A stretch of 64,000 nucleotides of DNA from Chitinophagaceae bacterium (GTDB lineage: Bacteria; Bacteroidota; Bacteroidia; Chitinophagales; Chitinophagaceae): NCBI GenBank assembly GCA_947451935.1, contig CANGBH010000004.1, positions 20,948 to 84,947 of the forward strand. The letters are read 5' to 3'. A model generated the notes under the pieces. The model ran no database searches. It was not told the DNA's origin and saw only the letters and a program-made list of their open reading frames with translations. How positions within the stretch are numbered: the stretch's first letter is position 1; each line of letters opens with the position of its first letter. Shown here in pieces: positions 1-64,000 of this stretch. Made by a program: the position numbers and the translations under genes.

Positions 1-150
1 CCAGTAGTTGAAAAAATAATCAACCAAAAAGTTGCCATGCCCGAAAAATTGGAAGAGGTGATGAAAAAAACGAAAAAAGCAACGTTAATAGAACCAACTT
101 ATTCCATCGCAAAGCAAGAGATTATCAACATTTTAGGTAATTCAAATTGA
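1..150 (+). CDS. C-terminal end of an unidentified protein (truncated by window start)
   Basis: Frame 1 is open from base 1 to TGA at 148-150 (PVVEKIINQKVAMPEKLEEVMKKTKKATLIEPTYSIAKQEIINILGNSN*); family not recognised. Confidence 0.5.
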   Translation, partial: PVVEKIINQKVAMPEKLEEVMKKTKKATLIEPTYSIAKQEIINILGNSN

Positions 151-659
151 TTATCAACTTTTTAGGCATGTGAATAAAATATATCAGTCGCATAGGTATT
201 TTATTCAAAAAATGGTATATTTATATAGCGACAATGACTCAGTGAACATAGCACCCTAAGCTAGCAAATCGAGTGATCACAGAAATTGTGGAGACCCCAA
301 ATCTCACCCTACCCTATCTTAATTGAGTCCAATCCTTATTTATCAAACTGCCGTTGTAGACCCTAGAGCACCAAAAGCCGCAAATCAACCCTAATTGGTT
401 GTATAGCGACCGATTGCTTTATAATATGGAACAATGTTTACAACTAGTAAATTTTAACTCATGCCAATAATCATGAACCTATCCTATTTAAACAATAATG
501 CTCAAAGCCTAAATGTTTAAACCTTAAGACTACTTATTGAAACAAGATTAAACAAATTAAAAATATTTATAACTTCTTAAAACTATTTATCGAAAATAAA
601 GTTAAAGAACCCGAATATCATTATCAACGCTTGTCATTTCTTAACCAAAACCATACACA

Positions 660-1388
660 ATGAGTCCACTTTTTCTTGAGACAGCAGTTGCTGCCAACAA
701 CTATGTCGCATTCACTTTCTTCATCGGCACAATGGCCATGATGGCCGCATCAGTTTTCTTCTTCTTTGAATTGAACACCACAGACAAGGCTTGGCGTACG
801 TCAGTTCTTGTTTCTGGCTTGATCACATTCATTGCAGCTGTTCACTATTACTACATGAGAGGGTATAACCTCGAAACAGGAGATTCACCTACCTTCTTCC
901 GTTATGTAGACTGGACATTAACAGTTCCATTGATGTGCGTTGAGTTTTACCTCATCACAAAAAAAGCAGGTGGTACAACTGGCCTTCTTTGGAAATTAAT
1001 TTTTGCTTCAGTTGTAATGCTTGTAACAGGCTATTTTGGAGAAACCATCTACAGAGACAGCAGTGTTATGTGGGGTGTAATTAGTGGTTTAGCCTATTTC
1101 TATATTGTTTACTTGGTATGGTTTGGCGATGTAGCTAAATTGGCTACAGCTGCTTCTCCTGCAGTGGCAAAGGCAAACAAAACCCTAGGCTGGTTCGTAT
1201 TAGTTGGATGGGCAATCTATCCTCTTGGATACATTGTTGGAACTCCTGGTGGACTCTTCGGAATGTCTGCAGAATCACTTGGAATAGGTGGTCTTAACAT
1301 GGACATCATCTATAACATTGGTGATGCCGTAAACAAAATTGGTTTTGGCCTAGTGATCTACTCACTTAGCCGTTCTGAATCAAAATAA
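660..1388 (+). CDS. Type-1 microbial rhodopsin, predicted light-driven proton pump (proteorhodopsin/xanthorhodopsin-like)
   Basis: Seven hydrophobic segments; helix C RYVDWTLTVPLMCVEF (D84/T88/E95 = DTE motif, M92 at spectral-tuning position); helix G DAVNKIGFG with retinal Lys K226; H62 in helix B. Confidence 0.97.
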   Translation: MSPLFLETAVAANNYVAFTFFIGTMAMMAASVFFFFELNTTDKAWRTSVLVSGLITFIAAVHYYYMRGYNLETGDSPTFFRYVDWTLTVPLMCVEFYLITKKAGGTTGLLWKLIFASVVMLVTGYFGETIYRDSSVMWGVISGLAYFYIVYLVWFGDVAKLATAASPAVAKANKTLGWFVLVGWAIYPLGYIVGTPGGLFGMSAESLGIGGLNMDIIYNIGDAVNKIGFGLVIYSLSRSESK

Positions 1389-1407
1389 AAAAAGCTCACT
1401 ATAATGC

Positions 1408-1436
1408 AAAGGCCTATGTAACTCACATAGGCCTTT
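1408..1436 (+). terminator. Strong intercistronic hairpin between rhodopsin and blh (12-bp perfect stem, 5-nt loop)
   Basis: AAAGGCCTATGT-AACTC-ACATAGGCCTTT; only a short T-containing tail, so terminator, attenuator or 3'-stabiliser not distinguished. Confidence 0.7.
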
Positions 1437-1465
1437 CATTTAAATGGGATATTAATTTGAACCAG

Positions 1466-2428
1466 ATGACAGATTCCACCAACTATAAAAAGTCGTTTGC
1501 CATCCTATCATGGCTCAACGTTGCCGTTGGTATTCTCATGCTGACTTATCAAACCTTTTTAGGAACACTAAGCTCCTCGTTTCAGACTAGCTACTTTGTT
1601 TTTATGTTACTCATGACAGGGATTCCACATGGGGGGCTCGATCATGTTATAGCAAAAAACACAGCTACCCTTAATAAAAAAAAATTCACACTTCCTCTTT
1701 TTTTAAAACGATACATTTTAGCCATATCCATTTACTCGATTTGTTGGATAAGCCTCCCTGCGTTTAGCCTTCTTATTTTCATACTCATCTCAGCTTGGCA
1801 TTTTGGCGAAACAGATATCACTTACACCAAGCAAAAAATATTTCTTTCTATTTCTAGATTTAGTTGGGGGCTCTTTGTATTACTGTTGATTTTATTGATG
1901 CATCAAAATGAAACAACAGCAGTGTTATACAGAATTTCAAATAACTCATATCAAGTTATGCATCTATGGCAAGCATGTATAGATCATAATAAACTTATTT
2001 TAATTTCTTCTGCTCTACTTAACATGATGTTACTCGGTAGCGCTTACATCACAAATCAACTGCAAATTCCCATAACACGATTAGCTAACCTAGTTATCAT
2101 CCTAGTAATTTCAATATACCTTCCACTACTGCCCGCTTTCGCACTCTATTTTGGAGGATGGCATGCCGTAAGATCATTCGAACTCATTTTCAATTTTCTG
2201 AATATGAAAGAAACACTGATTATTAAAAATCCGTTGATAATGTGGGTCAAATCACTCCCAATGAGTATTCTAGCAGCTTTTGCTTTTATAATCGGATTTA
2301 CTATTTGGAATAAAATTAATTTGACATGGGATCCACTTCCCATGGTTTTTATTTTCTTGTCTGTAATTACGCTCCCGCATTTAGACGTGATGGATCAAAT
2401 GACAAGAAAAGACTCTTCATTGAATTAA
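1466..2428 (+). CDS. blh: Brp/Blh-family 15,15'-beta-carotene dioxygenase (retinal synthesis)
   Basis: Membrane protein with His motifs GIPHGGLDHV, SAWHFGETD, GGWHAVRSFE, LPHLDVMD; directly downstream of rhodopsin. ORF track starts at TTG 1457; ATG at 1466 is in frame. Confidence 0.93.
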   Translation: MTDSTNYKKSFAILSWLNVAVGILMLTYQTFLGTLSSSFQTSYFVFMLLMTGIPHGGLDHVIAKNTATLNKKKFTLPLFLKRYILAISIYSICWISLPAFSLLIFILISAWHFGETDITYTKQKIFLSISRFSWGLFVLLLILLMHQNETTAVLYRISNNSYQVMHLWQACIDHNKLILISSALLNMMLLGSAYITNQLQIPITRLANLVIILVISIYLPLLPAFALYFGGWHAVRSFELIFNFLNMKETLIIKNPLIMWVKSLPMSILAAFAFIIGFTIWNKINLTWDPLPMVFIFLSVITLPHLDVMDQMTRKDSSLN

Positions 2429-2489
2429 ATAATTCCATAGTATTATCTTCGCACTACTGTATATGTGTAGATTGTGCAGTATTCTTTTC

Positions 2490-2969
2490 ATGATTACTAT
2501 AAGAAAAATAACTAAGCAGGATAATGATAATTTAGCAACTATCATCAGAAGCTGCTTAAAAGAATTTGGTGCGGATAAACCCGGCACAGTATACTACGAT
2601 GAATCGACAGATCATCTGTATGAATTATTCAGCACCCCAAAATCGGCTTATTTCGTTGCTGAATTAGAAGGTAAGATTTTAGGTGGTGCAGGTATTTTTC
2701 CTAGTGATGGACTCCCTCAAGACACTTGTGAACTTGTGAAGATGTATCTAATTGCAGAATATAGAAGGTCTGGAATTGGCGCAGCCCTAATGAATCAATG
2801 CCTAGCAACGGCAAAAGAAGTTGGATTCAATGCAATTTATCTTGAAACATTACCAGAGTTAAAGCGCGCTATATCGGTTTACGAAAAATTTAATTTCACA
2901 TACCTAAATGGGCCTCTAGGAAATACAGGACATCACGGTTGTTCCGTATGGATGATTAGAACTTTATAA
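2490..2969 (+). CDS. GNAT family N-acetyltransferase
   Basis: MITIRKITKQDNDNLATIIR... LVKMYLIAEYRRSGIGAALMNQCLATAKEVGFNAIYLET; acetyl-CoA R-x-x-G-I-G-x-A motif. Internal ATG chosen. Confidence 0.88.
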   Translation: MITIRKITKQDNDNLATIIRSCLKEFGADKPGTVYYDESTDHLYELFSTPKSAYFVAELEGKILGGAGIFPSDGLPQDTCELVKMYLIAEYRRSGIGAALMNQCLATAKEVGFNAIYLETLPELKRAISVYEKFNFTYLNGPLGNTGHHGCSVWMIRTL

Positions 2970-3590
2970 GGCATCTGTTTTTAGGACTTCATAGACAGGA
3001 CTAAAAAGATATACTTTACCTGTTGATACTTCAAGTGCTTGAATTCGCTTTCTAAGCTTTTGACCAACTTTAAAAACCCTACCATTGGTTATAGCAAAAT
3101 ATTGCCCCACACTTAATTCCTCCACCAAACATTTTCCCTCAACGGCAACATCATATTTACGAAGCACCCTCATTAACCCAACATCAGCACAAGAACTGGC
3201 AGCAGGATTACTCAAAGAAGATAATAGCTGCTGATGAATATCTTGCGGGAAAAGAGAGGTTTGTAAAAAATGTTTTAGCAACTCAGAAAATTGTTGTTTC
3301 CATTCCTTACCATGCGAAGCAACACGATTACCAAATCGGCTAAACGTAATTAAGTGAGCTAACTCGTGCAATAAGGTAATTAGAAAGGCGTACTGATTTA
3401 AGTTTCCATTGACGGTAATGCGATGGGCTTTACCTGAATGAGCATTACGATAATCACCTAATACAGTCTTACGAGAACGTGTGATGGTCAGATGAACTTT
3501 ATAATTTAAGAGAAATGGCTCTACCAAGGAAAAAGATCCTGGAGGTAAAAAATCACTAAGGGAATTCAGGGGTGCTTCCTGCTTTGACAT
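2964..3590 (-). CDS. SprT-like zinc-dependent metalloprotease domain protein
   Basis: HELAHLITF zinc motif; SprT-like C-terminal region. Start trimmed to MSKQEAPL to limit overlap with next ORF. Confidence 0.8.
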   Translation of the reverse strand: MSKQEAPLNSLSDFLPPGSFSLVEPFLLNYKVHLTITRSRKTVLGDYRNAHSGKAHRITVNGNLNQYAFLITLLHELAHLITFSRFGNRVASHGKEWKQQFSELLKHFLQTSLFPQDIHQQLLSSLSNPAASSCADVGLMRVLRKYDVAVEGKCLVEELSVGQYFAITNGRVFKVGQKLRKRIQALEVSTGKVYLFSPVYEVLKTDAL

Positions 3591-3591
3591 A

Positions 3592-3978
3592 TTATTTATT
3601 CTTGACAAACAATAACAAGCCTCGCAATTCAATAAACATATAAAAAAGATAGAGAAACATGCAGGCAAAAACAGCAGGCATATTCATCTTACCATTAGAA
3701 GCCTTTGAGTAAACAACAACAATGATACCTGCAATGATTAATTTAATAATGAATGAGCCATATACCGACGACAAAAAACCAGTTGTAGATTTAGCTTTAA
3801 GACCCCTATACAACATATAAAACGAAACTAGTGTAAGTGCACAAACAATTATATTCCCAGTCCTAAGCACATTAACATCCACATCTAAATTAGTTAGCCA
3901 TTTGGTAAAATACATACAGAAAAAATTTACTGCGATAAACAACCCGAGTATAGGCAATAATGCTTTCCGTATTGTCAT
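3592..3978 (-). CDS. Small multi-TM protein in AtpI/AtpZ-type position
   Basis: 128 aa, four hydrophobic segments; overlaps the AtpZ-like gene by 4 bp. Confidence 0.6.
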   Translation of the reverse strand: MTIRKALLPILGLFIAVNFFCMYFTKWLTNLDVDVNVLRTGNIIVCALTLVSFYMLYRGLKAKSTTGFLSSVYGSFIIKLIIAGIIVVVYSKASNGKMNMPAVFACMFLYLFYMFIELRGLLLFVKNK

Positions 3979-4205
3979 TTCATCCTTTTTTTTGTTGTTT
4001 CAATAATCAATTTGATAAGAAGCCCCACAATCATAATTAATGGTAAAATCCAAATTAACCAGGGCGATTTGAAGTGAAGCCATGCATCTATTTTCCAGCC
4101 TAATGCAAGAGCAAGACCAATTATGATGAAAAATTGAGATGCCAATCCAACAAATTGCATACCATCTACTCTTCGCTTCTTATTATTTTCAGTTTGAAGC
4201 GGCAT
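3975..4205 (-). CDS. AtpZ/AtpI family (F0F1-ATPase-associated) two-TM protein
   Basis: QFVGLASQFFIIIGLALALGWKIDAWLHFKSPWLIWILPLIMIVGLLIKLI, typical of AtpZ. Confidence 0.75.
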   Translation of the reverse strand: MPLQTENNKKRRVDGMQFVGLASQFFIIIGLALALGWKIDAWLHFKSPWLIWILPLIMIVGLLIKLIIETTKKRMK

Positions 4206-4614
4206 TGGAAAAGTCTACTTTTTTACCATTTTCTTGCTTGATATCAATAACACTTCCTGGCAACGTCATATGACAAACGCCATTGAATGTGGCTGATGAT
4301 TCAATTTGAAGTTTACCTGCATAAAGATCACCATCAACAAAACCAGTATGGTTTATACATAGCAACTCAGCGATGATTAATTTTCCTAGAATTTTACCGT
4401 ATATATCTGCATTATTCGCTTTTACCTCTCCATTGATTTCAGCAGCTTCGCCAACTATCAATTTTCCATTTACAGTTATATTTCCAACAATCTTACCATC
4501 TACTCGAATATCCCCATCGCATGAGATGTCACCTACTATGCTAGTTTCCTTGCTGAATAAACTACTGCTTTTAGATGCTTCTGCTGGATTTTTGCTTTTT
4601 GTAATCGTAAACAT
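4189..4614 (-). CDS. Bactofilin (polymer-forming cytoskeletal protein)
   Basis: Right-handed beta-helix repeats: TSIVGDISCDGDIRVDGKIVGNITVNGKLIVGEAAEINGEVKANNADIYGKI. Confidence 0.92.
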   Translation of the reverse strand: MFTITKSKNPAEASKSSSLFSKETSIVGDISCDGDIRVDGKIVGNITVNGKLIVGEAAEINGEVKANNADIYGKILGKLIIAELLCINHTGFVDGDLYAGKLQIESSATFNGVCHMTLPGSVIDIKQENGKKVDFSNAASN

Positions 4615-4632
4615 GGGTAATAATTTAAATAA

Positions 4633-5031
4633 TTAATCAGTTAAGGGCTCCATATCAGGAATAGTTATAAGAGCCGTATCTAAAGACAATTTAGCTTTTC
4701 CTTCTAATACATTACGCAGATTATTCCAATATGTTTCCCGAAATAACATCTGCTTTTCAAGTGAGTCAGTACGGATCTTCAATTTCGTCAACTCTCTTCG
4801 CTCAGCTTGTGTTCCGTATCCGGGTATATAATACTTCATAGGGGTGAACGCTATTAGCGCCGTAGTCAATCCGACAAGCAACACAAATAAAAAACATGAT
4901 ATAATATACAAGCTGAGTCGTGTAATCTTGAATGTTACCAGCTCTTGGTAGGTATGATCATTCATAACAACCAACCGATACCGGTTGGTGAGATTCTTAA
5001 AACGGCTCTGCTTGGGGGTAGGCAAACTCAT
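4633..5031 (-). CDS. Membrane-anchored protein resembling the N-terminal part of bactofilin-associated M23 peptidases, without a catalytic domain
   Basis: Cytoplasmic RYRLVVMNDHTYQELVTFKITRLSLY, one TM, then coiled coil; stops after about 130 aa with no HxxxD/HxH M23 motifs. Confidence 0.6.
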   Translation of the reverse strand: MSLPTPKQSRFKNLTNRYRLVVMNDHTYQELVTFKITRLSLYIISCFLFVLLVGLTTALIAFTPMKYYIPGYGTQAERRELTKLKIRTDSLEKQMLFRETYWNNLRNVLEGKAKLSLDTALITIPDMEPLTD

Positions 5032-5069
5032 ATTCGCACTAATTTGACGATAAACTATACTCAAAGTTA

Positions 5070-8000
5070 ATGTTAATTCTAAAATTTGACCCTTTTAAAA
5101 TATCCGGATTAAATGTAGTTTTACACCCAGTGAATACTAGAAAAAGCCCTTATGCCTTTGCTTTGCTTTCTTGCATCATGACCATGTCATGCTTTTTTAG
5201 TTTCCAACAGGCAGAAGGTCAGGGAAACATCACATTTGATCTAAAAAAGCCAAAAACGTACGAGAATAGAAAACTTCCCTCCGAAAATACCCCTGAGGGT
5301 AAAATTAGCCCAATCAAAAAACTGAAACAAAACATCGTTACACACTATAATTTTTATTTTAACGCCAATAATAAAATCAACGGAGTTTTAGCATCAGCCC
5401 AAAAATCCTTTAAAGACACATTTAGTAATTTAATACCAGTTTATAATTATAGCCTAGAACAAACATCGCGTCAAAAAGAAGAACTAGACTCAGTAATCAT
5501 AAAATGCAATAATGGCATCCTCCTTCATGACTTGAGAAATGACTGGGTAGATAACCTATATTTTTTGATGGGACAATCCTATTTCTATCAGAAAAAATTC
5601 GATTCTGCATACGATGTTTTTCAATATATAAACTACACCTTTCAGCCACGAAGCAAAGATGAATTAGGATATGAAAAAACAATTGGAAGTAATAGAAATA
5701 ACAACGGAAATGTTTACACTATATCATCAAAAGAGAAACAAGGCATTACAAACCTATTTAACCATAATGAAGTAAGGAATGAAACACTTGTATGGATTGT
5801 CAGGACATTGATTGAAATGAAAAATACTGACGATGCTAAAGGACTCATAGAAACACTATACCGGGACAATCAATTCCCAAAAAGATTAATCCCATATTTG
5901 GCAGAACAAAAAGGATATTGGTTTTACACACAATCGCAATACGATTCATCCGCTTACTACTTAGATCAATCATTACCAACTTGCCGAGACAATAGTGAAA
6001 AAGCAAGAAGGTGTTTTTTGATTGGCCAACTCTATGCGAAAAAAGGCAATAAAGAATTAGCCGAACGTTTTTTTGATAAGTCCATTTCACTCACGTTAGA
6101 TCCAATAATGGATGTATTCGCTAGAATTCAACAAATTGGAATTTCTGCAGGAGGAAATGATGAAAACAAAAAAATCGAAACCAATATTCAAGCACTTTTG
6201 AAAATGGGTGAACGTGAAAAATACAATTCATACAAACCCATTATTTATGCATCAGCTGCGATCCTTGAACAAAAACGAAATAATCTAACGCCAGCAATTC
6301 AGCTCTATATAAAAAGCAACATTTTTAACCAGAGTGACCCAGATCTAAAGAATAAAAATAACATAGAAATTGCAGAAATAGCTTTTGCTCAAAAAAATTA
6401 TAGTCTTGCAAAAACATATTACGACAGCATTAAGCCTGAAAGCATAAATGCTTCAGACGACATTCGATTAAAAAAATCAATAGTTGGAGACCTCGTGAAA
6501 TTTCTAAAGATTGCTACAACTGAAGATAGCCTCCAAAAAATTGCAGCACTGCCTGAGACTGAACGAAATACTTATTTACGAGAAGAACTTAAAAAAATAA
6601 AGAAAGGTGCTACAGATGAATTGGGGAAATCTTTTTCCCCATCTATGCAAAAAAATTCTTTACTAGACCCAACAACAGGAAGCCTGTTTTCAAATGACAC
6701 AAAACAAGGTGAATGGTATTTCAACAACCCTTCTTTGAAAGCACAAGGTAGCATGGCGTTTAAATCAAAATGGGGAGAAAGAACAAACGAAGACAATTGG
6801 CGAAGAAGCGCTGTTCAAAGCGGATCTATTAAGTCAAACCAAACTAAGAACAGTCAGCTCACCGATCAAAACACTGGCGATAGCGCATTTACAAATGCCC
6901 CCCTCACTATTGAAGCATTGATTGAAACTCTTCCTATAACACCAGAAAAACTTGCCCAGTCAAATTACAAGAAACATCAAGCGTATAATGAATTAGGCAA
7001 AATCTATAAGAACAAACTAGAAGATTGTAACGAGTCAATACATTGGAACGAAAAGTTAATAATCGAAAATCCCAAAACGGATAATTTGGAGCAAATCTTA
7101 TTTGATCTATCGTATTGCTACAAACAAAATGGACAAAATTCAAAAGCAACCTATTATCAAAATCAACTAAATAATAATTTCCCTTCAAGCACATTAAACG
7201 ATTTATTAAAAGATCCAAATCGTGTTGCTCAAGTAGAAAAGGACAAAAACTCTAGAGCAACTAAAGAGTATGAGCAAATTTATAATCTGTTCATATCTGG
7301 AAAATTTAAACAAGCATTAGAAAGTAAAAAAAGAGCCGACTCTATATTCGGAGAGAATTTATGGAGTCCTCAACTTCTCTACATTGAAGCGATTTATTAT
7401 ATTAAGCAAAAGCAAGACAGCTTAGCCATTCTTACGCTAAATAGAATTCCAGCACTCTATCCTAAATCGCCCCTTGCAAACAAAGCAGGCATTATTGCAG
7501 ACGTGCTCAATCGCAGGGCGGATATCGAAGATGAGTTAACTAAAATGAATACAATCCGTGCTAAAGAGGACAGCATTGAGTGGGTTGACGACAGGCCATT
7601 AACCCGACAAACAGTAGAGACCATAAAAATAGACAAAGCCCCTATAGCTATTAAAGAGGCTTCGCAAAAAGAAAGCATTAAACTCGATACCACGGCATTG
7701 AAAATAAGCCTTCCAGAAAAAAAACTAGGTGGTTATCAGTTTGACGTGAATGAAAAACAGATGGTATTACTCTTGCTAAAAAATGTTGACATTGTATACA
7801 TAAATGAATCCAAACGGGCGTTAACCTTATACCACAGCCGAAATACAGATTATCAGTCAATCCTAGTTAGTCAAGACAAAATAGAAGACTTAAATTTCAT
7901 AGGCCTGTCAGAATTTACAAATGTCAATGCGGCCATTGATTATATCAATAATGTAAAGAAACTTGGCCCAAAAGAAATCTTTCCATGGCTTCCTGCTGAT

Positions 8001-8111
8001 AAGTATAGTCTGCTAACGATTTCCCCTGCTAACTATAAAATTATGATGTCGGAGCATAGATTAGAGCCCTACCTTCAATTCATAAGACAACAATTACCTG
8101 GAAAATTTTAA
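5070..8111 (+). CDS. TPR-rich putative lipoprotein, SprE/PorW-like (type IX secretion/gliding)
   Basis: 1013 aa, N-terminal signal with possible lipobox (TMSC), TPR pattern DNLYFLMGQSYFYQKKFDSAYDVFQYINYTF; family and neighbourhood recall. Confidence 0.75.
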   Translation: MLILKFDPFKISGLNVVLHPVNTRKSPYAFALLSCIMTMSCFFSFQQAEGQGNITFDLKKPKTYENRKLPSENTPEGKISPIKKLKQNIVTHYNFYFNANNKINGVLASAQKSFKDTFSNLIPVYNYSLEQTSRQKEELDSVIIKCNNGILLHDLRNDWVDNLYFLMGQSYFYQKKFDSAYDVFQYINYTFQPRSKDELGYEKTIGSNRNNNGNVYTISSKEKQGITNLFNHNEVRNETLVWIVRTLIEMKNTDDAKGLIETLYRDNQFPKRLIPYLAEQKGYWFYTQSQYDSSAYYLDQSLPTCRDNSEKARRCFLIGQLYAKKGNKELAERFFDKSISLTLDPIMDVFARIQQIGISAGGNDENKKIETNIQALLKMGEREKYNSYKPIIYASAAILEQKRNNLTPAIQLYIKSNIFNQSDPDLKNKNNIEIAEIAFAQKNYSLAKTYYDSIKPESINASDDIRLKKSIVGDLVKFLKIATTEDSLQKIAALPETERNTYLREELKKIKKGATDELGKSFSPSMQKNSLLDPTTGSLFSNDTKQGEWYFNNPSLKAQGSMAFKSKWGERTNEDNWRRSAVQSGSIKSNQTKNSQLTDQNTGDSAFTNAPLTIEALIETLPITPEKLAQSNYKKHQAYNELGKIYKNKLEDCNESIHWNEKLIIENPKTDNLEQILFDLSYCYKQNGQNSKATYYQNQLNNNFPSSTLNDLLKDPNRVAQVEKDKNSRATKEYEQIYNLFISGKFKQALESKKRADSIFGENLWSPQLLYIEAIYYIKQKQDSLAILTLNRIPALYPKSPLANKAGIIADVLNRRADIEDELTKMNTIRAKEDSIEWVDDRPLTRQTVETIKIDKAPIAIKEASQKESIKLDTTALKISLPEKKLGGYQFDVNEKQMVLLLLKNVDIVYINESKRALTLYHSRNTDYQSILVSQDKIEDLNFIGLSEFTNVNAAIDYINNVKKLGPKEIFPWLPADKYSLLTISPANYKIMMSEHRLEPYLQFIRQQLPGKF

Positions 8112-8156
8112 GGTTTCCTTATCCGTAAAGACATTCGTTTTATTTAGCTTTACTTT

Positions 8157-10562
8157 ATGAGAGAGTCGTCTGAAAGAAACAAAGAAATTTCAAAACCTGT
8201 TCGTGTTTTCTGGAAAGCATTCTTCTGCTTCTGGGGAGCCCTTGTTTTATTGATTCTACTTATTTATGTGGGCCTTTTTGGAAAACTCCCTTCAATACAA
8301 GAATTACAAAACCCTTCCATGATGTCTTCGTCTGAAATTTATGCAGATGATGGTACACTGATGGGGAAATTTTATCAAAAAGACAGAATTAATGTAAAAT
8401 ACCAAGATATAAATCAAAATGTCATACAAGCCCTGATTGCTACTGAAGACGAGCGTTTTTATCAGCACTCAGGAATTGATATTAAGAGCCTTCTAAGGGC
8501 CATATTTTTTCTTGGAAGCGAAGGAGGTGCAAGTACCATCACTCAACAAACTGCAAAAGCATTACTAGGTCAAGAGAGCAGAAAGAGTGTGATGCGCATG
8601 ATTGAAAAACTGAAAGAGTGGATTGTTGCAATTAGACTTGAACGGAACTTCACCAAAGAAGAGATTATTACGCTATACCTTAATATGGTAAACTATGGAG
8701 ACGAAACCTATGGCATTCGAAATGCTGCCAAAACGTACTTTCAAAAAGAACCTAGTCAACTCTCAGTAGAAGAATCAGCCGTCCTAGTAGGATTATTAAA
8801 AGGCAGCACACGCTATAATCCACGAAGAAACCCCAAAGCGGCCATGGCAAGACGCAACACGGTACTAGAACAAATGGTTAGAAATAATTTTCTAGATGAA
8901 GCAAAGGCAAAGTCGCTCAAAATACAGCCCATTGAATTAAAATACTTGAAGCTTGACGAAAATTCTGGGATGGCGCCATATCTCAGGGAGGTAATGAGAG
9001 AAGATATTAAAAATTGGTGTAAGGAAAACATAAACCCAAACACGGGTGAACCCTACAATATTTATAAAGATGGTTTGAAAATTTATACGACTATCAACCC
9101 AAGGATGCAAGAGTACGCAGAGATAGCGGTTTACAGACATATGCAAAACCTACAAAAGGTTTTCAACTCTCAACAGAACATTAAAGATGGCTCTGTTTGG
9201 AAAAGTAAAGAGGGAAAAATTGTACTAGAAAACAGCATCAGGCAAACCGATCGATGGAAAAACATGAAAGAAGATGGAGTGGATGAACAGGAAATAAGGA
9301 AATCATTTACGGAGCCTGTCAACATGAAAATTTTCGCTTGGAACGAAAAACGAGAAAAAGACACCATCATGAGTCCACTCGATTCAATTCGTTACCATAA
9401 GCAAATCATGCAGATTGGACTGCTGTCAGTCGATCCGATGACAGGTGAAATTAAAGCATGGGTTGGAGGTAGCAATTTCAAACGATTTAAATTCGACCAT
9501 ACAAATTTCAAAACCAAACGACAAGTTGGATCAACTTTTAAACCTATTCTATATACTCTAGGAGTCAAAAACGGATTTAAACCAGAAACCATTCTCCCCA
9601 ATGGTCCAATAAACATGGGCGGAAAGATGATTACAGGAAACGGTGGCCCTATGGCCATTTGTTTGGCCTTCTCACAAAATCCAGGTGCGGTTTATTTAAT
9701 AAATAACTTGGGAGTTGATAAAACCATATCCTTTGCCAAAGAATGTGGAATCAGAACGCCAATCCCCCCTTATCCATCAATTGCCTTGGGATCAGCTGAT
9801 CTTTCTCTATTTGAAATGGTTCAAGCATATACCATGTTCCCTGGTAGAGGTTTTAATGTAAAACCTTATTTCATAAGTCGCATTGAAGATAGAAATGGAA
9901 ATGTGCTCGTTAACTTTAGAACAGAAACCAAAGAGGTGATTAGCGAAACGGAAGCATATATTATGACCACGATGCTACAAGGCGTTGTTAATTTTGGCAC
10001 AGGCCGAGCTATGCGTGGGGCTTATGGTATATCGAGTGAGGTAGCTGGAAAAACTGGTACTACAAATGATAATGCAGATGGATGGTTTATAGGATTCAGT
10101 CCACAACTACTTTCAGGTGTATGGGTTGGATGCGACGACCCCTTCTTAAAAATGCTTTATACTTCAGGTGGGTCACAAATGGCAATGCCAGCATGGGCCT
10201 ATTACTACCAACAAGTCTTCAAAGACAAAAGTCTTAACATTGATCCTTTAGCAAGATTCATTGCTCCTGCCAGTATGCAAAATGACATCCTATTCGACTA
10301 CAATCAAATAAACAAAACTGATGAATCTTTTCCATCAGAAGGAATACCTATTGATGGAAAAGCAATTGAAATACCCATCAGTGATGGATCAGAAAAAATA
10401 GTAACAGAATCTCAAAAATTTGAAGACCCGAACCAAGATGTAGATTTAGAAAAAAACAATCCCAATTCGAATAAAGAACCAGAAGTGCAGCTGAATAGCG
10501 ACACTACTAAAAAAAGACGAAGCGGATTCATTAAAAGAATGTTCAAACGTAAGGATCAATAG
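8157..10562 (+). CDS. Bifunctional penicillin-binding protein 1A (transglycosylase/transpeptidase)
   Basis: GT51 ATEDERFYQHSGID and GGASTITQQTAK; transpeptidase SXXK (GSTFKP), SQN, KTGTT. Confidence 0.96.
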   Translation: MRESSERNKEISKPVRVFWKAFFCFWGALVLLILLIYVGLFGKLPSIQELQNPSMMSSSEIYADDGTLMGKFYQKDRINVKYQDINQNVIQALIATEDERFYQHSGIDIKSLLRAIFFLGSEGGASTITQQTAKALLGQESRKSVMRMIEKLKEWIVAIRLERNFTKEEIITLYLNMVNYGDETYGIRNAAKTYFQKEPSQLSVEESAVLVGLLKGSTRYNPRRNPKAAMARRNTVLEQMVRNNFLDEAKAKSLKIQPIELKYLKLDENSGMAPYLREVMREDIKNWCKENINPNTGEPYNIYKDGLKIYTTINPRMQEYAEIAVYRHMQNLQKVFNSQQNIKDGSVWKSKEGKIVLENSIRQTDRWKNMKEDGVDEQEIRKSFTEPVNMKIFAWNEKREKDTIMSPLDSIRYHKQIMQIGLLSVDPMTGEIKAWVGGSNFKRFKFDHTNFKTKRQVGSTFKPILYTLGVKNGFKPETILPNGPINMGGKMITGNGGPMAICLAFSQNPGAVYLINNLGVDKTISFAKECGIRTPIPPYPSIALGSADLSLFEMVQAYTMFPGRGFNVKPYFISRIEDRNGNVLVNFRTETKEVISETEAYIMTTMLQGVVNFGTGRAMRGAYGISSEVAGKTGTTNDNADGWFIGFSPQLLSGVWVGCDDPFLKMLYTSGGSQMAMPAWAYYYQQVFKDKSLNIDPLARFIAPASMQNDILFDYNQINKTDESFPSEGIPIDGKAIEIPISDGSEKIVTESQKFEDPNQDVDLEKNNPNSNKEPEVQLNSDTTKKRRSGFIKRMFKRKDQ

Positions 10563-10670
10563 AAACCGCTTAATCTAATAACAAATTCTCAATTTGTTCT
10601 TTTAGCAGAGTCATTGCATGTTGAAATTGTTTAATTATCTTCAAAATCAATTACAACAAAACACAATAAA

Positions 10671-11477
10671 ATGCTGAAGGAGAAAATAAAAGCCGGTCAA
10701 CTGATTTACGGAACTGGTTATACTGCACTGACGCACGCATGGGCATCAAGCCTGAAAAAAGCAGATCTCGATTTTGCATTTATCGATACTGAGCATATTT
10801 CAATGAATCGGGCAGAAATGGCCAGAACATGTGAGCTATTAAAAGCAATAGGAATTGCCCCTATCGTAAGAATTTCATACGCAGACCCAAACCTAGCCTC
10901 CATGGCAGTTGATGCCGGAGCTATTGGTATTGTTGCACCCTACATAGAATCAGCTGATCAAGCAAAGCAATTAGTAGGTGCAGTAAAATTTAAACCACTC
11001 AAAGGCTATACGCTGAATCAACTCATAAACGGAATCGAGAAACCAACTGAAAAACTTGCCTCGTATTTAAATAATTTAAGCAAAGATCTTCTCTGTATTG
11101 CCAATATTGAAAGTGTAAAAGCAATGGAAAACCTAGACTCAATTCTGTCTGTAGAAGGCCTAGATGCAGTATTCATAGGCCCCCATGATCTTTCTGTCAG
11201 CCTTGGCGTGCCGGAAGAATACGACAACCCGCTATTCGAAGATGCTGTAAAAAAAATCATACAAAAAACAAGAAAAAAAGGACTAGCCATAGGAATTCAC
11301 TTTTCACAATCACCAGAAAGACAAATCAAATGGGTCAATGAAGGGGCTAATATAATTCTACATAGTTTCGATATTGCTCTATTTACTCAGAAATTAATTC
11401 AGGACATACAATCAATTAGAAAAGGAACGGGCGATACCGCATCCAGAATAATAAATAATGAAAACATAATTATATAA
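10671..11477 (+). CDS. HpcH/HpaI family aldolase (2-keto-3-deoxy-sugar-acid type)
   Basis: FAFIDTEHISMN, IVRISYADPNLASMAVDAGAIGIVAPYIESADQAKQLV, AVFIGPHDLSVSLG. Confidence 0.9.
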   Translation: MLKEKIKAGQLIYGTGYTALTHAWASSLKKADLDFAFIDTEHISMNRAEMARTCELLKAIGIAPIVRISYADPNLASMAVDAGAIGIVAPYIESADQAKQLVGAVKFKPLKGYTLNQLINGIEKPTEKLASYLNNLSKDLLCIANIESVKAMENLDSILSVEGLDAVFIGPHDLSVSLGVPEEYDNPLFEDAVKKIIQKTRKKGLAIGIHFSQSPERQIKWVNEGANIILHSFDIALFTQKLIQDIQSIRKGTGDTASRIINNENIII

Positions 11478-11530
11478 TCGAGAATCTTATTCCACCTTTT
11501 TTACATTACTATAAAACCACAATAACTTAT

Positions 11531-13897
11531 ATGGTTACTAAATATTCTAAACAGCTTAGTCTTATTATCGTATTTTTTTTCTTCATTACATCATCGATAT
11601 CTGCACAAGAAATAATTTTAAAGAATGTCACGATAGTCCAAGATAAAAAGAATATTACTCCACAAGAATTGGCCGCTGCATCTCTTTTGTTGGATGAAAT
11701 ATCGAATCGAATTGGAATTAAATTTAAAAACGCAGACCAACTACCTAAGTCTGGCGATATTATCTTGCTTAGAAAAAAGAGCACAACGAATACAATTGGA
11801 ATCACACTTCCTCTTGCCCCATTTATAGAAAATAAGCCAGAGTCTTACAGAATAATAAATCTTAAAGCATCTAGTCGTAATATTATCTTGATTGAAGGTG
11901 CTGATGAGCGCGGACTGCTTTTCGGCATAGGAAAATTCCTAAGGATAATAAAATACAAAGCAGGGGCATTTGGCCTATCTGAATCTATTTCAATTTCATC
12001 AACCCCAGACAAATCAATACGTGGACACCAATTAGGATATAGAAATACGGCTAATTCATATGATGGGTGGACAAAAAAACAATTTGAACAATACATCAAA
12101 GACCTCATTGTCTTTGGAACAAATAGCATTGAATCTATTCCCATTTTTGACGAAAAACAAAGTCCACACTTCAAGGTTGATCCGATGGAAATGAATGCAT
12201 ACATAAGTTCACTCTGTAAAAAATACGGATTGGATTATTGGATGTGGATTCCCGCACAATTCGACCTCGCTGACCAAGCTTTGAGAAAGACCTATCTTGA
12301 ACAATTTGAAAAAATATGCCAACAATCAGAAACCATTACTGGTGTATTTTTCCCAGGAGGTGATCCGGGTGATAACCCACCAGAAAAGGTATTACCTCTA
12401 CTTAAAGACTTGTACACCATCTTAATCAAATATCATCCACAAGGTAACACTTGGCTTTCTTTGCAAGGATTTACACCTGCACAATGTCAGGTAACCTATA
12501 AATACATACAAGAAAATAAACCGATTTGGCTTGGAGGATTAATCACTGGACCAAGTAGTCCAACCGCTGCAGAAACTAGACCAGTCCTTCCAAAACAATA
12601 CAAACTCCGCCATTACCCAGACCTCACCCATAATGTGCGCTGTGAATTTGAAATCCCTTGGTGGGATCCTGCATTCAACTTAACTCTAGGTAGAGAGGCG
12701 GTTAACCCAAGACCATTCCATTACGGAGCTATATATAATTCAATCGAATCATATATAGATGGATTTCTCTCTTATTCAGATGGTGTTCATGACGATGTAA
12801 ATAAAATTATTTGGACAGTAAAAAGTTGGGATAAGAATACAGGAGAAAGAGAAATACTCAAAGAGTATAGTAACTATTTTTTCGGAAGTGCTTTAGCAGA
12901 AAATGCTGCCGATGGAATTATAGCGCTTGAAAATAATTGGCAAGGACCTATTCTAGCGAATGGCGGAATTTATAGCACATTGGAAACATGGAAAATACTT
13001 GAAGCCAAAAATCCATTGTTGCAAAAAAATTGGCGCTGGCAAATGAATCTACTCAGAGCCTATTACGACGAATACACCCGCAAACGATTCATCTATGAAA
13101 CGACTTTGGAAAAGGAAACAGTTGCCGTGTTAAGTAATTCAGAGAAGATAGGCAGTGGCAAGGCAATAGATTCAGCACTTTCAATCTTATCAAAAGCAAC
13201 ACAAAAGCCTATTTTACCCCAAGTACACAAACGTATAATTGATCTTTGTGAAGCATTATACCAGTCAATTAATCTACAAACCAGTGTGCCAAAATATAAG
13301 GCATCAGGATCTGAAAGAGGCGCTGTATTGGACTTCTTAGATAGACCATTGAATAACATATGGTGGTATGAAGATGAATTTAAAAAACTCGAAGGGAAAT
13401 CAGAAGTTGAAAAAACAACGAGACTTAAATTAATGGCAAACTGGGAAAACCCATCACCAGGAAGCTTTTATGATGAGGTGGGAAATATAGGCAAGTCAAT
13501 CCATGAAATGAAAGGTGAAGACTGGAGAATGGATCCAACACTTAAGAAAAATTTGAATCCTGGATACGATTTTGCAAACAACGGATTTAGCAGAAGACGC
13601 TTATCATGGTTAACCAATATGCGTTGGCCATCTAAAATGGAGTATACTCAAATTGATACTAATGCAGAATATATAATCCGAATTAATGGTCAAGGAGACT
13701 CTTTCATTAACGTTAACGGACAAAAAGTTTCACCCTCTGTTTATAGCAAAAAAATCGGAGAATTCAAGGAATTCCCCATTCCAAAAGAGCTATATAAAAA
13801 CGGATCGATAACTATTACCTGGGATAATATCAATGAAGATAACATGAATTGGAGAGAACAGTCGAATGTTAATGAAGTTTGGCTGATCAAACAATAG
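11531..13897 (+). CDS. Secreted glycoside-hydrolase-like protein (alpha-glucuronidase/GH67- or GH20-like architecture)
   Basis: Signal peptide; N-terminal alpha/beta domain (ERGLLFGIGKFLRII), then barrel-like region (TKKQFEQYIKDLIVFGTNSIESIPIFDE, YWMWIPAQFDL, GVFFPGGDPGDNPPEKVLPLL); exact family not certain. Confidence 0.6.
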   Translation: MVTKYSKQLSLIIVFFFFITSSISAQEIILKNVTIVQDKKNITPQELAAASLLLDEISNRIGIKFKNADQLPKSGDIILLRKKSTTNTIGITLPLAPFIENKPESYRIINLKASSRNIILIEGADERGLLFGIGKFLRIIKYKAGAFGLSESISISSTPDKSIRGHQLGYRNTANSYDGWTKKQFEQYIKDLIVFGTNSIESIPIFDEKQSPHFKVDPMEMNAYISSLCKKYGLDYWMWIPAQFDLADQALRKTYLEQFEKICQQSETITGVFFPGGDPGDNPPEKVLPLLKDLYTILIKYHPQGNTWLSLQGFTPAQCQVTYKYIQENKPIWLGGLITGPSSPTAAETRPVLPKQYKLRHYPDLTHNVRCEFEIPWWDPAFNLTLGREAVNPRPFHYGAIYNSIESYIDGFLSYSDGVHDDVNKIIWTVKSWDKNTGEREILKEYSNYFFGSALAENAADGIIALENNWQGPILANGGIYSTLETWKILEAKNPLLQKNWRWQMNLLRAYYDEYTRKRFIYETTLEKETVAVLSNSEKIGSGKAIDSALSILSKATQKPILPQVHKRIIDLCEALYQSINLQTSVPKYKASGSERGAVLDFLDRPLNNIWWYEDEFKKLEGKSEVEKTTRLKLMANWENPSPGSFYDEVGNIGKSIHEMKGEDWRMDPTLKKNLNPGYDFANNGFSRRRLSWLTNMRWPSKMEYTQIDTNAEYIIRINGQGDSFINVNGQKVSPSVYSKKIGEFKEFPIPKELYKNGSITITWDNINEDNMNWREQSNVNEVWLIKQ

Positions 13898-13928
13898 AGA
13901 TAATGAGTGATTGGCTAATTAAACTATA

Positions 13929-14336
13929 CTAACGCAGGCGCTCCACCTTAACCTTGGTAACACCTCGCTTAGATAACCCAATCTTTCTAGCAGCAGACTT
14001 AGAAAGGTCAACTAATCTTGCATTACGATGATGCAACCGATCATTGACCTTTACAATTACAGAACGTTGATTTGATAAATTAGTCACCCGAACTCTTGTA
14101 CCCATTGGATATGTATTGTGAGCACAGGTCATTTTTTTCTGACTAAATCTTTCCCCGCTAGCTGTTTTCCTCCCCTCAAATTTGTCAGCATAAAAACTAG
14201 CAAACCCAACCGCAACATTAACACGCTTTGCGTGCCGATAGTTAACCCTCCCTTGTGAATATGACGCTACTTGTGTCAACAACATCAATGTTGTTACGAA
14301 TAGGAATAAGCATATGCGTGAATAATTCAATCTCAT
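13929..14336 (-). CDS. RlpA-like double-psi beta-barrel protein (septal ring lytic transglycosylase family)
   Basis: ASFYADKFEGRKTASGERFSQKKMTCAHNTYPMGTRVRVTNLSNQRSVIVKVNDRLHHRNARLVDLSKSAARKIG. Confidence 0.9.
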   Translation of the reverse strand: MRLNYSRICLFLFVTTLMLLTQVASYSQGRVNYRHAKRVNVAVGFASFYADKFEGRKTASGERFSQKKMTCAHNTYPMGTRVRVTNLSNQRSVIVKVNDRLHHRNARLVDLSKSAARKIGLSKRGVTKVKVERLR

Positions 14337-14636
14337 TTAATATTATCTAGATAGCGTACGAAGTTATCAAAGTTGTATGACAGCAAATAGTTAAAGTATA
14401 GAATATTGATTTTCAGTATATTATATGGGAAAACGAACAACATAACAGAAGCACAATCTCGGAAAATTTTCAGCAAAAACTCCATCTACTATACATGAAA
14501 AGCTAAAACAACCAATATGGATATTTAAAATCATTAAGCAGCTAAATCTATCCTCCAAATAAAGCATGGTATACTTGAATTTCAAAGGCAATCTCATTAT
14601 CTTAGACATCATTACATCGGTGAACTGACAGTTATT

Positions 14637-15344
14637 ATGTTGAAATATATTTTTTCTCTTTTTTCTATAGGATACATGCTTACATCAACTGGACAAACAA
14701 GTGTAGAACAGACTATTAAGATCACATCAAATATCAGCACATTAAAGCAGGATATTTCTGCTGACCCAAGTCTCGAAATGATTGAACTGCGAAAATATAT
14801 TCCAACAATTGAATATGACCTTAAATATGCCTCTACGGACAACTTTACAAAAGTTAGGCTTTACCCTAGAGGATTAAGTTCCACTTTTATGCGTAAAGAA
14901 GCTGCTGAAAGATTGGCAAAAGTTAGCAATGAGTTAGCACAAAATGGAATTAGGATAAAAGTGTGGGACGCCTATAGGCCCTATGCTGTTACAGAACAAT
15001 TCTGGGATCTTATCCACGACGAACGATATGTAGCCAATCCATCCAAAGGAAGTGGCCATAACAGAGGCATTGCAATCGACTTAACTCTAATCAACATCAA
15101 AACTGGAAAAGAATTAGATATGCCAACACAATTTGATGATTTTTCAGAAGGTGCACATCATGGATATATGAAGCTATCTCCTGAAAAAATAAAGAATAGA
15201 GAATTTCTTAGGGAAATCATGGAAAAAAATGGCTTCTTAAAATTTGACACAGAATGGTGGCACTACTATTTGCCTAACGGAGACAAATACAATGTATTGA
15301 ATATCCCATTTGATAAATTAAAACAATATGCTACTTCAAGATAA
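14637..15344 (+). CDS. D-alanyl-D-alanine dipeptidase (VanX/DdpX, M15D)
   Basis: VWDAYRPYAVTEQFW, SGHNRGIAIDLTL (SxHxxGxAxD), EWWHYYL. Confidence 0.93.
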   Translation: MLKYIFSLFSIGYMLTSTGQTSVEQTIKITSNISTLKQDISADPSLEMIELRKYIPTIEYDLKYASTDNFTKVRLYPRGLSSTFMRKEAAERLAKVSNELAQNGIRIKVWDAYRPYAVTEQFWDLIHDERYVANPSKGSGHNRGIAIDLTLINIKTGKELDMPTQFDDFSEGAHHGYMKLSPEKIKNREFLREIMEKNGFLKFDTEWWHYYLPNGDKYNVLNIPFDKLKQYATSR

Positions 15345-16107
15345 AAAAATTGTAATCATAGGAGGCACAAGTGGCATCGGACTTGCAGCAGCGAATTACT
15401 TTATTAGCCAAGGTGCTCAACTTATTTCAGTGGGCAAAAAAGATTCTGAAAACGCTGACATCAGCTCTAATCAACAAAACAACCATATTATATTTGCGGA
15501 CGCAACAAATGAAACTGTTGCAGAAGATTCTATAAAATATTGTATACAAAAATACAATGGCTTTGATGGATTATTGCATGTTGCAGGAGGTAGCGGGAGA
15601 AGCTTTGGTGATGGACCATTGCACGAGATGATTGTTGAGGCTTGGGATAAAACATTAACACTAAATCTAACCAGTGTAATGCTCTCTAATAAAGCAGCGA
15701 TCAATGCATTTCTTCAATTGGAAAAAGGTGGTGCAATCGTGAACATATCCTCTGTGCTAGCCAACCAACCTGCTCCGCATTTTTTCTCAACTCATGCCTA
15801 CAGCACAGCAAAAGCATCCATCATAGCACTTAGTCATACTGCAGCTGCCTATTACGCAAAGGACAATATCCGAATCAATGTTATCTCACCAGGACTAGTA
15901 GAAAGCCCTATGTCTAAAAGAGCATTAAGCAATGAAAAAATAATGGAATACATCAAAATAAAACAACCGTTAGAAGGGGGAAGAATAGGTCAACCTGAAG
16001 ACTTAACAGGTATGGCTGCATTGATGTTATCAGATCAAGGAAATTTTATAACAGGACAAAACATTTCGATAGATGGAGGTTGGTCGGTAAGCGAAGGACA
16101 ATACTAA
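15328..16107 (+). CDS. SDR family oxidoreductase
   Basis: GGTSGIGLAAANYF, NISSV, YSTAKAS, IRINVISPGLVESPMS; overlaps previous gene by 17 bp. Confidence 0.93.
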   Translation: MLLQDKKIVIIGGTSGIGLAAANYFISQGAQLISVGKKDSENADISSNQQNNHIIFADATNETVAEDSIKYCIQKYNGFDGLLHVAGGSGRSFGDGPLHEMIVEAWDKTLTLNLTSVMLSNKAAINAFLQLEKGGAIVNISSVLANQPAPHFFSTHAYSTAKASIIALSHTAAAYYAKDNIRINVISPGLVESPMSKRALSNEKIMEYIKIKQPLEGGRIGQPEDLTGMAALMLSDQGNFITGQNISIDGGWSVSEGQY

Positions 16108-16110
16108 GAC

Positions 16111-17010
16111 ATGAAATCAGTAACAAAAGCAATTGGTATAGATTTAGGAGGAACTCGCGTAAAAGCAGTGTTAGTTGATGACACTGGCAATACATTACAG
16201 GAGGTCATTTTGCCAACAGTTGACCAACATGGTCAATGGAAAGAGAGTGTAAAATCGGCGTTCAACCAACTCAACGAACATGTCATGGAAAGCGAATGTT
16301 ACATTGGGCTTTCCGCCCCAGGAATTCCAGACAAAAACAATAGATGCATTCAATACATGCCAGGAAGGCTTCATGGAATTGAAGGGTTTAATTGGAGTGA
16401 ATTTTTAGGTCGCGAAGTATTTGTTATAAATGATGCAGTTGCAGCGCTTTCAGCAGAAGCCCATTTCGGTGCAGCTAAAAACTGCAATGATGCCGTTATC
16501 ATTACCATTGGCACAGGGGTTGGAGGCGCGTTGTTGATTAATGGGAAAATATACCAAGGAGCATTTCAAAAAGCAGGACATATTGGTCACATGTCAATCA
16601 ATGTTGATGGCGAACCAGATATCTGTGGAATGCCTGGTAGCCTTGAAGAAGCCATTGGAAATTATTCAATCCAAAAAAGATCAGACGGTAAATTTTCTGA
16701 TACTGCCGAACTCATAGTAGCGATGAATAACGATGATGCATTTGCGAAAAGCATATGGATGAAATCTATGAAAGCGCTTGCAGTTGCTATTGCATCACTT
16801 GGTAACATTTTATCTCCCGAAAAAATCATTCTTGCAGGAGGGATTACAAAGGCTGGAAGCATATTAATTGATCCATTAGAAAAATATATCAACGAATACG
16901 ATTGGCGCATTGGCGAAAATCACATGCAAATAGAAATAGCACAATTCGGCGAACAAGCAGGCGCAATGGGCGCTGCGGCATTTTCATTTTTAGCACATAA
17001 AAACAATTGA
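16111..17010 (+). CDS. ROK family sugar kinase
   Basis: IGIDLGGTRVKAVLVD, VINDAVAALSAEAHFGAAK, IGTGVGGALLINGKI; GHIGHMSI; partial Cys signature (CGMPGSLE). Confidence 0.9.
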   Translation: MKSVTKAIGIDLGGTRVKAVLVDDTGNTLQEVILPTVDQHGQWKESVKSAFNQLNEHVMESECYIGLSAPGIPDKNNRCIQYMPGRLHGIEGFNWSEFLGREVFVINDAVAALSAEAHFGAAKNCNDAVIITIGTGVGGALLINGKIYQGAFQKAGHIGHMSINVDGEPDICGMPGSLEEAIGNYSIQKRSDGKFSDTAELIVAMNNDDAFAKSIWMKSMKALAVAIASLGNILSPEKIILAGGITKAGSILIDPLEKYINEYDWRIGENHMQIEIAQFGEQAGAMGAAAFSFLAHKNN

Positions 17011-17789
17011 TGATGAGTGAAATAAAAGAATATATCAACAAGGGCAGATTGATTTGTGACCGAATCGAAGCACAAGAAAAAGAAATCATGTTGGCAGCAG
17101 AATGGTTTGCCCAATCTATACTTGCTGGCAGAATGGTTCATGTGTTTGGTTCAGGCCACAGTAGAATAATGGTTGAAGAAATGTGGCCACGTTATGGCTC
17201 CTTTCCAGGATTCAATCCAATTGTTGAGCTTTCCCTAACCTTCCACAACTTAGTTGTAGGTGCTAACGGACAAAGACAAGCTATGTTTTTGGAAAATGTT
17301 AGCGGTCTCGCAGATCGAATATTGAGAAACTTTGTGTTAACCGATCAAGATACCGCTTTGATTATCTCTTCAGGAGGAACCAATATCGTACCCATTGAAA
17401 TGGCTGAGGGATTCAAAAGAAATAATATTAAAGTAGTAAGCATCATCTCAACACAACACGCAGAAGCAAGTCAGAGCAAACGAAAAGATGGCATAAAACT
17501 AGGCGATGTATCTGATTTAATACTGGATACTGGAGCACCAAAAGGTGATTCTATGATTCATATTGAAGGATTAGAAACGCCAGTTTCTCCCGGCTCATCA
17601 CTCGGTGGAATTCTTTTAATCAATTCAATCAAAGCAAAGATTGCATCGATTTTAACCAAGGCTGGGCATCCACCTACTGTACTGACTGCAACAAATATAG
17701 TAGGAGAAAAAAAGGCAACAGAACTTTTTGAAAAAGCCTACGACGAACACGCAATACGATTATCTAAACTATATCAATTCAAACAATAA
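17007..17789 (+). CDS. SIS-domain sugar isomerase-like protein (YckJ/UPF0309-like)
   Basis: VHVFGSGHSRIMVEEMWPRYGSF, ALIISSGGTNIVPIEMAEGFKRNNIKVVSIIS; overlaps the ROK gene by 4 bp. Confidence 0.85.
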   Translation: MMMSEIKEYINKGRLICDRIEAQEKEIMLAAEWFAQSILAGRMVHVFGSGHSRIMVEEMWPRYGSFPGFNPIVELSLTFHNLVVGANGQRQAMFLENVSGLADRILRNFVLTDQDTALIISSGGTNIVPIEMAEGFKRNNIKVVSIISTQHAEASQSKRKDGIKLGDVSDLILDTGAPKGDSMIHIEGLETPVSPGSSLGGILLINSIKAKIASILTKAGHPPTVLTATNIVGEKKATELFEKAYDEHAIRLSKLYQFKQ

Positions 17790-17796
17790 CAAAACG

Positions 17797-18816
17797 ATGC
17801 AACCCATTCCCATTCGCACAACAGTTGTAGGAAGTTACCCATTTCCAGGTTGGCTAGAATATGCTACACAAAACCTAAATTCATTTGGTGCTGCAGACAT
17901 TGAAGAAATGGCTGAAGATGCTGTAATTGCAGCTATTCACGACCAAGTGAAAGCAGGATTAGATGTCATAACTGATGGAGAACAGACTCGATTCGACTTC
18001 AATCTTTCCTTCTATGGATTTATCACAGGCATTCAACCGAATCATACTGAAACAAGAAAATTCGGTCCACCTGCTCATGATCAACGTGGAAAACATAGCA
18101 TAACATCAAGTTTAGTTGCTCCTAATGGACTAGGGTCCATCAAAGAATACCACAGATTAAAAAGACTTGCGCCTGCTGGACCAACATTGAAAATGAGTCT
18201 ACCCGGCCCATATACACTCAGTGGACGATTATTACCAAACGAACAATACAAAGACCGATGGGAAATTACGGAAGCACTTATTCCTATCATTCAAAAAGAA
18301 CTAATAGCATTAGTGGCTGCAGGGTGTACAGAAATCACACTAGATGAGCCTTCAATGAGCTGCTACGCATACAAAGAGGACACAAAGCGTTTTGTATCCA
18401 TCTTCAATGAAACAGTATCTGTTATAAAAGATAAATGCAGGCTTTCCACTCACCTATGCTTTGGAAACTTCAAAGGAAGACCTGTTGGCTATAGAAGCTT
18501 AAAGCCGATGCTTCCTGATTTCCTTGACATGAACGTAAATGAAATTCATATCGAAATGGCCAACAGAGAATTTGCAGAGATAGAACTATTGGCAAACTTC
18601 GCAGAAAAAATGGATGTGTCAGTTGGTATAATAGATGTCAAGAATTATTACATTGAATCGGTAGAAGACGTAAAAGAAAGAATTAAAAAATGTCTGCAAT
18701 ATGTTCCTGCTGAAAAGCTATCTGTTGCTCCAGACTGTGGCTTAAGCCAAACAGCACGATGGGCATCAAAACAAAAGTTGATCAACATGGTAGAAGGTGC
18801 AAAACAAATGCGATGA
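17797..18816 (+). CDS. Cobalamin-independent methionine synthase (MetE C-terminal)-like protein
   Basis: DVITDGEQTRFDF, Zn-ligand-type motifs STHLCFGNF (HxC), EIHIEMANREFAE, VAPDCGLSQTAR; ATG 17797 chosen over the longer ORF. Confidence 0.85.
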   Translation: MQPIPIRTTVVGSYPFPGWLEYATQNLNSFGAADIEEMAEDAVIAAIHDQVKAGLDVITDGEQTRFDFNLSFYGFITGIQPNHTETRKFGPPAHDQRGKHSITSSLVAPNGLGSIKEYHRLKRLAPAGPTLKMSLPGPYTLSGRLLPNEQYKDRWEITEALIPIIQKELIALVAAGCTEITLDEPSMSCYAYKEDTKRFVSIFNETVSVIKDKCRLSTHLCFGNFKGRPVGYRSLKPMLPDFLDMNVNEIHIEMANREFAEIELLANFAEKMDVSVGIIDVKNYYIESVEDVKERIKKCLQYVPAEKLSVAPDCGLSQTARWASKQKLINMVEGAKQMR

Positions 18817-18825
18817 AAAATTGAT

Positions 18826-19689
18826 ATGATAAAAGCTATACGAAAAAACGAGTCACTCATTGATGATATTCTTCATGCCAGCAAGGATGAAGAAAATTTT
18901 CATATCTGGTGGTTAGGACAAAGCGGGTATTTGTTACAGTATAAGAATATCAGAATTCTTATCGACCCCTATTTATCAGACTCACTTACCAAGAAATACG
19001 AGAACACCGAAAAGCCACATGTTCGAATCAGTGAGCTAGTTATTTCTCCATCAGAACTCCCGCGTATAGATTATATCACTTCGAGCCACAATCATACAGA
19101 CCACTTGGATGCTGAAACAATAATTCCAATTTTAAAAAATAATTCAAACTGCAAACTCATTATCCCTGAAGCCAATAGGACTCTTGTTTGTGAAAGGCTT
19201 CATCTTGAAAGCCATACTCCTATTGGATTAGACGCAGGGGAAGCTTATGAAACAACAGCATTTAGCATAAGTGCAATACCGGCATCTCATAATACAATTG
19301 AAAAAGACGAAGCTGGTAAATGCCGTTTTTTAGGCTACATAATTAGACTTGGAAAATGGTGTATATACCACAGTGGAGATACATTACTATACGACGAAAT
19401 GATTTCGCTAATCAAAAAACATAAGCCTGATTTAGCCTTACTCCCTATCAATGGAAATGACCCAGCTAGAAAAGTGGCGGGGAATTTAAACTCAACCGAA
19501 GCCGTATTCTTGGCAAAGGAAACTAATATTCCGATAATTATTCCATGCCATTATGATCTGTTTGAATTCAATACAGTAGACGTAAATGAGTTCATCCATA
19601 TTGCACAAAATGAAAACCAACGCTATTGTGTATTGGACTTAGGCGGAAAATTTTCCAGCCATGAATTCCATAATCAGGTTATAAAATAA
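18826..19689 (+). CDS. UlaG-like metallo-beta-lactamase-fold hydrolase
   Basis: IWWLGQSGYLLQYKNIRILIDPYLSD, SHNHTDHLDAET, YHSGDTLLYDEM, IIIPCHYDLF. Confidence 0.88.
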   Translation: MIKAIRKNESLIDDILHASKDEENFHIWWLGQSGYLLQYKNIRILIDPYLSDSLTKKYENTEKPHVRISELVISPSELPRIDYITSSHNHTDHLDAETIIPILKNNSNCKLIIPEANRTLVCERLHLESHTPIGLDAGEAYETTAFSISAIPASHNTIEKDEAGKCRFLGYIIRLGKWCIYHSGDTLLYDEMISLIKKHKPDLALLPINGNDPARKVAGNLNSTEAVFLAKETNIPIIIPCHYDLFEFNTVDVNEFIHIAQNENQRYCVLDLGGKFSSHEFHNQVIK

Positions 19690-19693
19690 ACAT

Positions 19694-19993
19694 CTACTTA
19701 GATTCTGTAGCAACGACTGAATCTAAATTGATTGGTCCGTAAACGTGGGGGAATGTTTGTTCTAATGAAGGAGACCACTCAAATATAAATTGACTTGAAA
19801 GTTTATCGGTATCTATGGTTAGTTGAACCAAGTCACTAACTCCTTTATAATATTTGTCTTTTATGTACTCTACTTGGCTAGCCTCGCAGCAATGTATAAA
19901 GCCTTCGGCATTTAAAGCCGGTGAAGAATAAACACCTTCTGCCTGCGCTTTTTGCCAAGCTTCAGCAGTAGTAATATGATAAATTTTAGCCAT
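19694..19993 (-). CDS. DUF952 family protein
   Basis: IYHITTAEAWQKAQAEGVYSSPALNAEGFIHCCEASQV; last gene in line with aro operon. Confidence 0.85.
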   Translation of the reverse strand: MAKIYHITTAEAWQKAQAEGVYSSPALNAEGFIHCCEASQVEYIKDKYYKGVSDLVQLTIDTDKLSSQFIFEWSPSLEQTFPHVYGPINLDSVVATESK

Positions 19994-20007
19994 GTGTTAA
20001 TTTTCGT

Positions 20008-21003
20008 TTATGAATATACGGGTTTTATATGTTGCGACCGCAACATAAGGTCAGCAAATACAAATGCAGTAACCGCTTCAAGTACTGGTGGCACCCTTAG
20101 CGCAATACATAAATCATGTCTTCCACGAACCGCGAAATTTTCCATTGCATCGGTCTCCCAATTGTATGTATGCTGTTCTTTGGGTGTAGAAGAAGTTGGC
20201 TTAATGGCAATTCTAAAAACAATCTCATTGCCATTAGTAATTCCCCCTATAATTCCACCTGCATGATTCGTAGTTGTTTTACCTTCTTTATTTTCAATGG
20301 AATCGTTATGATCTACTCCAAACATAGAAGCAGCTTTGAATCCTGTACCGAATTCAATACCACGAACGGCTGGAATAGCAAATACAGCGTGTGAAATGAG
20401 TGATTCGGCAGAATCAAAAAATGGCTCACCTAATCCTAAAGGCAATCCATTCACCTTACACTCCACAATACCACCAACAGAATCTTTTTGATCTATCGCT
20501 TTCTGTAATCCAACTTCAACTGAAGACTCCCCACCTATAGAAACTATTTCAGAAACAACAGATATCCCTTTTAATATTTTTTTAGCTACTACTCCAGCTG
20601 CAACAAGACAAAGTGTTAATCGTCCACTAAAATGTCCACCTCCACGAAAATCTTCAAATCCTCCAAATTTTCTATTGGCAACAAAATCAGCATGACCTGG
20701 TCTTGGCACAGCACGCTGCTTTTCATAATCACCAGAACGTGTATTCTTATTTTCAAACAACAGCATTAATGGCGCGCCAGTTGTTTTGCCATTAAATACG
20801 CCACTCTTAAATATTGGTAAATCTTCTTCTTGCCTTGGTGTTGTACCTTTTTGCGTACCACCTTTTCTCCGTTCTGTATCAACAATAAAATCTTCTACAG
20901 CTAGTGGCAATCCAGCAGGACAACCATCAATCACTACACCTAAACCCTCTCCATGCGATTCACCAAAAATAGATACTGAAAAAATCTTTCCGAAATGGTT
21001 CAT
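20008..21003 (-). CDS. aroC: Chorismate synthase
   Basis: FGESHGEGLGVVIDGCPAG, RPGHADFVANRKFGGFEDFRGGGHFSGR. Confidence 0.96.
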   Translation of the reverse strand: MNHFGKIFSVSIFGESHGEGLGVVIDGCPAGLPLAVEDFIVDTERRKGGTQKGTTPRQEEDLPIFKSGVFNGKTTGAPLMLLFENKNTRSGDYEKQRAVPRPGHADFVANRKFGGFEDFRGGGHFSGRLTLCLVAAGVVAKKILKGISVVSEIVSIGGESSVEVGLQKAIDQKDSVGGIVECKVNGLPLGLGEPFFDSAESLISHAVFAIPAVRGIEFGTGFKAASMFGVDHNDSIENKEGKTTTNHAGGIIGGITNGNEIVFRIAIKPTSSTPKEQHTYNWETDAMENFAVRGRHDLCIALRVPPVLEAVTAFVFADLMLRSQHIKPVYS

Positions 21004-21012
21004 GACTATTGT

Positions 21013-22293
21013 TTAATTCGTTTCCAAAGAAATATGAGCACCGAGGGAAATCATATGATGATAAAAATCGGGATATGACTTATTGATTGCTTCCGCATCG
21101 TTTATAATCACAGGTCCATCTGCACACAATGCTGCAACAGCAGCAGCCATGGCAATTCGATGATCATGATGAGAATGAACCTCAGCTCCATTCAAAACAC
21201 TACCACCATGCACATACATCATATCGCCATCTAGTTCAATTTTTATACCCATTTTACCAAAAACATCCTGTAGCGTTAATGCCCTATCGCTTTCTTTATG
21301 GGTCAACCGTTTAGCACCTTTGATTTTTGTTACCCCTTTACAGTAAGCAGCCAATGACACTAATGGTGGAAATAAATCAGGGCACTCAGTTGCATCAAAT
21401 TCAAACGCAACTAATTCGCTTGGGGAAACAACATATTGTCCATCACTATAACTCAAGTTTGCACCAGCAGAGGTAATCGCTTCTAGTATTTTCTTATCCG
21501 CTTGAACAGAATCTGCATTCATTCCTTCAATGACAATTTTGGAAGAAATGGCTCCAGCAACAAATAAGAATGAGGCACCACTCCAATCACCCTCAACGGT
21601 ATAATGAATAATATCAGGTGTAGAATTCTCCGCAGCAGGCCCAAAAGTGAAGGTCGCATAGGAGTCCACAACAGGAAGTTTCATGCCAAACGCCTTAATT
21701 ACCTGCAAGGTCATATCAATATATGGCCTACTTTTTAAGTCTTTTACTTTTATGGTAACGTCAGATGCATTTGAAGCTGAAAAAGCGAATAAAAGTCCAG
21801 TTAAAAACTGAGAACTCAAACTCCCGTCGACCTCAATAGAAGAAGGCACCATCGGCCCCTTAATCTGAATAGGAAGCTTTCCATTGTTAGACGAAATAGC
21901 AATACCCAATTTTGGAAATATCTCATCAAAAAAATGCATTGGCCGATTCATTAATGAGCCTGAACCAGTCAACGTAAGTTGCTGACTACTTATTGAAGCA
22001 ATGGGAGTGAACATCCTTATTCCCAATCCACTTTCCCCACAAAATACAGTATCCTTAACGGGCATAACACCTACACTTGATATTTCAAGATGATCTGTAT
22101 GTTCAATAATTACTGCTCCAAGTTTTTGAATCACATCGATTGCTGCAAGATCATCATTTGAATTACCTGGAGTATAAATCAATGTTTTCCCTACATGAAG
22201 CAAGGAGGCGGCACAAGCGCGTTGCATATCACTTTTAGACCTTGGTGCACTAATGTTTCCATTCAATACGGATGGATTAACTATTGCCTTCAT
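21013..22293 (-). CDS. aroA: 3-phosphoshikimate 1-carboxyvinyltransferase (EPSP synthase)
   Basis: APRSKSDMQRACAASLL, CGESGLGIRMF, HKESDRALTLQDVFGKMG, DHRIAMAAAV. Confidence 0.95.
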   Translation of the reverse strand: MKAIVNPSVLNGNISAPRSKSDMQRACAASLLHVGKTLIYTPGNSNDDLAAIDVIQKLGAVIIEHTDHLEISSVGVMPVKDTVFCGESGLGIRMFTPIASISSQQLTLTGSGSLMNRPMHFFDEIFPKLGIAISSNNGKLPIQIKGPMVPSSIEVDGSLSSQFLTGLLFAFSASNASDVTIKVKDLKSRPYIDMTLQVIKAFGMKLPVVDSYATFTFGPAAENSTPDIIHYTVEGDWSGASFLFVAGAISSKIVIEGMNADSVQADKKILEAITSAGANLSYSDGQYVVSPSELVAFEFDATECPDLFPPLVSLAAYCKGVTKIKGAKRLTHKESDRALTLQDVFGKMGIKIELDGDMMYVHGGSVLNGAEVHSHHDHRIAMAAAVAALCADGPVIINDAEAINKSYPDFYHHMISLGAHISLETN

Positions 22294-22301
22294 TGTATTT
22301 A

Positions 22302-23345
22302 TTACTTAATCATGTTATTAAACTCTACCAAATGGTCATGCAATGCATCAACAGAAATCTTTTGTATTAAACCAGTTCCTATTTTTTGTAATAAAATATA
22401 GCTCATGTCTTTGTTCACACGCTTCTTATCCATCTTCAACACATTAAACACTTTTTTTACATCAAATTTTCCTCTAGTCGGCAATCCATATTCTATCAAT
22501 ACCTTTTCTATTCTATCTGCCCCTTTTAGTCCCACTGCTTTTTCTGAAAGCCATGAAGCGAAAATCATTCCTAATGAAACAGCTTGACCATGCGTCAATT
22601 CGTATTGAGTTTCTAAGGCATGTCCAAGGGTATGACCGAAATTGAGCAACTTTCTATTGCCTGTTTCAAATTCATCCGCTTTAACAACACCCACTTTCAA
22701 TTTTACATTGCGCAGAATAATATCTCTAAGAAGGGATTTGTCACGCTTCACTTTAGCAATATTACTTTTCTCTAACAATGAAAACGTTTTGCTATCCAAT
22801 ATACAAGCATGCTTGATGATCTCAGCAAACCCGTTACTCCATTCTGAATCTGGTAATGTTTTCAAAAAATCAAGATCATAAAACAAAAAAGAGGGTTGAC
22901 GAATCACCCCCACCATGTTTTTATATTCCCCTACATCGATACCGTTTTTACCTCCAATAGAAGCATCTACCATAGCTAATAATGATGTAGGCACAAAACC
23001 AAACTCAATGCCCCTCATATATACCGAAGCGATGTAGCCGGTAAGGTCTGTAATAACTCCGCCTCCAATACCAATTAACGTAGTTTGTCTATCTGCAGAA
23101 AATTCAATTAGCTGATCAATTACTGCGTCCACTGTAGCCTGAACCTTATACTCCTCACCAGCTTTCAAGGTAATTACATTCCACTTCTTGAATTTACTTT
23201 TATGCGCAACAAAAACATTTTCATCAGTAATAATAATCGCCTTCTCTTTGTTTACAATTTGATCAAAATTATTGAATGATGCATCAAAGTAGCAATCGAC
23301 AATTTTCTGTGAAAAACGAAAACGTGTTTTTTTCATACTCGTCAT
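22302..23345 (-). CDS. aroB: 3-dehydroquinate synthase
   Basis: IGIGGGVITDLTGYIASVYMRGIEFGFVPTSLLAMVDASIGGKNGID, LLNFGHTLGHALE. Confidence 0.96.
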   Translation of the reverse strand: MTSMKKTRFRFSQKIVDCYFDASFNNFDQIVNKEKAIIITDENVFVAHKSKFKKWNVITLKAGEEYKVQATVDAVIDQLIEFSADRQTTLIGIGGGVITDLTGYIASVYMRGIEFGFVPTSLLAMVDASIGGKNGIDVGEYKNMVGVIRQPSFLFYDLDFLKTLPDSEWSNGFAEIIKHACILDSKTFSLLEKSNIAKVKRDKSLLRDIILRNVKLKVGVVKADEFETGNRKLLNFGHTLGHALETQYELTHGQAVSLGMIFASWLSEKAVGLKGADRIEKVLIEYGLPTRGKFDVKKVFNVLKMDKKRVNKDMSYILLQKIGTGLIQKISVDALHDHLVEFNNMIK

Positions 23346-23349
23346 ACTA

Positions 23350-23772
23350 TTACTTATCTGTTTTTAAAAAGACTTCGATCTCTGTTTGAAACGTCCTTGT
23401 CAAATGATACTCTTCTTGCCTTTCAATAAATGATGTCACTTGTGCAAGTGAACCAGGACTCACTGAATAAGCAATGATTTCATCAGACCAGTCAAATCCA
23501 GCCTTTATCAATTGAGTCGTGTTTGTCCATTCGGAAGACTCAGAACGCAACAACCTCATAACCTGAGATAAATTCTGGGCAGGATGCAACTGCAATAAAA
23601 GATGAACATGATCTTCGGCTCCATTCACTTCTAATAAATGAATTCCTTTTTCTTCTGCCAGTTTTTTTATGTGACTAAAAAGAACAACCCTTACCGGCCG
23701 TGTTAATACACTTTCCCTGTTTCGAGTTGACCAAATGATGTGCACATATAAAAAAACCTGTACCATGGTCAA
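23350..23772 (-). CDS. Y1 (IS200/RAYT-like) HUH transposase-family protein, apparently lacking the catalytic Tyr
   Basis: VFLYVHIIWSTRNRE, EDHVHLLLQL (HUH), SFIERQEEYHLTRTFQTEIEVFL aligning to typical KYIxNQEEHHxxxTFxEEYLEFL; 4 bp from aroB and 17 bp from the DAHP synthase gene. Confidence 0.85.
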   Translation of the reverse strand: MTMVQVFLYVHIIWSTRNRESVLTRPVRVVLFSHIKKLAEEKGIHLLEVNGAEDHVHLLLQLHPAQNLSQVMRLLRSESSEWTNTTQLIKAGFDWSDEIIAYSVSPGSLAQVTSFIERQEEYHLTRTFQTEIEVFLKTDK

Positions 23773-23789
23773 TTTATTAGTAGCGAACC

Positions 23790-24878
23790 TTAATCGTTCA
23801 TGACTTTATTCTGCCTATTAATACTTTCCATATGGATTGCATCCATGTAGCGCGTTACAAACTCTTCGCTAAGAGAAAGTTTGTCAGCCTTCTTCACAGC
23901 TTTATCCAAAATTTCATTCCAACGATTTGCTTGCAAAATAGTTACATTATTATTCTTCTTGTATGTTCCTATTTTTTCTGCAATATGCATACGCTGAGAA
24001 ATCAACTGCATCAACTCATCATCGATATGATTGATCTGTTCTCTCAACTTATCAAGTGCAATATGGAATGTTTCTGATGAAACATCTTCTCTTCTCCATA
24101 CGATCTCATCCAACATCTCTGCAAGACGCTCAGGAGTAATTTGCTGCTTAGCATCGCTCCATGCATTATCTGGATCGATATGGCTTTCAATCATCAAGCC
24201 ATCAAAATCAAGGTCGATTGCTTTTTGAGCAGTGGCAAGAAGAATATCTCGACGACCACAAATATGAGAAGGGTCATTGATGATTGGCATTCCTGGCATT
24301 CTGCGTTTCATTTCAATCGCTAAATGCCACATTGGAGCATTCCTAAATTCTGTATTACCATAAGAAGAAAAACCACGGTGGATTAATCCAATTTCTTTTA
24401 TACCAGCACGAGCAACACGCTCAACAGCACCTTGCCATAATTCAAGATCAGGGTTGATTGGGTTCTTAATCAACACTGGTACATCTACACCGCGAAGTGC
24501 ATCGGCAACTTCTTGCACACTAAATGGGTTAACTGTTGTTCTAGCACCAACCCATAAAACATCTACGTCAAATGTGAGTGCATCTTCAACTTGCTTTCCT
24601 GTTGCTACTTCTACAGTGGTAGGTAAACCAGTAAGTTTTTTTGCTTGTTGTAACCAAGGCAAACCCTTTGCTCCAATACCTTCAAACATTCCAGGCTTGG
24701 TTCTTGGTTTCCATATACCAGCACGCAACATATCTACTTTACCAGTGTTTGCAAGGCGTTGTGCAGTGGCAAGAACTTGCTCTTCTGTTTCAGCACTGCA
24801 AGGGCCAGAAATAATAAGAGGACGTTTATTCCAAGCTGCTTTTACAATTGATTGATGACTTTCTTGTGTTGTTTCCAT
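23790..24878 (-). CDS. Bifunctional 3-deoxy-7-phosphoheptulonate synthase / chorismate mutase
   Basis: IISGPCSAETEEQV, RAGIWKPRTKPGMFEGIG, NDPSHICGRRD; C-terminal type II chorismate mutase LREQINHIDDELMQLISQRMHIAEKIG. Confidence 0.95.
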   Translation of the reverse strand: METTQESHQSIVKAAWNKRPLIISGPCSAETEEQVLATAQRLANTGKVDMLRAGIWKPRTKPGMFEGIGAKGLPWLQQAKKLTGLPTTVEVATGKQVEDALTFDVDVLWVGARTTVNPFSVQEVADALRGVDVPVLIKNPINPDLELWQGAVERVARAGIKEIGLIHRGFSSYGNTEFRNAPMWHLAIEMKRRMPGMPIINDPSHICGRRDILLATAQKAIDLDFDGLMIESHIDPDNAWSDAKQQITPERLAEMLDEIVWRREDVSSETFHIALDKLREQINHIDDELMQLISQRMHIAEKIGTYKKNNNVTILQANRWNEILDKAVKKADKLSLSEEFVTRYMDAIHMESINRQNKVMND

Positions 24879-24918
24879 GATGTAAAATTAACGTTTTAAA
24901 AAGAATGTTTATTTTATA

Positions 24919-25773
24919 CTAATGAATGATCCTTCGGATCTGATTTGCTTTTTCCATTAACTCGTGAAGATATTCCCAGTTCTCTTTCTCTAAACAAGAT
25001 TTAAATTTTCTCAGCTGCATGATGTGCTCATTCAATACATCCAGAATGTTATCCTTGTTTTGCTTTAAAATTGGTGTCCACATATCTGGGCTACTCTTTG
25101 CCAACCTTACGGTACTCTCAAATCCTGCACTAGCCATTTCAAAAATGGCACTATCTTCTTTTTCCTTTTCAAGCACGGTGTTTGCCAAGGCGAATGAAGT
25201 GATATGAGATATATGACTAACGTATGCAGCATGAAGATCATGATCGTGTGCATCCATCTCGAAAATGCGCATATTCAAATTGCCGAAAAGTAATTTAGCA
25301 TAGGCAATGGCCTCATCACTACTATCCTGAGCATCACAAATAATCACTGATTTATCTTCGAATGCGCCTTCTACCGCTGCAGTAGGACCACTATATTCTG
25401 TTCCCCACATAGGATGTGCAGCGACAAACTGACTCCGCTTTGGATGGCCTTTTACTTTATCGATCAATAAACTTTTTGTAGAACCTAAATCGATAACTAT
25501 TTGCTGATCAATTAAGTCAAGTATTTTAGGCACAAGCGTTATCATACTATCAACCGGAATAGCAACTAGAATAACATCCGATTTTGAAATGGCGTCTTCC
25601 ATGCTCAACATTTCATCAACAAGATGAAGTGCGATGGCTTGCTCAGCATGAAGCGGGTTATTGTCAATACCAACAACATGGTTTGATATGCCCTTTTTCT
25701 TACACTGAAGTGCAAGTGAGCCACCAATCAAACCAACTCCAACTATCGCAATATTTTTTTTATCTATATTCAT
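24919..25773 (-). CDS. tyrA: Prephenate dehydrogenase
   Basis: IAIVGVGLIGGSLALQCKKKG, AAHPMWGTEYSGP, HDHDLHAAYVSHISHI. Confidence 0.93.
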   Translation of the reverse strand: MNIDKKNIAIVGVGLIGGSLALQCKKKGISNHVVGIDNNPLHAEQAIALHLVDEMLSMEDAISKSDVILVAIPVDSMITLVPKILDLIDQQIVIDLGSTKSLLIDKVKGHPKRSQFVAAHPMWGTEYSGPTAAVEGAFEDKSVIICDAQDSSDEAIAYAKLLFGNLNMRIFEMDAHDHDLHAAYVSHISHITSFALANTVLEKEKEDSAIFEMASAGFESTVRLAKSSPDMWTPILKQNKDNILDVLNEHIMQLRKFKSCLEKENWEYLHELMEKANQIRRIIH

Positions 25774-25842
25774 TTGCTCAACTACTTAAAACCTATTTTG
25801 CGTTTAAATGATAGTATGTTCAATTTATATATTGATTATCTT

Positions 25843-27024
25843 CTATTCTTTTATCTTCTTCACTCTATTGATAGCTTCCTGTAAAATCTCTTCTTTGCTG
25901 CATAAACTCACACGCACAAAAGAATCACCAGCATCACCAAAAATTCCTCCAGGCGTAATGAATACACGGGCTTCATTCAACACTTTATCACTCAACTCGT
26001 ATCCAGACTTAAATTCACTTGGAATAGCAGCCCACACAAACATACCAACTTGATCTTTGGCATATGAGCATCCAAGTAAATCAAGTAACTCACATGCCAA
26101 TTTTTTTCTATCCGAGTAAACCTGATTAATATTGTCAAACCAGTCCTTGCCCAACTCTAACGCTTTAGATGCCGCAAGTTGAACAGGCAAAAACATACCA
26201 CTATCCATATTGCTTTTAAACCTCAAGATGGCATTGATATGTTCCGCAGAAGCAACAATCATCCCAACACGCCAACCCGCCATATTGTGTGATTTGCTCA
26301 ACGAGTTAAGTTCAATGACTACTTCTTTATCGATATCATACTCCAACAAACTTGTTGGATGATTATTCAAAATAAAACTGTATGGATTATCATGTACGAT
26401 CATTACTTTTTCGCGCTTTGCAAAAGCAATAATTTCGCTCAATAATTTTTTATCAGGAAGTTGACCAGTAGGCATATGAGGGTAATTGAGAAAAATAATT
26501 TTCACAACACCTTGTCCCTTTGCATTATACTCATCAATCATTTTCTTCCAAACGGCTAAATCTGGATGCCAATTATTTTCAGATTCAAGTCGATATGAAA
26601 GTACCGTACCTCCAGAAAGCTTGACAGCACTACTATATGTTGGATAACCAGGATTTGGAACAAATGCAGCATCGCCTTCCTGAAGATAAGTCATGCATAT
26701 ATGCATGACCCCTTCTTTACTTCCTATCAACGGAAGCACCTCAGTATCTGGATTCACCAAAACAGTATACCATTTTTTATACCATGCAGATATTGCATTT
26801 CGAAATATAGGTGAACCTTTATACGATTGGTAGGCATGAGTATTTTGCTTTTCCGCTTCCGTGTGTAATGCTTCAACCACAGATGGATGAGGTGGAAGAT
26901 CAGGACTGCCAATACCCAAATTAATTACTGCATGCCCTGTCTTATTAAGCTCATCGATTTCTCGAAGCTTAGTAGAGAAATAATATTCTCCAATTCCATT
27001 TAATCTAGATGATACCGGTATCAT
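25843..27024 (-). CDS. Class I/II PLP aminotransferase (aromatic/prephenate context)
   Basis: VINLGIGSPDLPPHPSV, NPGYPTYSSAVKLSGG, SLSKSHNMAGWRVG; overlaps pheA by 4 bp. Confidence 0.92.
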   Translation of the reverse strand: MIPVSSRLNGIGEYYFSTKLREIDELNKTGHAVINLGIGSPDLPPHPSVVEALHTEAEKQNTHAYQSYKGSPIFRNAISAWYKKWYTVLVNPDTEVLPLIGSKEGVMHICMTYLQEGDAAFVPNPGYPTYSSAVKLSGGTVLSYRLESENNWHPDLAVWKKMIDEYNAKGQGVVKIIFLNYPHMPTGQLPDKKLLSEIIAFAKREKVMIVHDNPYSFILNNHPTSLLEYDIDKEVVIELNSLSKSHNMAGWRVGMIVASAEHINAILRFKSNMDSGMFLPVQLAASKALELGKDWFDNINQVYSDRKKLACELLDLLGCSYAKDQVGMFVWAAIPSEFKSGYELSDKVLNEARVFITPGGIFGDAGDSFVRVSLCSKEEILQEAINRVKKIKE

Positions 27025-27911
27025 GAGGCTGAATTAAATTTTCCTTTTTTATAAATACCCAATACACGCATGTACTTTGTTTTGGCCGTCAACTTTTTCA
27101 GAAGTGAATTGAATTTCTTTAATGATTCAAATTCAAGGTCTGCATGAAAACCATATTTAAATTGACTGCCAGCAATTGGGAATGACTGCAGCTTAGAAAT
27201 GTTTATGTCTTCCGCAGCAATGAGGGAGAGCACTTTCGCAAGACTACCCTTCTCATGATCGGTATGAAAATTGATGGATGCTTTATCTGCACCTTCGATA
27301 ACAGAAGGATGCTGTTGCAACACCAAAAAACGCGTATAATTATGCTTTACGTCGTTTATTTTAGGAGCAATCAATTCAAGGTCAAACATCTCCGCAGCCA
27401 GCTTACTAGCAATAGCTGCAACATGCTTGCTCTTCTTAAGATGAACATGCTTTGCACTCAATGCAGTATCATCCGTCTCAATTAACGTCCAAGGATACTT
27501 GTTTAAAAAACCAAGGCATTGCTGAAGTGCCATAGGATGCGAATGAACCTCTTTAATATCAGACAACTTCACACCAGGATTCACCATTAAATTTTGATCA
27601 ATTTGGAGGTAAACTTCACCCGCTACAAAAAGAGATGACTTTTGCAATAAGTTATAATTAGGAAGTATACTACCCGCGATAGAATTTTCAATCGCCATAA
27701 TACCACCGCTAGTCTTTTTAGAATCTGAAGCGTCTCGAATAAGATCGATGAAAGTAGCACATGGAAGGATTTCAACATTTTTACCATAGAACTTACGAGC
27801 AGCGACTTGATGAAAACTGCCTTCATAGCCCTGAATAGCAATAGGTTTTGGAGTAGCCGACTTGGACGGCTTTTCCAGATTGCGAAGTTTACTATTTTTC
27901 TTTTCGGACAT
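27021..27911 (-). CDS. pheA: Prephenate dehydratase
   Basis: IQGYEGSFHQVAARKFYG, GIMAIENSIAGSILPNYNLL, HSHPMALQQC, NYTRFLVL; ACT domain (KASINFHTDHEKGSLAKVLSLIAAEDINISKLQSFPI). Confidence 0.94.
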   Translation of the reverse strand: MSEKKNSKLRNLEKPSKSATPKPIAIQGYEGSFHQVAARKFYGKNVEILPCATFIDLIRDASDSKKTSGGIMAIENSIAGSILPNYNLLQKSSLFVAGEVYLQIDQNLMVNPGVKLSDIKEVHSHPMALQQCLGFLNKYPWTLIETDDTALSAKHVHLKKSKHVAAIASKLAAEMFDLELIAPKINDVKHNYTRFLVLQQHPSVIEGADKASINFHTDHEKGSLAKVLSLIAAEDINISKLQSFPIAGSQFKYGFHADLEFESLKKFNSLLKKLTAKTKYMRVLGIYKKGKFNSAS

Positions 27912-27926
27912 CGTTCATTTACGATT

Positions 27927-27958
27927 TAAAAAAAAATCCCGGTAGTGTTACCGGGATT
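27927..27958 (-). terminator. Intrinsic terminator of the pheA-operon leader (attenuator)
   Basis: Minus strand AATCCCGGTA-ACAC-TACCGGGATT followed by TTTTTTTT; 10-bp perfect stem just upstream of pheA ATG. Confidence 0.93.
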
Positions 27959-27988
27959 CTTATGTTGATATATCTTGTTATTATTTGT

Positions 27989-28060
27989 TCAACAAAGAGA
28001 TCCCGTACTACCGGTAAAGTAGTAGTAAAAATAAAAACGGGCTGTCTTTGGCATGTTCAT
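27989..28060 (-). CDS. Aromatic-operon leader peptide MNMPKTARFYFYYYFTGSTGSLC
   Basis: ATG AAC ATG CCA AAG ACA GCC CGT TTT TAT TTT TAC TAC TAC TTT ACC GGT AGT ACG GGA TCT CTT TGT TGA on minus strand; seven consecutive Phe/Tyr codons; downstream terminator precedes pheA. Confidence 0.9.
   Translation of the reverse strand: MNMPKTARFYFYYYFTGSTGSLC
28000..28014 (-). promoter_or_regulatory. Predicted antiterminator segment (pairs with terminator arms)
   Basis: Minus-strand CCGGTAGTACGGGAT complementary to ATCCCG and ACTACCGG within the terminator hairpin. Confidence 0.75.
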
Positions 28061-28100
28061 GAAACAAATATAAGAAACTGAATGTAGTTAAACAATATTT

Positions 28101-29816
28101 TTAATAATTATTTCTAGACCCACCCGTTTCAGCGTCGTTCATCCTAATTCTTCTTCCTTTGAATTTTTTACCGTCAAGCGACTTAATCATTTGATTCGCT
28201 GCTCCTCCTTCGATCTCAACCCAGCTATTCATATCCTTCATGTCGATCTTACCCAATACATCCTTACTAAGATCACTCATGTCTAATATAAACTGCAAAA
28301 AGCTAGCCTTATAGAAACCATCTTTGGTACCTAAGTTCACAAATAATTTTTTATAGCCTCCCGAAGAGCCACTTGATCCGCCAGCTCTGCGTTCAGAACC
28401 CCCTTCTCTTTCAAAAGAGCTTCGGCCTACTGTACGACCTTGACTTCGAGAGTCGCCACGTGAGGAAGACTGCCTATCTGAACGCCTGTCATCCCTCATG
28501 TTGAGGTCTGCTGCATTTTCATAATACTGAAGGAAACGATCAAATTCAAGCGCAGCAACACGTTGAAGAATTTCTTCTTTCGTTACATCCTCAAATTTTT
28601 CTTTCAATAAAGGAATATAGGTTTCGTATTCACCATGACTAATATCTGCTTTGAGTAGCTTATCTATGAAATGGAAAAACTGCTTACGGCATACATCCTT
28701 TCCAGATGGAATATCCATCTTGTGCAAACTATTGTTAATCAATTTCTCAATTTGCCTAAGCCTATATTGCTCACGAGATGTAACCAATGAAATACAAACA
28801 CCATTCTTACCAGCACGACCAGTACGACCACTTCTATGGGTATATACCTCAACATCATCTGGTAGCTCATAATTAATAACGTGTGAAATGTCTTTCACGT
28901 CAATACCCCTTGCTGCTACATCAGTAGCAATCAACAATTGGATACTTTTTTCCCTGAACCTACCCATTACTTTATCACGCTGAACTTGGGTTAAATCACC
29001 ATGAATGGCTTCAATATCATACCCTTCTCGAATAAGTGATTCGGTAATAGATTGTGCATCCGCCTTTGTTCTGGTGAAAATAATCCCATAAATACCTGGA
29101 TTAAAATCAATGATTCGCTTTAGGGTTTGATATCGGTTAACCCCGGAGGTTACATAATACTGATGATCAATATTCACATTGGCTGCATTCATTTTGCCAA
29201 TGGTGATTTCATGGGGCTTATCCATATAGCGTTTGCTCACTTGCTTCACTTCTGGTGGCATAGTGGCACTGAACAACCAAATACTTTTTCTATTGGGAGA
29301 ATTTTTCAAGATAAATTCGATGTCATCACGGAATCCCATGTTAAGCATCTCATCTGCCTCGTCTAAAACGATATATTCTATATTTTCTAGGTCAATTGCC
29401 TTCCTTTCAATCAAATCAATCAATCGACCAGGTGTAGCAACAACGACCTGTGCACCTTGTCTTAAATCGCGAATTTGCTGGGAAATGGATGCACCACCAT
29501 ATACCGCAACCATTTTGGTACCTTTTTTATAGCGGCCGAAATTCATCAAATCTTTTGTGATTTGCATACATAACTCACGGGTTGGACAAACCATGAGGGC
29601 TACAGGTGATTTAGCCTTAGAATCAACCAATTGTAGCAGGGGGAGACCAAATGCAGCTGTTTTACCCGTACCCGTCTGCGCCAATCCCACAAAATCTTTA
29701 GTCCCACTTAATAAAATAGGTATCGCTTGTTCCTGTATTGGTGTAGGTTCAGTAAAACCAAGTGCTTTTATGCCTTGGAGCAATATCTCTTCAATGCCTA
29801 ACTCTTCAAAACTCAT
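28101..29816 (-). CDS. DEAD-box ATP-dependent RNA helicase with DbpA-like C-terminal RNA-binding domain
   Basis: AQTGTGKTA, PTRELC, DEADEMLNMGF, SATMP, HRSGRTGRAG; RS/RG-rich linker then KLFVNLGTKDGFYKASFLQFI. Confidence 0.95.
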   Translation of the reverse strand: MSFEELGIEEILLQGIKALGFTEPTPIQEQAIPILLSGTKDFVGLAQTGTGKTAAFGLPLLQLVDSKAKSPVALMVCPTRELCMQITKDLMNFGRYKKGTKMVAVYGGASISQQIRDLRQGAQVVVATPGRLIDLIERKAIDLENIEYIVLDEADEMLNMGFRDDIEFILKNSPNRKSIWLFSATMPPEVKQVSKRYMDKPHEITIGKMNAANVNIDHQYYVTSGVNRYQTLKRIIDFNPGIYGIIFTRTKADAQSITESLIREGYDIEAIHGDLTQVQRDKVMGRFREKSIQLLIATDVAARGIDVKDISHVINYELPDDVEVYTHRSGRTGRAGKNGVCISLVTSREQYRLRQIEKLINNSLHKMDIPSGKDVCRKQFFHFIDKLLKADISHGEYETYIPLLKEKFEDVTKEEILQRVAALEFDRFLQYYENAADLNMRDDRRSDRQSSSRGDSRSQGRTVGRSSFEREGGSERRAGGSSGSSGGYKKLFVNLGTKDGFYKASFLQFILDMSDLSKDVLGKIDMKDMNSWVEIEGGAANQMIKSLDGKKFKGRRIRMNDAETGGSRNNY

Positions 29817-29896
29817 AATAATATTTTTGCAAAGATAATCTATATGCCCGAGAAATGGGCTCGTCAGAACACCTTGATTATCAGTAAATTAAATAA

Positions 29897-29926
29897 AAAA
29901 AGTCATTCCGTAGAGACGGAACGACT
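29897..29926 (-). terminator. Intrinsic terminator downstream of the small lipoprotein gene
   Basis: Minus strand AGTCGTTCCGT-CTCT-ACGGAATGACT (one G-U pair) followed by TTTTTTT. Confidence 0.85.
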
Positions 29927-29956
29927 TCAACGATTGCTTGCCATATGAAAAAAAGA

Positions 29957-30133
29957 TTACTTAGCAGCAGCAGTAGTATCAGCAGCAGCAGCTGTATCAG
30001 CAGCAGCAGTTGTGTCAACAGCAGCAGCAGTTGTGTCAACAGTAGCAGCAGTTGTGTCAGCAGCTGGAGTTGAATCAGAACCTCCGCAAGAAGCAAGAGC
30101 AGCCATAGCTAAGATTACAAATAACTTTTTCAT
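29957..30133 (-). CDS. Small Ala/Asp/Thr-repeat lipoprotein (58 aa), absent from ORF track
   Basis: MKKLFVILAMAALASCGGSDSTPAADTTAATVDTTAAAVDTTAAADTAAAADTTAAAK*; lipobox LASC; own terminator downstream. Confidence 0.85.
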   Translation of the reverse strand: MKKLFVILAMAALASCGGSDSTPAADTTAATVDTTAAAVDTTAAADTAAAADTTAAAK

Positions 30134-30270
30134 TCGTTAATTTTTTTAATGTTAAAATTGAATAATATCTAATAATACGCAAAGTAAAATAAAGTAACCC
30201 GGATTTTAAAAGTTTTTTTTGTTGTTTTGTGGGTTACTTATAAGGATAACTAGGTATTAAATTAACGCAA

Positions 30271-30834
30271 GTGAGTATAACAGATCAGGAAAAAGCGGTT
30301 TTTAAGGCCATTGGAGTCAATGATAAAGATGCTATAGAGTCTGTCTACAAGGACAATTTTAGCCTAATTCAGCACTTTGTCCTATACAATAATGGTAGCG
30401 AAGATGACGCCCGGGATATATTCCAGGAAGCCATGATTGTACTCTATGAAAAATCAAAATCACCCGATTTTGTCCTCACCTGCCAGATAAAAACTTATTT
30501 ATACTCTGTTTGCCGTCGGTTGTGGCTCAAAAAACTACAACAAAACAGAAGAATAGAAAGTCAAGTTGAAAATTTCGACCAAATAGTGCCCGTAGAAGAT
30601 GACTTGGACGAGCATGAAAAGTTGAATAAGCAATACCTAATCATGAGAACCGCTATGGGGAAGATTGGTGAGCCTTGTAAAAGTTTGATTGAAGCCTTTT
30701 ATGTACACCACAAAAACATGCATGAAATTGCAGAATTTTTCGGTTACACAAATGCAGATAACGCTAAAAATCAAAAGTATAAATGCCTCGTACGCCTTAA
30801 GAAACTATTCTTTGCACAATATAAAAACGCTTAA
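30271..30834 (+). CDS. ECF-type RNA polymerase sigma factor
   Basis: Region 2 SEDDARDIFQEAMIVLYEK, region 4 MHEIAEFFGYTNADNAKNQKYKCLVRLKKLF; GTG start. Confidence 0.92.
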   Translation: MSITDQEKAVFKAIGVNDKDAIESVYKDNFSLIQHFVLYNNGSEDDARDIFQEAMIVLYEKSKSPDFVLTCQIKTYLYSVCRRLWLKKLQQNRRIESQVENFDQIVPVEDDLDEHEKLNKQYLIMRTAMGKIGEPCKSLIEAFYVHHKNMHEIAEFFGYTNADNAKNQKYKCLVRLKKLFFAQYKNA

Positions 30835-31938
30835 ATGGACCAGTTGCAATTATCGGAGATGGTAGAAAAATACCTCAGGGGTGAACTCAGCGGAGCTGAA
30901 AAAATTGCTTTTGAGGAAATGAGGGTAAACGATCCTGAATTAGATCAGATGGTTGTTGAATACCATGCTTTCCTTGACCAAATTGAAAACTATGGTGCCA
31001 TACGCAGATTCAAATCAACGCTGTACGATACACATCAAACTTTACAAGAGGATGGCTTAATTAAAGAGCTACGAATTAGAGGCAGTGCAAGAATCGTAAA
31101 CTTATGGAGCAGATATCGCCGTGTAGTGGCAGTAGCGGCGTCTATAGCTGGAATCACTGCTTTATTTATTAGCGGAATGATTACAGTATTCTCACCAAAA
31201 ACACCTTTTAGGGATATTGAAGAATTAAGGAGAAAAGTCAACAGCCTTGAACGTCAGTCCTCAACCCAACGTGTTGAGTTGAATAAATTTAAAAATAAAA
31301 TCGAGCCAGGTGCTTCTGTTAAATTTGGTGGAACAGGTTTTATGATCGATCCTAAAGGATACATGGTTACTAGTGCACACGTATTAAAAGATGCCAAAAA
31401 AGTATATGTCCAGAATCAAGATGGCGAGGACTTTCTTGCTGAGATTATTCACGTAGACGCAGGATCAGATATTGCGCTACTTAAAATAAATGACCTTGAT
31501 TTTAAGTCAACCAAACAACTTCCATACGGATTCTCTAAAACATCAACAGATCTATCTGCACCAGTATACACACTTGGTTATCCTAAAGATGAAATTGTAT
31601 ACAACGAAGGTTACCTCAGTGCGAAATCAGGACTTGACGGGGATACACTTTCTTACCAATTGGCTATTTCAGCAAATCCAGGAAACAGTGGCGGTCCAGT
31701 CTTAAATAAAAATGGCGAAGTCATCGGCATCTTGAATGCAAGGCAAGCTTCTGCAAGTGGAGTAGTTTTTGCTACTAAATCAAAAAACATCTATCAGTTA
31801 CTAGAGTCACTAAAAGATACTGAAAGTGATGAACACGTAAGAATACATAACGCCTCATCCATCAAAGGTTCTGATCGTATGCAACAAGTCAAAAAAGTAC
31901 AAGACTATGTGTATATGGTTAAGGTTGTTTTAAATTAA
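30835..31938 (+). CDS. Membrane-anchored trypsin-like (S1C) serine protease with anti-sigma-like N-terminus
   Basis: N-terminal VEKYLRGELSGAEKIAFEEMRVNDPELDQMV; TM VVAVAASIAGITALFISGMITVF; protease motifs TSAHVLKD, GSDIALLKI, GNSGGPVL; starts right after the sigma stop codon. Confidence 0.85.
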   Translation: MDQLQLSEMVEKYLRGELSGAEKIAFEEMRVNDPELDQMVVEYHAFLDQIENYGAIRRFKSTLYDTHQTLQEDGLIKELRIRGSARIVNLWSRYRRVVAVAASIAGITALFISGMITVFSPKTPFRDIEELRRKVNSLERQSSTQRVELNKFKNKIEPGASVKFGGTGFMIDPKGYMVTSAHVLKDAKKVYVQNQDGEDFLAEIIHVDAGSDIALLKINDLDFKSTKQLPYGFSKTSTDLSAPVYTLGYPKDEIVYNEGYLSAKSGLDGDTLSYQLAISANPGNSGGPVLNKNGEVIGILNARQASASGVVFATKSKNIYQLLESLKDTESDEHVRIHNASSIKGSDRMQQVKKVQDYVYMVKVVLN

Positions 31939-31983
31939 GATACAACCTATTCAGATTATTCCCTTTTGGATTACATCAAATAA

Positions 31984-32904
31984 TTAACTCCAAAGTCCTT
32001 TCGGATATTCACCTGCATCAAGTAGTTTTTCAATACTCTCTCTAACTGAAGGAGCATCTTCTTTATAGGTAACCCCAAACCATATAGCTGAAGTAGGAAT
32101 TACTTCTACCCTACCCACAGTAACCTTCATAAAATGATCGGCCACCACTGGAATAAAAAATTCGGATTTACTTTCATGACCATGTGCCGTAAGGAAGTCA
32201 GCAAATAAGGATTGGGACAGTTCAAAAACGGAAGGGCTAAAGCACCAGAAATTCATAGACACCATAGTGTTTAAACTAAGAACATCAGGCATCAATCCAT
32301 CCTCAGATTTTACTACCCCATTTGCTCTAGAAATATTCAACCGTTCCCTAACCTCTTCTAAATTACCAAACCCATCTACTTGACAAACACCTCTATTCAC
32401 AGTACCGTGATCTGACAATGTCTGCCCCAATTCATATGCTATAATCGCATAATGCTTATCACTGCAGGTAGTGGTAAGAAAATCATACGCCTTTACAAAT
32501 GCATCATGCCCATAAAAATCATCTGCATTAATAACAGCAAAAGGCTCGTGAATTACATGCTGAGCACAGAGAATTGCATGGGCAGTACCCCATGGTTTTG
32601 CGCGTTCAGGCGACTTAACATATCCATTTAAATGGGCCTCCAAATGCTGATATACATATTCAACTTCAACTTTCCCCTTTAGCTTTGGATCAAATATGGC
32701 CTTAAACTGTTCTGCAAACTCTTCACGGATAACAAATACAATTTTGCCAAATCCGACACGAATAGCGTCATAAATTGAATAATCCATAATGGTTTCTCCT
32801 TCAGGACCAAATTCTTCGATTTGTTTCATCCCTCCATAACGCGATGCCATGCCTGCGGCTAAAATCAAAAGTGTTGGTTTCATACCATTAATGTTTGTAC
32901 GCAA
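31984..32904 (-). CDS. NTP_transferase family sugar nucleotidyltransferase-like protein
   Basis: LILAAGMASRYGGMKQIEEFGPEGETIMDYSIYDAIRVGFGKIVFVIR; AVINADDFYGHDAF. Confidence 0.85.
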   Translation of the reverse strand: MRTNINGMKPTLLILAAGMASRYGGMKQIEEFGPEGETIMDYSIYDAIRVGFGKIVFVIREEFAEQFKAIFDPKLKGKVEVEYVYQHLEAHLNGYVKSPERAKPWGTAHAILCAQHVIHEPFAVINADDFYGHDAFVKAYDFLTTTCSDKHYAIIAYELGQTLSDHGTVNRGVCQVDGFGNLEEVRERLNISRANGVVKSEDGLMPDVLSLNTMVSMNFWCFSPSVFELSQSLFADFLTAHGHESKSEFFIPVVADHFMKVTVGRVEVIPTSAIWFGVTYKEDAPSVRESIEKLLDAGEYPKGLWS

Positions 32905-32957
32905 AAATAAAGTGAATTAATGAAGGGAACAAAATACGAACTTTATGAAACTATAAT

Positions 32958-33848
32958 ATGATAGATAAATCACATATACAAAATATCAACGAAGCGATTT
33001 TTGCAGCATGCAAGGTTACTGTAGATATACTTAGAATCGATCTCCTACATCCAATTATTTCAGGGAACAAACTTTTTAAACTGAATTACTACATTCAAGA
33101 GGCTAATGAAAAAAATAAAGATGGCATTATCACATTAGGTGGCAGTTTCTCAAATCATCTTGTGGCCTCCGCCTATGCAGCAAAACAAATTGGCCTCAAA
33201 TCTATTGGAATAGTAAGAGGCGAAAAACCCAATAAATTATCAAATACACTTTCTGATTGCATTGCATATGGAATGGAATTGCAGTTTATTGACCGAGACG
33301 CATTTGATAATATCGATTTAAATGAACTAGCAACTAGACACCCTTCAATGCAAGTAATTCCTCAAGGAGGCTATGGACCTTTAGGAGCAAAAGGCGCATC
33401 TGAAATTCTATCTTTTGAAGGCAGTGAAAACTATTCACACATCATAGCAGCATGCGGAACAGGTACCATGACAGCAGGCCTTATTAATGGATCGAATTCA
33501 AACCAACATATCATATCTGCTTCTGTATTGAAAAATAATTTTTCAATCATCAATGAAATAAAGGCGTTGATTCATCCGGAAAAATTAAATACAAATAATT
33601 TAAACGTATTATTCAATTACCATCATGGTGGATATGCAAAAAAAGATAAGGCACTCTTAGATATAATGAATGATTTTTATAAGGCGCATCAAATAAAAAC
33701 AGATTTTGTATATACAGGCAAAATGATTTCAGCATTTTACGACCTTCTGAATAATAATTTTTTTTTACCTGGATCACGTATACTCTTAATACATAGCGGC
33801 GGCTTACAAGGCAATAGATCGATGACAAATAATGAATTGAACTTTTGA
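32958..33848 (+). CDS. PLP-dependent ACC deaminase/D-cysteine desulfhydrase family protein
   Basis: SGNKLFKLNYYIQEA, TLGGSFSNHLVASAYAAKQIG, ACGTGTMTAGL. Confidence 0.9.
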   Translation: MIDKSHIQNINEAIFAACKVTVDILRIDLLHPIISGNKLFKLNYYIQEANEKNKDGIITLGGSFSNHLVASAYAAKQIGLKSIGIVRGEKPNKLSNTLSDCIAYGMELQFIDRDAFDNIDLNELATRHPSMQVIPQGGYGPLGAKGASEILSFEGSENYSHIIAACGTGTMTAGLINGSNSNQHIISASVLKNNFSIINEIKALIHPEKLNTNNLNVLFNYHHGGYAKKDKALLDIMNDFYKAHQIKTDFVYTGKMISAFYDLLNNNFFLPGSRILLIHSGGLQGNRSMTNNELNF

Positions 33849-33864
33849 GCCATCCAATGTATAT

Positions 33865-34842
33865 TTGTATTCAATGAGACGAATTATATATACAGCCACA
33901 TGGAGCATAATGCTGTTATTAATACGTCCTGCTAGCACAAGCGCTCAGGATACACTTCCTGCATTCAGCGTAAAAGAAATAAACGGAAAGACTATAGTTG
34001 GATGGAATAATCCTGATAAAGAATTAAAACAGTTAATTATTCAACAATCTGCCGACTCGTTGAAAGCATTCCGCTCCATCATGTCCATGCCAGACCCCAC
34101 TTCATTTACGAATGGATATTTAGTCAAATCAACAGATAGCATTCGATACTTTTATCGGATTTTTTATGTTAAGCTTAATGGACAATATTTCTTCACAAAA
34201 TCCAAGAGAGCAACAAAAGAAATACCACCGCCACCACCATCGCCACCATCACCTCCTAAGCCACAACCAGTAATACAACCTATAATACAACCAGTAGCTC
34301 AACCGTCAGCGAAATCATCACCACAAACAGCAACAAAAGCAGAAGTAAAAAAGCAGCCAACAACAAAAAATACTCCGCCCCCAATAGTTGAAACAAAATC
34401 ATTAGCCCCCATAACTGAAGCAGAAAAAGAAATTGTACGAGAAGTGGATGCATATTTTGAAGAGGAACTAAACTCGAAGAAATATGAAAAAATTCAATTG
34501 ACTATTCCCGTCTCAAAAATTGAAGACATCGGAAAAATATCAAAGTACATCAAGAAAGATAGTGTGGTGACTGAAAACATGTTCCAACCCTCTGCTTTTG
34601 TCTATATCAATCCAGGCGGTAATCTAATGTTGATATTACCCAATCCCGAAAAAAAACATTTTTCTTTTCTGGTTTACAAAGAAGACGGAACACTTCTATT
34701 CAATATGAAAAATATAAAGGAATCAAAACTCCTGATTGATAGATCAAATTTCATGTCGAGTGGATGGTTCAATTACGAAATTTATGAAGGTCAAAAATCT
34801 AAAGAAAAAAACAAGTTCTTTATCCCTCCTGAAAATCGATAA
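33865..34842 (+). CDS. Secreted/periplasmic protein with Pro-rich linker, unknown function
   Basis: Signal peptide (ATWSIMLLLIRPASTSAQ), PPPPPSPPSPPKPQP linker; convergent 23-bp overlap with lipB. Confidence 0.7.
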   Translation: MYSMRRIIYTATWSIMLLLIRPASTSAQDTLPAFSVKEINGKTIVGWNNPDKELKQLIIQQSADSLKAFRSIMSMPDPTSFTNGYLVKSTDSIRYFYRIFYVKLNGQYFFTKSKRATKEIPPPPPSPPSPPKPQPVIQPIIQPVAQPSAKSSPQTATKAEVKKQPTTKNTPPPIVETKSLAPITEAEKEIVREVDAYFEEELNSKKYEKIQLTIPVSKIEDIGKISKYIKKDSVVTENMFQPSAFVYINPGGNLMLILPNPEKKHFSFLVYKEDGTLLFNMKNIKESKLLIDRSNFMSSGWFNYEIYEGQKSKEKNKFFIPPENR

Positions 34843-35533
34843 CCTTACACCCGAATACAGCTTCGAAATTTTTCCTGACCAACGCTTTTACTTCACTCAA
34901 ATCAACTTCATTACCTAACTCTTGCTTCAAAGAAGTGACCTGTTTATCAGGAATCCCACACGGTACAATTGAATTAAAATATGTTAAATCGGTATTGACG
35001 TTCAATGCAAATCCATGCATGGTAACCCATCGACTACATCGAACACCCATGGCACATATTTTTCTTGCTTTACCCGGAATATCAGTATCTATCCAAACGC
35101 CAGTCTCCCCTTTACTGCGCTCTCCTTTGATTCCATAATGGCCTATGGTCAAAATAATCACCTCTTCTAACGACCTTAAGTACTTACCTATATCTGTATA
35201 AAAATACTCTAGATCAATAATAGGATAGCCCACCAATTGACCTGGCCCATGAAACGTAATATCGCCTCCACGGTTAGTAGGATAGTATCCTATATTTCGC
35301 TTAGTTAGTTCATCCTGGCTAATTAAAATATGTTCTGTTTTACCGCTTTTCCCAATGGTATATACAGGAGGGTGTTCACAAAAGAGAAGATGATGTGTAG
35401 TTAACGCCCTTTCGCCCTGTTTTGAAGCAGTTGATTTTAATTGTGTATTCGCCAATAACAAAGACTCTTGCAATTTCCATGCGTCTCCATATTCTAACAC
35501 CGAAAGATCCCTCAATATTACTTCTTGTATCAT
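34820..35533 (-). CDS. lipB: Octanoyltransferase
   Basis: NRGGDITFHGPGQLVGYPIIDL, GKARKICAMGVRCSRWVTMHGFALNV. Confidence 0.95.
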   Translation of the reverse strand: MIQEVILRDLSVLEYGDAWKLQESLLLANTQLKSTASKQGERALTTHHLLFCEHPPVYTIGKSGKTEHILISQDELTKRNIGYYPTNRGGDITFHGPGQLVGYPIIDLEYFYTDIGKYLRSLEEVIILTIGHYGIKGERSKGETGVWIDTDIPGKARKICAMGVRCSRWVTMHGFALNVNTDLTYFNSIVPCGIPDKQVTSLKQELGNEVDLSEVKALVRKNFEAVFGCKVIDFQEG

Positions 35534-35584
35534 CTCAATTAGAATTAGCTACCTAAACACAATATCTTTGCAAAAATAGGTATT

Positions 35585-36658
35585 ATGTCGCACGCAGATA
35601 AGAATGAAACCCAGGATGAGGAAATCTCCACCGGATATTCGGAAGAGTTATACGAAAGACTGACCTTATCTGTAGATAAAGGGCAAGAGCCACTTCGTGT
35701 GGATCGGTTTATATTATCAAAAACAGTTAATACCTCGCGAAATAAAATTCAGCTCGCTATTGAAGCAGGAATGGTAACAGTTAATGGCATAGCCACCAGA
35801 GCGAATTATAAAGTCAAACCGTTCGACCAAATCATTTTTTATTCAGATACGAGTCCTGAAACCTATGACATCATTCCAGAAAAACTAGACTTAAACATTG
35901 TATACGAAGATGATCATGTTTTAGTGGTAAATAAGCCCGCCGGTTTGGTTGTCCATCCTGGATCAGGAAACTACAGTGGTACGCTAATCAATGGCGTGGC
36001 ATGGCATCTAAAGGAACAACAACCCGATATATCAGAAAGTAAACTGCCTCGATTTGGGATGGTACATAGAATTGATAAAAATACGACTGGACTTCTTGTA
36101 TTAGCCAAATCAGAAATTGCTGCGATGAAATTGGCTAAACAATTCTTCGACCATACCGTTGAAAGAAAATATATAGCACTTGTTTGGGGAGGATTTGATG
36201 AAATAACAGGAACCATTAGAGGAAATATAGCTCGTCATGAGCGACTTCGAAAATTAATGGATGTATACCCCGATGGTGGCGAACATGGCAAAGAAGCAAT
36301 TACCCACTATAGGGTACTTGAAGACATGAAATATGTAAGCCTCATAGAATGTGAATTGGAAACTGGAAGAACACACCAAATCAGAGTCCACATGCAGCAT
36401 ATTGGTCATTCATTATTCAATGATGACGTCTATGGAGGAAATAGAATTCTAAAAGGAACAGTTTTTACAAAGTATAAACAATTCGTAGATAACTGTTTTA
36501 GTATTTGTAGTAGACATGCTTTACATGCTCAAATACTTGGATTCATCCATCCAATCACAGGTGAAAAAATGAAATTCGAAAGCGAACTTCCAGAAGACAT
36601 GAAAGAGTTGATTGAAAAATGGAGAGGATATTCAAATACCAAAACACTGGAAGCTTAA
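35585..36658 (+). CDS. rluD: RluA/RluD-family 23S rRNA pseudouridine synthase
   Basis: S4 domain; NKPAGLVVHPG; GMVHRIDKNTTGLLVLAKSE; ETGRTHQIRVHMQHIGHSL. Confidence 0.93.
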   Translation: MSHADKNETQDEEISTGYSEELYERLTLSVDKGQEPLRVDRFILSKTVNTSRNKIQLAIEAGMVTVNGIATRANYKVKPFDQIIFYSDTSPETYDIIPEKLDLNIVYEDDHVLVVNKPAGLVVHPGSGNYSGTLINGVAWHLKEQQPDISESKLPRFGMVHRIDKNTTGLLVLAKSEIAAMKLAKQFFDHTVERKYIALVWGGFDEITGTIRGNIARHERLRKLMDVYPDGGEHGKEAITHYRVLEDMKYVSLIECELETGRTHQIRVHMQHIGHSLFNDDVYGGNRILKGTVFTKYKQFVDNCFSICSRHALHAQILGFIHPITGEKMKFESELPEDMKELIEKWRGYSNTKTLEA

Positions 36659-36720
36659 TAACCAAGTAAAGAAATCAAATAAGTATCCCGGAGATGCGTC
36701 ATAATGTAAACGCGAACCAT

Positions 36721-37671
36721 TTAATCGGCTAAATCATAAATAGTTGCAGTAAATAGCCCTCGCTCCTTTCCTTTTAGCATTACACCCCAATTTCCATCGT
36801 AACGTATCACTTTGGGATATAAATATTTTCCAAATTTTGCAATTTCAACTTCCATCGATACATTAAATCGGTAAACACCCGCATTATAGCTCATCTTATA
36901 GTTACGTGCCAAAACCTCAAACGTAGTATAATCAAACCAGGTTACCATCTCATCAATAACTATATCATCCTTTTTAAAAAAAGATAGATCATCTTTTGCC
37001 TTCAATGAAAATAAATAACAAGGGCGGCCTTTATATTCTTGTATATCGATCACAAAATTATACAGATCTGAATGGGATGGATCAAAAACCATCACCTTAT
37101 TTCCCATTAATGGAATCCCTGGAATATCTTTACCCGGATTGAAAAACAACATCTTGAGTTGCTCCTTGTGTTTATCTAATCCTCGCTTCCCTTGTATGGA
37201 TAGCTTAATGTCTTTTAACACATTTGTTTCTCCACAAACGGTATCCTTGGAGAAAAAAAGTGATGCATATAATTCTCCAGTATAGTAATTGAACTCACCA
37301 TTATCTTTATAATAATCACCGGTAGTTCGTTCTTCTAATATATCAGTGACTCGACATGAATGGGATGCCCACTGCCGCGTTTTACTATTCATACTGGCCT
37401 CTACTGTACCATTCTTTCCGAACATCCTAACATCATTCAATGATGTATACTTTAATACCCTAAGATTTTTAAATGCCTTGTAAAATGTTGTGTCATTCTC
37501 CACTCTTTTTATAAAGCCGGGCACGTTCGTCCCTGAGCGGATAACAACAGGCGTCAAGCTTACCTGCTTTCCACCTGTCATGAATATTGAATCAGTTTGC
37601 TGTGCAGACAAAACAGTTGGAGCAAATAATAAAAGAATAGATATTCTACTCAAAAAATGATTCATGAACAC
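36721..37671 (-). CDS. Secreted hypothetical protein
   Basis: Signal peptide ...LLLFAPTVLSAQ; no recognised motif. Confidence 0.7.
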   Translation of the reverse strand: MFMNHFLSRISILLLFAPTVLSAQQTDSIFMTGGKQVSLTPVVIRSGTNVPGFIKRVENDTTFYKAFKNLRVLKYTSLNDVRMFGKNGTVEASMNSKTRQWASHSCRVTDILEERTTGDYYKDNGEFNYYTGELYASLFFSKDTVCGETNVLKDIKLSIQGKRGLDKHKEQLKMLFFNPGKDIPGIPLMGNKVMVFDPSHSDLYNFVIDIQEYKGRPCYLFSLKAKDDLSFFKKDDIVIDEMVTWFDYTTFEVLARNYKMSYNAGVYRFNVSMEVEIAKFGKYLYPKVIRYDGNWGVMLKGKERGLFTATIYDLAD

Positions 37672-37817
37672 GAAGGTACATGCCTTAACCGAATATTATA
37701 CGCTATTAGGTGTGTAACAAAATGCAATACTGCACTTTTAACGAGATCTTAAGTTGAAAAAAAATAAGTAGCTTTCTCCTTTGATTCAAAAGAAAGTTAT
37801 TTTTATTCATTCGTTTT

Positions 37818-38453
37818 ATGTCCGCTCAAATGTCCATTGAAGCCATAGAAAACCTCTCCTTTTTAGCATTAGGCGACTCCTATACAATAGGCGAAGGCGT
37901 CCACATTCAAGATAGCTTCCCATACCAAACGGCAGACATACTCCGAAACAAAAACATCCATCTAAATTCGCCAATAATCGTTGCTAAAACAGGCTGGACT
38001 ACTAGCGAATTGTTTACAACCATTGAATCAAGAAACTTAAACAATGAATATGATATTGTAACATTATTGATAGGTGTAAATAATCAGTATAGAGGAAAAC
38101 CAATTCAAGAATTTACTGATGAATATGAAATGCTTTTGCAAAAAGCCATATCACTAGCTGGAAATAAAAGAAGTCATGTATTAGCATTAAGCATACCCGA
38201 CTGGAGTGTTACTCCATTTGCAGAGGGGCGAGACAAAAAGAAAATAGCCGATGAAATAAATGGTTTTAATACTATCGTGGAATCTATATCATCTTCATCT
38301 AAAGTGCCATTCATTGACATTACTACGGAATATAGAGCAAGAAGTGTCGACCTCTCTTTTATAGCACAAGACAAACTGCATCCTTCGGGAAAAGAATACC
38401 AAGCATGGTCAGAAAAAATTGCCGAAGCAATAGCAATATCTTACACTAAATAA
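37818..38453 (+). CDS. SGNH/GDSL hydrolase
   Basis: FLALGDSYTIGEG, VTLLIGVNNQYRG, DKLHPSGKEYQAW. Confidence 0.92.
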   Translation: MSAQMSIEAIENLSFLALGDSYTIGEGVHIQDSFPYQTADILRNKNIHLNSPIIVAKTGWTTSELFTTIESRNLNNEYDIVTLLIGVNNQYRGKPIQEFTDEYEMLLQKAISLAGNKRSHVLALSIPDWSVTPFAEGRDKKKIADEINGFNTIVESISSSSKVPFIDITTEYRARSVDLSFIAQDKLHPSGKEYQAWSEKIAEAIAISYTK

Positions 38454-39253
38454 TTGGCCATTTCTAACGCATAGCCTTTTGCTTTTTCTCCTGCTTGCTG
38501 TGCAAAATCAATACCGGTTGATGCATATATAATGTCTCTACTTACATTAACCAATATACCGACATCTTTAGTCATGGCTTTACGAGAGATTTCTTCTAGA
38601 CTACCTCCCTGTGCACCTACTCCAGGCACTAGAAAAAAATGATCTGGTGCAATCTTGCGCAAATGAAGAAACTCATCTGAACGAGTGGCACCAACTACAA
38701 ACATCAGATTTTCAGTTGTCCCCCATGTCGACACTTTACGAATCACTTCTTCATAGAGTCGCTTAGGTTCATCACCTTCAATTGATTTCAATTCAAAATC
38801 CAATGCTCCTGGATTTGAGGTAAGCCCTAATACAATAGCCCATTTATCATTGAATTGTAAAAATGGCTTGACACTATCTTCTCCCATATAAGGAGCAACT
38901 GTAATGGAATCAAAAGGCATGTTTCTCAAAAAAGCAATAGCATATTGAGTAGAGGTATTTCCAATATCACCTCGCTTTGCATCAGCAATTTTGAAATGCG
39001 AAGAAGGAATATAATTTACGGTCTTCTCTAATGATGCCCATCCTTTCAACCCCTGTGCTTCATAAAACGCAGTATTGACTTTATAGGAAACACAATAAGG
39101 TAATGTAGCGTCAATAATGGCTTTATTGAAAGCGAAAACAGGATCTTCTTCCTCTTTAAGGTGAGCTGGTATTTTTTCTATATCAGTATCTAATCCTACA
39201 CACAGATAAGAATTAACTTCTCTAATCCGCTCTATTAACTTAGCTCTATTCAT
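38441..39253 (-). CDS. pyrF: Orotidine 5'-phosphate decarboxylase
   Basis: YLCVGLDTDIEKIP, FKIADAKRGDIGNTS, FLVPGVGAQGGSLEEI. Confidence 0.94.
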   Translation of the reverse strand: MNRAKLIERIREVNSYLCVGLDTDIEKIPAHLKEEEDPVFAFNKAIIDATLPYCVSYKVNTAFYEAQGLKGWASLEKTVNYIPSSHFKIADAKRGDIGNTSTQYAIAFLRNMPFDSITVAPYMGEDSVKPFLQFNDKWAIVLGLTSNPGALDFELKSIEGDEPKRLYEEVIRKVSTWGTTENLMFVVGATRSDEFLHLRKIAPDHFFLVPGVGAQGGSLEEISRKAMTKDVGILVNVSRDIIYASTGIDFAQQAGEKAKGYALEMANYLV

Positions 39254-39264
39254 TGAAAATATAA

Positions 39265-40554
39265 TTATGGTTTTACGTAATGTCCGTTTAAAACAAGTTG
39301 AAGGGTTTCACAAAAATCCCAAATTTCTGTAAATGTATTATAAAGTGGAACAGGAGCCAACCTAATCACATTAGGCTCTCTCCAGTCAAGCATAAATCCT
39401 GCCTTAATCAATTCATCAAATACCTCTTTCCCGGCACGAGAAAAAAGTAATGAAATTTGACATCCAGCTCCTTCAGGAGTTATACAAGTTAACATTGATC
39501 CCGCCTCACTTTTCAGAATATCTGAAAGTAAAAAACTCATCCATTCTCGCATCGATTTTTGCTTTTCTACCACCATTCCCCATCCTGCTTTTTCGAAAAT
39601 AGAAAGTGATGCCTCTAAGCAAGCATAGAGAATTAATGAAGGGGTACTAAGCTGCCAGCCTGTTGCATCACCTTCTGCCTGAAATGAGTGATGCATCTGA
39701 AAACGATCTTCCTTTTTGTAACCCCACCATCCAGCAAATCGTTTTATAGATTCATCAGTGTGATATCTTTCATGAATGTAGACACCCCCAACAGCGCCGG
39801 GTCCTGCATTAAGGTATTTGTAGGAACACCAACATGCAAAATCAAGATCCCAATCATGTAACTGAAGAGAAATATTCCCGATGGCATGGGCAAGATCAAA
39901 ACCAACTAACGCTCCAACCTGCTTAGCTGCAGAAGCTATCCTTTTCATATCGAATACATACCCCGAATAATAATTTACTCCACCTATAAACACCAACGCT
40001 ATCTCGTCTGCATTGTCCTTTATTGCTTTTATAACATCATCATCAGTGATGGGCCGTTGTTGACTTAACGGTTCAACCTCTATCAAAATAGATGTTGGAT
40101 CTTCCCCTAAAAAGGAAATAAAGGAAGACAATGCATAGTAGTCGCTAGGAAATGCTTTTGACTCAATCAGGATTTTTTTTCGCTTCCCAGAAGGACTGTA
40201 AAAACTACCCAACATCAAATGGATATTCACAGTAAGCTGATTCATGATGCTAATCTCGTTTGACTTTGCTCCAGCGAGTATAGACATCTGATCAACAAGC
40301 AGTGCATGTTGATGAATCCATGGGGCTTCTCCATCGAAAAAAGACTCTACACCATTCGAAGCCCATTGATTAAGCACTTTATTAATATGCTGTTGAGCTA
40401 CTTTAGGCTGCAAACCCAAAGAATTACCAAGAAAATATATTTTAGGACTATCAATTTCCATTCCTGGAATCAAAAACTCATCTCTAAACAACCTCAACGG
40501 ATCTTGTTTGTCGAGTTCCTCTGCAAATGACTTTGTTTTTTGAAATCGCTTCAT
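39265..40554 (-). CDS. kynU: Kynureninase
   Basis: YFLGNSLGLQPKVAQ, VGFDLAHAIGNISLQLHDWDLDFACWCSYKYLNAGPGAVGG. Confidence 0.95.
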   Translation of the reverse strand: MKRFQKTKSFAEELDKQDPLRLFRDEFLIPGMEIDSPKIYFLGNSLGLQPKVAQQHINKVLNQWASNGVESFFDGEAPWIHQHALLVDQMSILAGAKSNEISIMNQLTVNIHLMLGSFYSPSGKRKKILIESKAFPSDYYALSSFISFLGEDPTSILIEVEPLSQQRPITDDDVIKAIKDNADEIALVFIGGVNYYSGYVFDMKRIASAAKQVGALVGFDLAHAIGNISLQLHDWDLDFACWCSYKYLNAGPGAVGGVYIHERYHTDESIKRFAGWWGYKKEDRFQMHHSFQAEGDATGWQLSTPSLILYACLEASLSIFEKAGWGMVVEKQKSMREWMSFLLSDILKSEAGSMLTCITPEGAGCQISLLFSRAGKEVFDELIKAGFMLDWREPNVIRLAPVPLYNTFTEIWDFCETLQLVLNGHYVKP

Positions 40555-40556
40555 AA

Positions 40557-41342
40557 TTAAATTGTGCCAGTTCTTCCACCATCAACCGGCATACTTATTC
40601 CATTTACATATGAAGCCGCAGGTGAAGCCAAAAATGCCGCTACAGCTGCAATCTCAACAGGTGCACCAAAACGCTTTGTTGGCACTGAAGATACCATCCG
40701 TTGATGCATTTGTGACTTATCTACTTTAGCGTTTGCAGCGAAATGAGTTATCACTTCATCCAGCCTAGAGGTATCTATAAAACCAGGTAAAAGGCTATTT
40801 ACGGTGATGCCAAATGGCGCCAACTCATTCGACATCGTTTTACTCCAGGAGGCAACAGCTGCGCGTATTGTATTAGAAACACCAAGGTTGTCTAGCGGAA
40901 TTCGTACGCTAGTGGAAATAATATTAATAATTCTCCCAAATCCATTTTTTTTCATTGCAGGAACTACATGTTGCACGAGCAACTGATTACATAAAACATG
41001 CTGCTTAAAAGCCGACTCAAATTCAACTAACCCCGCATCCAATATCAAACCAGGTGTTGGTCCACCCGTATTATTAATCAAAATATCAATATCCGTTTTT
41101 TGAGTAATCGATTGAATGAGCCCTTCAAGTTCAGTCAGGTTAGTAAAATCAATAGAATAATATTGATGTCTTTGCCCTGCATCATGCGAAAGTTCGCTTA
41201 CTGTTTTTTCTAATGCAGCTGAATTTCTCGACAACAATATACAGGTTGCCCCTAATAAAGAAAGCTCGATGGCAATGGCTTTTCCAATTCCCTGTGAACT
41301 TCCAGAAACAAGTGCAGTTTTTCCTACAAGAGACAAATTCAT
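40557..41342 (-). CDS. SDR family oxidoreductase
   Basis: ALVSGSSQGIGKAIAIEL, INNTGGP, ITVNSLLPGFIDT, YVNGISMPVDGG. Confidence 0.9.
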   Translation of the reverse strand: MNLSLVGKTALVSGSSQGIGKAIAIELSLLGATCILLSRNSAALEKTVSELSHDAGQRHQYYSIDFTNLTELEGLIQSITQKTDIDILINNTGGPTPGLILDAGLVEFESAFKQHVLCNQLLVQHVVPAMKKNGFGRIINIISTSVRIPLDNLGVSNTIRAAVASWSKTMSNELAPFGITVNSLLPGFIDTSRLDEVITHFAANAKVDKSQMHQRMVSSVPTKRFGAPVEIAAVAAFLASPAASYVNGISMPVDGGRTGTI

Positions 41343-41357
41343 GCTAAACGTTTAAAA

Positions 41358-42650
41358 CTAATCCATTTCACTTTTGATCTGATCAGAAATCACAACAAGT
41401 ACTTTATCAATACGATGGCTATCCATGTCGATGATTTCAAATGAAAATCCTTTCCATTCAAACTTATCACCAGTAGATGGTATGCGTTCTAAGGTATGCA
41501 ATATGAATCCTGCTAGTGTATCAAACTCTTGTTCCCCTTCATTCATCCAATCAGCCTTTTCGAATCGAGTAAGGAAATCGTAGAATGGTATTTGTGCATC
41601 AACTAAATATGAGCCATCTTCTCTAGCAATAATTTCATAATCTTGAAGATCATGCTGGGGCAAGTCGCCAACGATGGCTTCCAACAAATCATTCAATGTT
41701 ACCAACCCTAGTAGTGAACCGTATTCATCCACAACAAAGCTAGTATGGATTTTTGTTTGTTTAAATTTTTCTAGCAGTTGATAAGGACTGATATTTTCAG
41801 GAACGAACAAGGGCGTTTTCATAACATCTTTAAATAGCACATCATCTGGCGTTACGTACATGTCTTTAACAGAAACAATCCCTTTTACATTATCAATATC
41901 CTTGTCACAAATAGGATATACCGAATGTGGCTCCTTTAGTATCTTTTCGCGAATTTGATTTTCATTGTCATTTACATCAAACCAAATAACATCACTACGA
42001 TGGGTCATTAATGAAGTAATGTTTCGATCACCTAAATGGAATACACGTTGAATAATCTCATGTTCAGCATCTTCAATAGCGCCTTGCTCACTTCCTTCTG
42101 TGATTATTGCCTTGATTTCTTCCTCGGTAACTTGATCCTCCCCAACACGAACACGAAACAATTTCATTATAAATGTTGTGGTATTCGTAAGCAACCAAAC
42201 AAACGGATGAACAACTAATGCTATCAAACGCATTGGCGCAGCCACATTTTTAGCAATTTTTTCAGGACTAGTCATGCCTAAGCGCTTTGGCACCAATTCA
42301 CCAAAAACGAGCGAGAAGAAGGTGATGATAACAACCACAACAGCAGTTGCCAAGCCTAAGCTATATTTAGCCAACAAGGGTATTGTTGAAAAATAAATAG
42401 AAACATCGTCTACGATTTTATCACCACTAAAAATACCAGTAAGGATACCGATAGTCGTAATTCCAATTTGTATAGTAGACAAAAACGAATCAGGCTTTTG
42501 TGCCAATAATAGTGCCTGCTTAGCCCGTAAGTCACCTTTATTGGCTTGTGCCTCCAATCTAGCTTTTCGTGCTGAAACCAATGCGATTTCAGTCATTGAA
42601 AAAAAGCCATTAATTAGAATAAGACAGAATAAGATTAAAATTTCGTTCAT
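41358..42650 (-). CDS. CNNM/CorC-like CBS-domain transporter (hemolysin family)
   Basis: DUF21 N-terminus (MNEILILFCLILINGFFSMTEIALVSARKARLEA), CBS pair, CorC_HlyC C-terminus; start trimmed to MNEI. Confidence 0.92.
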   Translation of the reverse strand: MNEILILFCLILINGFFSMTEIALVSARKARLEAQANKGDLRAKQALLLAQKPDSFLSTIQIGITTIGILTGIFSGDKIVDDVSIYFSTIPLLAKYSLGLATAVVVVIITFFSLVFGELVPKRLGMTSPEKIAKNVAAPMRLIALVVHPFVWLLTNTTTFIMKLFRVRVGEDQVTEEEIKAIITEGSEQGAIEDAEHEIIQRVFHLGDRNITSLMTHRSDVIWFDVNDNENQIREKILKEPHSVYPICDKDIDNVKGIVSVKDMYVTPDDVLFKDVMKTPLFVPENISPYQLLEKFKQTKIHTSFVVDEYGSLLGLVTLNDLLEAIVGDLPQHDLQDYEIIAREDGSYLVDAQIPFYDFLTRFEKADWMNEGEQEFDTLAGFILHTLERIPSTGDKFEWKGFSFEIIDMDSHRIDKVLVVISDQIKSEMD

Positions 42651-43255
42651 ACAGTATAATGGTGTAAAGATAAGCTCTGTTGGGCTATTCGTGCTGCAAT
42701 CCATCCAAAACCACATCCCAAAAGTCCCCCGCACACCACATCAGACGGATAATGCACCCCTACATAGACCTGTGAAAATGAAATAAACGCTGCCCAAATG
42801 AACAAAAGGGAGAAATACGAAGAGAATCTCCTAAATGTAATATAGACATATGTTGCAAACGCAAAATGATTCATTGCATGGGAAGAAGTGAAACTCCCAT
42901 TTGCTCCACAATATTTAGCCAATACATTTATATGATACATCATATAGGGGTCTCTACATGGCCTAGGTCTATTAAAATAGCTTTTGATAAAAAAACTACT
43001 GATTAAATCTGAAATGGAAATAAGGGTTATACCTCCAAGTATCCACCACCATGCTGTTTTGCCTAGTTGCATAAAAGCAAATACTATAATGAAAACATAT
43101 AAGGGGACATGAAAAATTGACTCTCGCATAAAAAGTGTCAATACATCAAGTAAAGGAGAAGAAAGGTCTTTATTAACCCATACCATCAAGCGGTAATCAA
43201 CTTGCAAAATTTTATCAAATAATGAAGTTGGCGCTGACTGCAAAAGACATAACAT
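42647..43255 (-). CDS. PAP2-family phosphatase
   Basis: KSYFNRPRPC, GSFTSSHAMNHFAFA, SQVYVGVHYPSDVVCG. Confidence 0.9.
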   Translation of the reverse strand: MLCLLQSAPTSLFDKILQVDYRLMVWVNKDLSSPLLDVLTLFMRESIFHVPLYVFIIVFAFMQLGKTAWWWILGGITLISISDLISSFFIKSYFNRPRPCRDPYMMYHINVLAKYCGANGSFTSSHAMNHFAFATYVYITFRRFSSYFSLLFIWAAFISFSQVYVGVHYPSDVVCGGLLGCGFGWIAARIAQQSLSLHHYTV

Positions 43256-43399
43256 AGTACAAAAATAAGAAGTATTTAAGCAGATAGTTGGCAAAGAAAT
43301 ATATCAATCAGTAATATACTTGGTTTTATAACACTAATGCCCAATTTAATCGATGAAACCATGTTTTTTTTGTAAATTTGACCACCTAAAAACTCACCT

Positions 43400-44782
43400 G
43401 TGGCATTGATTAAAAGCATATCTGGAATTAGAGGAACAATTGGAGGAAAACCTGGCGAATCGCTTTCGCCATTGGATGTTGTCTTGTACACTTCAGCCTT
43501 TGGAAGAAGCATCATCACATCAAAAAATAAAAAAGTAGTAGTTGGCAGGGACGGTAGAATTAGTGGGCCCATGATTGCTCAACTTGTCAGCCAAACTCTT
43601 GTATCAATTGGAGCAGAAGTTATTGATCTTGGACTTTCAACGACACCAACAGTTGAATTTGCTGTAACCGCAGAAAATGCAGCAGGAGGAATTATCATTA
43701 CAGCGAGCCACAATCCTAAAGAATGGAATGCATTAAAATTACTCAATGAAAAAGGTGAGTTTATTAGTGCCGCGGATGGAGCTAAAATTTTAGCTGATGC
43801 AGAACAAGGAAATTTACATTTTGAAACAGTTGACAATCTAGGATCAATTACATACAACGACTCTTACATTGAAAAACACATTGAGGCAATCCTTCAATAC
43901 GAACTCGTAAACAAAAAAAGTATCGCTGAAAAAAAATTGAAGGTTGTTGTTGATGTCATTAATAGTACAGGTGCAATTTTTGTACCGGCATTGCTTAATA
44001 AATTAGGGATACCAGATACACATATTATTCTCCTAAATGGAGAAGTGAATGGAAAGTTTGCGCATAATCCAGAGCCACTTCCTCAACACCTAGGTCAATT
44101 GAGCGCTGCTGTAATCAGCCATAAAGCAGATATTGGCATTTCAGTAGATCCCGACGTAGATCGATTGGTCCTCGTTTGTGAAGATGGTTCAATGTTTGGC
44201 GAAGAGTATACGCTTGTAGCTGTAGCTGATTATGTATTGAGCAAACGAAAAGGAAATACGGTTAGCAACCTCTCTTCCTCAAAAGCATTAAAAGACATTA
44301 CAGAAAAGCACCAAGGTCAATACTACCCGGCTGCAGTAGGAGAAGTAAATGTTGTTGCCAAAATGAAAGAAGTAAATGCTGTGATTGGTGGCGAAGGCAA
44401 TGGTGGAATCATCGTGCCCGACTTTCACTATGGCAGGGATGCATTAATAGGCATCGCGTTAATCCTTTCACACCTAGCTGAATCAAAGAAAAGCCTCAAG
44501 CAATTAAGAAATAGCTACCCAGACTATTACATCAGTAAGAATAAAATTGAATTGAATGTTGGAGTAGACCTACAAGCCGTGTTTAACCAACTTAAAACAA
44601 AGTACAAATCAAATCCTATCAATACAATCGATGGGTTGCGTATTGAATTTGACAACGATTGGGTTCACCTCAGAGCAAGCAACACAGAACCTATCATACG
44701 AATCTATGCTGAGAGTAATTTTGAGAGGACTGCCGACAATATTGCAAATAGGCTAATCAAAGACATTCAAGAATTCTGTTAA
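43400..44782 (+). CDS. glmM: Phosphoglucosamine mutase / phosphohexomutase
   Basis: SGIRGTIGG, VVGRDGRISG, GGIIITASHNPKEWNALK, VDPDVDRLVLV, GGEGNGGII; GTG start. Confidence 0.9.
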   Translation: MALIKSISGIRGTIGGKPGESLSPLDVVLYTSAFGRSIITSKNKKVVVGRDGRISGPMIAQLVSQTLVSIGAEVIDLGLSTTPTVEFAVTAENAAGGIIITASHNPKEWNALKLLNEKGEFISAADGAKILADAEQGNLHFETVDNLGSITYNDSYIEKHIEAILQYELVNKKSIAEKKLKVVVDVINSTGAIFVPALLNKLGIPDTHIILLNGEVNGKFAHNPEPLPQHLGQLSAAVISHKADIGISVDPDVDRLVLVCEDGSMFGEEYTLVAVADYVLSKRKGNTVSNLSSSKALKDITEKHQGQYYPAAVGEVNVVAKMKEVNAVIGGEGNGGIIVPDFHYGRDALIGIALILSHLAESKKSLKQLRNSYPDYYISKNKIELNVGVDLQAVFNQLKTKYKSNPINTIDGLRIEFDNDWVHLRASNTEPIIRIYAESNFERTADNIANRLIKDIQEFC

Positions 44783-44824
44783 GCCATAATTAGTATATTT
44801 GCAGCTCACGGAAGGCAATCGATT

Positions 44825-45952
44825 ATGGCGTCTAGAATATACTTTGATAACGCAGCTACTACAGCGATAGACCCCATTGTACTTGAGGCAATGATGCCTT
44901 TTTTAACCAATCATTTTGGCAATCCCTCCTCCATCTACTCTTATGGAAGGGAAACAAGAAACGCAATAGAAAAATCCAGAAAATCAGTTGCTGAAATATT
45001 ATCTGCACATCCTTCAGAAATTTTTTTTACTAGCGGAGGTACCGAGAGTAGTAATACAGCTATCAATGCAGCAATAAGAGACTTGGGCTGCACTAGAATA
45101 ATTACGTCTAAAATTGAACATCACGCTACACTACACACCTGTGTTTTTTTAGCCCATAAATACAATATTCCCATTGAATATGTTTCGCTTTTACCTGATG
45201 GTCATATTGACTTAATCGACCTGGAAAAAAAACTAACCGGTAGTAATAAAAAAACATTAATAAGCTTAATGCATGCCAATAATGAAATTGGTAACATTAC
45301 AGACATAGATCAAGTTGGACAACTTGCAAAAAAGCACCATGCTGTCTTTCATGCTGACACAGTTCAAACTGTAGGACATTTTCCAATTAACCTTAATAAA
45401 ACACAGGTGGATTTTATCACTGGATCTGCTCATAAATTTCATGGTCCAAAAGGAGTCGGAATATTATACATCAATTCGTCGACTCAAATCCCTCCACTGA
45501 TTCATGGAGGTGGGCAAGAGAGAAATATGCGGGCAGGAACAGAAAACATTTATGGCATTGTTGGATTTGCCAAGGCACTTGAATTAGCTACAACTAATCA
45601 TCAAACAGATCGCAACTATATAGCAAGCATAAAATCATACCTTCAAGATTCATTAATAGAAAAAGTTAGCGGCCTCACATTCAACGGAGATCAAGCTGGT
45701 AATTCCTTATACACTGTGCTGAATGTAGGCTTCCCTAAAAATGAAAAATCAGAAATGCTTCTATTAAACCTTGATGTAAATCATATTTGTGTATCAGGAG
45801 GAAGTGCCTGCAGCAGTGGCGCTGATCAAGGATCTCATGTTATTCAAGCAATTGGAAACAACGAAAAAATGAATGTTCGTTTTTCATTCAGCAAGTTGAA
45901 CACAAAAGAGGAAGTAGACGTCCTAATGAATTTATTAATAGGCCTTGTGTAA
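44825..45952 (+). CDS. Cysteine desulfurase (NifS/IscS family)
   Basis: YFDNAATTAIDP, TSGGTESSNTAI, HADTVQTVGHFPI, GSAHKFHGPKG, SGGSACSSGAD. Confidence 0.95.
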   Translation: MASRIYFDNAATTAIDPIVLEAMMPFLTNHFGNPSSIYSYGRETRNAIEKSRKSVAEILSAHPSEIFFTSGGTESSNTAINAAIRDLGCTRIITSKIEHHATLHTCVFLAHKYNIPIEYVSLLPDGHIDLIDLEKKLTGSNKKTLISLMHANNEIGNITDIDQVGQLAKKHHAVFHADTVQTVGHFPINLNKTQVDFITGSAHKFHGPKGVGILYINSSTQIPPLIHGGGQERNMRAGTENIYGIVGFAKALELATTNHQTDRNYIASIKSYLQDSLIEKVSGLTFNGDQAGNSLYTVLNVGFPKNEKSEMLLLNLDVNHICVSGGSACSSGADQGSHVIQAIGNNEKMNVRFSFSKLNTKEEVDVLMNLLIGLV

Positions 45953-46009
45953 GCACCCTTTTAGTTTTATTATCTCAATTATTTTAACTCATTTTAAACG
46001 AACAGCATC

Positions 46010-47050
46010 ATGACATACAAAGTCAATCAGAAAACCTTACGCATAACATTTCAATCATTTTTCATCCTACTTTTCATCAACCTATTTTTGGTTAACGAAA
46101 TAAATGCACAAGACAATACATGGGCCGAAAAACTTGGATTTCCGAAGGGTAAAAGAATTGTAATCCTACATGTTGATGATGTAGGAATGAGTGTTGAATC
46201 AAATGAAGGAGCAATTCAAAGTATGACCAACGGAGTTGCAAACTCTTGCTCCATCATGATGCCTTGCCCTTGGGTATCCGGCTACTTCCACTTTTTGAAA
46301 GATAATCCCGAAACAGACGCAGGTCTGCATTTAACCTTAACATCTGAATGGAATGACTATCGTTGGGGGCCACTCAGTGGTAAAAAAAATGTTCCAGGCT
46401 TAGTAGATTCAGAAGGTGCCCTATGGGGAACAGTAGAAGAGGTTGTTGAGCATGCCTCCCCAGATGAAGTAGAACAAGAGATAAAAGCTCAAATAGATCG
46501 ATGCCTTACCATGGGATTTACACCAACGCATTTAGATTCACACATGGGTACGCTGTTTGCTACCCATGCATTTATCCAACGTTATGTAAAAGTTGGAATT
46601 GAATACAGTATACCCATCATGTTTCCCGCAGGACATAATACACTCATAGCAGAAGAATTAAAATCAACTGCAGCAGATATGAAGATGGCAAAGGAAGTGG
46701 GGATAGCCCTTTGGAATGCAGGCCTTCCTGTTATAGATGACCTTCATAACACTAGTTATTCGTTGAAATTACCCAATGGAGCAAAGCCTACTACTGATAA
46801 CATTAGAAAAAGTAAGACTGCCTTTTACATCAATGCACTCAAAGAGGTTAAGCCAGGCATCACCTACATGATCATGCATTGCAATACTCCGTCTGAACAT
46901 TTTGGAAAAATTTCAGGATCTGGACAAACGAGAACAGGTGATTACCTTGCTATGACGGATCCTAAACTTAGAAAATTCATTGCAGACGAAGGCATCATTC
47001 TTACAACCATGAAAGAACTGATGGAAAGAAGAAAAAAAATCAAGAACTAA
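46010..47050 (+). CDS. ChbG/YdjC-like carbohydrate deacetylase, secreted
   Basis: ILHVDDVGMSVESNEG, DAGLHLTLTSEW, PTHLDSHMGT. Confidence 0.9.
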   Translation: MTYKVNQKTLRITFQSFFILLFINLFLVNEINAQDNTWAEKLGFPKGKRIVILHVDDVGMSVESNEGAIQSMTNGVANSCSIMMPCPWVSGYFHFLKDNPETDAGLHLTLTSEWNDYRWGPLSGKKNVPGLVDSEGALWGTVEEVVEHASPDEVEQEIKAQIDRCLTMGFTPTHLDSHMGTLFATHAFIQRYVKVGIEYSIPIMFPAGHNTLIAEELKSTAADMKMAKEVGIALWNAGLPVIDDLHNTSYSLKLPNGAKPTTDNIRKSKTAFYINALKEVKPGITYMIMHCNTPSEHFGKISGSGQTRTGDYLAMTDPKLRKFIADEGIILTTMKELMERRKKIKN

Positions 47051-47056
47051 ATTGAG

Positions 47057-49651
47057 CTAGTTTATTTTCTTCTTGATATCATTCAAAATATTCAATGCAT
47101 CTATTGGCGTTAGCATATTGATATCAACTTTGGTAATTAAATCCCTGATTTCGTCAAATACCTCAGTATGTGCGTCAAATATTGAAAGCTGAATCTTTGG
47201 CAAATCTGTGTTATCTGAAACTAGAGATGATGATCCAGCTTGCTTCTTTTCAAGCTCTACTAAAATGGAAGAAGCTCGTTGAATCAAATTAGTCGGCAAC
47301 CCAGCCATACGAGCAACATGGATCCCAAAGCTATGCGTACTTCCACCAGGTGCTAACTTTCGTAGAAAAATAATCTTATTCTCAATCTCCTTGTGTGTAA
47401 TATGAAAATTCTTAACACGCGGCAAATAACCCTCCAAATCATTCATCTCATGATAATGTGTTGCAAAAAGTGTTTTAGGTCGTAATGGAGAATCGTGTAA
47501 AAATTCTGCAATACTACAGGCAATAGAAATACCATCATAGGTTGAAGTTCCTCTTCCGATTTCATCCAACAAAACAAGACTTCTCGAAGAAATATTATTT
47601 ACAATGCTAGCCGTCTCATTCATTTCTACCATAAATGTAGACTCTCCACCACTCAAGTTATCTGATGCACCAACGCGTGTAAATATTTTATCTGTAATAG
47701 GAATAGATGCCGATGAGGCGGGAACATAGCTTCCTATATGTGCCATCAAGGTGATGATAGCAGTTTGCCTCAATAAGGCACTCTTACCACTCATATTTGG
47801 ACCAGTCAGAATAATGAGTTGGCAATGATCTTGATCAAGATTGATGTCATTTGAAATATATGTATCTCCTGAAGCCAAAATATTTTCAATCACTGGATGT
47901 CTCCCACTCTTTATGGTTAATGACTGCTCTTGATGCAACTGAGGTTTACAGTATCCAAACGTTTTTGCATTATTGGCAAAACAACAAAGGCAATCAATGA
48001 TAGCAAGGATATTAGCATTGAGCTGCATTTGAGCAATGTAATCCTGTAATTCAGTCAACAATTTATCGTAGATACGTGCTTCAATTTGAAGCATTTTTTC
48101 TTCCGCACCCATAATTTTTTCTTCATATCCTTTTAACTCAGTGGTGATGTAACGCTCACCATTTGTAAGGGTTTGTTTTCGTATCCACTCTGGAGGAACT
48201 TTGCTTTTCTGGGAATTACTTACTTCTAAAAAATAACCAAACACATTATTGAAACCAATCTTCAGTGTATTAATACCGGTTGCCAAGGCCTCTCGTTGTT
48301 GAATTTGGACCAATACGTTTTTCCCTCCTGTAGCAAGGTCTCTATACTGATCAAGGTCCTCATCAATTCCAGGGGAGATATATCCTCCTTTTGCAGTTTG
48401 GGCAGGAGCATCATCTGCTATTTCACGGGAGATCTTTTCTTGGATATATGCACATGGATTCAAGTTATCAGCCAACCTAGACAAGTGATCATTTGAGAAT
48501 TCACCTTCATAGGCTTTTATCACTTGAATCTTTTGAAGACCGCGAGCAAGTTGTTGCAACTCCCTCGGACTTATTTTTTTTGAAGGAATCTTACTAACCA
48601 ATCGTTCAATGTCGCCACAAGCTTTAATGCATTGACTGACTTTCTCCACCCACTCTTCATGCTTCATCAAATCATCCACTAAATCAAGACGTTCATTAAT
48701 TTTTTGAATATCCACCAAAGGCATCAAAATCCAACGACGCAATAATCTTGCACCCATTGCGGAAACCGTATTATCTAATGTCTGAATTAATGTTTTACCA
48801 TCTTCTGCAGCAGCCCGAACAAGTTCGAGGTTGCGAATCGTAAATTGGTCCATCCACAAATACTCATCTTTATTTATACGATGAATGCCAGAAATGTGAT
48901 GGACATTGGGATGCACGGTATCTTTTAGATAATGTAAAATAGCACCTGCCGCAGTAACTCCATCATTAAAATCATCAATTCCAAAGCCCTTTAATGAATG
49001 CGTACCAAACTGCTTCAATAAACTTTCTTCTGCATAACGATTATCGAATACCCAAGGATCCAGACAATAGGTATAAAATTTCTTGCCATACAACTCTGAA
49101 AAAAGATCTTGTTTTCCTTTTTGGAAAATTACTTCTGCCGGCTGAAATGTTTGAAGTAGTTTATCAATGTATTCACTGTCGCCCTGGGCTACAAAAAACT
49201 CTCCAGTAGAAATATCCAGAAATGATACGCCATTTAATACCTCTCCAAAATGAATGCCGGCCAAAAAATTATTGCTCTTATTCTCAAGCAATTTATCATT
49301 AGTTGCTAACCCAGGTGTCACCATCTCAGTAACCCCACGCTTCACAATACCTTTGACCGTTTTGGGGTCCTCAAGCTGATCACAAATGGCCACGCGAAAT
49401 CCTGCTTTGACCAATTTATGCAAATAGGTATCCAACGAATGATGTGGGAATCCAGCTAATTCAAGAGATGAAGCAGCTCCATTATTTCGCTTAGTAAGTG
49501 TTATGCCCAATATAGAGGAAGCCTTAACAGCATCATCACCAAAGGTTTCATAAAAATCCCCAACCCTAAACAAGAGAATAGCATCGGGATATTTTTGCTT
49601 GATTGCCCCATGCTGTTGCATTAAAGGCGTTTCACTTACGTTTTTTGTCAT
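47057..49651 (-). CDS. mutS: DNA mismatch repair protein MutS
   Basis: DAILLFRVGDFYETFGDDA, LTGPNMSGKSALLRQ, ESTFMVEMNETA, LLDEIGRGTSTYDG; start trimmed to MTKN. Confidence 0.97.
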   Translation of the reverse strand: MTKNVSETPLMQQHGAIKQKYPDAILLFRVGDFYETFGDDAVKASSILGITLTKRNNGAASSLELAGFPHHSLDTYLHKLVKAGFRVAICDQLEDPKTVKGIVKRGVTEMVTPGLATNDKLLENKSNNFLAGIHFGEVLNGVSFLDISTGEFFVAQGDSEYIDKLLQTFQPAEVIFQKGKQDLFSELYGKKFYTYCLDPWVFDNRYAEESLLKQFGTHSLKGFGIDDFNDGVTAAGAILHYLKDTVHPNVHHISGIHRINKDEYLWMDQFTIRNLELVRAAAEDGKTLIQTLDNTVSAMGARLLRRWILMPLVDIQKINERLDLVDDLMKHEEWVEKVSQCIKACGDIERLVSKIPSKKISPRELQQLARGLQKIQVIKAYEGEFSNDHLSRLADNLNPCAYIQEKISREIADDAPAQTAKGGYISPGIDEDLDQYRDLATGGKNVLVQIQQREALATGINTLKIGFNNVFGYFLEVSNSQKSKVPPEWIRKQTLTNGERYITTELKGYEEKIMGAEEKMLQIEARIYDKLLTELQDYIAQMQLNANILAIIDCLCCFANNAKTFGYCKPQLHQEQSLTIKSGRHPVIENILASGDTYISNDINLDQDHCQLIILTGPNMSGKSALLRQTAIITLMAHIGSYVPASSASIPITDKIFTRVGASDNLSGGESTFMVEMNETASIVNNISSRSLVLLDEIGRGTSTYDGISIACSIAEFLHDSPLRPKTLFATHYHEMNDLEGYLPRVKNFHITHKEIENKIIFLRKLAPGGSTHSFGIHVARMAGLPTNLIQRASSILVELEKKQAGSSSLVSDNTDLPKIQLSIFDAHTEVFDEIRDLITKVDINMLTPIDALNILNDIKKKIN

Positions 49652-49845
49652 ATATATCAACCTTCTGAAGAAAATCAAAAGTACGAAAGCAAATGATTCA
49701 GAAGAAGAACTAAAATACAGCTAAGATTAGAGAAAAAACGTCAAAAATTACTCTTCCCTTGATCTATCTGAAATACAAGATTCCTTCACATATGATTTAG
49801 GTCATTTGTCGAGCTACAAACACCCCATATCTTTCCGCCCTACCT

Positions 49846-51036
49846 ATGTATTCCAATAGCAAAATAAAATCAGCCTATACCTTTCACAATACCGTAGAAC
49901 TCCTAAAGGGTGGATCACCCTATTTTTCTACATTAATTGAGCTAATCGATAATGCTACATCTTCCCTTCAAATGCAATTTTACATTTATGAAGATGATGC
50001 GACGGGAATTGATATTGCAAATCATCTAATCCAAGCCGCACACAGAGGAGTTATTGTACAAATTTTACTTGATGGGTATGCGTCACGAAAACTCTCGCAA
50101 AACTTCAAAAAAAAACTCAGAAGCAACGGAATCAGATTGCGCTTTTTTGAACCAATCTTGAAGAGTAAGAAATTTTACTTTGGCAGAAGACTTCACCATA
50201 AAATTGTTGTGGCAGATGGACAAAGAGCATTGGTTGGAGGGATTAATATATCAGATCGATACAATGATACTCCAGGACAATCAGCCTGGCTAGATTGGGC
50301 GATTTATGTGAAAGGCGAGGCAGCATATGAGTTATACAAAATCTGTGATCAATTTTATTCAAAAACCAGTGAAGAGAATATAATCCTAGATAAAGAGGCC
50401 ATAATGAAGGCTACTGACTTAAAGACCAATATCCCTCTACGAATACGAAGGAATGACTGGGTAATGAATAAAAATGAAATATCAGCTAGCTATATGAACA
50501 TGTTCAAACAAGCAGAACATTCAATCATCATCATGTCTAGTTATTTTATTCCTGGCGCTTTTTTCAAACGCAATATTCTTAAAGCCTTAAGCAGAGGAAT
50601 AAGCATAAAGTTAATCCTTGCAGGTATTTCAGATGTTGGTATTGCTAAATATGCAGAAAAATATCTCTATCGCTGGGCGATTAGACATGGAATAGAAATC
50701 TATGAATACAAGCGCAATATTTTACATGGTAAAATAGCAGTATCAGACAATCGCTTTGTTACAGTGGGTTCGTACAACATAAATGATATTAGTGCACTTG
50801 CTTCAATAGAGCTTAATATAGATGTAGAAAATAAAGAATTTGCAACAAGCGTAAGTCAAACTCTTACACACATCATCGAAAACGAATGTGAACGGGTGAG
50901 TCCAAACAAAGCAATTAGATCCTTCTCGCTACTTGAAAAGTTAACACACTGGTTCTCTTACGAGCTGTTTCGAATGATATTTACACTGTTCACCTTTTAC
51001 TTTAGAAAAAATAGACGATCCTCACAGCTCTATTAA
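49846..51036 (+). CDS. Phospholipase D-family / cardiolipin synthase (ClsB-like)
   Basis: Two HKD motifs: LHHKIVVADGQRALVGGINI and LHGKIAVSDNRFVTVGSYNI. Confidence 0.9.
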   Translation: MYSNSKIKSAYTFHNTVELLKGGSPYFSTLIELIDNATSSLQMQFYIYEDDATGIDIANHLIQAAHRGVIVQILLDGYASRKLSQNFKKKLRSNGIRLRFFEPILKSKKFYFGRRLHHKIVVADGQRALVGGINISDRYNDTPGQSAWLDWAIYVKGEAAYELYKICDQFYSKTSEENIILDKEAIMKATDLKTNIPLRIRRNDWVMNKNEISASYMNMFKQAEHSIIIMSSYFIPGAFFKRNILKALSRGISIKLILAGISDVGIAKYAEKYLYRWAIRHGIEIYEYKRNILHGKIAVSDNRFVTVGSYNINDISALASIELNIDVENKEFATSVSQTLTHIIENECERVSPNKAIRSFSLLEKLTHWFSYELFRMIFTLFTFYFRKNRRSSQLY

Positions 51037-51174
51037 GAAACAAAAAACACTATTTCATATAAAATAAAAAATCATTAAATATGATTTTTATCATTTCAAG
51101 CCATAACTAACATCATACTACAGTTCATCATCGGCGAATACCTTCATCCATTAAATTAACCAAAATGTTGTTTT

Positions 51175-51630
51175 ATGATGGGTGAATTGAATGAAATTCA
51201 AATTAATAATATCCTCTCAAGTCAGGTAATTGGCAGGCTGGCATGTTCTGATGGCAACTACCCTTACATCATTCCATTAACATATACATTTGATGGAAGT
51301 TTTATATATGGGCAAGTGTTAGAAGGAAAAAAGTTAGATATCATGCGAAAAAATCCAAATGTCTGTTTTCAAGTAGACAGCATCTTAGATATCTATAATT
51401 GGCAAAGTGTCATCCTCTATGGTCGATTCGAAGAACAACTTGGCGAGGATTTGTCAACAGCGAGAGATATACTTTTCTCTAGGGTTATGCCACTCATGAC
51501 AAGCTCTTCAGTACATCAACACGGTCATGCACAAACAATGGAAAACCCTGTTATTGATGATCATAGAATCAAACCTATTATGTTCAAAATCAGGATAAAT
51601 GAAAAGACAGGGAGGTTCCAAAAAGTATAA
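51175..51630 (+). CDS. Pyridoxamine 5'-phosphate oxidase-like flavin-binding protein
   Basis: IGRLACSDGNYPYIIPLTYTFDGSFIYGQVLEGKKLDIMRKNPNVCFQVD. Confidence 0.88.
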   Translation: MMGELNEIQINNILSSQVIGRLACSDGNYPYIIPLTYTFDGSFIYGQVLEGKKLDIMRKNPNVCFQVDSILDIYNWQSVILYGRFEEQLGEDLSTARDILFSRVMPLMTSSSVHQHGHAQTMENPVIDDHRIKPIMFKIRINEKTGRFQKV

Positions 51631-51896
51631 GATCATTGTGGTGTCTTTACGTTTAGCAATAGCTAAGGGTTTCGCAAAATCCCTAACCATCTAGCAGAAC
51701 ACCATAGATGAATTTCACTAAAATCAATGACAATAAAATGATAATGAGTTAATTATGTATTACTTAAAATTAAATTTATAAAAAATAATATACAATTTCA
51801 ATCTACAAAATCGAAGTTTTATTACATTATGCCTTAGTTTTACACAGGAAAGTATACTTTTCGATACCATATTAAGGCTAAAGTACATCTGAAAAC

Positions 51897-52232
51897 ATGA
51901 CTTACAAACGTTTAAATAATATGACAGGCATGGACCCTGTTCTCAACAGGAGAATTTCTAGCATTTTTTTAAATGAATTTGAGGCATTTCGAAACACATT
52001 ATCCGAGCTACCAAACCATGAAAATGGAGATCCTTTTCAATTTAACCTTCACAAAATAAGACCAAGCTTAGTAATTTTTGAATTAGATAGTTTGATAAAA
52101 CTATACGATGCCCTTTCTGCCCGAAAAAGAGAAGGTGAAAAAATTACTCCTGAGGATCCAGATTTGATATTCGCATTGTCGGAAACGACAAAGCAAGTTG
52201 ATAGAGTTAGTGAGTTCTCAAACAATCTATAA
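51897..52232 (+). CDS. Small protein, possible HPt-like phosphotransfer domain
   Basis: Helical 111 aa; HKIRPSLVIFELDSL resembles H-K-[IL]-[KR]-P-[ST] of HPt domains; convergent with response regulator. Confidence 0.5.
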   Translation: MTYKRLNNMTGMDPVLNRRISSIFLNEFEAFRNTLSELPNHENGDPFQFNLHKIRPSLVIFELDSLIKLYDALSARKREGEKITPEDPDLIFALSETTKQVDRVSEFSNNL

Positions 52233-52235
52233 CGC

Positions 52236-52901
52236 TTAGCCTCCCTTTCCACTATTACCATAATATTTATTAAATGCTTCTACTCTGTTATTCACTTGAA
52301 GCTTCTTATAAATATTATAAACATGTTTTCGAACTGTCTCTTGGCTGATGCCTAACTTAACAGCAATTTCTTTATACAATAATCCATTCACCAATTCTTC
52401 AAGAATCTCCCCTTCTCTAGCAGACAACTTTTCAGTTACTTCATTATTGACTTGGCTTTTCACTCTAAAACTAGCAACAACTTTACTGGCAATTTGACTA
52501 CTCATGGGAGCACCCCCATTATACAATTCTTTTATCGCGAGAAGAATATCATCTGGCTGTGTAGACTTAAGCAGATACCCACTAGCTCCCGCACTAAGGG
52601 CTTGAAAGATCTTTTCATCTTCATCGTGCACCGTGCACATGATGAATTGAACTTGAGGGCATTTCTGTTTTAAAACTCTAACAGCTTCGATACCAGAGAT
52701 TAGTCCCATGTCAATATCCATCAATACTACATCAGGTAAAATTGTTGGGATATTGGCTATTGCAGCTTCGCCAGAATCGTATGACGCAACAAGATCATAT
52801 CCAACACCATTACTCACCATCTGGCCAAAGGCATGCCGTAGAAAATGATTGTCCTCTACAACGCAAACCCTAATATGGTGGCCATACTTCTGCATATGCA
52901 A
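52236..52901 (-). CDS. NarL/FixJ-type response regulator (REC + LuxR HTH)
   Basis: VCVVEDNHFLRHAF, DVVLMDIDMG, LSAREGEILEELVNGLLYKEIAVKLGISQETVRKHVYNIYKKL. Confidence 0.95.
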   Translation of the reverse strand: MHMQKYGHHIRVCVVEDNHFLRHAFGQMVSNGVGYDLVASYDSGEAAIANIPTILPDVVLMDIDMGLISGIEAVRVLKQKCPQVQFIMCTVHDEDEKIFQALSAGASGYLLKSTQPDDILLAIKELYNGGAPMSSQIASKVVASFRVKSQVNNEVTEKLSAREGEILEELVNGLLYKEIAVKLGISQETVRKHVYNIYKKLQVNNRVEAFNKYYGNSGKGG

Positions 52902-52974
52902 GTATACACTAAGATTGAGATTTGGAAATATATAATTTGTAGTGAATCTGCATTATGTTCCACTTTAAGTATGT

Positions 52975-53622
52975 TTAGATAGGAACATACACAATAAACT
53001 TTTCCTGAAAGTATTCTTCAGGGAACAATGTCTGAATTTCAGTAACATGAGGACGAAGTCCAGAAACAACAATCTCTTCGGTTAAGTCGCCCCCTTTTAG
53101 ACAAATTAATCCATTCTTATAATCCTCTAACTTTCGTTCATTTCGCAATAACGGCTTTGCCCACTTCCACAAGTCTGCCAAAGGAGCTACCGCCCTTGAA
53201 ACAGCAAAATCAAATTTTCTTCCCACAATAGCCTCTGCACGGCCGTGACGAGCCTCTACATTTTTCAAGCCTATCGCATCGGCAACTTCACTCACTACTT
53301 TAATTTTTTTTGCAATTGAATCGGATAAATAAAAATTGACTTCAGGAAAAAAAATAGCTAACGGAATTCCAGGAAAGCCACCGCCAGTACCAATATCTAT
53401 TATATCCAACCCTTCACTCAATGGGAATTTTGCTGCAATAGATAGAGAATGCAATACATGACGTTCATATAAAGAATCGATGTCCTTTCGCGATATGACA
53501 TTTATTTTTTCATTCCATTCAGTATACAACGACTGAAGCTTTCTATACTGCGCTATTTGGTGATCTGTAAAGTCATCAAAATAGCTAAGAATTAATTCCA
53601 TTGGGTCTTTGGCTTCTTCCAT
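52975..53622 (-). CDS. rsmG: 16S rRNA (guanine527-N7)-methyltransferase
   Basis: IDIGTGGGFPGIPLAIFFPEVNFYLSDS, VSRAVAPL; start trimmed. Confidence 0.93.
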   Translation of the reverse strand: MEEAKDPMELILSYFDDFTDHQIAQYRKLQSLYTEWNEKINVISRKDIDSLYERHVLHSLSIAAKFPLSEGLDIIDIGTGGGFPGIPLAIFFPEVNFYLSDSIAKKIKVVSEVADAIGLKNVEARHGRAEAIVGRKFDFAVSRAVAPLADLWKWAKPLLRNERKLEDYKNGLICLKGGDLTEEIVVSGLRPHVTEIQTLFPEEYFQEKFIVYVPI

Positions 53623-54749
53623 ATAGAGGACATAAAAATAATGTAATAAAAAAACATCCATACATCCCAGAGCCAAAAGAATGGAAATAAGTCAATCTCT
53701 CCAAGCTTTTTCATGGATTTAAAAAACACAAAAGCTTGTATCAGAAATCGTGTGCCGAATATTATTAATGCCACAAGCCAATAAGGCGTAAATAGGGTTA
53801 CTATAAAAGCAGGATAATAAAAAAAATGAGAGGCTAGATAGATTCCTAAAACAACCTTATGCTTTTTTTTATAATACTTTCCGGTTGCATTATGCCGTTC
53901 CTTTTGACTAATCCATTCAGTCCAATTTCTAGGCGGTGTTGAATAGGTAAATGCATCCTTATCAATCACAATTGCTGTATTTTGATCATTAGCACACCCA
54001 TTGATAAATAGATCGTCATCGCCGCCCGGTAAATGATGGTGCGCAGCAAACCCTTTTTGCCTAAAGAACAACTCCTTTTTATAGGCTAAATTTCGGCCTA
54101 CCCCCATATACGGCATACCGCCTAAGGCAAATGAAAAATATTGAAGTGCTGTGTGAAATGTATCAAACCGAACTAGCCAATTTAGTAGTCCTTTCTTTTT
54201 TTGGTATGCTCCATATCCTAACACAATTTCTATTCCTGGCTTAAATGCACGCTGCATATGACTTAGCCAATGCTCAGAAGCAGGAATGCAATCAGCATCA
54301 GTTAGAAGAAGCACCTCATGCTTAGCAGATTTAATCCCCATAGAAAGTGGGAATTTTTTTCCTGGAATATGCATGGCCTCTTGCTTTAATTCAACAATAT
54401 GAAGCTGCTTAAAATCTTTATAGAGTCCGTCTAGGAGGTATTTTGTGTCATCCATTGAATTATCATTCACCACTAGAACTTCATGACTGCTTCTATATTC
54501 TTGAACAAGAATGCCTGGTAAATTTCTAGCAATCTCATCGGCTTCATCACGAGCACAAACTATTACCGTTACCGCGTTTTCTCTACTCGATTCGAGCTCC
54601 TTCTTCTTATAAAGGGCCAACAATATAAAATACCTTAAGTAATAAAAAAGTTGAACAGCTGCTGCAAATAATAAAATTGAAACAGGAAGCCACAAGATCA
54701 TCTCCATAATCACGAAGATAAAGAAGGCAAGCAAACCAACCCGAGCCAA
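53592..54749 (-). CDS. Family 2 glycosyltransferase, membrane-associated
   Basis: VTVIVCARDEADEIARNLP, EVLVVNDNSMDDT, LLLTDADCIPA; C-terminal TMs. Confidence 0.92.
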   Translation of the reverse strand: MARVGLLAFFIFVIMEMILWLPVSILLFAAAVQLFYYLRYFILLALYKKKELESSRENAVTVIVCARDEADEIARNLPGILVQEYRSSHEVLVVNDNSMDDTKYLLDGLYKDFKQLHIVELKQEAMHIPGKKFPLSMGIKSAKHEVLLLTDADCIPASEHWLSHMQRAFKPGIEIVLGYGAYQKKKGLLNWLVRFDTFHTALQYFSFALGGMPYMGVGRNLAYKKELFFRQKGFAAHHHLPGGDDDLFINGCANDQNTAIVIDKDAFTYSTPPRNWTEWISQKERHNATGKYYKKKHKVVLGIYLASHFFYYPAFIVTLFTPYWLVALIIFGTRFLIQAFVFFKSMKKLGEIDLFPFFWLWDVWMFFYYIIFMSSIWKKPKTQWN

Positions 54750-54803
54750 GATGGACTATTTATCCATTGTTTTTTAACAACCTAGACTCAATATCTTTGC
54801 CAT

Positions 54804-56102
54804 ATGAATTACGAAGAATGCCTACAATTCCTATACTCTAAACTGCCCATGTTCAGTAGAATTGGTCCGGCTGCTCTAAAAAACGATCTTAATAACACAA
54901 TTAGCATTTGTACGTTCCTCTCACATCCCGAGAAAAAAATTAAAACTATTCATATTGCTGGAACAAATGGGAAAGGATCTGTCAGCCATATGCTAGCATC
55001 AATTTTTCAATTTTCGGGATATAAAACAGGGCTGTATACTTCCCCGCATCTGGTTGACTTTAGGGAAAGAATTCGAATTAATGGGGAGATGATTAGTAAA
55101 CAAGCCGTAGAAAAATTTACCCACAAAATAATGCCACTCATTGAAGAAATTCAGCCTTCCTTTTTTGAAGTAACGGTGGGTATGGCATTTGATTATTTTG
55201 CAGAAAAACAAGTTGATATTGCCATTATAGAAACTGGACTTGGCGGCAGATTGGATAGCACCAATGTAATCCTGCCAGAAATTTCCATTATCACCAACAT
55301 TGGATACGACCACACCCATATCCTCGGAAATACACTTGAAGAAATTGCATCTGAAAAGGCAGGCATCATTAAGACTACTATTCCAGTAGTAATTGGAAGG
55401 ACCCAACCGGAAACAAAAAACATTTTTGAGAAAAGGGCAATAGAAACGGGATCTGCAATTTACTTCGCAGATAAACAATATACTTCAACGGCATCTCATT
55501 TATCGCCATCACTCATCTCTGTTCACTTATCTGATATGCGTTCAGGGAAAGAGCTTGACTATCAATCAGACATGCCCGGACTTTACCAGCAAGAAAACAT
55601 CACTACAGTGTTGACCGCAGCTCATGTGCTTGAAGAACTTGGATGGAACTTGTCTGCAGCTTCTGTATCAGATGGCATACGCCATGCAAAACAAACTACT
55701 GGCTTAGCAGGCAGGTGGGACGTACTCTCAGAAGAACCTTTATTAATTTCCGATGTAGCTCACAACATAGATGGGATAAAAGAAATTTTGAAACAGCTTA
55801 AGACAATCAAGTATGATAAGCTACACTTAATTTTAGGCTTCTCAAAAGACAAGGACATTGTATCACTTCTTAAACTACTACCCAAGGATGCTTGTTTTTA
55901 TTTTACACAGGCACACATACCTAGAGCATTAACAAATGAGGAATTGAAAGAAATTGCAAATAGCATTAACCTCGAGGGAAAGTTATTTGATGATGTTAAC
56001 GCGGCGATTAAAAATGCTTTGTTAAGTGCAGATCCAAATGATCTTATACTAGTTTGTGGAAGTATCTTTGTAGTAGGTGAAATAATAAAGACTAATACGT
56101 AA
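54804..56102 (+). CDS. folC: Folylpolyglutamate / dihydrofolate synthase
   Basis: IHIAGTNGKGSVSHMLASI, TSPHLVDFRERIRING, ETGLGGRLDSTN. Confidence 0.95.
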   Translation: MNYEECLQFLYSKLPMFSRIGPAALKNDLNNTISICTFLSHPEKKIKTIHIAGTNGKGSVSHMLASIFQFSGYKTGLYTSPHLVDFRERIRINGEMISKQAVEKFTHKIMPLIEEIQPSFFEVTVGMAFDYFAEKQVDIAIIETGLGGRLDSTNVILPEISIITNIGYDHTHILGNTLEEIASEKAGIIKTTIPVVIGRTQPETKNIFEKRAIETGSAIYFADKQYTSTASHLSPSLISVHLSDMRSGKELDYQSDMPGLYQQENITTVLTAAHVLEELGWNLSAASVSDGIRHAKQTTGLAGRWDVLSEEPLLISDVAHNIDGIKEILKQLKTIKYDKLHLILGFSKDKDIVSLLKLLPKDACFYFTQAHIPRALTNEELKEIANSINLEGKLFDDVNAAIKNALLSADPNDLILVCGSIFVVGEIIKTNT

Positions 56103-56646
56103 GCTCACCTAATTTCTCTAAAGCATAAAAAAGAGCTGTAGCATGCATGCTCTGAACGATTTCTTTATTTCGCAAGAGATTCTTGACCTCTTCAAGTTTA
56201 AGTAATTTGACTTCAATTTCTTCATTAGCATCCAACGATTGCGAGGCTTTTAGCTTTCCTCCAGTAGCCAAATAAAAATGCATCCAATTATTATTTGTCG
56301 ATGGATTTGCAGAAGTCTTGCCTAAAAATTCGATGGAATCAAATTCGTACCCTGTTTCTTCCATGAGCTCACGGGCGATAGCTTCTTTAGGATCTCTATC
56401 CGTCGCATCGACACACCCGCCTGGTATTTCCATCATAGTTAAGCCCAATGCATGCCTATATTGCCTCTCAAAAATAAACTCGCCCTCGGAAGTAATTGCT
56501 ACTGCTGTAACCCAATCCGGAAATTCATACACATAATATGGATCTACAATGGCACCATCCTGCCTCTTACATTGATCCTTACGCACCGTAAACCACAAAT
56601 CACTAAAGAGATATTCAGACTTCAAGATTTCCCAATTCATATCCAT
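56092..56646 (-). CDS. NUDIX hydrolase
   Basis: GGCVDATDRDPKEAIARELMEETGYEF Nudix box. Confidence 0.93.
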   Translation of the reverse strand: MDMNWEILKSEYLFSDLWFTVRKDQCKRQDGAIVDPYYVYEFPDWVTAVAITSEGEFIFERQYRHALGLTMMEIPGGCVDATDRDPKEAIARELMEETGYEFDSIEFLGKTSANPSTNNNWMHFYLATGGKLKASQSLDANEEIEVKLLKLEEVKNLLRNKEIVQSMHATALFYALEKLGELTY

Positions 56647-57528
56647 TTATTTTGTGGCCCGTATCAATGCCCTTCTTAAATAGGGTGCACGCAGTTTTTT
56701 GTCATAATAAAATATCATATACCCTGGAGAAGGTGTCACAGTATACCCAACCTTTTCAAGCATTTCCGTAAAATCAGTTTGATCTGAATGTTGATGATAT
56801 GTACACAAGGCAATCCTCATTGGTTTCCTATGAGAAAGAATGGTTTCAAATCCCTTGAGCAAACCACGCTCTCCACCATCAACATCAATCTTCATGAAGC
56901 TCACCACTTTATCCTGGAAATAAATATCTCCAGAAGAATGACGATCATCATTTTTGTCGGAGATAAACTTCGGCACTATTTCAACCTTATCTTTCCAAGG
57001 TGCAAAGGTGTGTTGTAATGCCTCAATCCACTCTTGATCTGCTTCAAATAAATATATCTTTTTTACTCGCTCTATGACAGATAAAGAAAAATTTCCCTCA
57101 GCTGCCCCAAAATCCGCCACAACATCGTCAGCGCTTAAATTAAATTCATTTGAAAGATAACGGTGTGGACTCTTTTCATCTTGCTCAAGGGTAAGGTCAT
57201 GAAAAGACCGCCGAATCCTATCAGAAGTCCAACGTCTTTTGAAATAAAGTCTTTTGCCATCTTGCAAAACATATTTTAAGCCACATTCAGAATCCTTGAA
57301 GACCTCAATAGAATTTAATGTGTACTGGCTTGTAAATGAATATGGAAAAATGCGAACACCATTTTGATTAATAAAACGGAGAACATCTTGCACCTCAGGA
57401 TCGTTTAAACTAGAAGGGATTGCATTATAATATGCTGGTATTTTTTTCTGAAGCTGAGATAAAAGATTTTTTTTTCTTATGGGCTTCGGAACAATTACTC
57501 TATACAGTTGAAAAACAAAAGAATTCAT
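56647..57528 (-). CDS. FkbM-like SAM methyltransferase
   Basis: VVADFGAAEGNFSLSVIERVKKIYLFEADQEW; FMKIDVDGGERGLLKGFE. Confidence 0.8.
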   Translation of the reverse strand: MNSFVFQLYRVIVPKPIRKKNLLSQLQKKIPAYYNAIPSSLNDPEVQDVLRFINQNGVRIFPYSFTSQYTLNSIEVFKDSECGLKYVLQDGKRLYFKRRWTSDRIRRSFHDLTLEQDEKSPHRYLSNEFNLSADDVVADFGAAEGNFSLSVIERVKKIYLFEADQEWIEALQHTFAPWKDKVEIVPKFISDKNDDRHSSGDIYFQDKVVSFMKIDVDGGERGLLKGFETILSHRKPMRIALCTYHQHSDQTDFTEMLEKVGYTVTPSPGYMIFYYDKKLRAPYLRRALIRATK

Positions 57529-57693
57529 ACCCCTTTAATTTTAGAGATCCCTTATTTATTTATTTCACTTAAATCAGCATATTGCTACCTCTATGTTTTA
57601 CCGAAATCAGATACATAGAGTAAACAGGGATTTAGTTTAGAGCTAGATATTATAATGAGAAAAGTATATACAGTTTATGCATAGAAATAAACT

Positions 57694-58725
57694 TTAATTA
57701 AACCATACCAAACTCAATGTAGTATTTGTTTCAGTAATTCCAAGGGCAGATGCAGCGCTATTACTCATACGCATAGACATTCCATCACTTTCCTTTCCGG
57801 GAGGAACTGACCCTAGTACTTTGGCAAAAACTGACTTGTCAGTTCCCTTAACACTTATTTTTACAATTGTACCGGGCACAACGCTGTTTAGCAATACATA
57901 ATACTTCCCATCATCCCAGCCGCTGCTACTTTTAAATACGCCATAAACAAATCCTTCCAATTTTTGAGGCTTACCCTCTTTAGATTGCTGTTCAAAGAAT
58001 GAAGAAAAATATCCTGCACCTTTAGCAGCAGCATCTACTTGAATTGGCTTTTGATTAGTGGTAACAACAGCAGAGTTATCAACTACTTTTGTCGGCTTAT
58101 TAATTTGTGGTTCAGCCACTTTCTCTTGTTGCTTTTCTACTTTCTTCTCAGCTAAAGTTGGCGTTGAAACTGGAGCAGCAACCACAATATTTTTTTTAAC
58201 TTCTTGCTGAACAACAAGACTTGGTGTAGCCTGCACAACAGTCTCCACTTTTACTGCTTCTGTTGATGTATTTTGCAGAACAGGCATTGTAGCCTTTACA
58301 AAACCAATAACCAACTCATCACCTATATTGATTTGATCAGCATTTAGTTTGTTCCACTTCTTTAATTGTGCAACCGTAACATTGTATTGAGACGCAATAT
58401 GAAGCAGCCCTTCTTTTTGAGTAACAATATGGGCTACAGGAACACCGGTTTTATTTTCTAAATCTTGATTGAAGTTGGTGGGAAGCAATGGGATTTTTAT
58501 AATCTGCCCAATTGACAATCCTTTATCCATACTAAGCCCATTAAATGGTGCGATTTCACGTGGGCTAATTTCATACTTCCGGCCAATGCTATACCAGTTC
58601 TCTTTAGGAATAACCTTATGCTCTATATACAACCCTTTACCTGTACTTTTTACTATGAATTGAGCGGATTGAGCAAAGCCTCTTAATGAGATAAATAAAA
58701 AAAATATGATATAAGTAGTGCGCAT
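57694..58725 (-). CDS. LysM-domain secreted protein with DPBB-like C-terminus
   Basis: Signal peptide; two LysM-like repeats (EHKVIPKENWYSIGRKYEISPREIAPFNGL; AHIVTQKEGLLHIASQYNVTVAQLKKWNKL); C-terminal VVPGTIVKISV...FAKVLGSVP. Confidence 0.85.
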   Translation of the reverse strand: MRTTYIIFFLFISLRGFAQSAQFIVKSTGKGLYIEHKVIPKENWYSIGRKYEISPREIAPFNGLSMDKGLSIGQIIKIPLLPTNFNQDLENKTGVPVAHIVTQKEGLLHIASQYNVTVAQLKKWNKLNADQINIGDELVIGFVKATMPVLQNTSTEAVKVETVVQATPSLVVQQEVKKNIVVAAPVSTPTLAEKKVEKQQEKVAEPQINKPTKVVDNSAVVTTNQKPIQVDAAAKGAGYFSSFFEQQSKEGKPQKLEGFVYGVFKSSSGWDDGKYYVLLNSVVPGTIVKISVKGTDKSVFAKVLGSVPPGKESDGMSMRMSNSAASALGITETNTTLSLVWFN

Positions 58726-58801
58726 AAAAAAAATTGACTTGAAAATTAATCTATTATTCTATGAATACGAATAGACGTAAGAATGTAAAAATAAGGCAAA
58801 A

Positions 58802-60202
58802 TCATTTCCTCATCAATATTCTCCATTTCATGGGATAATAATTATTTACTCTTCCAGATAATGCCTTAATCCAACCCATTGGAATCCCTTTATAGGTGGC
58901 CAAAATCCATCCTAATTCGCTAATACCATACGTGAAATCATCTTTCCTCAGATATTTTAAGGCTTGGTCCTTGTCCAATTCAACTTTTCGAATTTCGCTC
59001 GAGTACAAGGTGCTCATGGCTAATTCGTGATCAGGAATAATATCGTTTCGCAACAACGAACCAATACGCGTCCCTGATTTCCTAATGTTTAATATTCTTT
59101 GAAGCAACTGAACATCTTCTTTATTTATTGCATCTACTACAAAAACATCTTTATCATGAGTGGAATAAGACAACTCCTTGGATGGATTCAACCACGCATT
59201 TAAAAAATCAACATGTGTATCTACTGCTTTTTTTTGACTAACTTCAGGCTGGGTAAAATAAGTTTCAGTTTTTTTTCGCAAAAAAGCACAAAAAAATCCT
59301 TCTCCTTTCAACTTATCGGGATAAAATCGATAGCCAAAAGCATGGTAAATAGGAGATTCTGTTTCGACTACTCCCCAAGGCTTGTCTACTGAAACTTGAA
59401 TTGACTCATATTCACCCTCACGCATCAAAAAATCCAAGTTTTGTTCATTTTCTTCTATAGAGTAAGAACAAGTAGAATAAACTAAAACGCCATTTTCGGT
59501 AAGCGCTTTAGCTCCATCAGTTAATATTCTTTTTTGCCGAGATGAACAAAAGTCAACCAATTCAGGATTCCACATAACTGCAGCATCACTATCCTTCCTA
59601 AACAATCCGCTGCCACTACATGGAGCGTCTATCAAGGCGACATCAAAAAAACCTTGAAGAGTATTGAAATCTTCAGGGTCATTATTCGATACAAAAACAT
59701 GAGGGGAACCCCATTTTACGACATTTTCATAAAGCGCTTGAACCCTCGACTGGATAATCTCATTGGCTAAAACCAACCTAAAATGTGGAAGCGAAGCCAA
59801 TAAAGTTGTTTTACCTCCAGGTGATGCACAAAGATCTAATGCCTTTAAATCACGTTGTTCACCAAGAATAACAGATAATGCATAATGTATAAACATACTT
59901 GATGCTTCCTGTACATAATATGCACCAGCATGGACTAGTGGATCAAGCGTGAAGGAGGGCCGACGTGTTAGATAGAAAGCATTTTCGCACCAAGGCACAT
60001 TTCCAGCAAAATTTTCTTCTGCAAATATTCCATCAGAAGCTGCCAATAAGTTTGTTCCTATGGAAGCTGAAGCGTGTGCAAATTTGGATTCATTAGCCCT
60101 GATAGAAACAACAGCCCCCTTAGCGTGTGCATCAATGAATGCAGATAATGAAAATCCTGCACACTCTTTTAAAGAGGAAAGAAAAATTTCTGATGGTATC
60201 AT
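58802..60202 (-). CDS. RsmF/NOL1-NOP2-sun family rRNA m5C methyltransferase
   Basis: LDLCASPGGKTTLLASL, ALIDAPCSGSGLFRKDSDA, VYSTCSYSIEENE. Confidence 0.94.
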   Translation of the reverse strand: MIPSEIFLSSLKECAGFSLSAFIDAHAKGAVVSIRANESKFAHASASIGTNLLAASDGIFAEENFAGNVPWCENAFYLTRRPSFTLDPLVHAGAYYVQEASSMFIHYALSVILGEQRDLKALDLCASPGGKTTLLASLPHFRLVLANEIIQSRVQALYENVVKWGSPHVFVSNNDPEDFNTLQGFFDVALIDAPCSGSGLFRKDSDAAVMWNPELVDFCSSRQKRILTDGAKALTENGVLVYSTCSYSIEENEQNLDFLMREGEYESIQVSVDKPWGVVETESPIYHAFGYRFYPDKLKGEGFFCAFLRKKTETYFTQPEVSQKKAVDTHVDFLNAWLNPSKELSYSTHDKDVFVVDAINKEDVQLLQRILNIRKSGTRIGSLLRNDIIPDHELAMSTLYSSEIRKVELDKDQALKYLRKDDFTYGISELGWILATYKGIPMGWIKALSGRVNNYYPMKWRILMRK

Positions 60203-62427
60203 TTGAAGGCAGCGACTCCCTTTTGCAAAGCTTGGTTAAAGTTTAGGATACTTGCTGCAACCACTTCAATATATCCTTGAGCCTCTTTCCAATTTCGCTG
60301 CTCAATACCTTCCCTGACACCAGGTATCGTTTTTACGCCATATCCAGTATAAAAGCCTGGCGCATAAATCATGTGTTTATACCAAGGTCGGCGCGGTAAG
60401 CCTTTTTCATCAAGCAACTGCTGTTCTGCATGAAATAATACACTATTCAACAACTGCATTTTTATAGGATCAAGGACAAGTGACTGATGAAGCAATGACG
60501 TTAACACTGTTGAAGTTGCTTCAACCTGAGTCATAGCATTATCTAACTTGCTGAAATCCAGAAAAGGAACAGATTCCTTTATTTGAGGATTGGCTAGGCT
60601 ATGCTGAGGATCCTTTGCAAGATCAAAAAAACCTTCTTTTATTAATTTGTTTTCTGCGTTTGTTTCTACCCTCATCTGATCTATACCTGCCTTTAATTCA
60701 GCAACATATCCTGCAATGGTATTCACGAGAGTTGCGTAGTCAAATGGCAACACATCAGCATTTGCTAAGCGAAGCATAGACCTCCCTGCCGTTTTTGCCA
60801 AGGCTGATCCATATTGAAAACCGGGATCTTTGAACCGTATAAAATGATCATATGAATCATATATAGAGTGATATTCACCTCCATCACCTTCTCCACCATA
60901 TCCAATATTTGCAGAGGGTATTCCAAGGTGCTGAAAAAATGGCGAGAAATCAGATCCGGAACCAAGTGCCTCTATTTTAAAATTTTTCTGCCCAATGATT
61001 TTTGATACAGATCCACGGTCTGCATCTACTAACATTTTAGCATACCGTCTTTCTGCTACAGATACCCCAGTTTCAGGATCCTTGACATCCCTTGCAACCT
61101 CATTGAAAAAAAGTTCCAATGCATGAGAACCGCCAAAGCCAACATAACCTCTGCTATTACCATCTGAATTTAAATAGGCAACAGCTTTTTGTTTCAATTC
61201 AACCGCATGATCTTCTACCCACTCAGTTGAGCCAAGTAAAGAAGGCTCTTCACCATCCCAAGCACAAAAAACTAAGGTTCGTTGTGGTTTGAATCCCTTT
61301 TTAGAAAGCTCTCCAATTATCCTTGCCTCTTCCATTTCTGCAACCATTCCACTTATTGGATCGGAAGCCCCATTGACCCAACCATCATGATGATTTCCGC
61401 GAATCACCCATTCATCGGGATACTTTTCACCCTTCATCTTAGCAATGACATTATATAATGTTTTGATATCCCAATTAAACTTCAATGCTAATCTAACCTT
61501 TGCAACACTAGGACCAACATGATATGTAATAGGTAGACCGCCTTTCCAAGAATCAGGCACAACCTCACCAGACAAGGAAGTTAGCAATGGCAATGCATCT
61601 TCATAAGATATAGGCAACACTGGGATTTTCATGATTGTTTTTACATCTTCCCGTGCAAGTCTTTTCACATCCTTAGTTGAGGCATAATCAGGGGTGGTTG
61701 GATCACCCGGGTATACTGGCATATCCATTACAGAACCCCGTTGAACGCCTTGTTGTGGCCTAAAAGGCCCCTTAGGATAAACATCCCCTTCAACATAGCC
61801 ATCATCCTTTGGATCGGAATATATGATACATCCAATTGCACCATGTTCTGCAGCGACTTTAGGTTTTATCCCGCGCCAAGACCCACCATATTTTGCAATA
61901 ACAATTTTCCCTTTTACATCTATTCCTATTCTCTCAAGTACTTCGTAATCCGCTGGCACACCTCTGTTCACAAAAACCAATTCAGCTGTAACATCACCAT
62001 CAGCAGAGTATGCATTATATGATGGCAACTGCTCCGCTTTTTGACCTGAGGTCTTATCTTCCTTTACAGCAGTTTCTTCAAGTTTAGCTTTATAAGGCTT
62101 ATCACCAAGCAACTCAAGAAGCCTTGACTTAGGTGATGGAAATAATACATCATACATTGCAATCTCTGTGTCATACCCCCACTGCTTGAAAAGGTTCGCC
62201 ATATATTCAGCATTCGCTTTCCCTTGAACCGAACCAACATGATGAGGTCTTGACGTTAAAAATTTCATCCAAGTATCTTGATTTGAAGTTGAAACCATCA
62301 AATCGAATTGCTTTTCAAGCTCCAATTGTTTGGCTGCATTCATCGAAGCAAACCCAGTTATATTTTCTTGGGCAATGGAATGTGTTATAGTCAAAAACAA
62401 AACGGCTACAAGTATATAAATTCTCAT
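60199..62427 (-). CDS. M28 family metallopeptidase (glutamate carboxypeptidase II-like) with PA domain
   Basis: GNHHDGWVNGASDPISG, FCAWDGEEPSLLGSTEW, SGSDFSPFFQHLGIPS, YHSIYDSYDHF. Confidence 0.95.
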   Translation of the reverse strand: MRIYILVAVLFLTITHSIAQENITGFASMNAAKQLELEKQFDLMVSTSNQDTWMKFLTSRPHHVGSVQGKANAEYMANLFKQWGYDTEIAMYDVLFPSPKSRLLELLGDKPYKAKLEETAVKEDKTSGQKAEQLPSYNAYSADGDVTAELVFVNRGVPADYEVLERIGIDVKGKIVIAKYGGSWRGIKPKVAAEHGAIGCIIYSDPKDDGYVEGDVYPKGPFRPQQGVQRGSVMDMPVYPGDPTTPDYASTKDVKRLAREDVKTIMKIPVLPISYEDALPLLTSLSGEVVPDSWKGGLPITYHVGPSVAKVRLALKFNWDIKTLYNVIAKMKGEKYPDEWVIRGNHHDGWVNGASDPISGMVAEMEEARIIGELSKKGFKPQRTLVFCAWDGEEPSLLGSTEWVEDHAVELKQKAVAYLNSDGNSRGYVGFGGSHALELFFNEVARDVKDPETGVSVAERRYAKMLVDADRGSVSKIIGQKNFKIEALGSGSDFSPFFQHLGIPSANIGYGGEGDGGEYHSIYDSYDHFIRFKDPGFQYGSALAKTAGRSMLRLANADVLPFDYATLVNTIAGYVAELKAGIDQMRVETNAENKLIKEGFFDLAKDPQHSLANPQIKESVPFLDFSKLDNAMTQVEATSTVLTSLLHQSLVLDPIKMQLLNSVLFHAEQQLLDEKGLPRRPWYKHMIYAPGFYTGYGVKTIPGVREGIEQRNWKEAQGYIEVVAASILNFNQALQKGVAAFK

Positions 62428-62491
62428 ACTAGTTAATTTAGTTACTTCTTTATTTATAAAATATTGATTGCGGAAAAAGAAAAAATCCTGA

Positions 62492-63928
62492 TCAGATATT
62501 CCTGATTTCTGTTAGCAAATCTTGAAGCGCCTTTTTTGCATCACCAAAAAGCATCGATGTTTTAGGTTGAAAAAAAAGTTGGTTTTCAATCCCAGCATAA
62601 CCAGGCTTCATGCTTCTTTTATTTACAATAACATGCTTCGCCTCTTCGACTTCTAAAATCGGCATACCATAAATAGGAGATGCCGGATCAGATTTTGCAG
62701 CAGGATTGACAACATCATTTGCCCCAAGTATTAGTACAACATCTGCCGTTTTAAATTCTTCATTGGCAACTTCCATTTCCAAGAGTTTATCATAACTCAC
62801 ATCGGCTTCAGCTAACAATACATTCATATGACCTGGCATACGACCCGCTACTGGGTGTATAGCATATTTCACCTCAACCCCTCTTGCCTCAAGGGTTTTC
62901 TCCAATTCATGACATACGTGTTGAGCTTGAGCAACGGCTAATCCATAACCAGGAACAATCATCACTTTATTGGCATAACCCATGACTACAGCAGCATCAC
63001 TTAGGGAAATTTCTTTATAAGAACCCACCATTGCTGCACTGCCCTGCCCTGTATTGGCACCTGACCCAAATGAACCTATCAAAACATTTTTCAACGAGCG
63101 GTTCATTGCTTTACACATTAAAATAGTAAGTAGTGTTCCCGCTGCACCAACAAGAATTCCACCAGTCAACATCACCTTATTGCTATATAAAAATCCTCCA
63201 CACGCTGCTGCGACACCAGTAAAGGAATTTAAAAGTGAAATCACCACAGGCATATCAGCCCCCCCAATCGGAAGCACAAAAAAGACACCATATAAAACTG
63301 AAAAGAAAATAATCAAGTAAAAGAATAAAGGTGTCTCACCTGGTCGTGCAATAATTATGTCAGCAGCCAAAAGTATAGTTATGGCAAACAATAATAAATT
63401 AGCGATATGCTGCCCTTTGAATGAAAAATCTTTAATCTTACCATTTAGCTTACCCCAAGCAATCATGCTTCCTGCAAATGACACAGCGCCAATAATCAAC
63501 CCAAGTAAAATGATGAGAAGTTTTGTTTGATCCAAGCCAGAAAAAGAACCTATCTCACTTATCGCTTCAGTGGGATTGCCCTTCACAAGATGCCTGAATT
63601 CAATGATAGAAATAAGTGCCGCACATGCACCGCCCATTCCATTAAATAAACTTACCATTTCAGGCATGGAAGTCATTTGAACCCTTTTCGCCATCAATGT
63701 TCCGACTACACTTCCTAAAATAAGTCCGCCAAATATCCACCCATAGTTTCCAAGCTTTACACCATCTTCTTCATATAAAAAGATGGTACCCAAGATAGCG
63801 ATAGTCATACCAGCCGCTGCAAACAAATTACCTTTTCGAGCACTAGCAGGATTAGACAACATCTTTAACCCAACAATAAATGATATTGATCCGAATAGAT
63901 AACATAAAGCAAGTAAGTTCAATTCCAT
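62492..63928 (-). CDS. pntB: NAD(P) transhydrogenase beta subunit
   Basis: IVPGYGLAVAQAQHVCHELEKTLEARGVEVKYAIHPVAGRMPGHMNVLLAEADVSYD; GANDVVNPAAKSDPASPIYGMPILEV. Confidence 0.97.
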   Translation of the reverse strand: MELNLLALCYLFGSISFIVGLKMLSNPASARKGNLFAAAGMTIAILGTIFLYEEDGVKLGNYGWIFGGLILGSVVGTLMAKRVQMTSMPEMVSLFNGMGGACAALISIIEFRHLVKGNPTEAISEIGSFSGLDQTKLLIILLGLIIGAVSFAGSMIAWGKLNGKIKDFSFKGQHIANLLLFAITILLAADIIIARPGETPLFFYLIIFFSVLYGVFFVLPIGGADMPVVISLLNSFTGVAAACGGFLYSNKVMLTGGILVGAAGTLLTILMCKAMNRSLKNVLIGSFGSGANTGQGSAAMVGSYKEISLSDAAVVMGYANKVMIVPGYGLAVAQAQHVCHELEKTLEARGVEVKYAIHPVAGRMPGHMNVLLAEADVSYDKLLEMEVANEEFKTADVVLILGANDVVNPAAKSDPASPIYGMPILEVEEAKHVIVNKRSMKPGYAGIENQLFFQPKTSMLFGDAKKALQDLLTEIRNI

Positions 63929-63949
63929 TATTCCTTGTTTATATATAAG

Positions 63950-64000
63950 TTACTTCTTCTTTTTAAACATTTCCAACATACGGTCTGTAACAACAAAACC
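63950..64000 (-). CDS. pntA: C-terminus of PntA transmembrane subunit (truncated by window end)
   Basis: Minus-strand ...GFVVTDRMLEMFKKKK*; position directly upstream of pntB. Confidence 0.75.
   Translation of the reverse strand, partial: GFVVTDRMLEMFKKKK

Follow-up and report, generated by a model that had tools for sequence, protein, structure and literature searches.

Proteins of TnpA-Y1 subclass 1.2, as described by Quentin et al. 2018, carry the motif Y---Q--HH, occur at low copy number in Cyanobacteria and Bacteroidetes, have no IS features, and are described as non-mobile and without known function (PMC6006769). In the TnpA-REP proteins or RAYTs, members of the same superfamily, the motif is Y---NP and is accompanied by REP palindromes; E. 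coli TnpA-REP cuts, and its activity is abolished when the tyrosine hydroxyl is removed (Y115F) (PMC8266576). Described here is a gene for an HUH protein (hereafter Y1) lying between the shikimate pathway genes aroG and aroB in a 64-kb window (the whole stretch of DNA that was analysed, 64,000 nucleotides) from a Chitinophagaceae bacterium (Table 1). It resembles subclass 1.2 in its class 1 fold, its length (~140-150 aa in that subclass), its low copy number, its lack of IS ends and its occurrence in Bacteroidota, and its nearest relatives, 73 proteins from outside aro operons, carry the full Y---Q--HH motif. Unlike subclass 1.2, the aro-embedded branch has a fixed place in a single operon, is acidic, has either Tyr or Phe at the nucleophile position, and in 43/61 proteins has the first His of the HH pair (position 120, His in 73/73 non-aro relatives) replaced by Tyr; its C-terminus is short compared with many subclass 1.2 relatives.

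With the TnpA proteins of IS200/IS605 elements (IS608, ISDra2; subclass 1.1) the branch shares the HUH fold, the HUH-Gln metal site and a Tyr or Phe at the nucleophile column, but it has neither element ends nor a tnpB neighbour, is not mobile, and in the window protein lacks the nucleophile. It is like the RAYTs in consisting of mostly single-copy, housekeeping-like proteins, for which these provide a precedent of domestication (PMC8266576), whereas the aro branch has Y/F---Q, often no nucleophile, and no REP found in the window. The substitution seen in the window is identical, and at the identical position, to that of the ISDra2 TnpA mutant Y132F (2xo6); there it was made in the laboratory, whereas in the aro branch it has arisen naturally and more than once, in genes under purifying selection. 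No earlier report of this branch was found in the literature covered, which took in few subscription journals.

Table 1. Features of the phe-tyr-aro region of the window (positions are those of the window)
Feature	Position	Strand	Basis
aroC	20008-21003	-	TIGR00033, above cut-off
aroA	21013-22293	-	TIGR01356, above cut-off
aroB, 3-dehydroquinate synthase, downstream neighbour of Y1, 4 nt away	22302..23345	-	TIGR01357, 327.9 bits, above cut-off
Aro-embedded Y1/HUH gene, 138 aa	23350..23766	-	ORF; Pfam Y1_Tnp; ATG start judged from relatives
Longer form of Y1 gene, 140 aa	to 23772	-	in-frame TTG upstream of ATG
Tyr120-His121, matching the final --HH of the subclass 1.2 signature, with Tyr in place of the first His	23404..23409	-	
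Gln117, where class 1 TnpA has its third metal ligand	23416..23418	-	invariant, 134/134
Phe113 codon TTT, catalytic-tyrosine position	23428..23430	-	sequence; aligned with ISDra2 TnpA residue 132
HUH motif His53-Val-His55	23602..23610	-	invariant, 134/134 proteins
aroG, DAHP synthase-chorismate mutase, upstream neighbour of Y1	23790..24878	-	NCBIfam models, under curated cut-offs; conserved neighbour
tyrA (prephenate dehydrogenase), upstream operon gene	24919-25773	-	NCBIfam
Aminotransferase, upstream operon gene	25843-27024	-	NCBIfam
pheA (prephenate dehydratase), upstream operon gene	27021-27911	-	NCBIfam
Probable Phe/Tyr attenuator ahead of pheA	27928..28060	-	leader peptide MNMPKTARFYFYYYFTGSTGSLC and stop, then hairpin and T-run

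The open reading frame, its HUH motif and its phenylalanine codon are as the initial annotation gave them, with two adjustments that follow from the start codon. Since two close relatives lack the TTG, the conserved ATG (23766) is the probable start, which shortens the annotated protein of 140 aa to 138 aa and widens the annotated gap of 17 nt to the DAHP synthase gene to 23 nt; the gap of 4 nt to aroB stands. In the ATG numbering used here H53/H55, F113, Q117 and Y120 correspond to the H55/H57, F115, Q119 and Y122 of that annotation.

The window protein matches Pfam Y1_Tnp (PF01797) with an E-value of 2.6e-23 and 82.9 bits (curated cut-off 23), the 31/31 orthologues checked also match this model, and the best NCBIfam model, above its cut-off, is an IS200/IS605 transposase, while the REP_Tyr_transpos model reaches 25 bits of a required 80. 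A phmmer alignment places Phe113 on the nucleophile column (residue 132) of ISDra2 TnpA, and the top PDB match is 2xo6. The AlphaFold2 model (mean pLDDT 90) has a TnpA fold, with ISDra2 and IS608 TnpA as the nearest solved folds in Foldseek, followed by a RAYT. The alignment thus bears out the proposal that the catalytic tyrosine has become phenylalanine with the glutamine kept. The HUH motif that helps to define the TnpA-Y1 superfamily is present and its catalytic tyrosine is not; the window motif is F---Q--YH, and therefore departs from the Y---Q--HH signature, and the Y---NP of RAYTs is absent, F---Q standing in its place. The low copy number and missing IS ends agree with subclass 1.2, and the subterminal hairpins, mobility and multiple near-identical copies of subclass 1.1 were not found. 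A search for an inverted repeat flanking the gene was negative, as first annotated; no conserved hairpin adjoining it was found in the window, no dispersed palindromic (REP-like) repeat occurs within the 64 kb, and PADLOC gave no match.

The operon genes around Y1 are all co-directional with short gaps, and Y1 appears to be co-transcribed with the shikimate genes. Functions of the neighbours are assigned at the level of the family, because some NCBIfam matches fall below curated cut-offs. The leader peptide ahead of pheA is rich in Phe and Tyr (FYFYYYF) and is followed by a strong terminator-like hairpin (z -4.96). This arrangement, similar to that in relatives of the genus, probably attenuates transcription of the phe-tyr-aro operon; since the match to Rfam Phe_leader is sub-threshold (31.3 of 55 bits), it may be a Bacteroidota leader not yet catalogued. 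If the operon genes are co-transcribed, expression of Y1 would be set by the supply of Phe and Tyr. Elsewhere in the window, a tandem 18/21-nt CAGCAG-rich repeat lies beside a DEAD-box gene (29944-30099), and a 99-aa ORF without an NCBIfam match (19694-19993, minus strand) follows aroC, as it does in many relatives.

The conservation of this arrangement in the aro operons of relatives is extensive. The order aroG-Y1-aroB was found in 61 sampled genomes from 13 genera of one family, Chitinophagaceae (in 2 of these one of the two neighbours lies off the contig), and the window gene is the one Y1 gene found in its own assembly. When 399 genomes of the family were searched with a profile, 46 matches reached at least 175 bits, every one between aroG and aroB, the next match scoring 145 bits, and in a class-wide sample of 395 genomes no match of at least 175 bits fell outside Chitinophagaceae. 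Among 41 genomes of the window's genus no near-identical copies were seen at other loci, which removes the mobile copies that would have spoken against domestication. Long open frames in genus g201 raised the possibility of a Y1-AroB fusion, which was rejected because a TGA stop separates the two genes.

Of the 41 species of the window's genus, 21 have a full Y1 gene, flanked in 19 by aroG and aroB on the same contig, and 15 others have aroG and aroB adjacent, 0-12 nt apart, with no Y1. These 15 (L036-L050) are small-genome species in which the loss apparently looks clean. Across the family, 17 of 20 genomes sampled as lacking Y1 keep aroG and aroB 6-204 nt apart, showing that this junction exists without Y1; five larger gaps in genera without the gene measure 145-204 nt. 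Absence from close relatives had been named as an objection to domestication, and the gene is indeed dispensable in the window's clade, as its 15 gene-less species show. However, on the aroB+aroG tree these species nest with the Phe clade (24 species: 15 gene-less, 8 Phe, 1 Tyr), so that the absence is most likely a secondary loss inside that clade, perhaps occurring twice.

In trees built with the column of position 113 left out, the aro-embedded proteins form one clade (support 100/100 and 100) apart from the 73 non-aro relatives. The insertion of Y1 between aroG and aroB is best read as a single event in an ancestor within the family, after which the gene was inherited with the operon; Y1 distances correlate with aroB distances (r = 0.78) and aroG distances (r = 0.66), with 0/2000 permutations as high. 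The sequence comparison and the tree support descent from a Y---Q--HH group. Supported branches force at least 5 switches between Tyr and Phe, and 6-7 are counted on the trees, one of which may be a return to Tyr, in G028 of the window's clade. Pairwise NG86 estimates of dN/dS are 0.026-0.056 for Y1 among four Phe-only species, against 0.039-0.090 for aroB, and medians over all groups are 0.05-0.13 for Phe-Phe pairs and 0.055-0.15 for Tyr-Tyr pairs. Strong purifying selection on Y1 continues after loss of the tyrosine, and the low values in Phe-Phe pairs exclude a neutral relic as far as pairwise estimates go. The initial view of a domesticated protein rather than a passenger IS is thus upheld by the single copy, the fixed place, the aroB-tracking distances, the one origin and the purifying selection.

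Residue patterns were compared between the 61 aro-embedded proteins and the 73 non-aro relatives (134 in total). Both HUH histidines, Gln117 and His121 are invariant throughout (134/134), and position 113, encoded by TAT/TAC for Tyr and TTT/TTC for Phe, is Tyr in 44 and Phe in 17 aro-embedded proteins (the window and 16 more) and Tyr in 73/73 relatives. The recurrence of Phe in 17/61 orthologues and in 0/73 relatives indicates more than chance. Tyr120 accompanies 16/17 Phe113 forms and 27/44 Tyr113 forms, and one orthologue, G612 (L151), combines Phe113 with His120. Pro104 is a clade-specific invariant (61/61; mostly Glu in the relatives). The aro-embedded proteins have a mean net charge of -2 and a pI of 6.4, against +2 and 8.1 in the relatives (Mann-Whitney P ~4e-18, with related sequences that are not independent), and Lys15 and Arg17, conserved in the relatives, are relaxed. 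These changes are common to the Tyr and Phe forms.

The evidence therefore supports the window protein as a domesticated descendant of TnpA-Y1 subclass 1.2 that can do without cutting, and its recruitment seems to have been for a role in which DNA is not cut. We lean slightly towards the view that an HUH domain from a transposase now serves the shikimate pathway as a stable regulator or accessory that does not cleave, and that its nucleophile can switch freely between Tyr and Phe. That the exapted, non-cleaving protein binds structured single-stranded nucleic acid and so tunes shikimate gene expression has, in our judgement, an even chance of being right. Under this proposal Y1 would be a branch of the non-mobile Bacteroidota proteins of subclass 1.2 that kept the fold and the metal site (His53, His55 and Gln117, with His121) while the nucleophilic Tyr was exchanged for Phe several times; it would bind a ligand at the retained site without cleavage, with the aro transcript that encodes it or a hairpin in DNA as plausible candidates, and this binding would tune expression of the shikimate genes. 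Nicking was presumably lost in the Phe113 forms, by analogy with Tyr-to-Phe mutants such as the inactive Y115F of E. coli TnpA-REP; the Y132F crystal (2xo6) has the ISDra2 protein on its cleavage site. A Phe that fills the place of Tyr in the packing, with HUH and Gln retained, suggests a need for the fold and the metal site but not for cutting. No shared hairpin target emerged: in the gaps between the DEAD-box gene and aroG, long palindromes are present in several genera and missing in most g61 genomes and in g206, and this, like the lack of a conserved hairpin beside the gene in the window, speaks against the proposal. Those found in several large-genome genera (L183-L189, L147-L167) are imperfect and composed of words of about seven bases, such as TTAGCTAATTTGCTAATGTG and ATTTGAAAATTTGAA.

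Whether the ligand is a nucleic acid bears on the choice between this proposal and a metabolic accessory. A metal site of the kind found in enzymes that process single strands favours a nucleic acid, as we infer, whereas the loss of positive charge weakens the DNA/RNA-binding role first suggested and favours a protein or metabolite; acidic charge and relaxed Lys15/Arg17 both argue against nucleic-acid binding. An HUH fold with a pathway metabolite, AroG or AroB as its ligand and an effect on the first two shikimate steps, no nucleic acid being involved, would suit a gene whose fixed place is directly between those for the step 1 and step 2 enzymes, the acidic charge and relaxed basic residues shared by Tyr and Phe forms alike, and new invariants such as Pro104. 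We nevertheless regard it as rather unlikely, since a simple scaffold would not need the nuclease metal site that is kept complete and invariant here, and no fusion with AroG or AroB was found. Y1 is probably a non-cleaving binding protein that acts on the aromatic pathway.

Some orthologues may still cut, as 44/61 keep the tyrosine, and the invariant HUH and Gln together with Tyr120 in 16/17 Phe forms would fit a nuclease that cuts single-stranded DNA in its Tyr113 forms and that in its Phe113 forms relies on a different nucleophile, for example Tyr120 some two helical turns on. Tyr120 as a general replacement is ruled out by G612, in which neither tyrosine is present and neither can be obligatory; no other residue aligns with the nucleophile, and a residue so frequent in Tyr113 forms does not look like a replacement. 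As E. coli TnpA-REP is also inactive with the corresponding Phe substitution (PMC8266576), continued nuclease activity is improbable, and the alternative nuclease of the initial annotation is unlikely. A decaying remnant of a captured transposase that lost first its tyrosine and then its gene would account for the gene-less species within the Phe clade of the window's genus and for the 0-12 nt left between aroG and aroB. It is nonetheless very improbable, given reading frames that are intact, dN/dS values of 0.03-0.06 in Phe-only species, as low as in aroB, and Phe lineages elsewhere (g43, g68, G062) that retain the gene. Six amino acids are one mutation away from Tyr, and at least five switches all between Tyr and Phe would arise by chance with a rough probability of (1/6)^5, or ~1e-4. 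A passenger IS200/IS605 element or recent insertion, to which the best NCBIfam model might point, is scarcely credible for a gene with one copy in the assembly, no subterminal hairpins, a position conserved in 13 genera and distances that follow aroB.

One branch of subclass 1.2 now has a fixed place in the genome, a known set of invariant residues and catalytic mutants that occur in nature, which makes its function testable. The repeated discarding of transposase chemistry with the fold and metal site kept bears on how HUH proteins act without cutting and, if the proposed reading is true, Y1 would be a natural 'pseudo-transposase' locked into a biosynthetic operon.

Follow-up and report, generated by a model that had tools for sequence, protein, structure and literature searches.

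Little is known of how Bacteroidota control their synthesis of amino acids. A comparative paper on attenuators from 2004 reportedly mentions Bacteroidetes/Chlorobi. According to a 2010 survey, leader-peptide systems had by then been demonstrated in no groups other than Proteobacteria and Actinobacteria (PMC2965389). In a 2021 study of Flavobacterium psychrophilum, transcriptomes revealed ahead of pheA a structured 5' element which is conserved in Flavobacteriaceae and has no Rfam hit, and the study gave clues to leader-peptide attenuation before amino-acid operons (PMC9723704). The idea of attenuation in Bacteroidota is therefore not new, and earlier descriptions may exist beyond the open-access literature; what is added here is the anatomy of such a switch, its covariation, its Phe/Tyr composition and its breadth. 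Another candidate cis-regulatory RNA of Bacteroidetes, the Bacteroid-trp RNA (RF01692, PMC2864571), bears a name that points to trp genes and so to a different amino acid. In Streptomyces lividans translation of the trpL, ilvL and leuL leader peptides begins right at the 5' end of the mRNA (PMC8079986), an arrangement which we propose here as well, although in a different phylum, for different amino acids and from the position of a promoter.

The window, the whole stretch of DNA that was analysed, comprises 64,000 nucleotides of a Chitinophagaceae genome, for which named relatives point to a position within or close to that family of Bacteroidota, and all features described below lie on its minus strand. 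Ahead of pheA we have found a set of elements that very probably forms a ribosome-mediated transcription attenuator, one that would sense charged tRNA-Phe and tRNA-Tyr and gate the genes for pheA, an aminotransferase, tyrA, a DAHPS/chorismate mutase, aroB, aroA and aroC. Like the enterobacterial pheL (RF01859)/trpL class, the locus has a Phe-rich leader ORF, alternative hairpins and a U-rich terminator before pheA, and is proposed to act by stall-dependent antitermination. Unlike that class, it mixes Phe and Tyr codons, its antiterminator strand overlaps the leader end and stop codon, its transcript probably starts leaderless at a TAnnTTTG promoter, and its predicted control takes in the Phe and Tyr branches, DAHPS and aroBAC. 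Scored against RF01859 (Phe_leader), the window locus reached 31.3 bits (E 0.0011), which is below the gathering score of 55, and it is thus not a Phe_leader member. Neither the window nor 19 other loci gave a gathering-level Rfam match, whether to a T-box or to another catalogued riboswitch; no T-box was present among the lax matches, and Bacteroid-trp gave no match either at gathering level or with E relaxed to 10. The pheA element of Flavobacteriaceae shares phylum, gene and want of an Rfam hit with the present locus, and when set beside it by description is likely the same element; for pheA, the main text of that study gives no leader peptide, antiterminator or covariation (PMC9723704). 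As far as sequence can speak, there is good support for adding the locus, which has some traits of its own, to the ribosome-mediated attenuators as a new member.

The predicted target is an operon that opens with pheA (27021-27911), encoding a prephenate dehydratase-ACT protein (Pfam PF00800), the end of which overlaps by 4 nt a class I/II aminotransferase gene (25843-27024, PF00155). These are followed by tyrA, prephenate dehydrogenase (24919-25773, PF02153/PF20463), a DAHP synthase fused to chorismate mutase (23790-24878, PF00793 and PF01817), aroB, 3-dehydroquinate synthase (22302-23345, PF01761/PF24621), aroA, EPSP synthase (21013-22293, PF00275), and aroC, chorismate synthase (20008-21003, PF01264), with a DUF952 gene (19694-19993, PF06108) at the operon's end. 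The first-pass annotation had eight aromatic genes under this control; Pfam gives seven, together with the DUF952 gene and an IS200-like (Y1_Tnp) transposase ORF inside the operon (23350-23772, PF01797). The order of the seven aromatic genes was identical in 11 family members for which the whole stretch was sampled, the contig of a twelfth stopping in aroB, and the DUF952 gene adjoins aroC in 7 of the 11 relatives with a stretch extending past aroC. The Y1_Tnp ORF is found at the equal position, between DAHPS/CM and aroB, in 5 of 12 family members with 37-78% identity, which suggests its long-term retention and not a fresh insertion.

The leader ORF, MNMPKTARFYFYYYFTGSTGSLC, has 23 codons (27989-28060) and carries seven consecutive Phe/Tyr codons, FYFYYYF (28016-28036), as the putative sensor. 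One such run was present in the window against 0.02 expected by chance. The 2.56-Mb genome contains four exact matches to a run of seven F/Y codons, of which two overlap, and the remaining runs were rejected as leaders. The positions given in the first-pass annotation for the ORF, the aromatic run, the hairpin with its U-tract and the segment CCGGTAGTACGGGAT (28014-28000) were all confirmed in the sequence. A short F/Y-rich ORF precedes pheA in all 80 named relatives and in 28 of 30 same-genus loci, the other two being cut at a contig end, and the terminator lies behind it wherever the DNA allows. These two sets overlap; collapsed, they leave 70 distinct sequences, mostly of Chitinophagaceae, and the layout of leader, terminator and pheA is kept in every relative with enough upstream DNA. 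Two of the relatives appear, when read by eye, to start their leader with GTG. No family in NCBIfam or Pfam was found for the leader peptide, and as gene callers skip this small ORF and the terminator, their recognition would also be a gain for annotation.

It might be that attenuation is real and senses one amino acid alone, Phe or Tyr, the codons for the other being bystanders which, for example, keep the sensor unstructured. UUY and UAY codons are both A/U-rich, and the order and ratio of F to Y differ among the leaders of the relatives, as such an arrangement would allow. Nonetheless, both residues occur in all 69 leaders, which on average have 26 residues with 5.1 Phe and 4.0 Tyr codons, and the operon itself makes Phe and Tyr, and hence we consider sensing of a single amino acid unlikely and dual sensing of Phe and Tyr the better account.

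The intrinsic terminator, formed by segments C and D with the U-tract behind them (27928-27961), can be written AAUCCCGGUA-ACAC-UACCGGGAUU. The 10-bp perfect hairpin described in the first-pass annotation is indeed present before the pheA ATG (27958-27935), with two small corrections: with extra pairs it can be counted as 13 bp (27961-27932), and the T run behind GGGA is 9 long (27936-27928), two of its residues pairing within the 10-bp stem. The pheA ATG, at 27911, follows 16 nt after the end of the hairpin, and the leader region folds with a z of -4.1 against dinucleotide shuffles. Pairing was followed in a sequence-only alignment (A3) of the 70 relatives remaining once sequences more than 90% alike had been collapsed. 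RNAalifold run on A3 recovered the terminator alone, as is expected of mutually exclusive helices.

The helix proposed to compete with the terminator joins segment B, CGGGAUCUCUUUGUUGA (27989-28005), which includes the leader stop codon, to segment C, UCAACAUAAGAAUCCCG (27952-27968), the partner of either B or D. When the nascent RNA was folded as it would be before the 3' arm of the terminator is made, CGGGAU-c-UCUU-UGUUGA (28005-27989) paired with UCAACA-u-AAGA-AUCCCG (27968-27952). In A3 the 13 pairs tested in B:C were formed in 87.8% of cases, against at most 47.7% when the strands were slid. Two-sided changes were seen at 9 of the 13 B:C pairs (3.6 in shuffles, with none of 500 shuffles as high) and at 6 of 9 terminator pairs (1 of 500 shuffles as high), these shuffle counts not being probabilities since the aligned sequences share kinship. 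Among such changes, the leader stop UGA becomes UAA (UGUUGA to UGUUAA) coupled to a change of UCAACA to UUAACA in 15 sequences, which fall into two or more distinct clades in a tree of pheA, and in two relatives (L022, L029) the RNA UUGUUGA is retained where the leader frame continues through it and UGA is not a stop. B:C duplexes between a species' own partners were stronger than in all 5000 permutations among species, and in 69 of 69 leaders they exceeded the average strength of synonymous recodings (at the window locus on its own, p 0.11). In each of the 21 loci tested beyond the close relatives, B:C exceeded the shuffled mean in strength, with a mean z of -3.9. The first-pass annotation had held that the leader segment behind the aromatic codons is complementary to both arms of the terminator; of this, CGGGAT:ATCCCG stands as half of the covarying B:C helix, the UGUUGA:UCAACA half having been missed so that the antiterminator is longer than was then described, and CCGGTAGT:ACTACCGG is not conserved. 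This latter pairing, with the 3' arm of the terminator, was rejected as a general feature, being found in A3 only here and in the closest relatives. Relatives lacking both the leader ORF and compensatory base changes, which had been named in advance as evidence against attenuation, were looked for and the opposite was found, the leader being universal in the family and both B:C and C:D covarying.

A box with the sequence TATATTTG (28065-28072) lies 4 nt upstream of the leader ATG and matches the consensus TAnnTTTG, which sits at -7 in Bacteroidota (PMC7366714). Given this position, the transcript should begin on the leader start codon itself or a few nt ahead of it, and a leaderless start of the pheA leader transcript is probable from the promoter position. 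In 65 of the 70 relatives, the motif TAnnTT[TC]G ends 4-12 nt ahead of the leader start, a count in which the box doubled as tie-break between alternative leader ATGs, against a background of 6e-5 per position, or an expectation of about 0.001 for each sequence. Few mRNAs of the phylum are leaderless: in B. thetaiotaomicron 3.7% of 5' UTRs are shorter than 10 nt (PMC7366714), and for F. psychrophilum the transcriptome study gives 5.5% leaderless (PMC9723704).

The position of the locus also has to be considered, as a same-strand DEAD-box helicase gene ends at 28101, only 40 nt upstream of the leader, and helicase transcripts would meet the terminator too. The hairpin could accordingly be a mere terminator of the helicase gene, with the F/Y ORF fortuitous and pheA expressed from its own promoter or by read-through. 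This is very improbable, since a plain terminator would need neither the B:C covariation nor a family-wide leader ORF, and the -7 box stands just ahead of the leader in nearly all of the relatives. A further pairing, between segment B and the first leader codons, or segment A (28037-28050), was absent from the first-pass annotation and in Chitinophagaceae would complete the classical 1:2, 2:3 and 3:4 logic, A, B and C being segments 1, 2 and 3. The energy of A:B with its own partner was better than in all 5000 permutations among species, and in 65 of 69 leaders it surpassed the average of synonymous recodings (window locus, 0/200). Outside Chitinophagaceae, A:B was mostly no better than shuffled. 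At equilibrium without a ribosome, A:B does not outcompete B:C, for which the mean fraction was 0.77, so that basal control without translation would hinge on folding kinetics. Because of this and of its weakness outside the family, we treat A:B as a feature of Chitinophagaceae, for which there is moderate support, and B:C and C:D as the predicted core of the switch. It is scarcely credible that the leader serves to make a functional micropeptide and that its RNA structures are a by-product, as the peptide motifs that recur, KAYR ahead of the aromatic run and PG or TG behind it, coincide with segments A and B, where the codons in use give better pairing than synonymous recodings do, and the length, frame and C-terminus of the leader vary (TGSLC, RPGLLLLTAN or SSRVVFVKA before the stop).

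Ribosome-mediated attenuation, as put forward in the first-pass annotation, is strongly supported, on comparative grounds, by the conserved mixed Phe/Tyr leader and the covarying terminator and antiterminator, and the geometry of the leader is suitable for it. With transcription beginning on the leader ATG or no more than a few nt away from it, shortage of Phe or Tyr would cause the leading ribosome to stall on the FYFYYYF codons, where it would mask A and leave B, at the 3' end of the leader, free. Free B would then pair with C, blocking the C:D terminator and allowing the operon to be transcribed. When Phe and Tyr are plentiful, the ribosome would reach the stop codon inside B and mask it, and the terminator would be expected to form and to end transcription. 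Assuming a ribosome footprint of 15 nt on either side of the first P-site nt, stalls on 576 of 596 aromatic codons keep the CGGGA part of B free, and a ribosome at the leader stop overlaps UGUUGA of B in 67 of 68 cases and CGGGA in 37 of 69. Where the leader end is extended, the ribosome at the stop covers UGUUGA but not CGGGA. At the window locus the computed antiterminator fraction was 0.63 for a stall on the first aromatic codon and 0.62 for one on the last, and dropped to 0.0 once the ribosome was at the stop. Computed folding and geometry, at this locus and in the relatives, hence agree with the earlier proposal that a stall on early codons frees the segment and a ribosome at the stop codon masks it.

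A covariance model (R1) was built from A3 and found one full-length strong element in its own genome; its other matches there were bare terminator-like or partial and were set aside. Across the class, significant R1 matches occurred in many families, the best ones mostly before pheA, so that pheA leaders are found in other families of the class. Weak matches away from pheA (L138, L142, L145, L146) were taken as bare terminators or chance and excluded from the count. Phe/Tyr leaders were found before 22 of 30 sampled pheA (prephenate dehydratase) loci across the class, two of them (L171, L162) being the weakest, and none was found in the other eight, of which four have pheA directly behind another gene and four belong to one family. 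In that family (f33; L159, L160, L165 and L176), neither an F/Y leader nor a terminator is present upstream of pheA, an apparent loss. The full element is also found upstream of pheA in at least one genome outside the class Bacteroidia (L205), where an F/Y leader and terminator precede a pheA 53% identical to that of the window, and may there be ancestral or transferred. The design is conserved across much of Bacteroidota, where it is nearly unstudied, and provides, with exact pairing partners named, a concrete predicted switch for Phe, Tyr and chorismate synthesis in much of the phylum. In its broadest form the proposal would be that of a Bacteroidota attenuator which is of ancient origin, extends through most of the class and is specific for Phe and Tyr together, gating the chorismate pathway and both terminal branches and having, in Chitinophagaceae, a leaderless transcript and a stop codon often within the switching helix; we put this forward tentatively, as a reading on which we are nearly evenly divided.

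Several further leaders were seen beside the pheA element. In two loci of one family (L134 and L140, family f37), at about 1501-1649, a separate F/Y leader (MLITAAIYFTFFYFYFRSQNRIGAVYC...) and terminator lie before a DAHP synthase gene and not pheA. In another family (f71), a pheA gene is preceded by tandem F/Y-rich leader ORFs, MLQTRFFFGYYYFYAAA and MVPTQQVFFTYGYYFFYLKKPARCCQC, each with a terminator-like hairpin behind it. The genome of the window itself contains, just upstream of hisG, a candidate leader for His, MITNTHIHHHFLQTR, with a hairpin and U-rich tract behind it, as well as a leader-like ORF with a single Trp codon, MNTINISNNGWHTYSSLG, followed by a terminator, AAAGCCCCGATCATTCGGGGCTTTTGTTTTT, before trpE, for which no match at Rfam gathering score was obtained. 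The presence of these candidates for His and Trp in the genome that carries the pheA element suggests a general attenuation toolkit in Bacteroidota. Finally, Chitinophagaceae-like pheA loci were present on public contigs titled Williamsia sp. (JADCRZ010000042.1) and Sphingobacterium thalpophilum (CAMBYC010000006.1), and these titles look misassigned.
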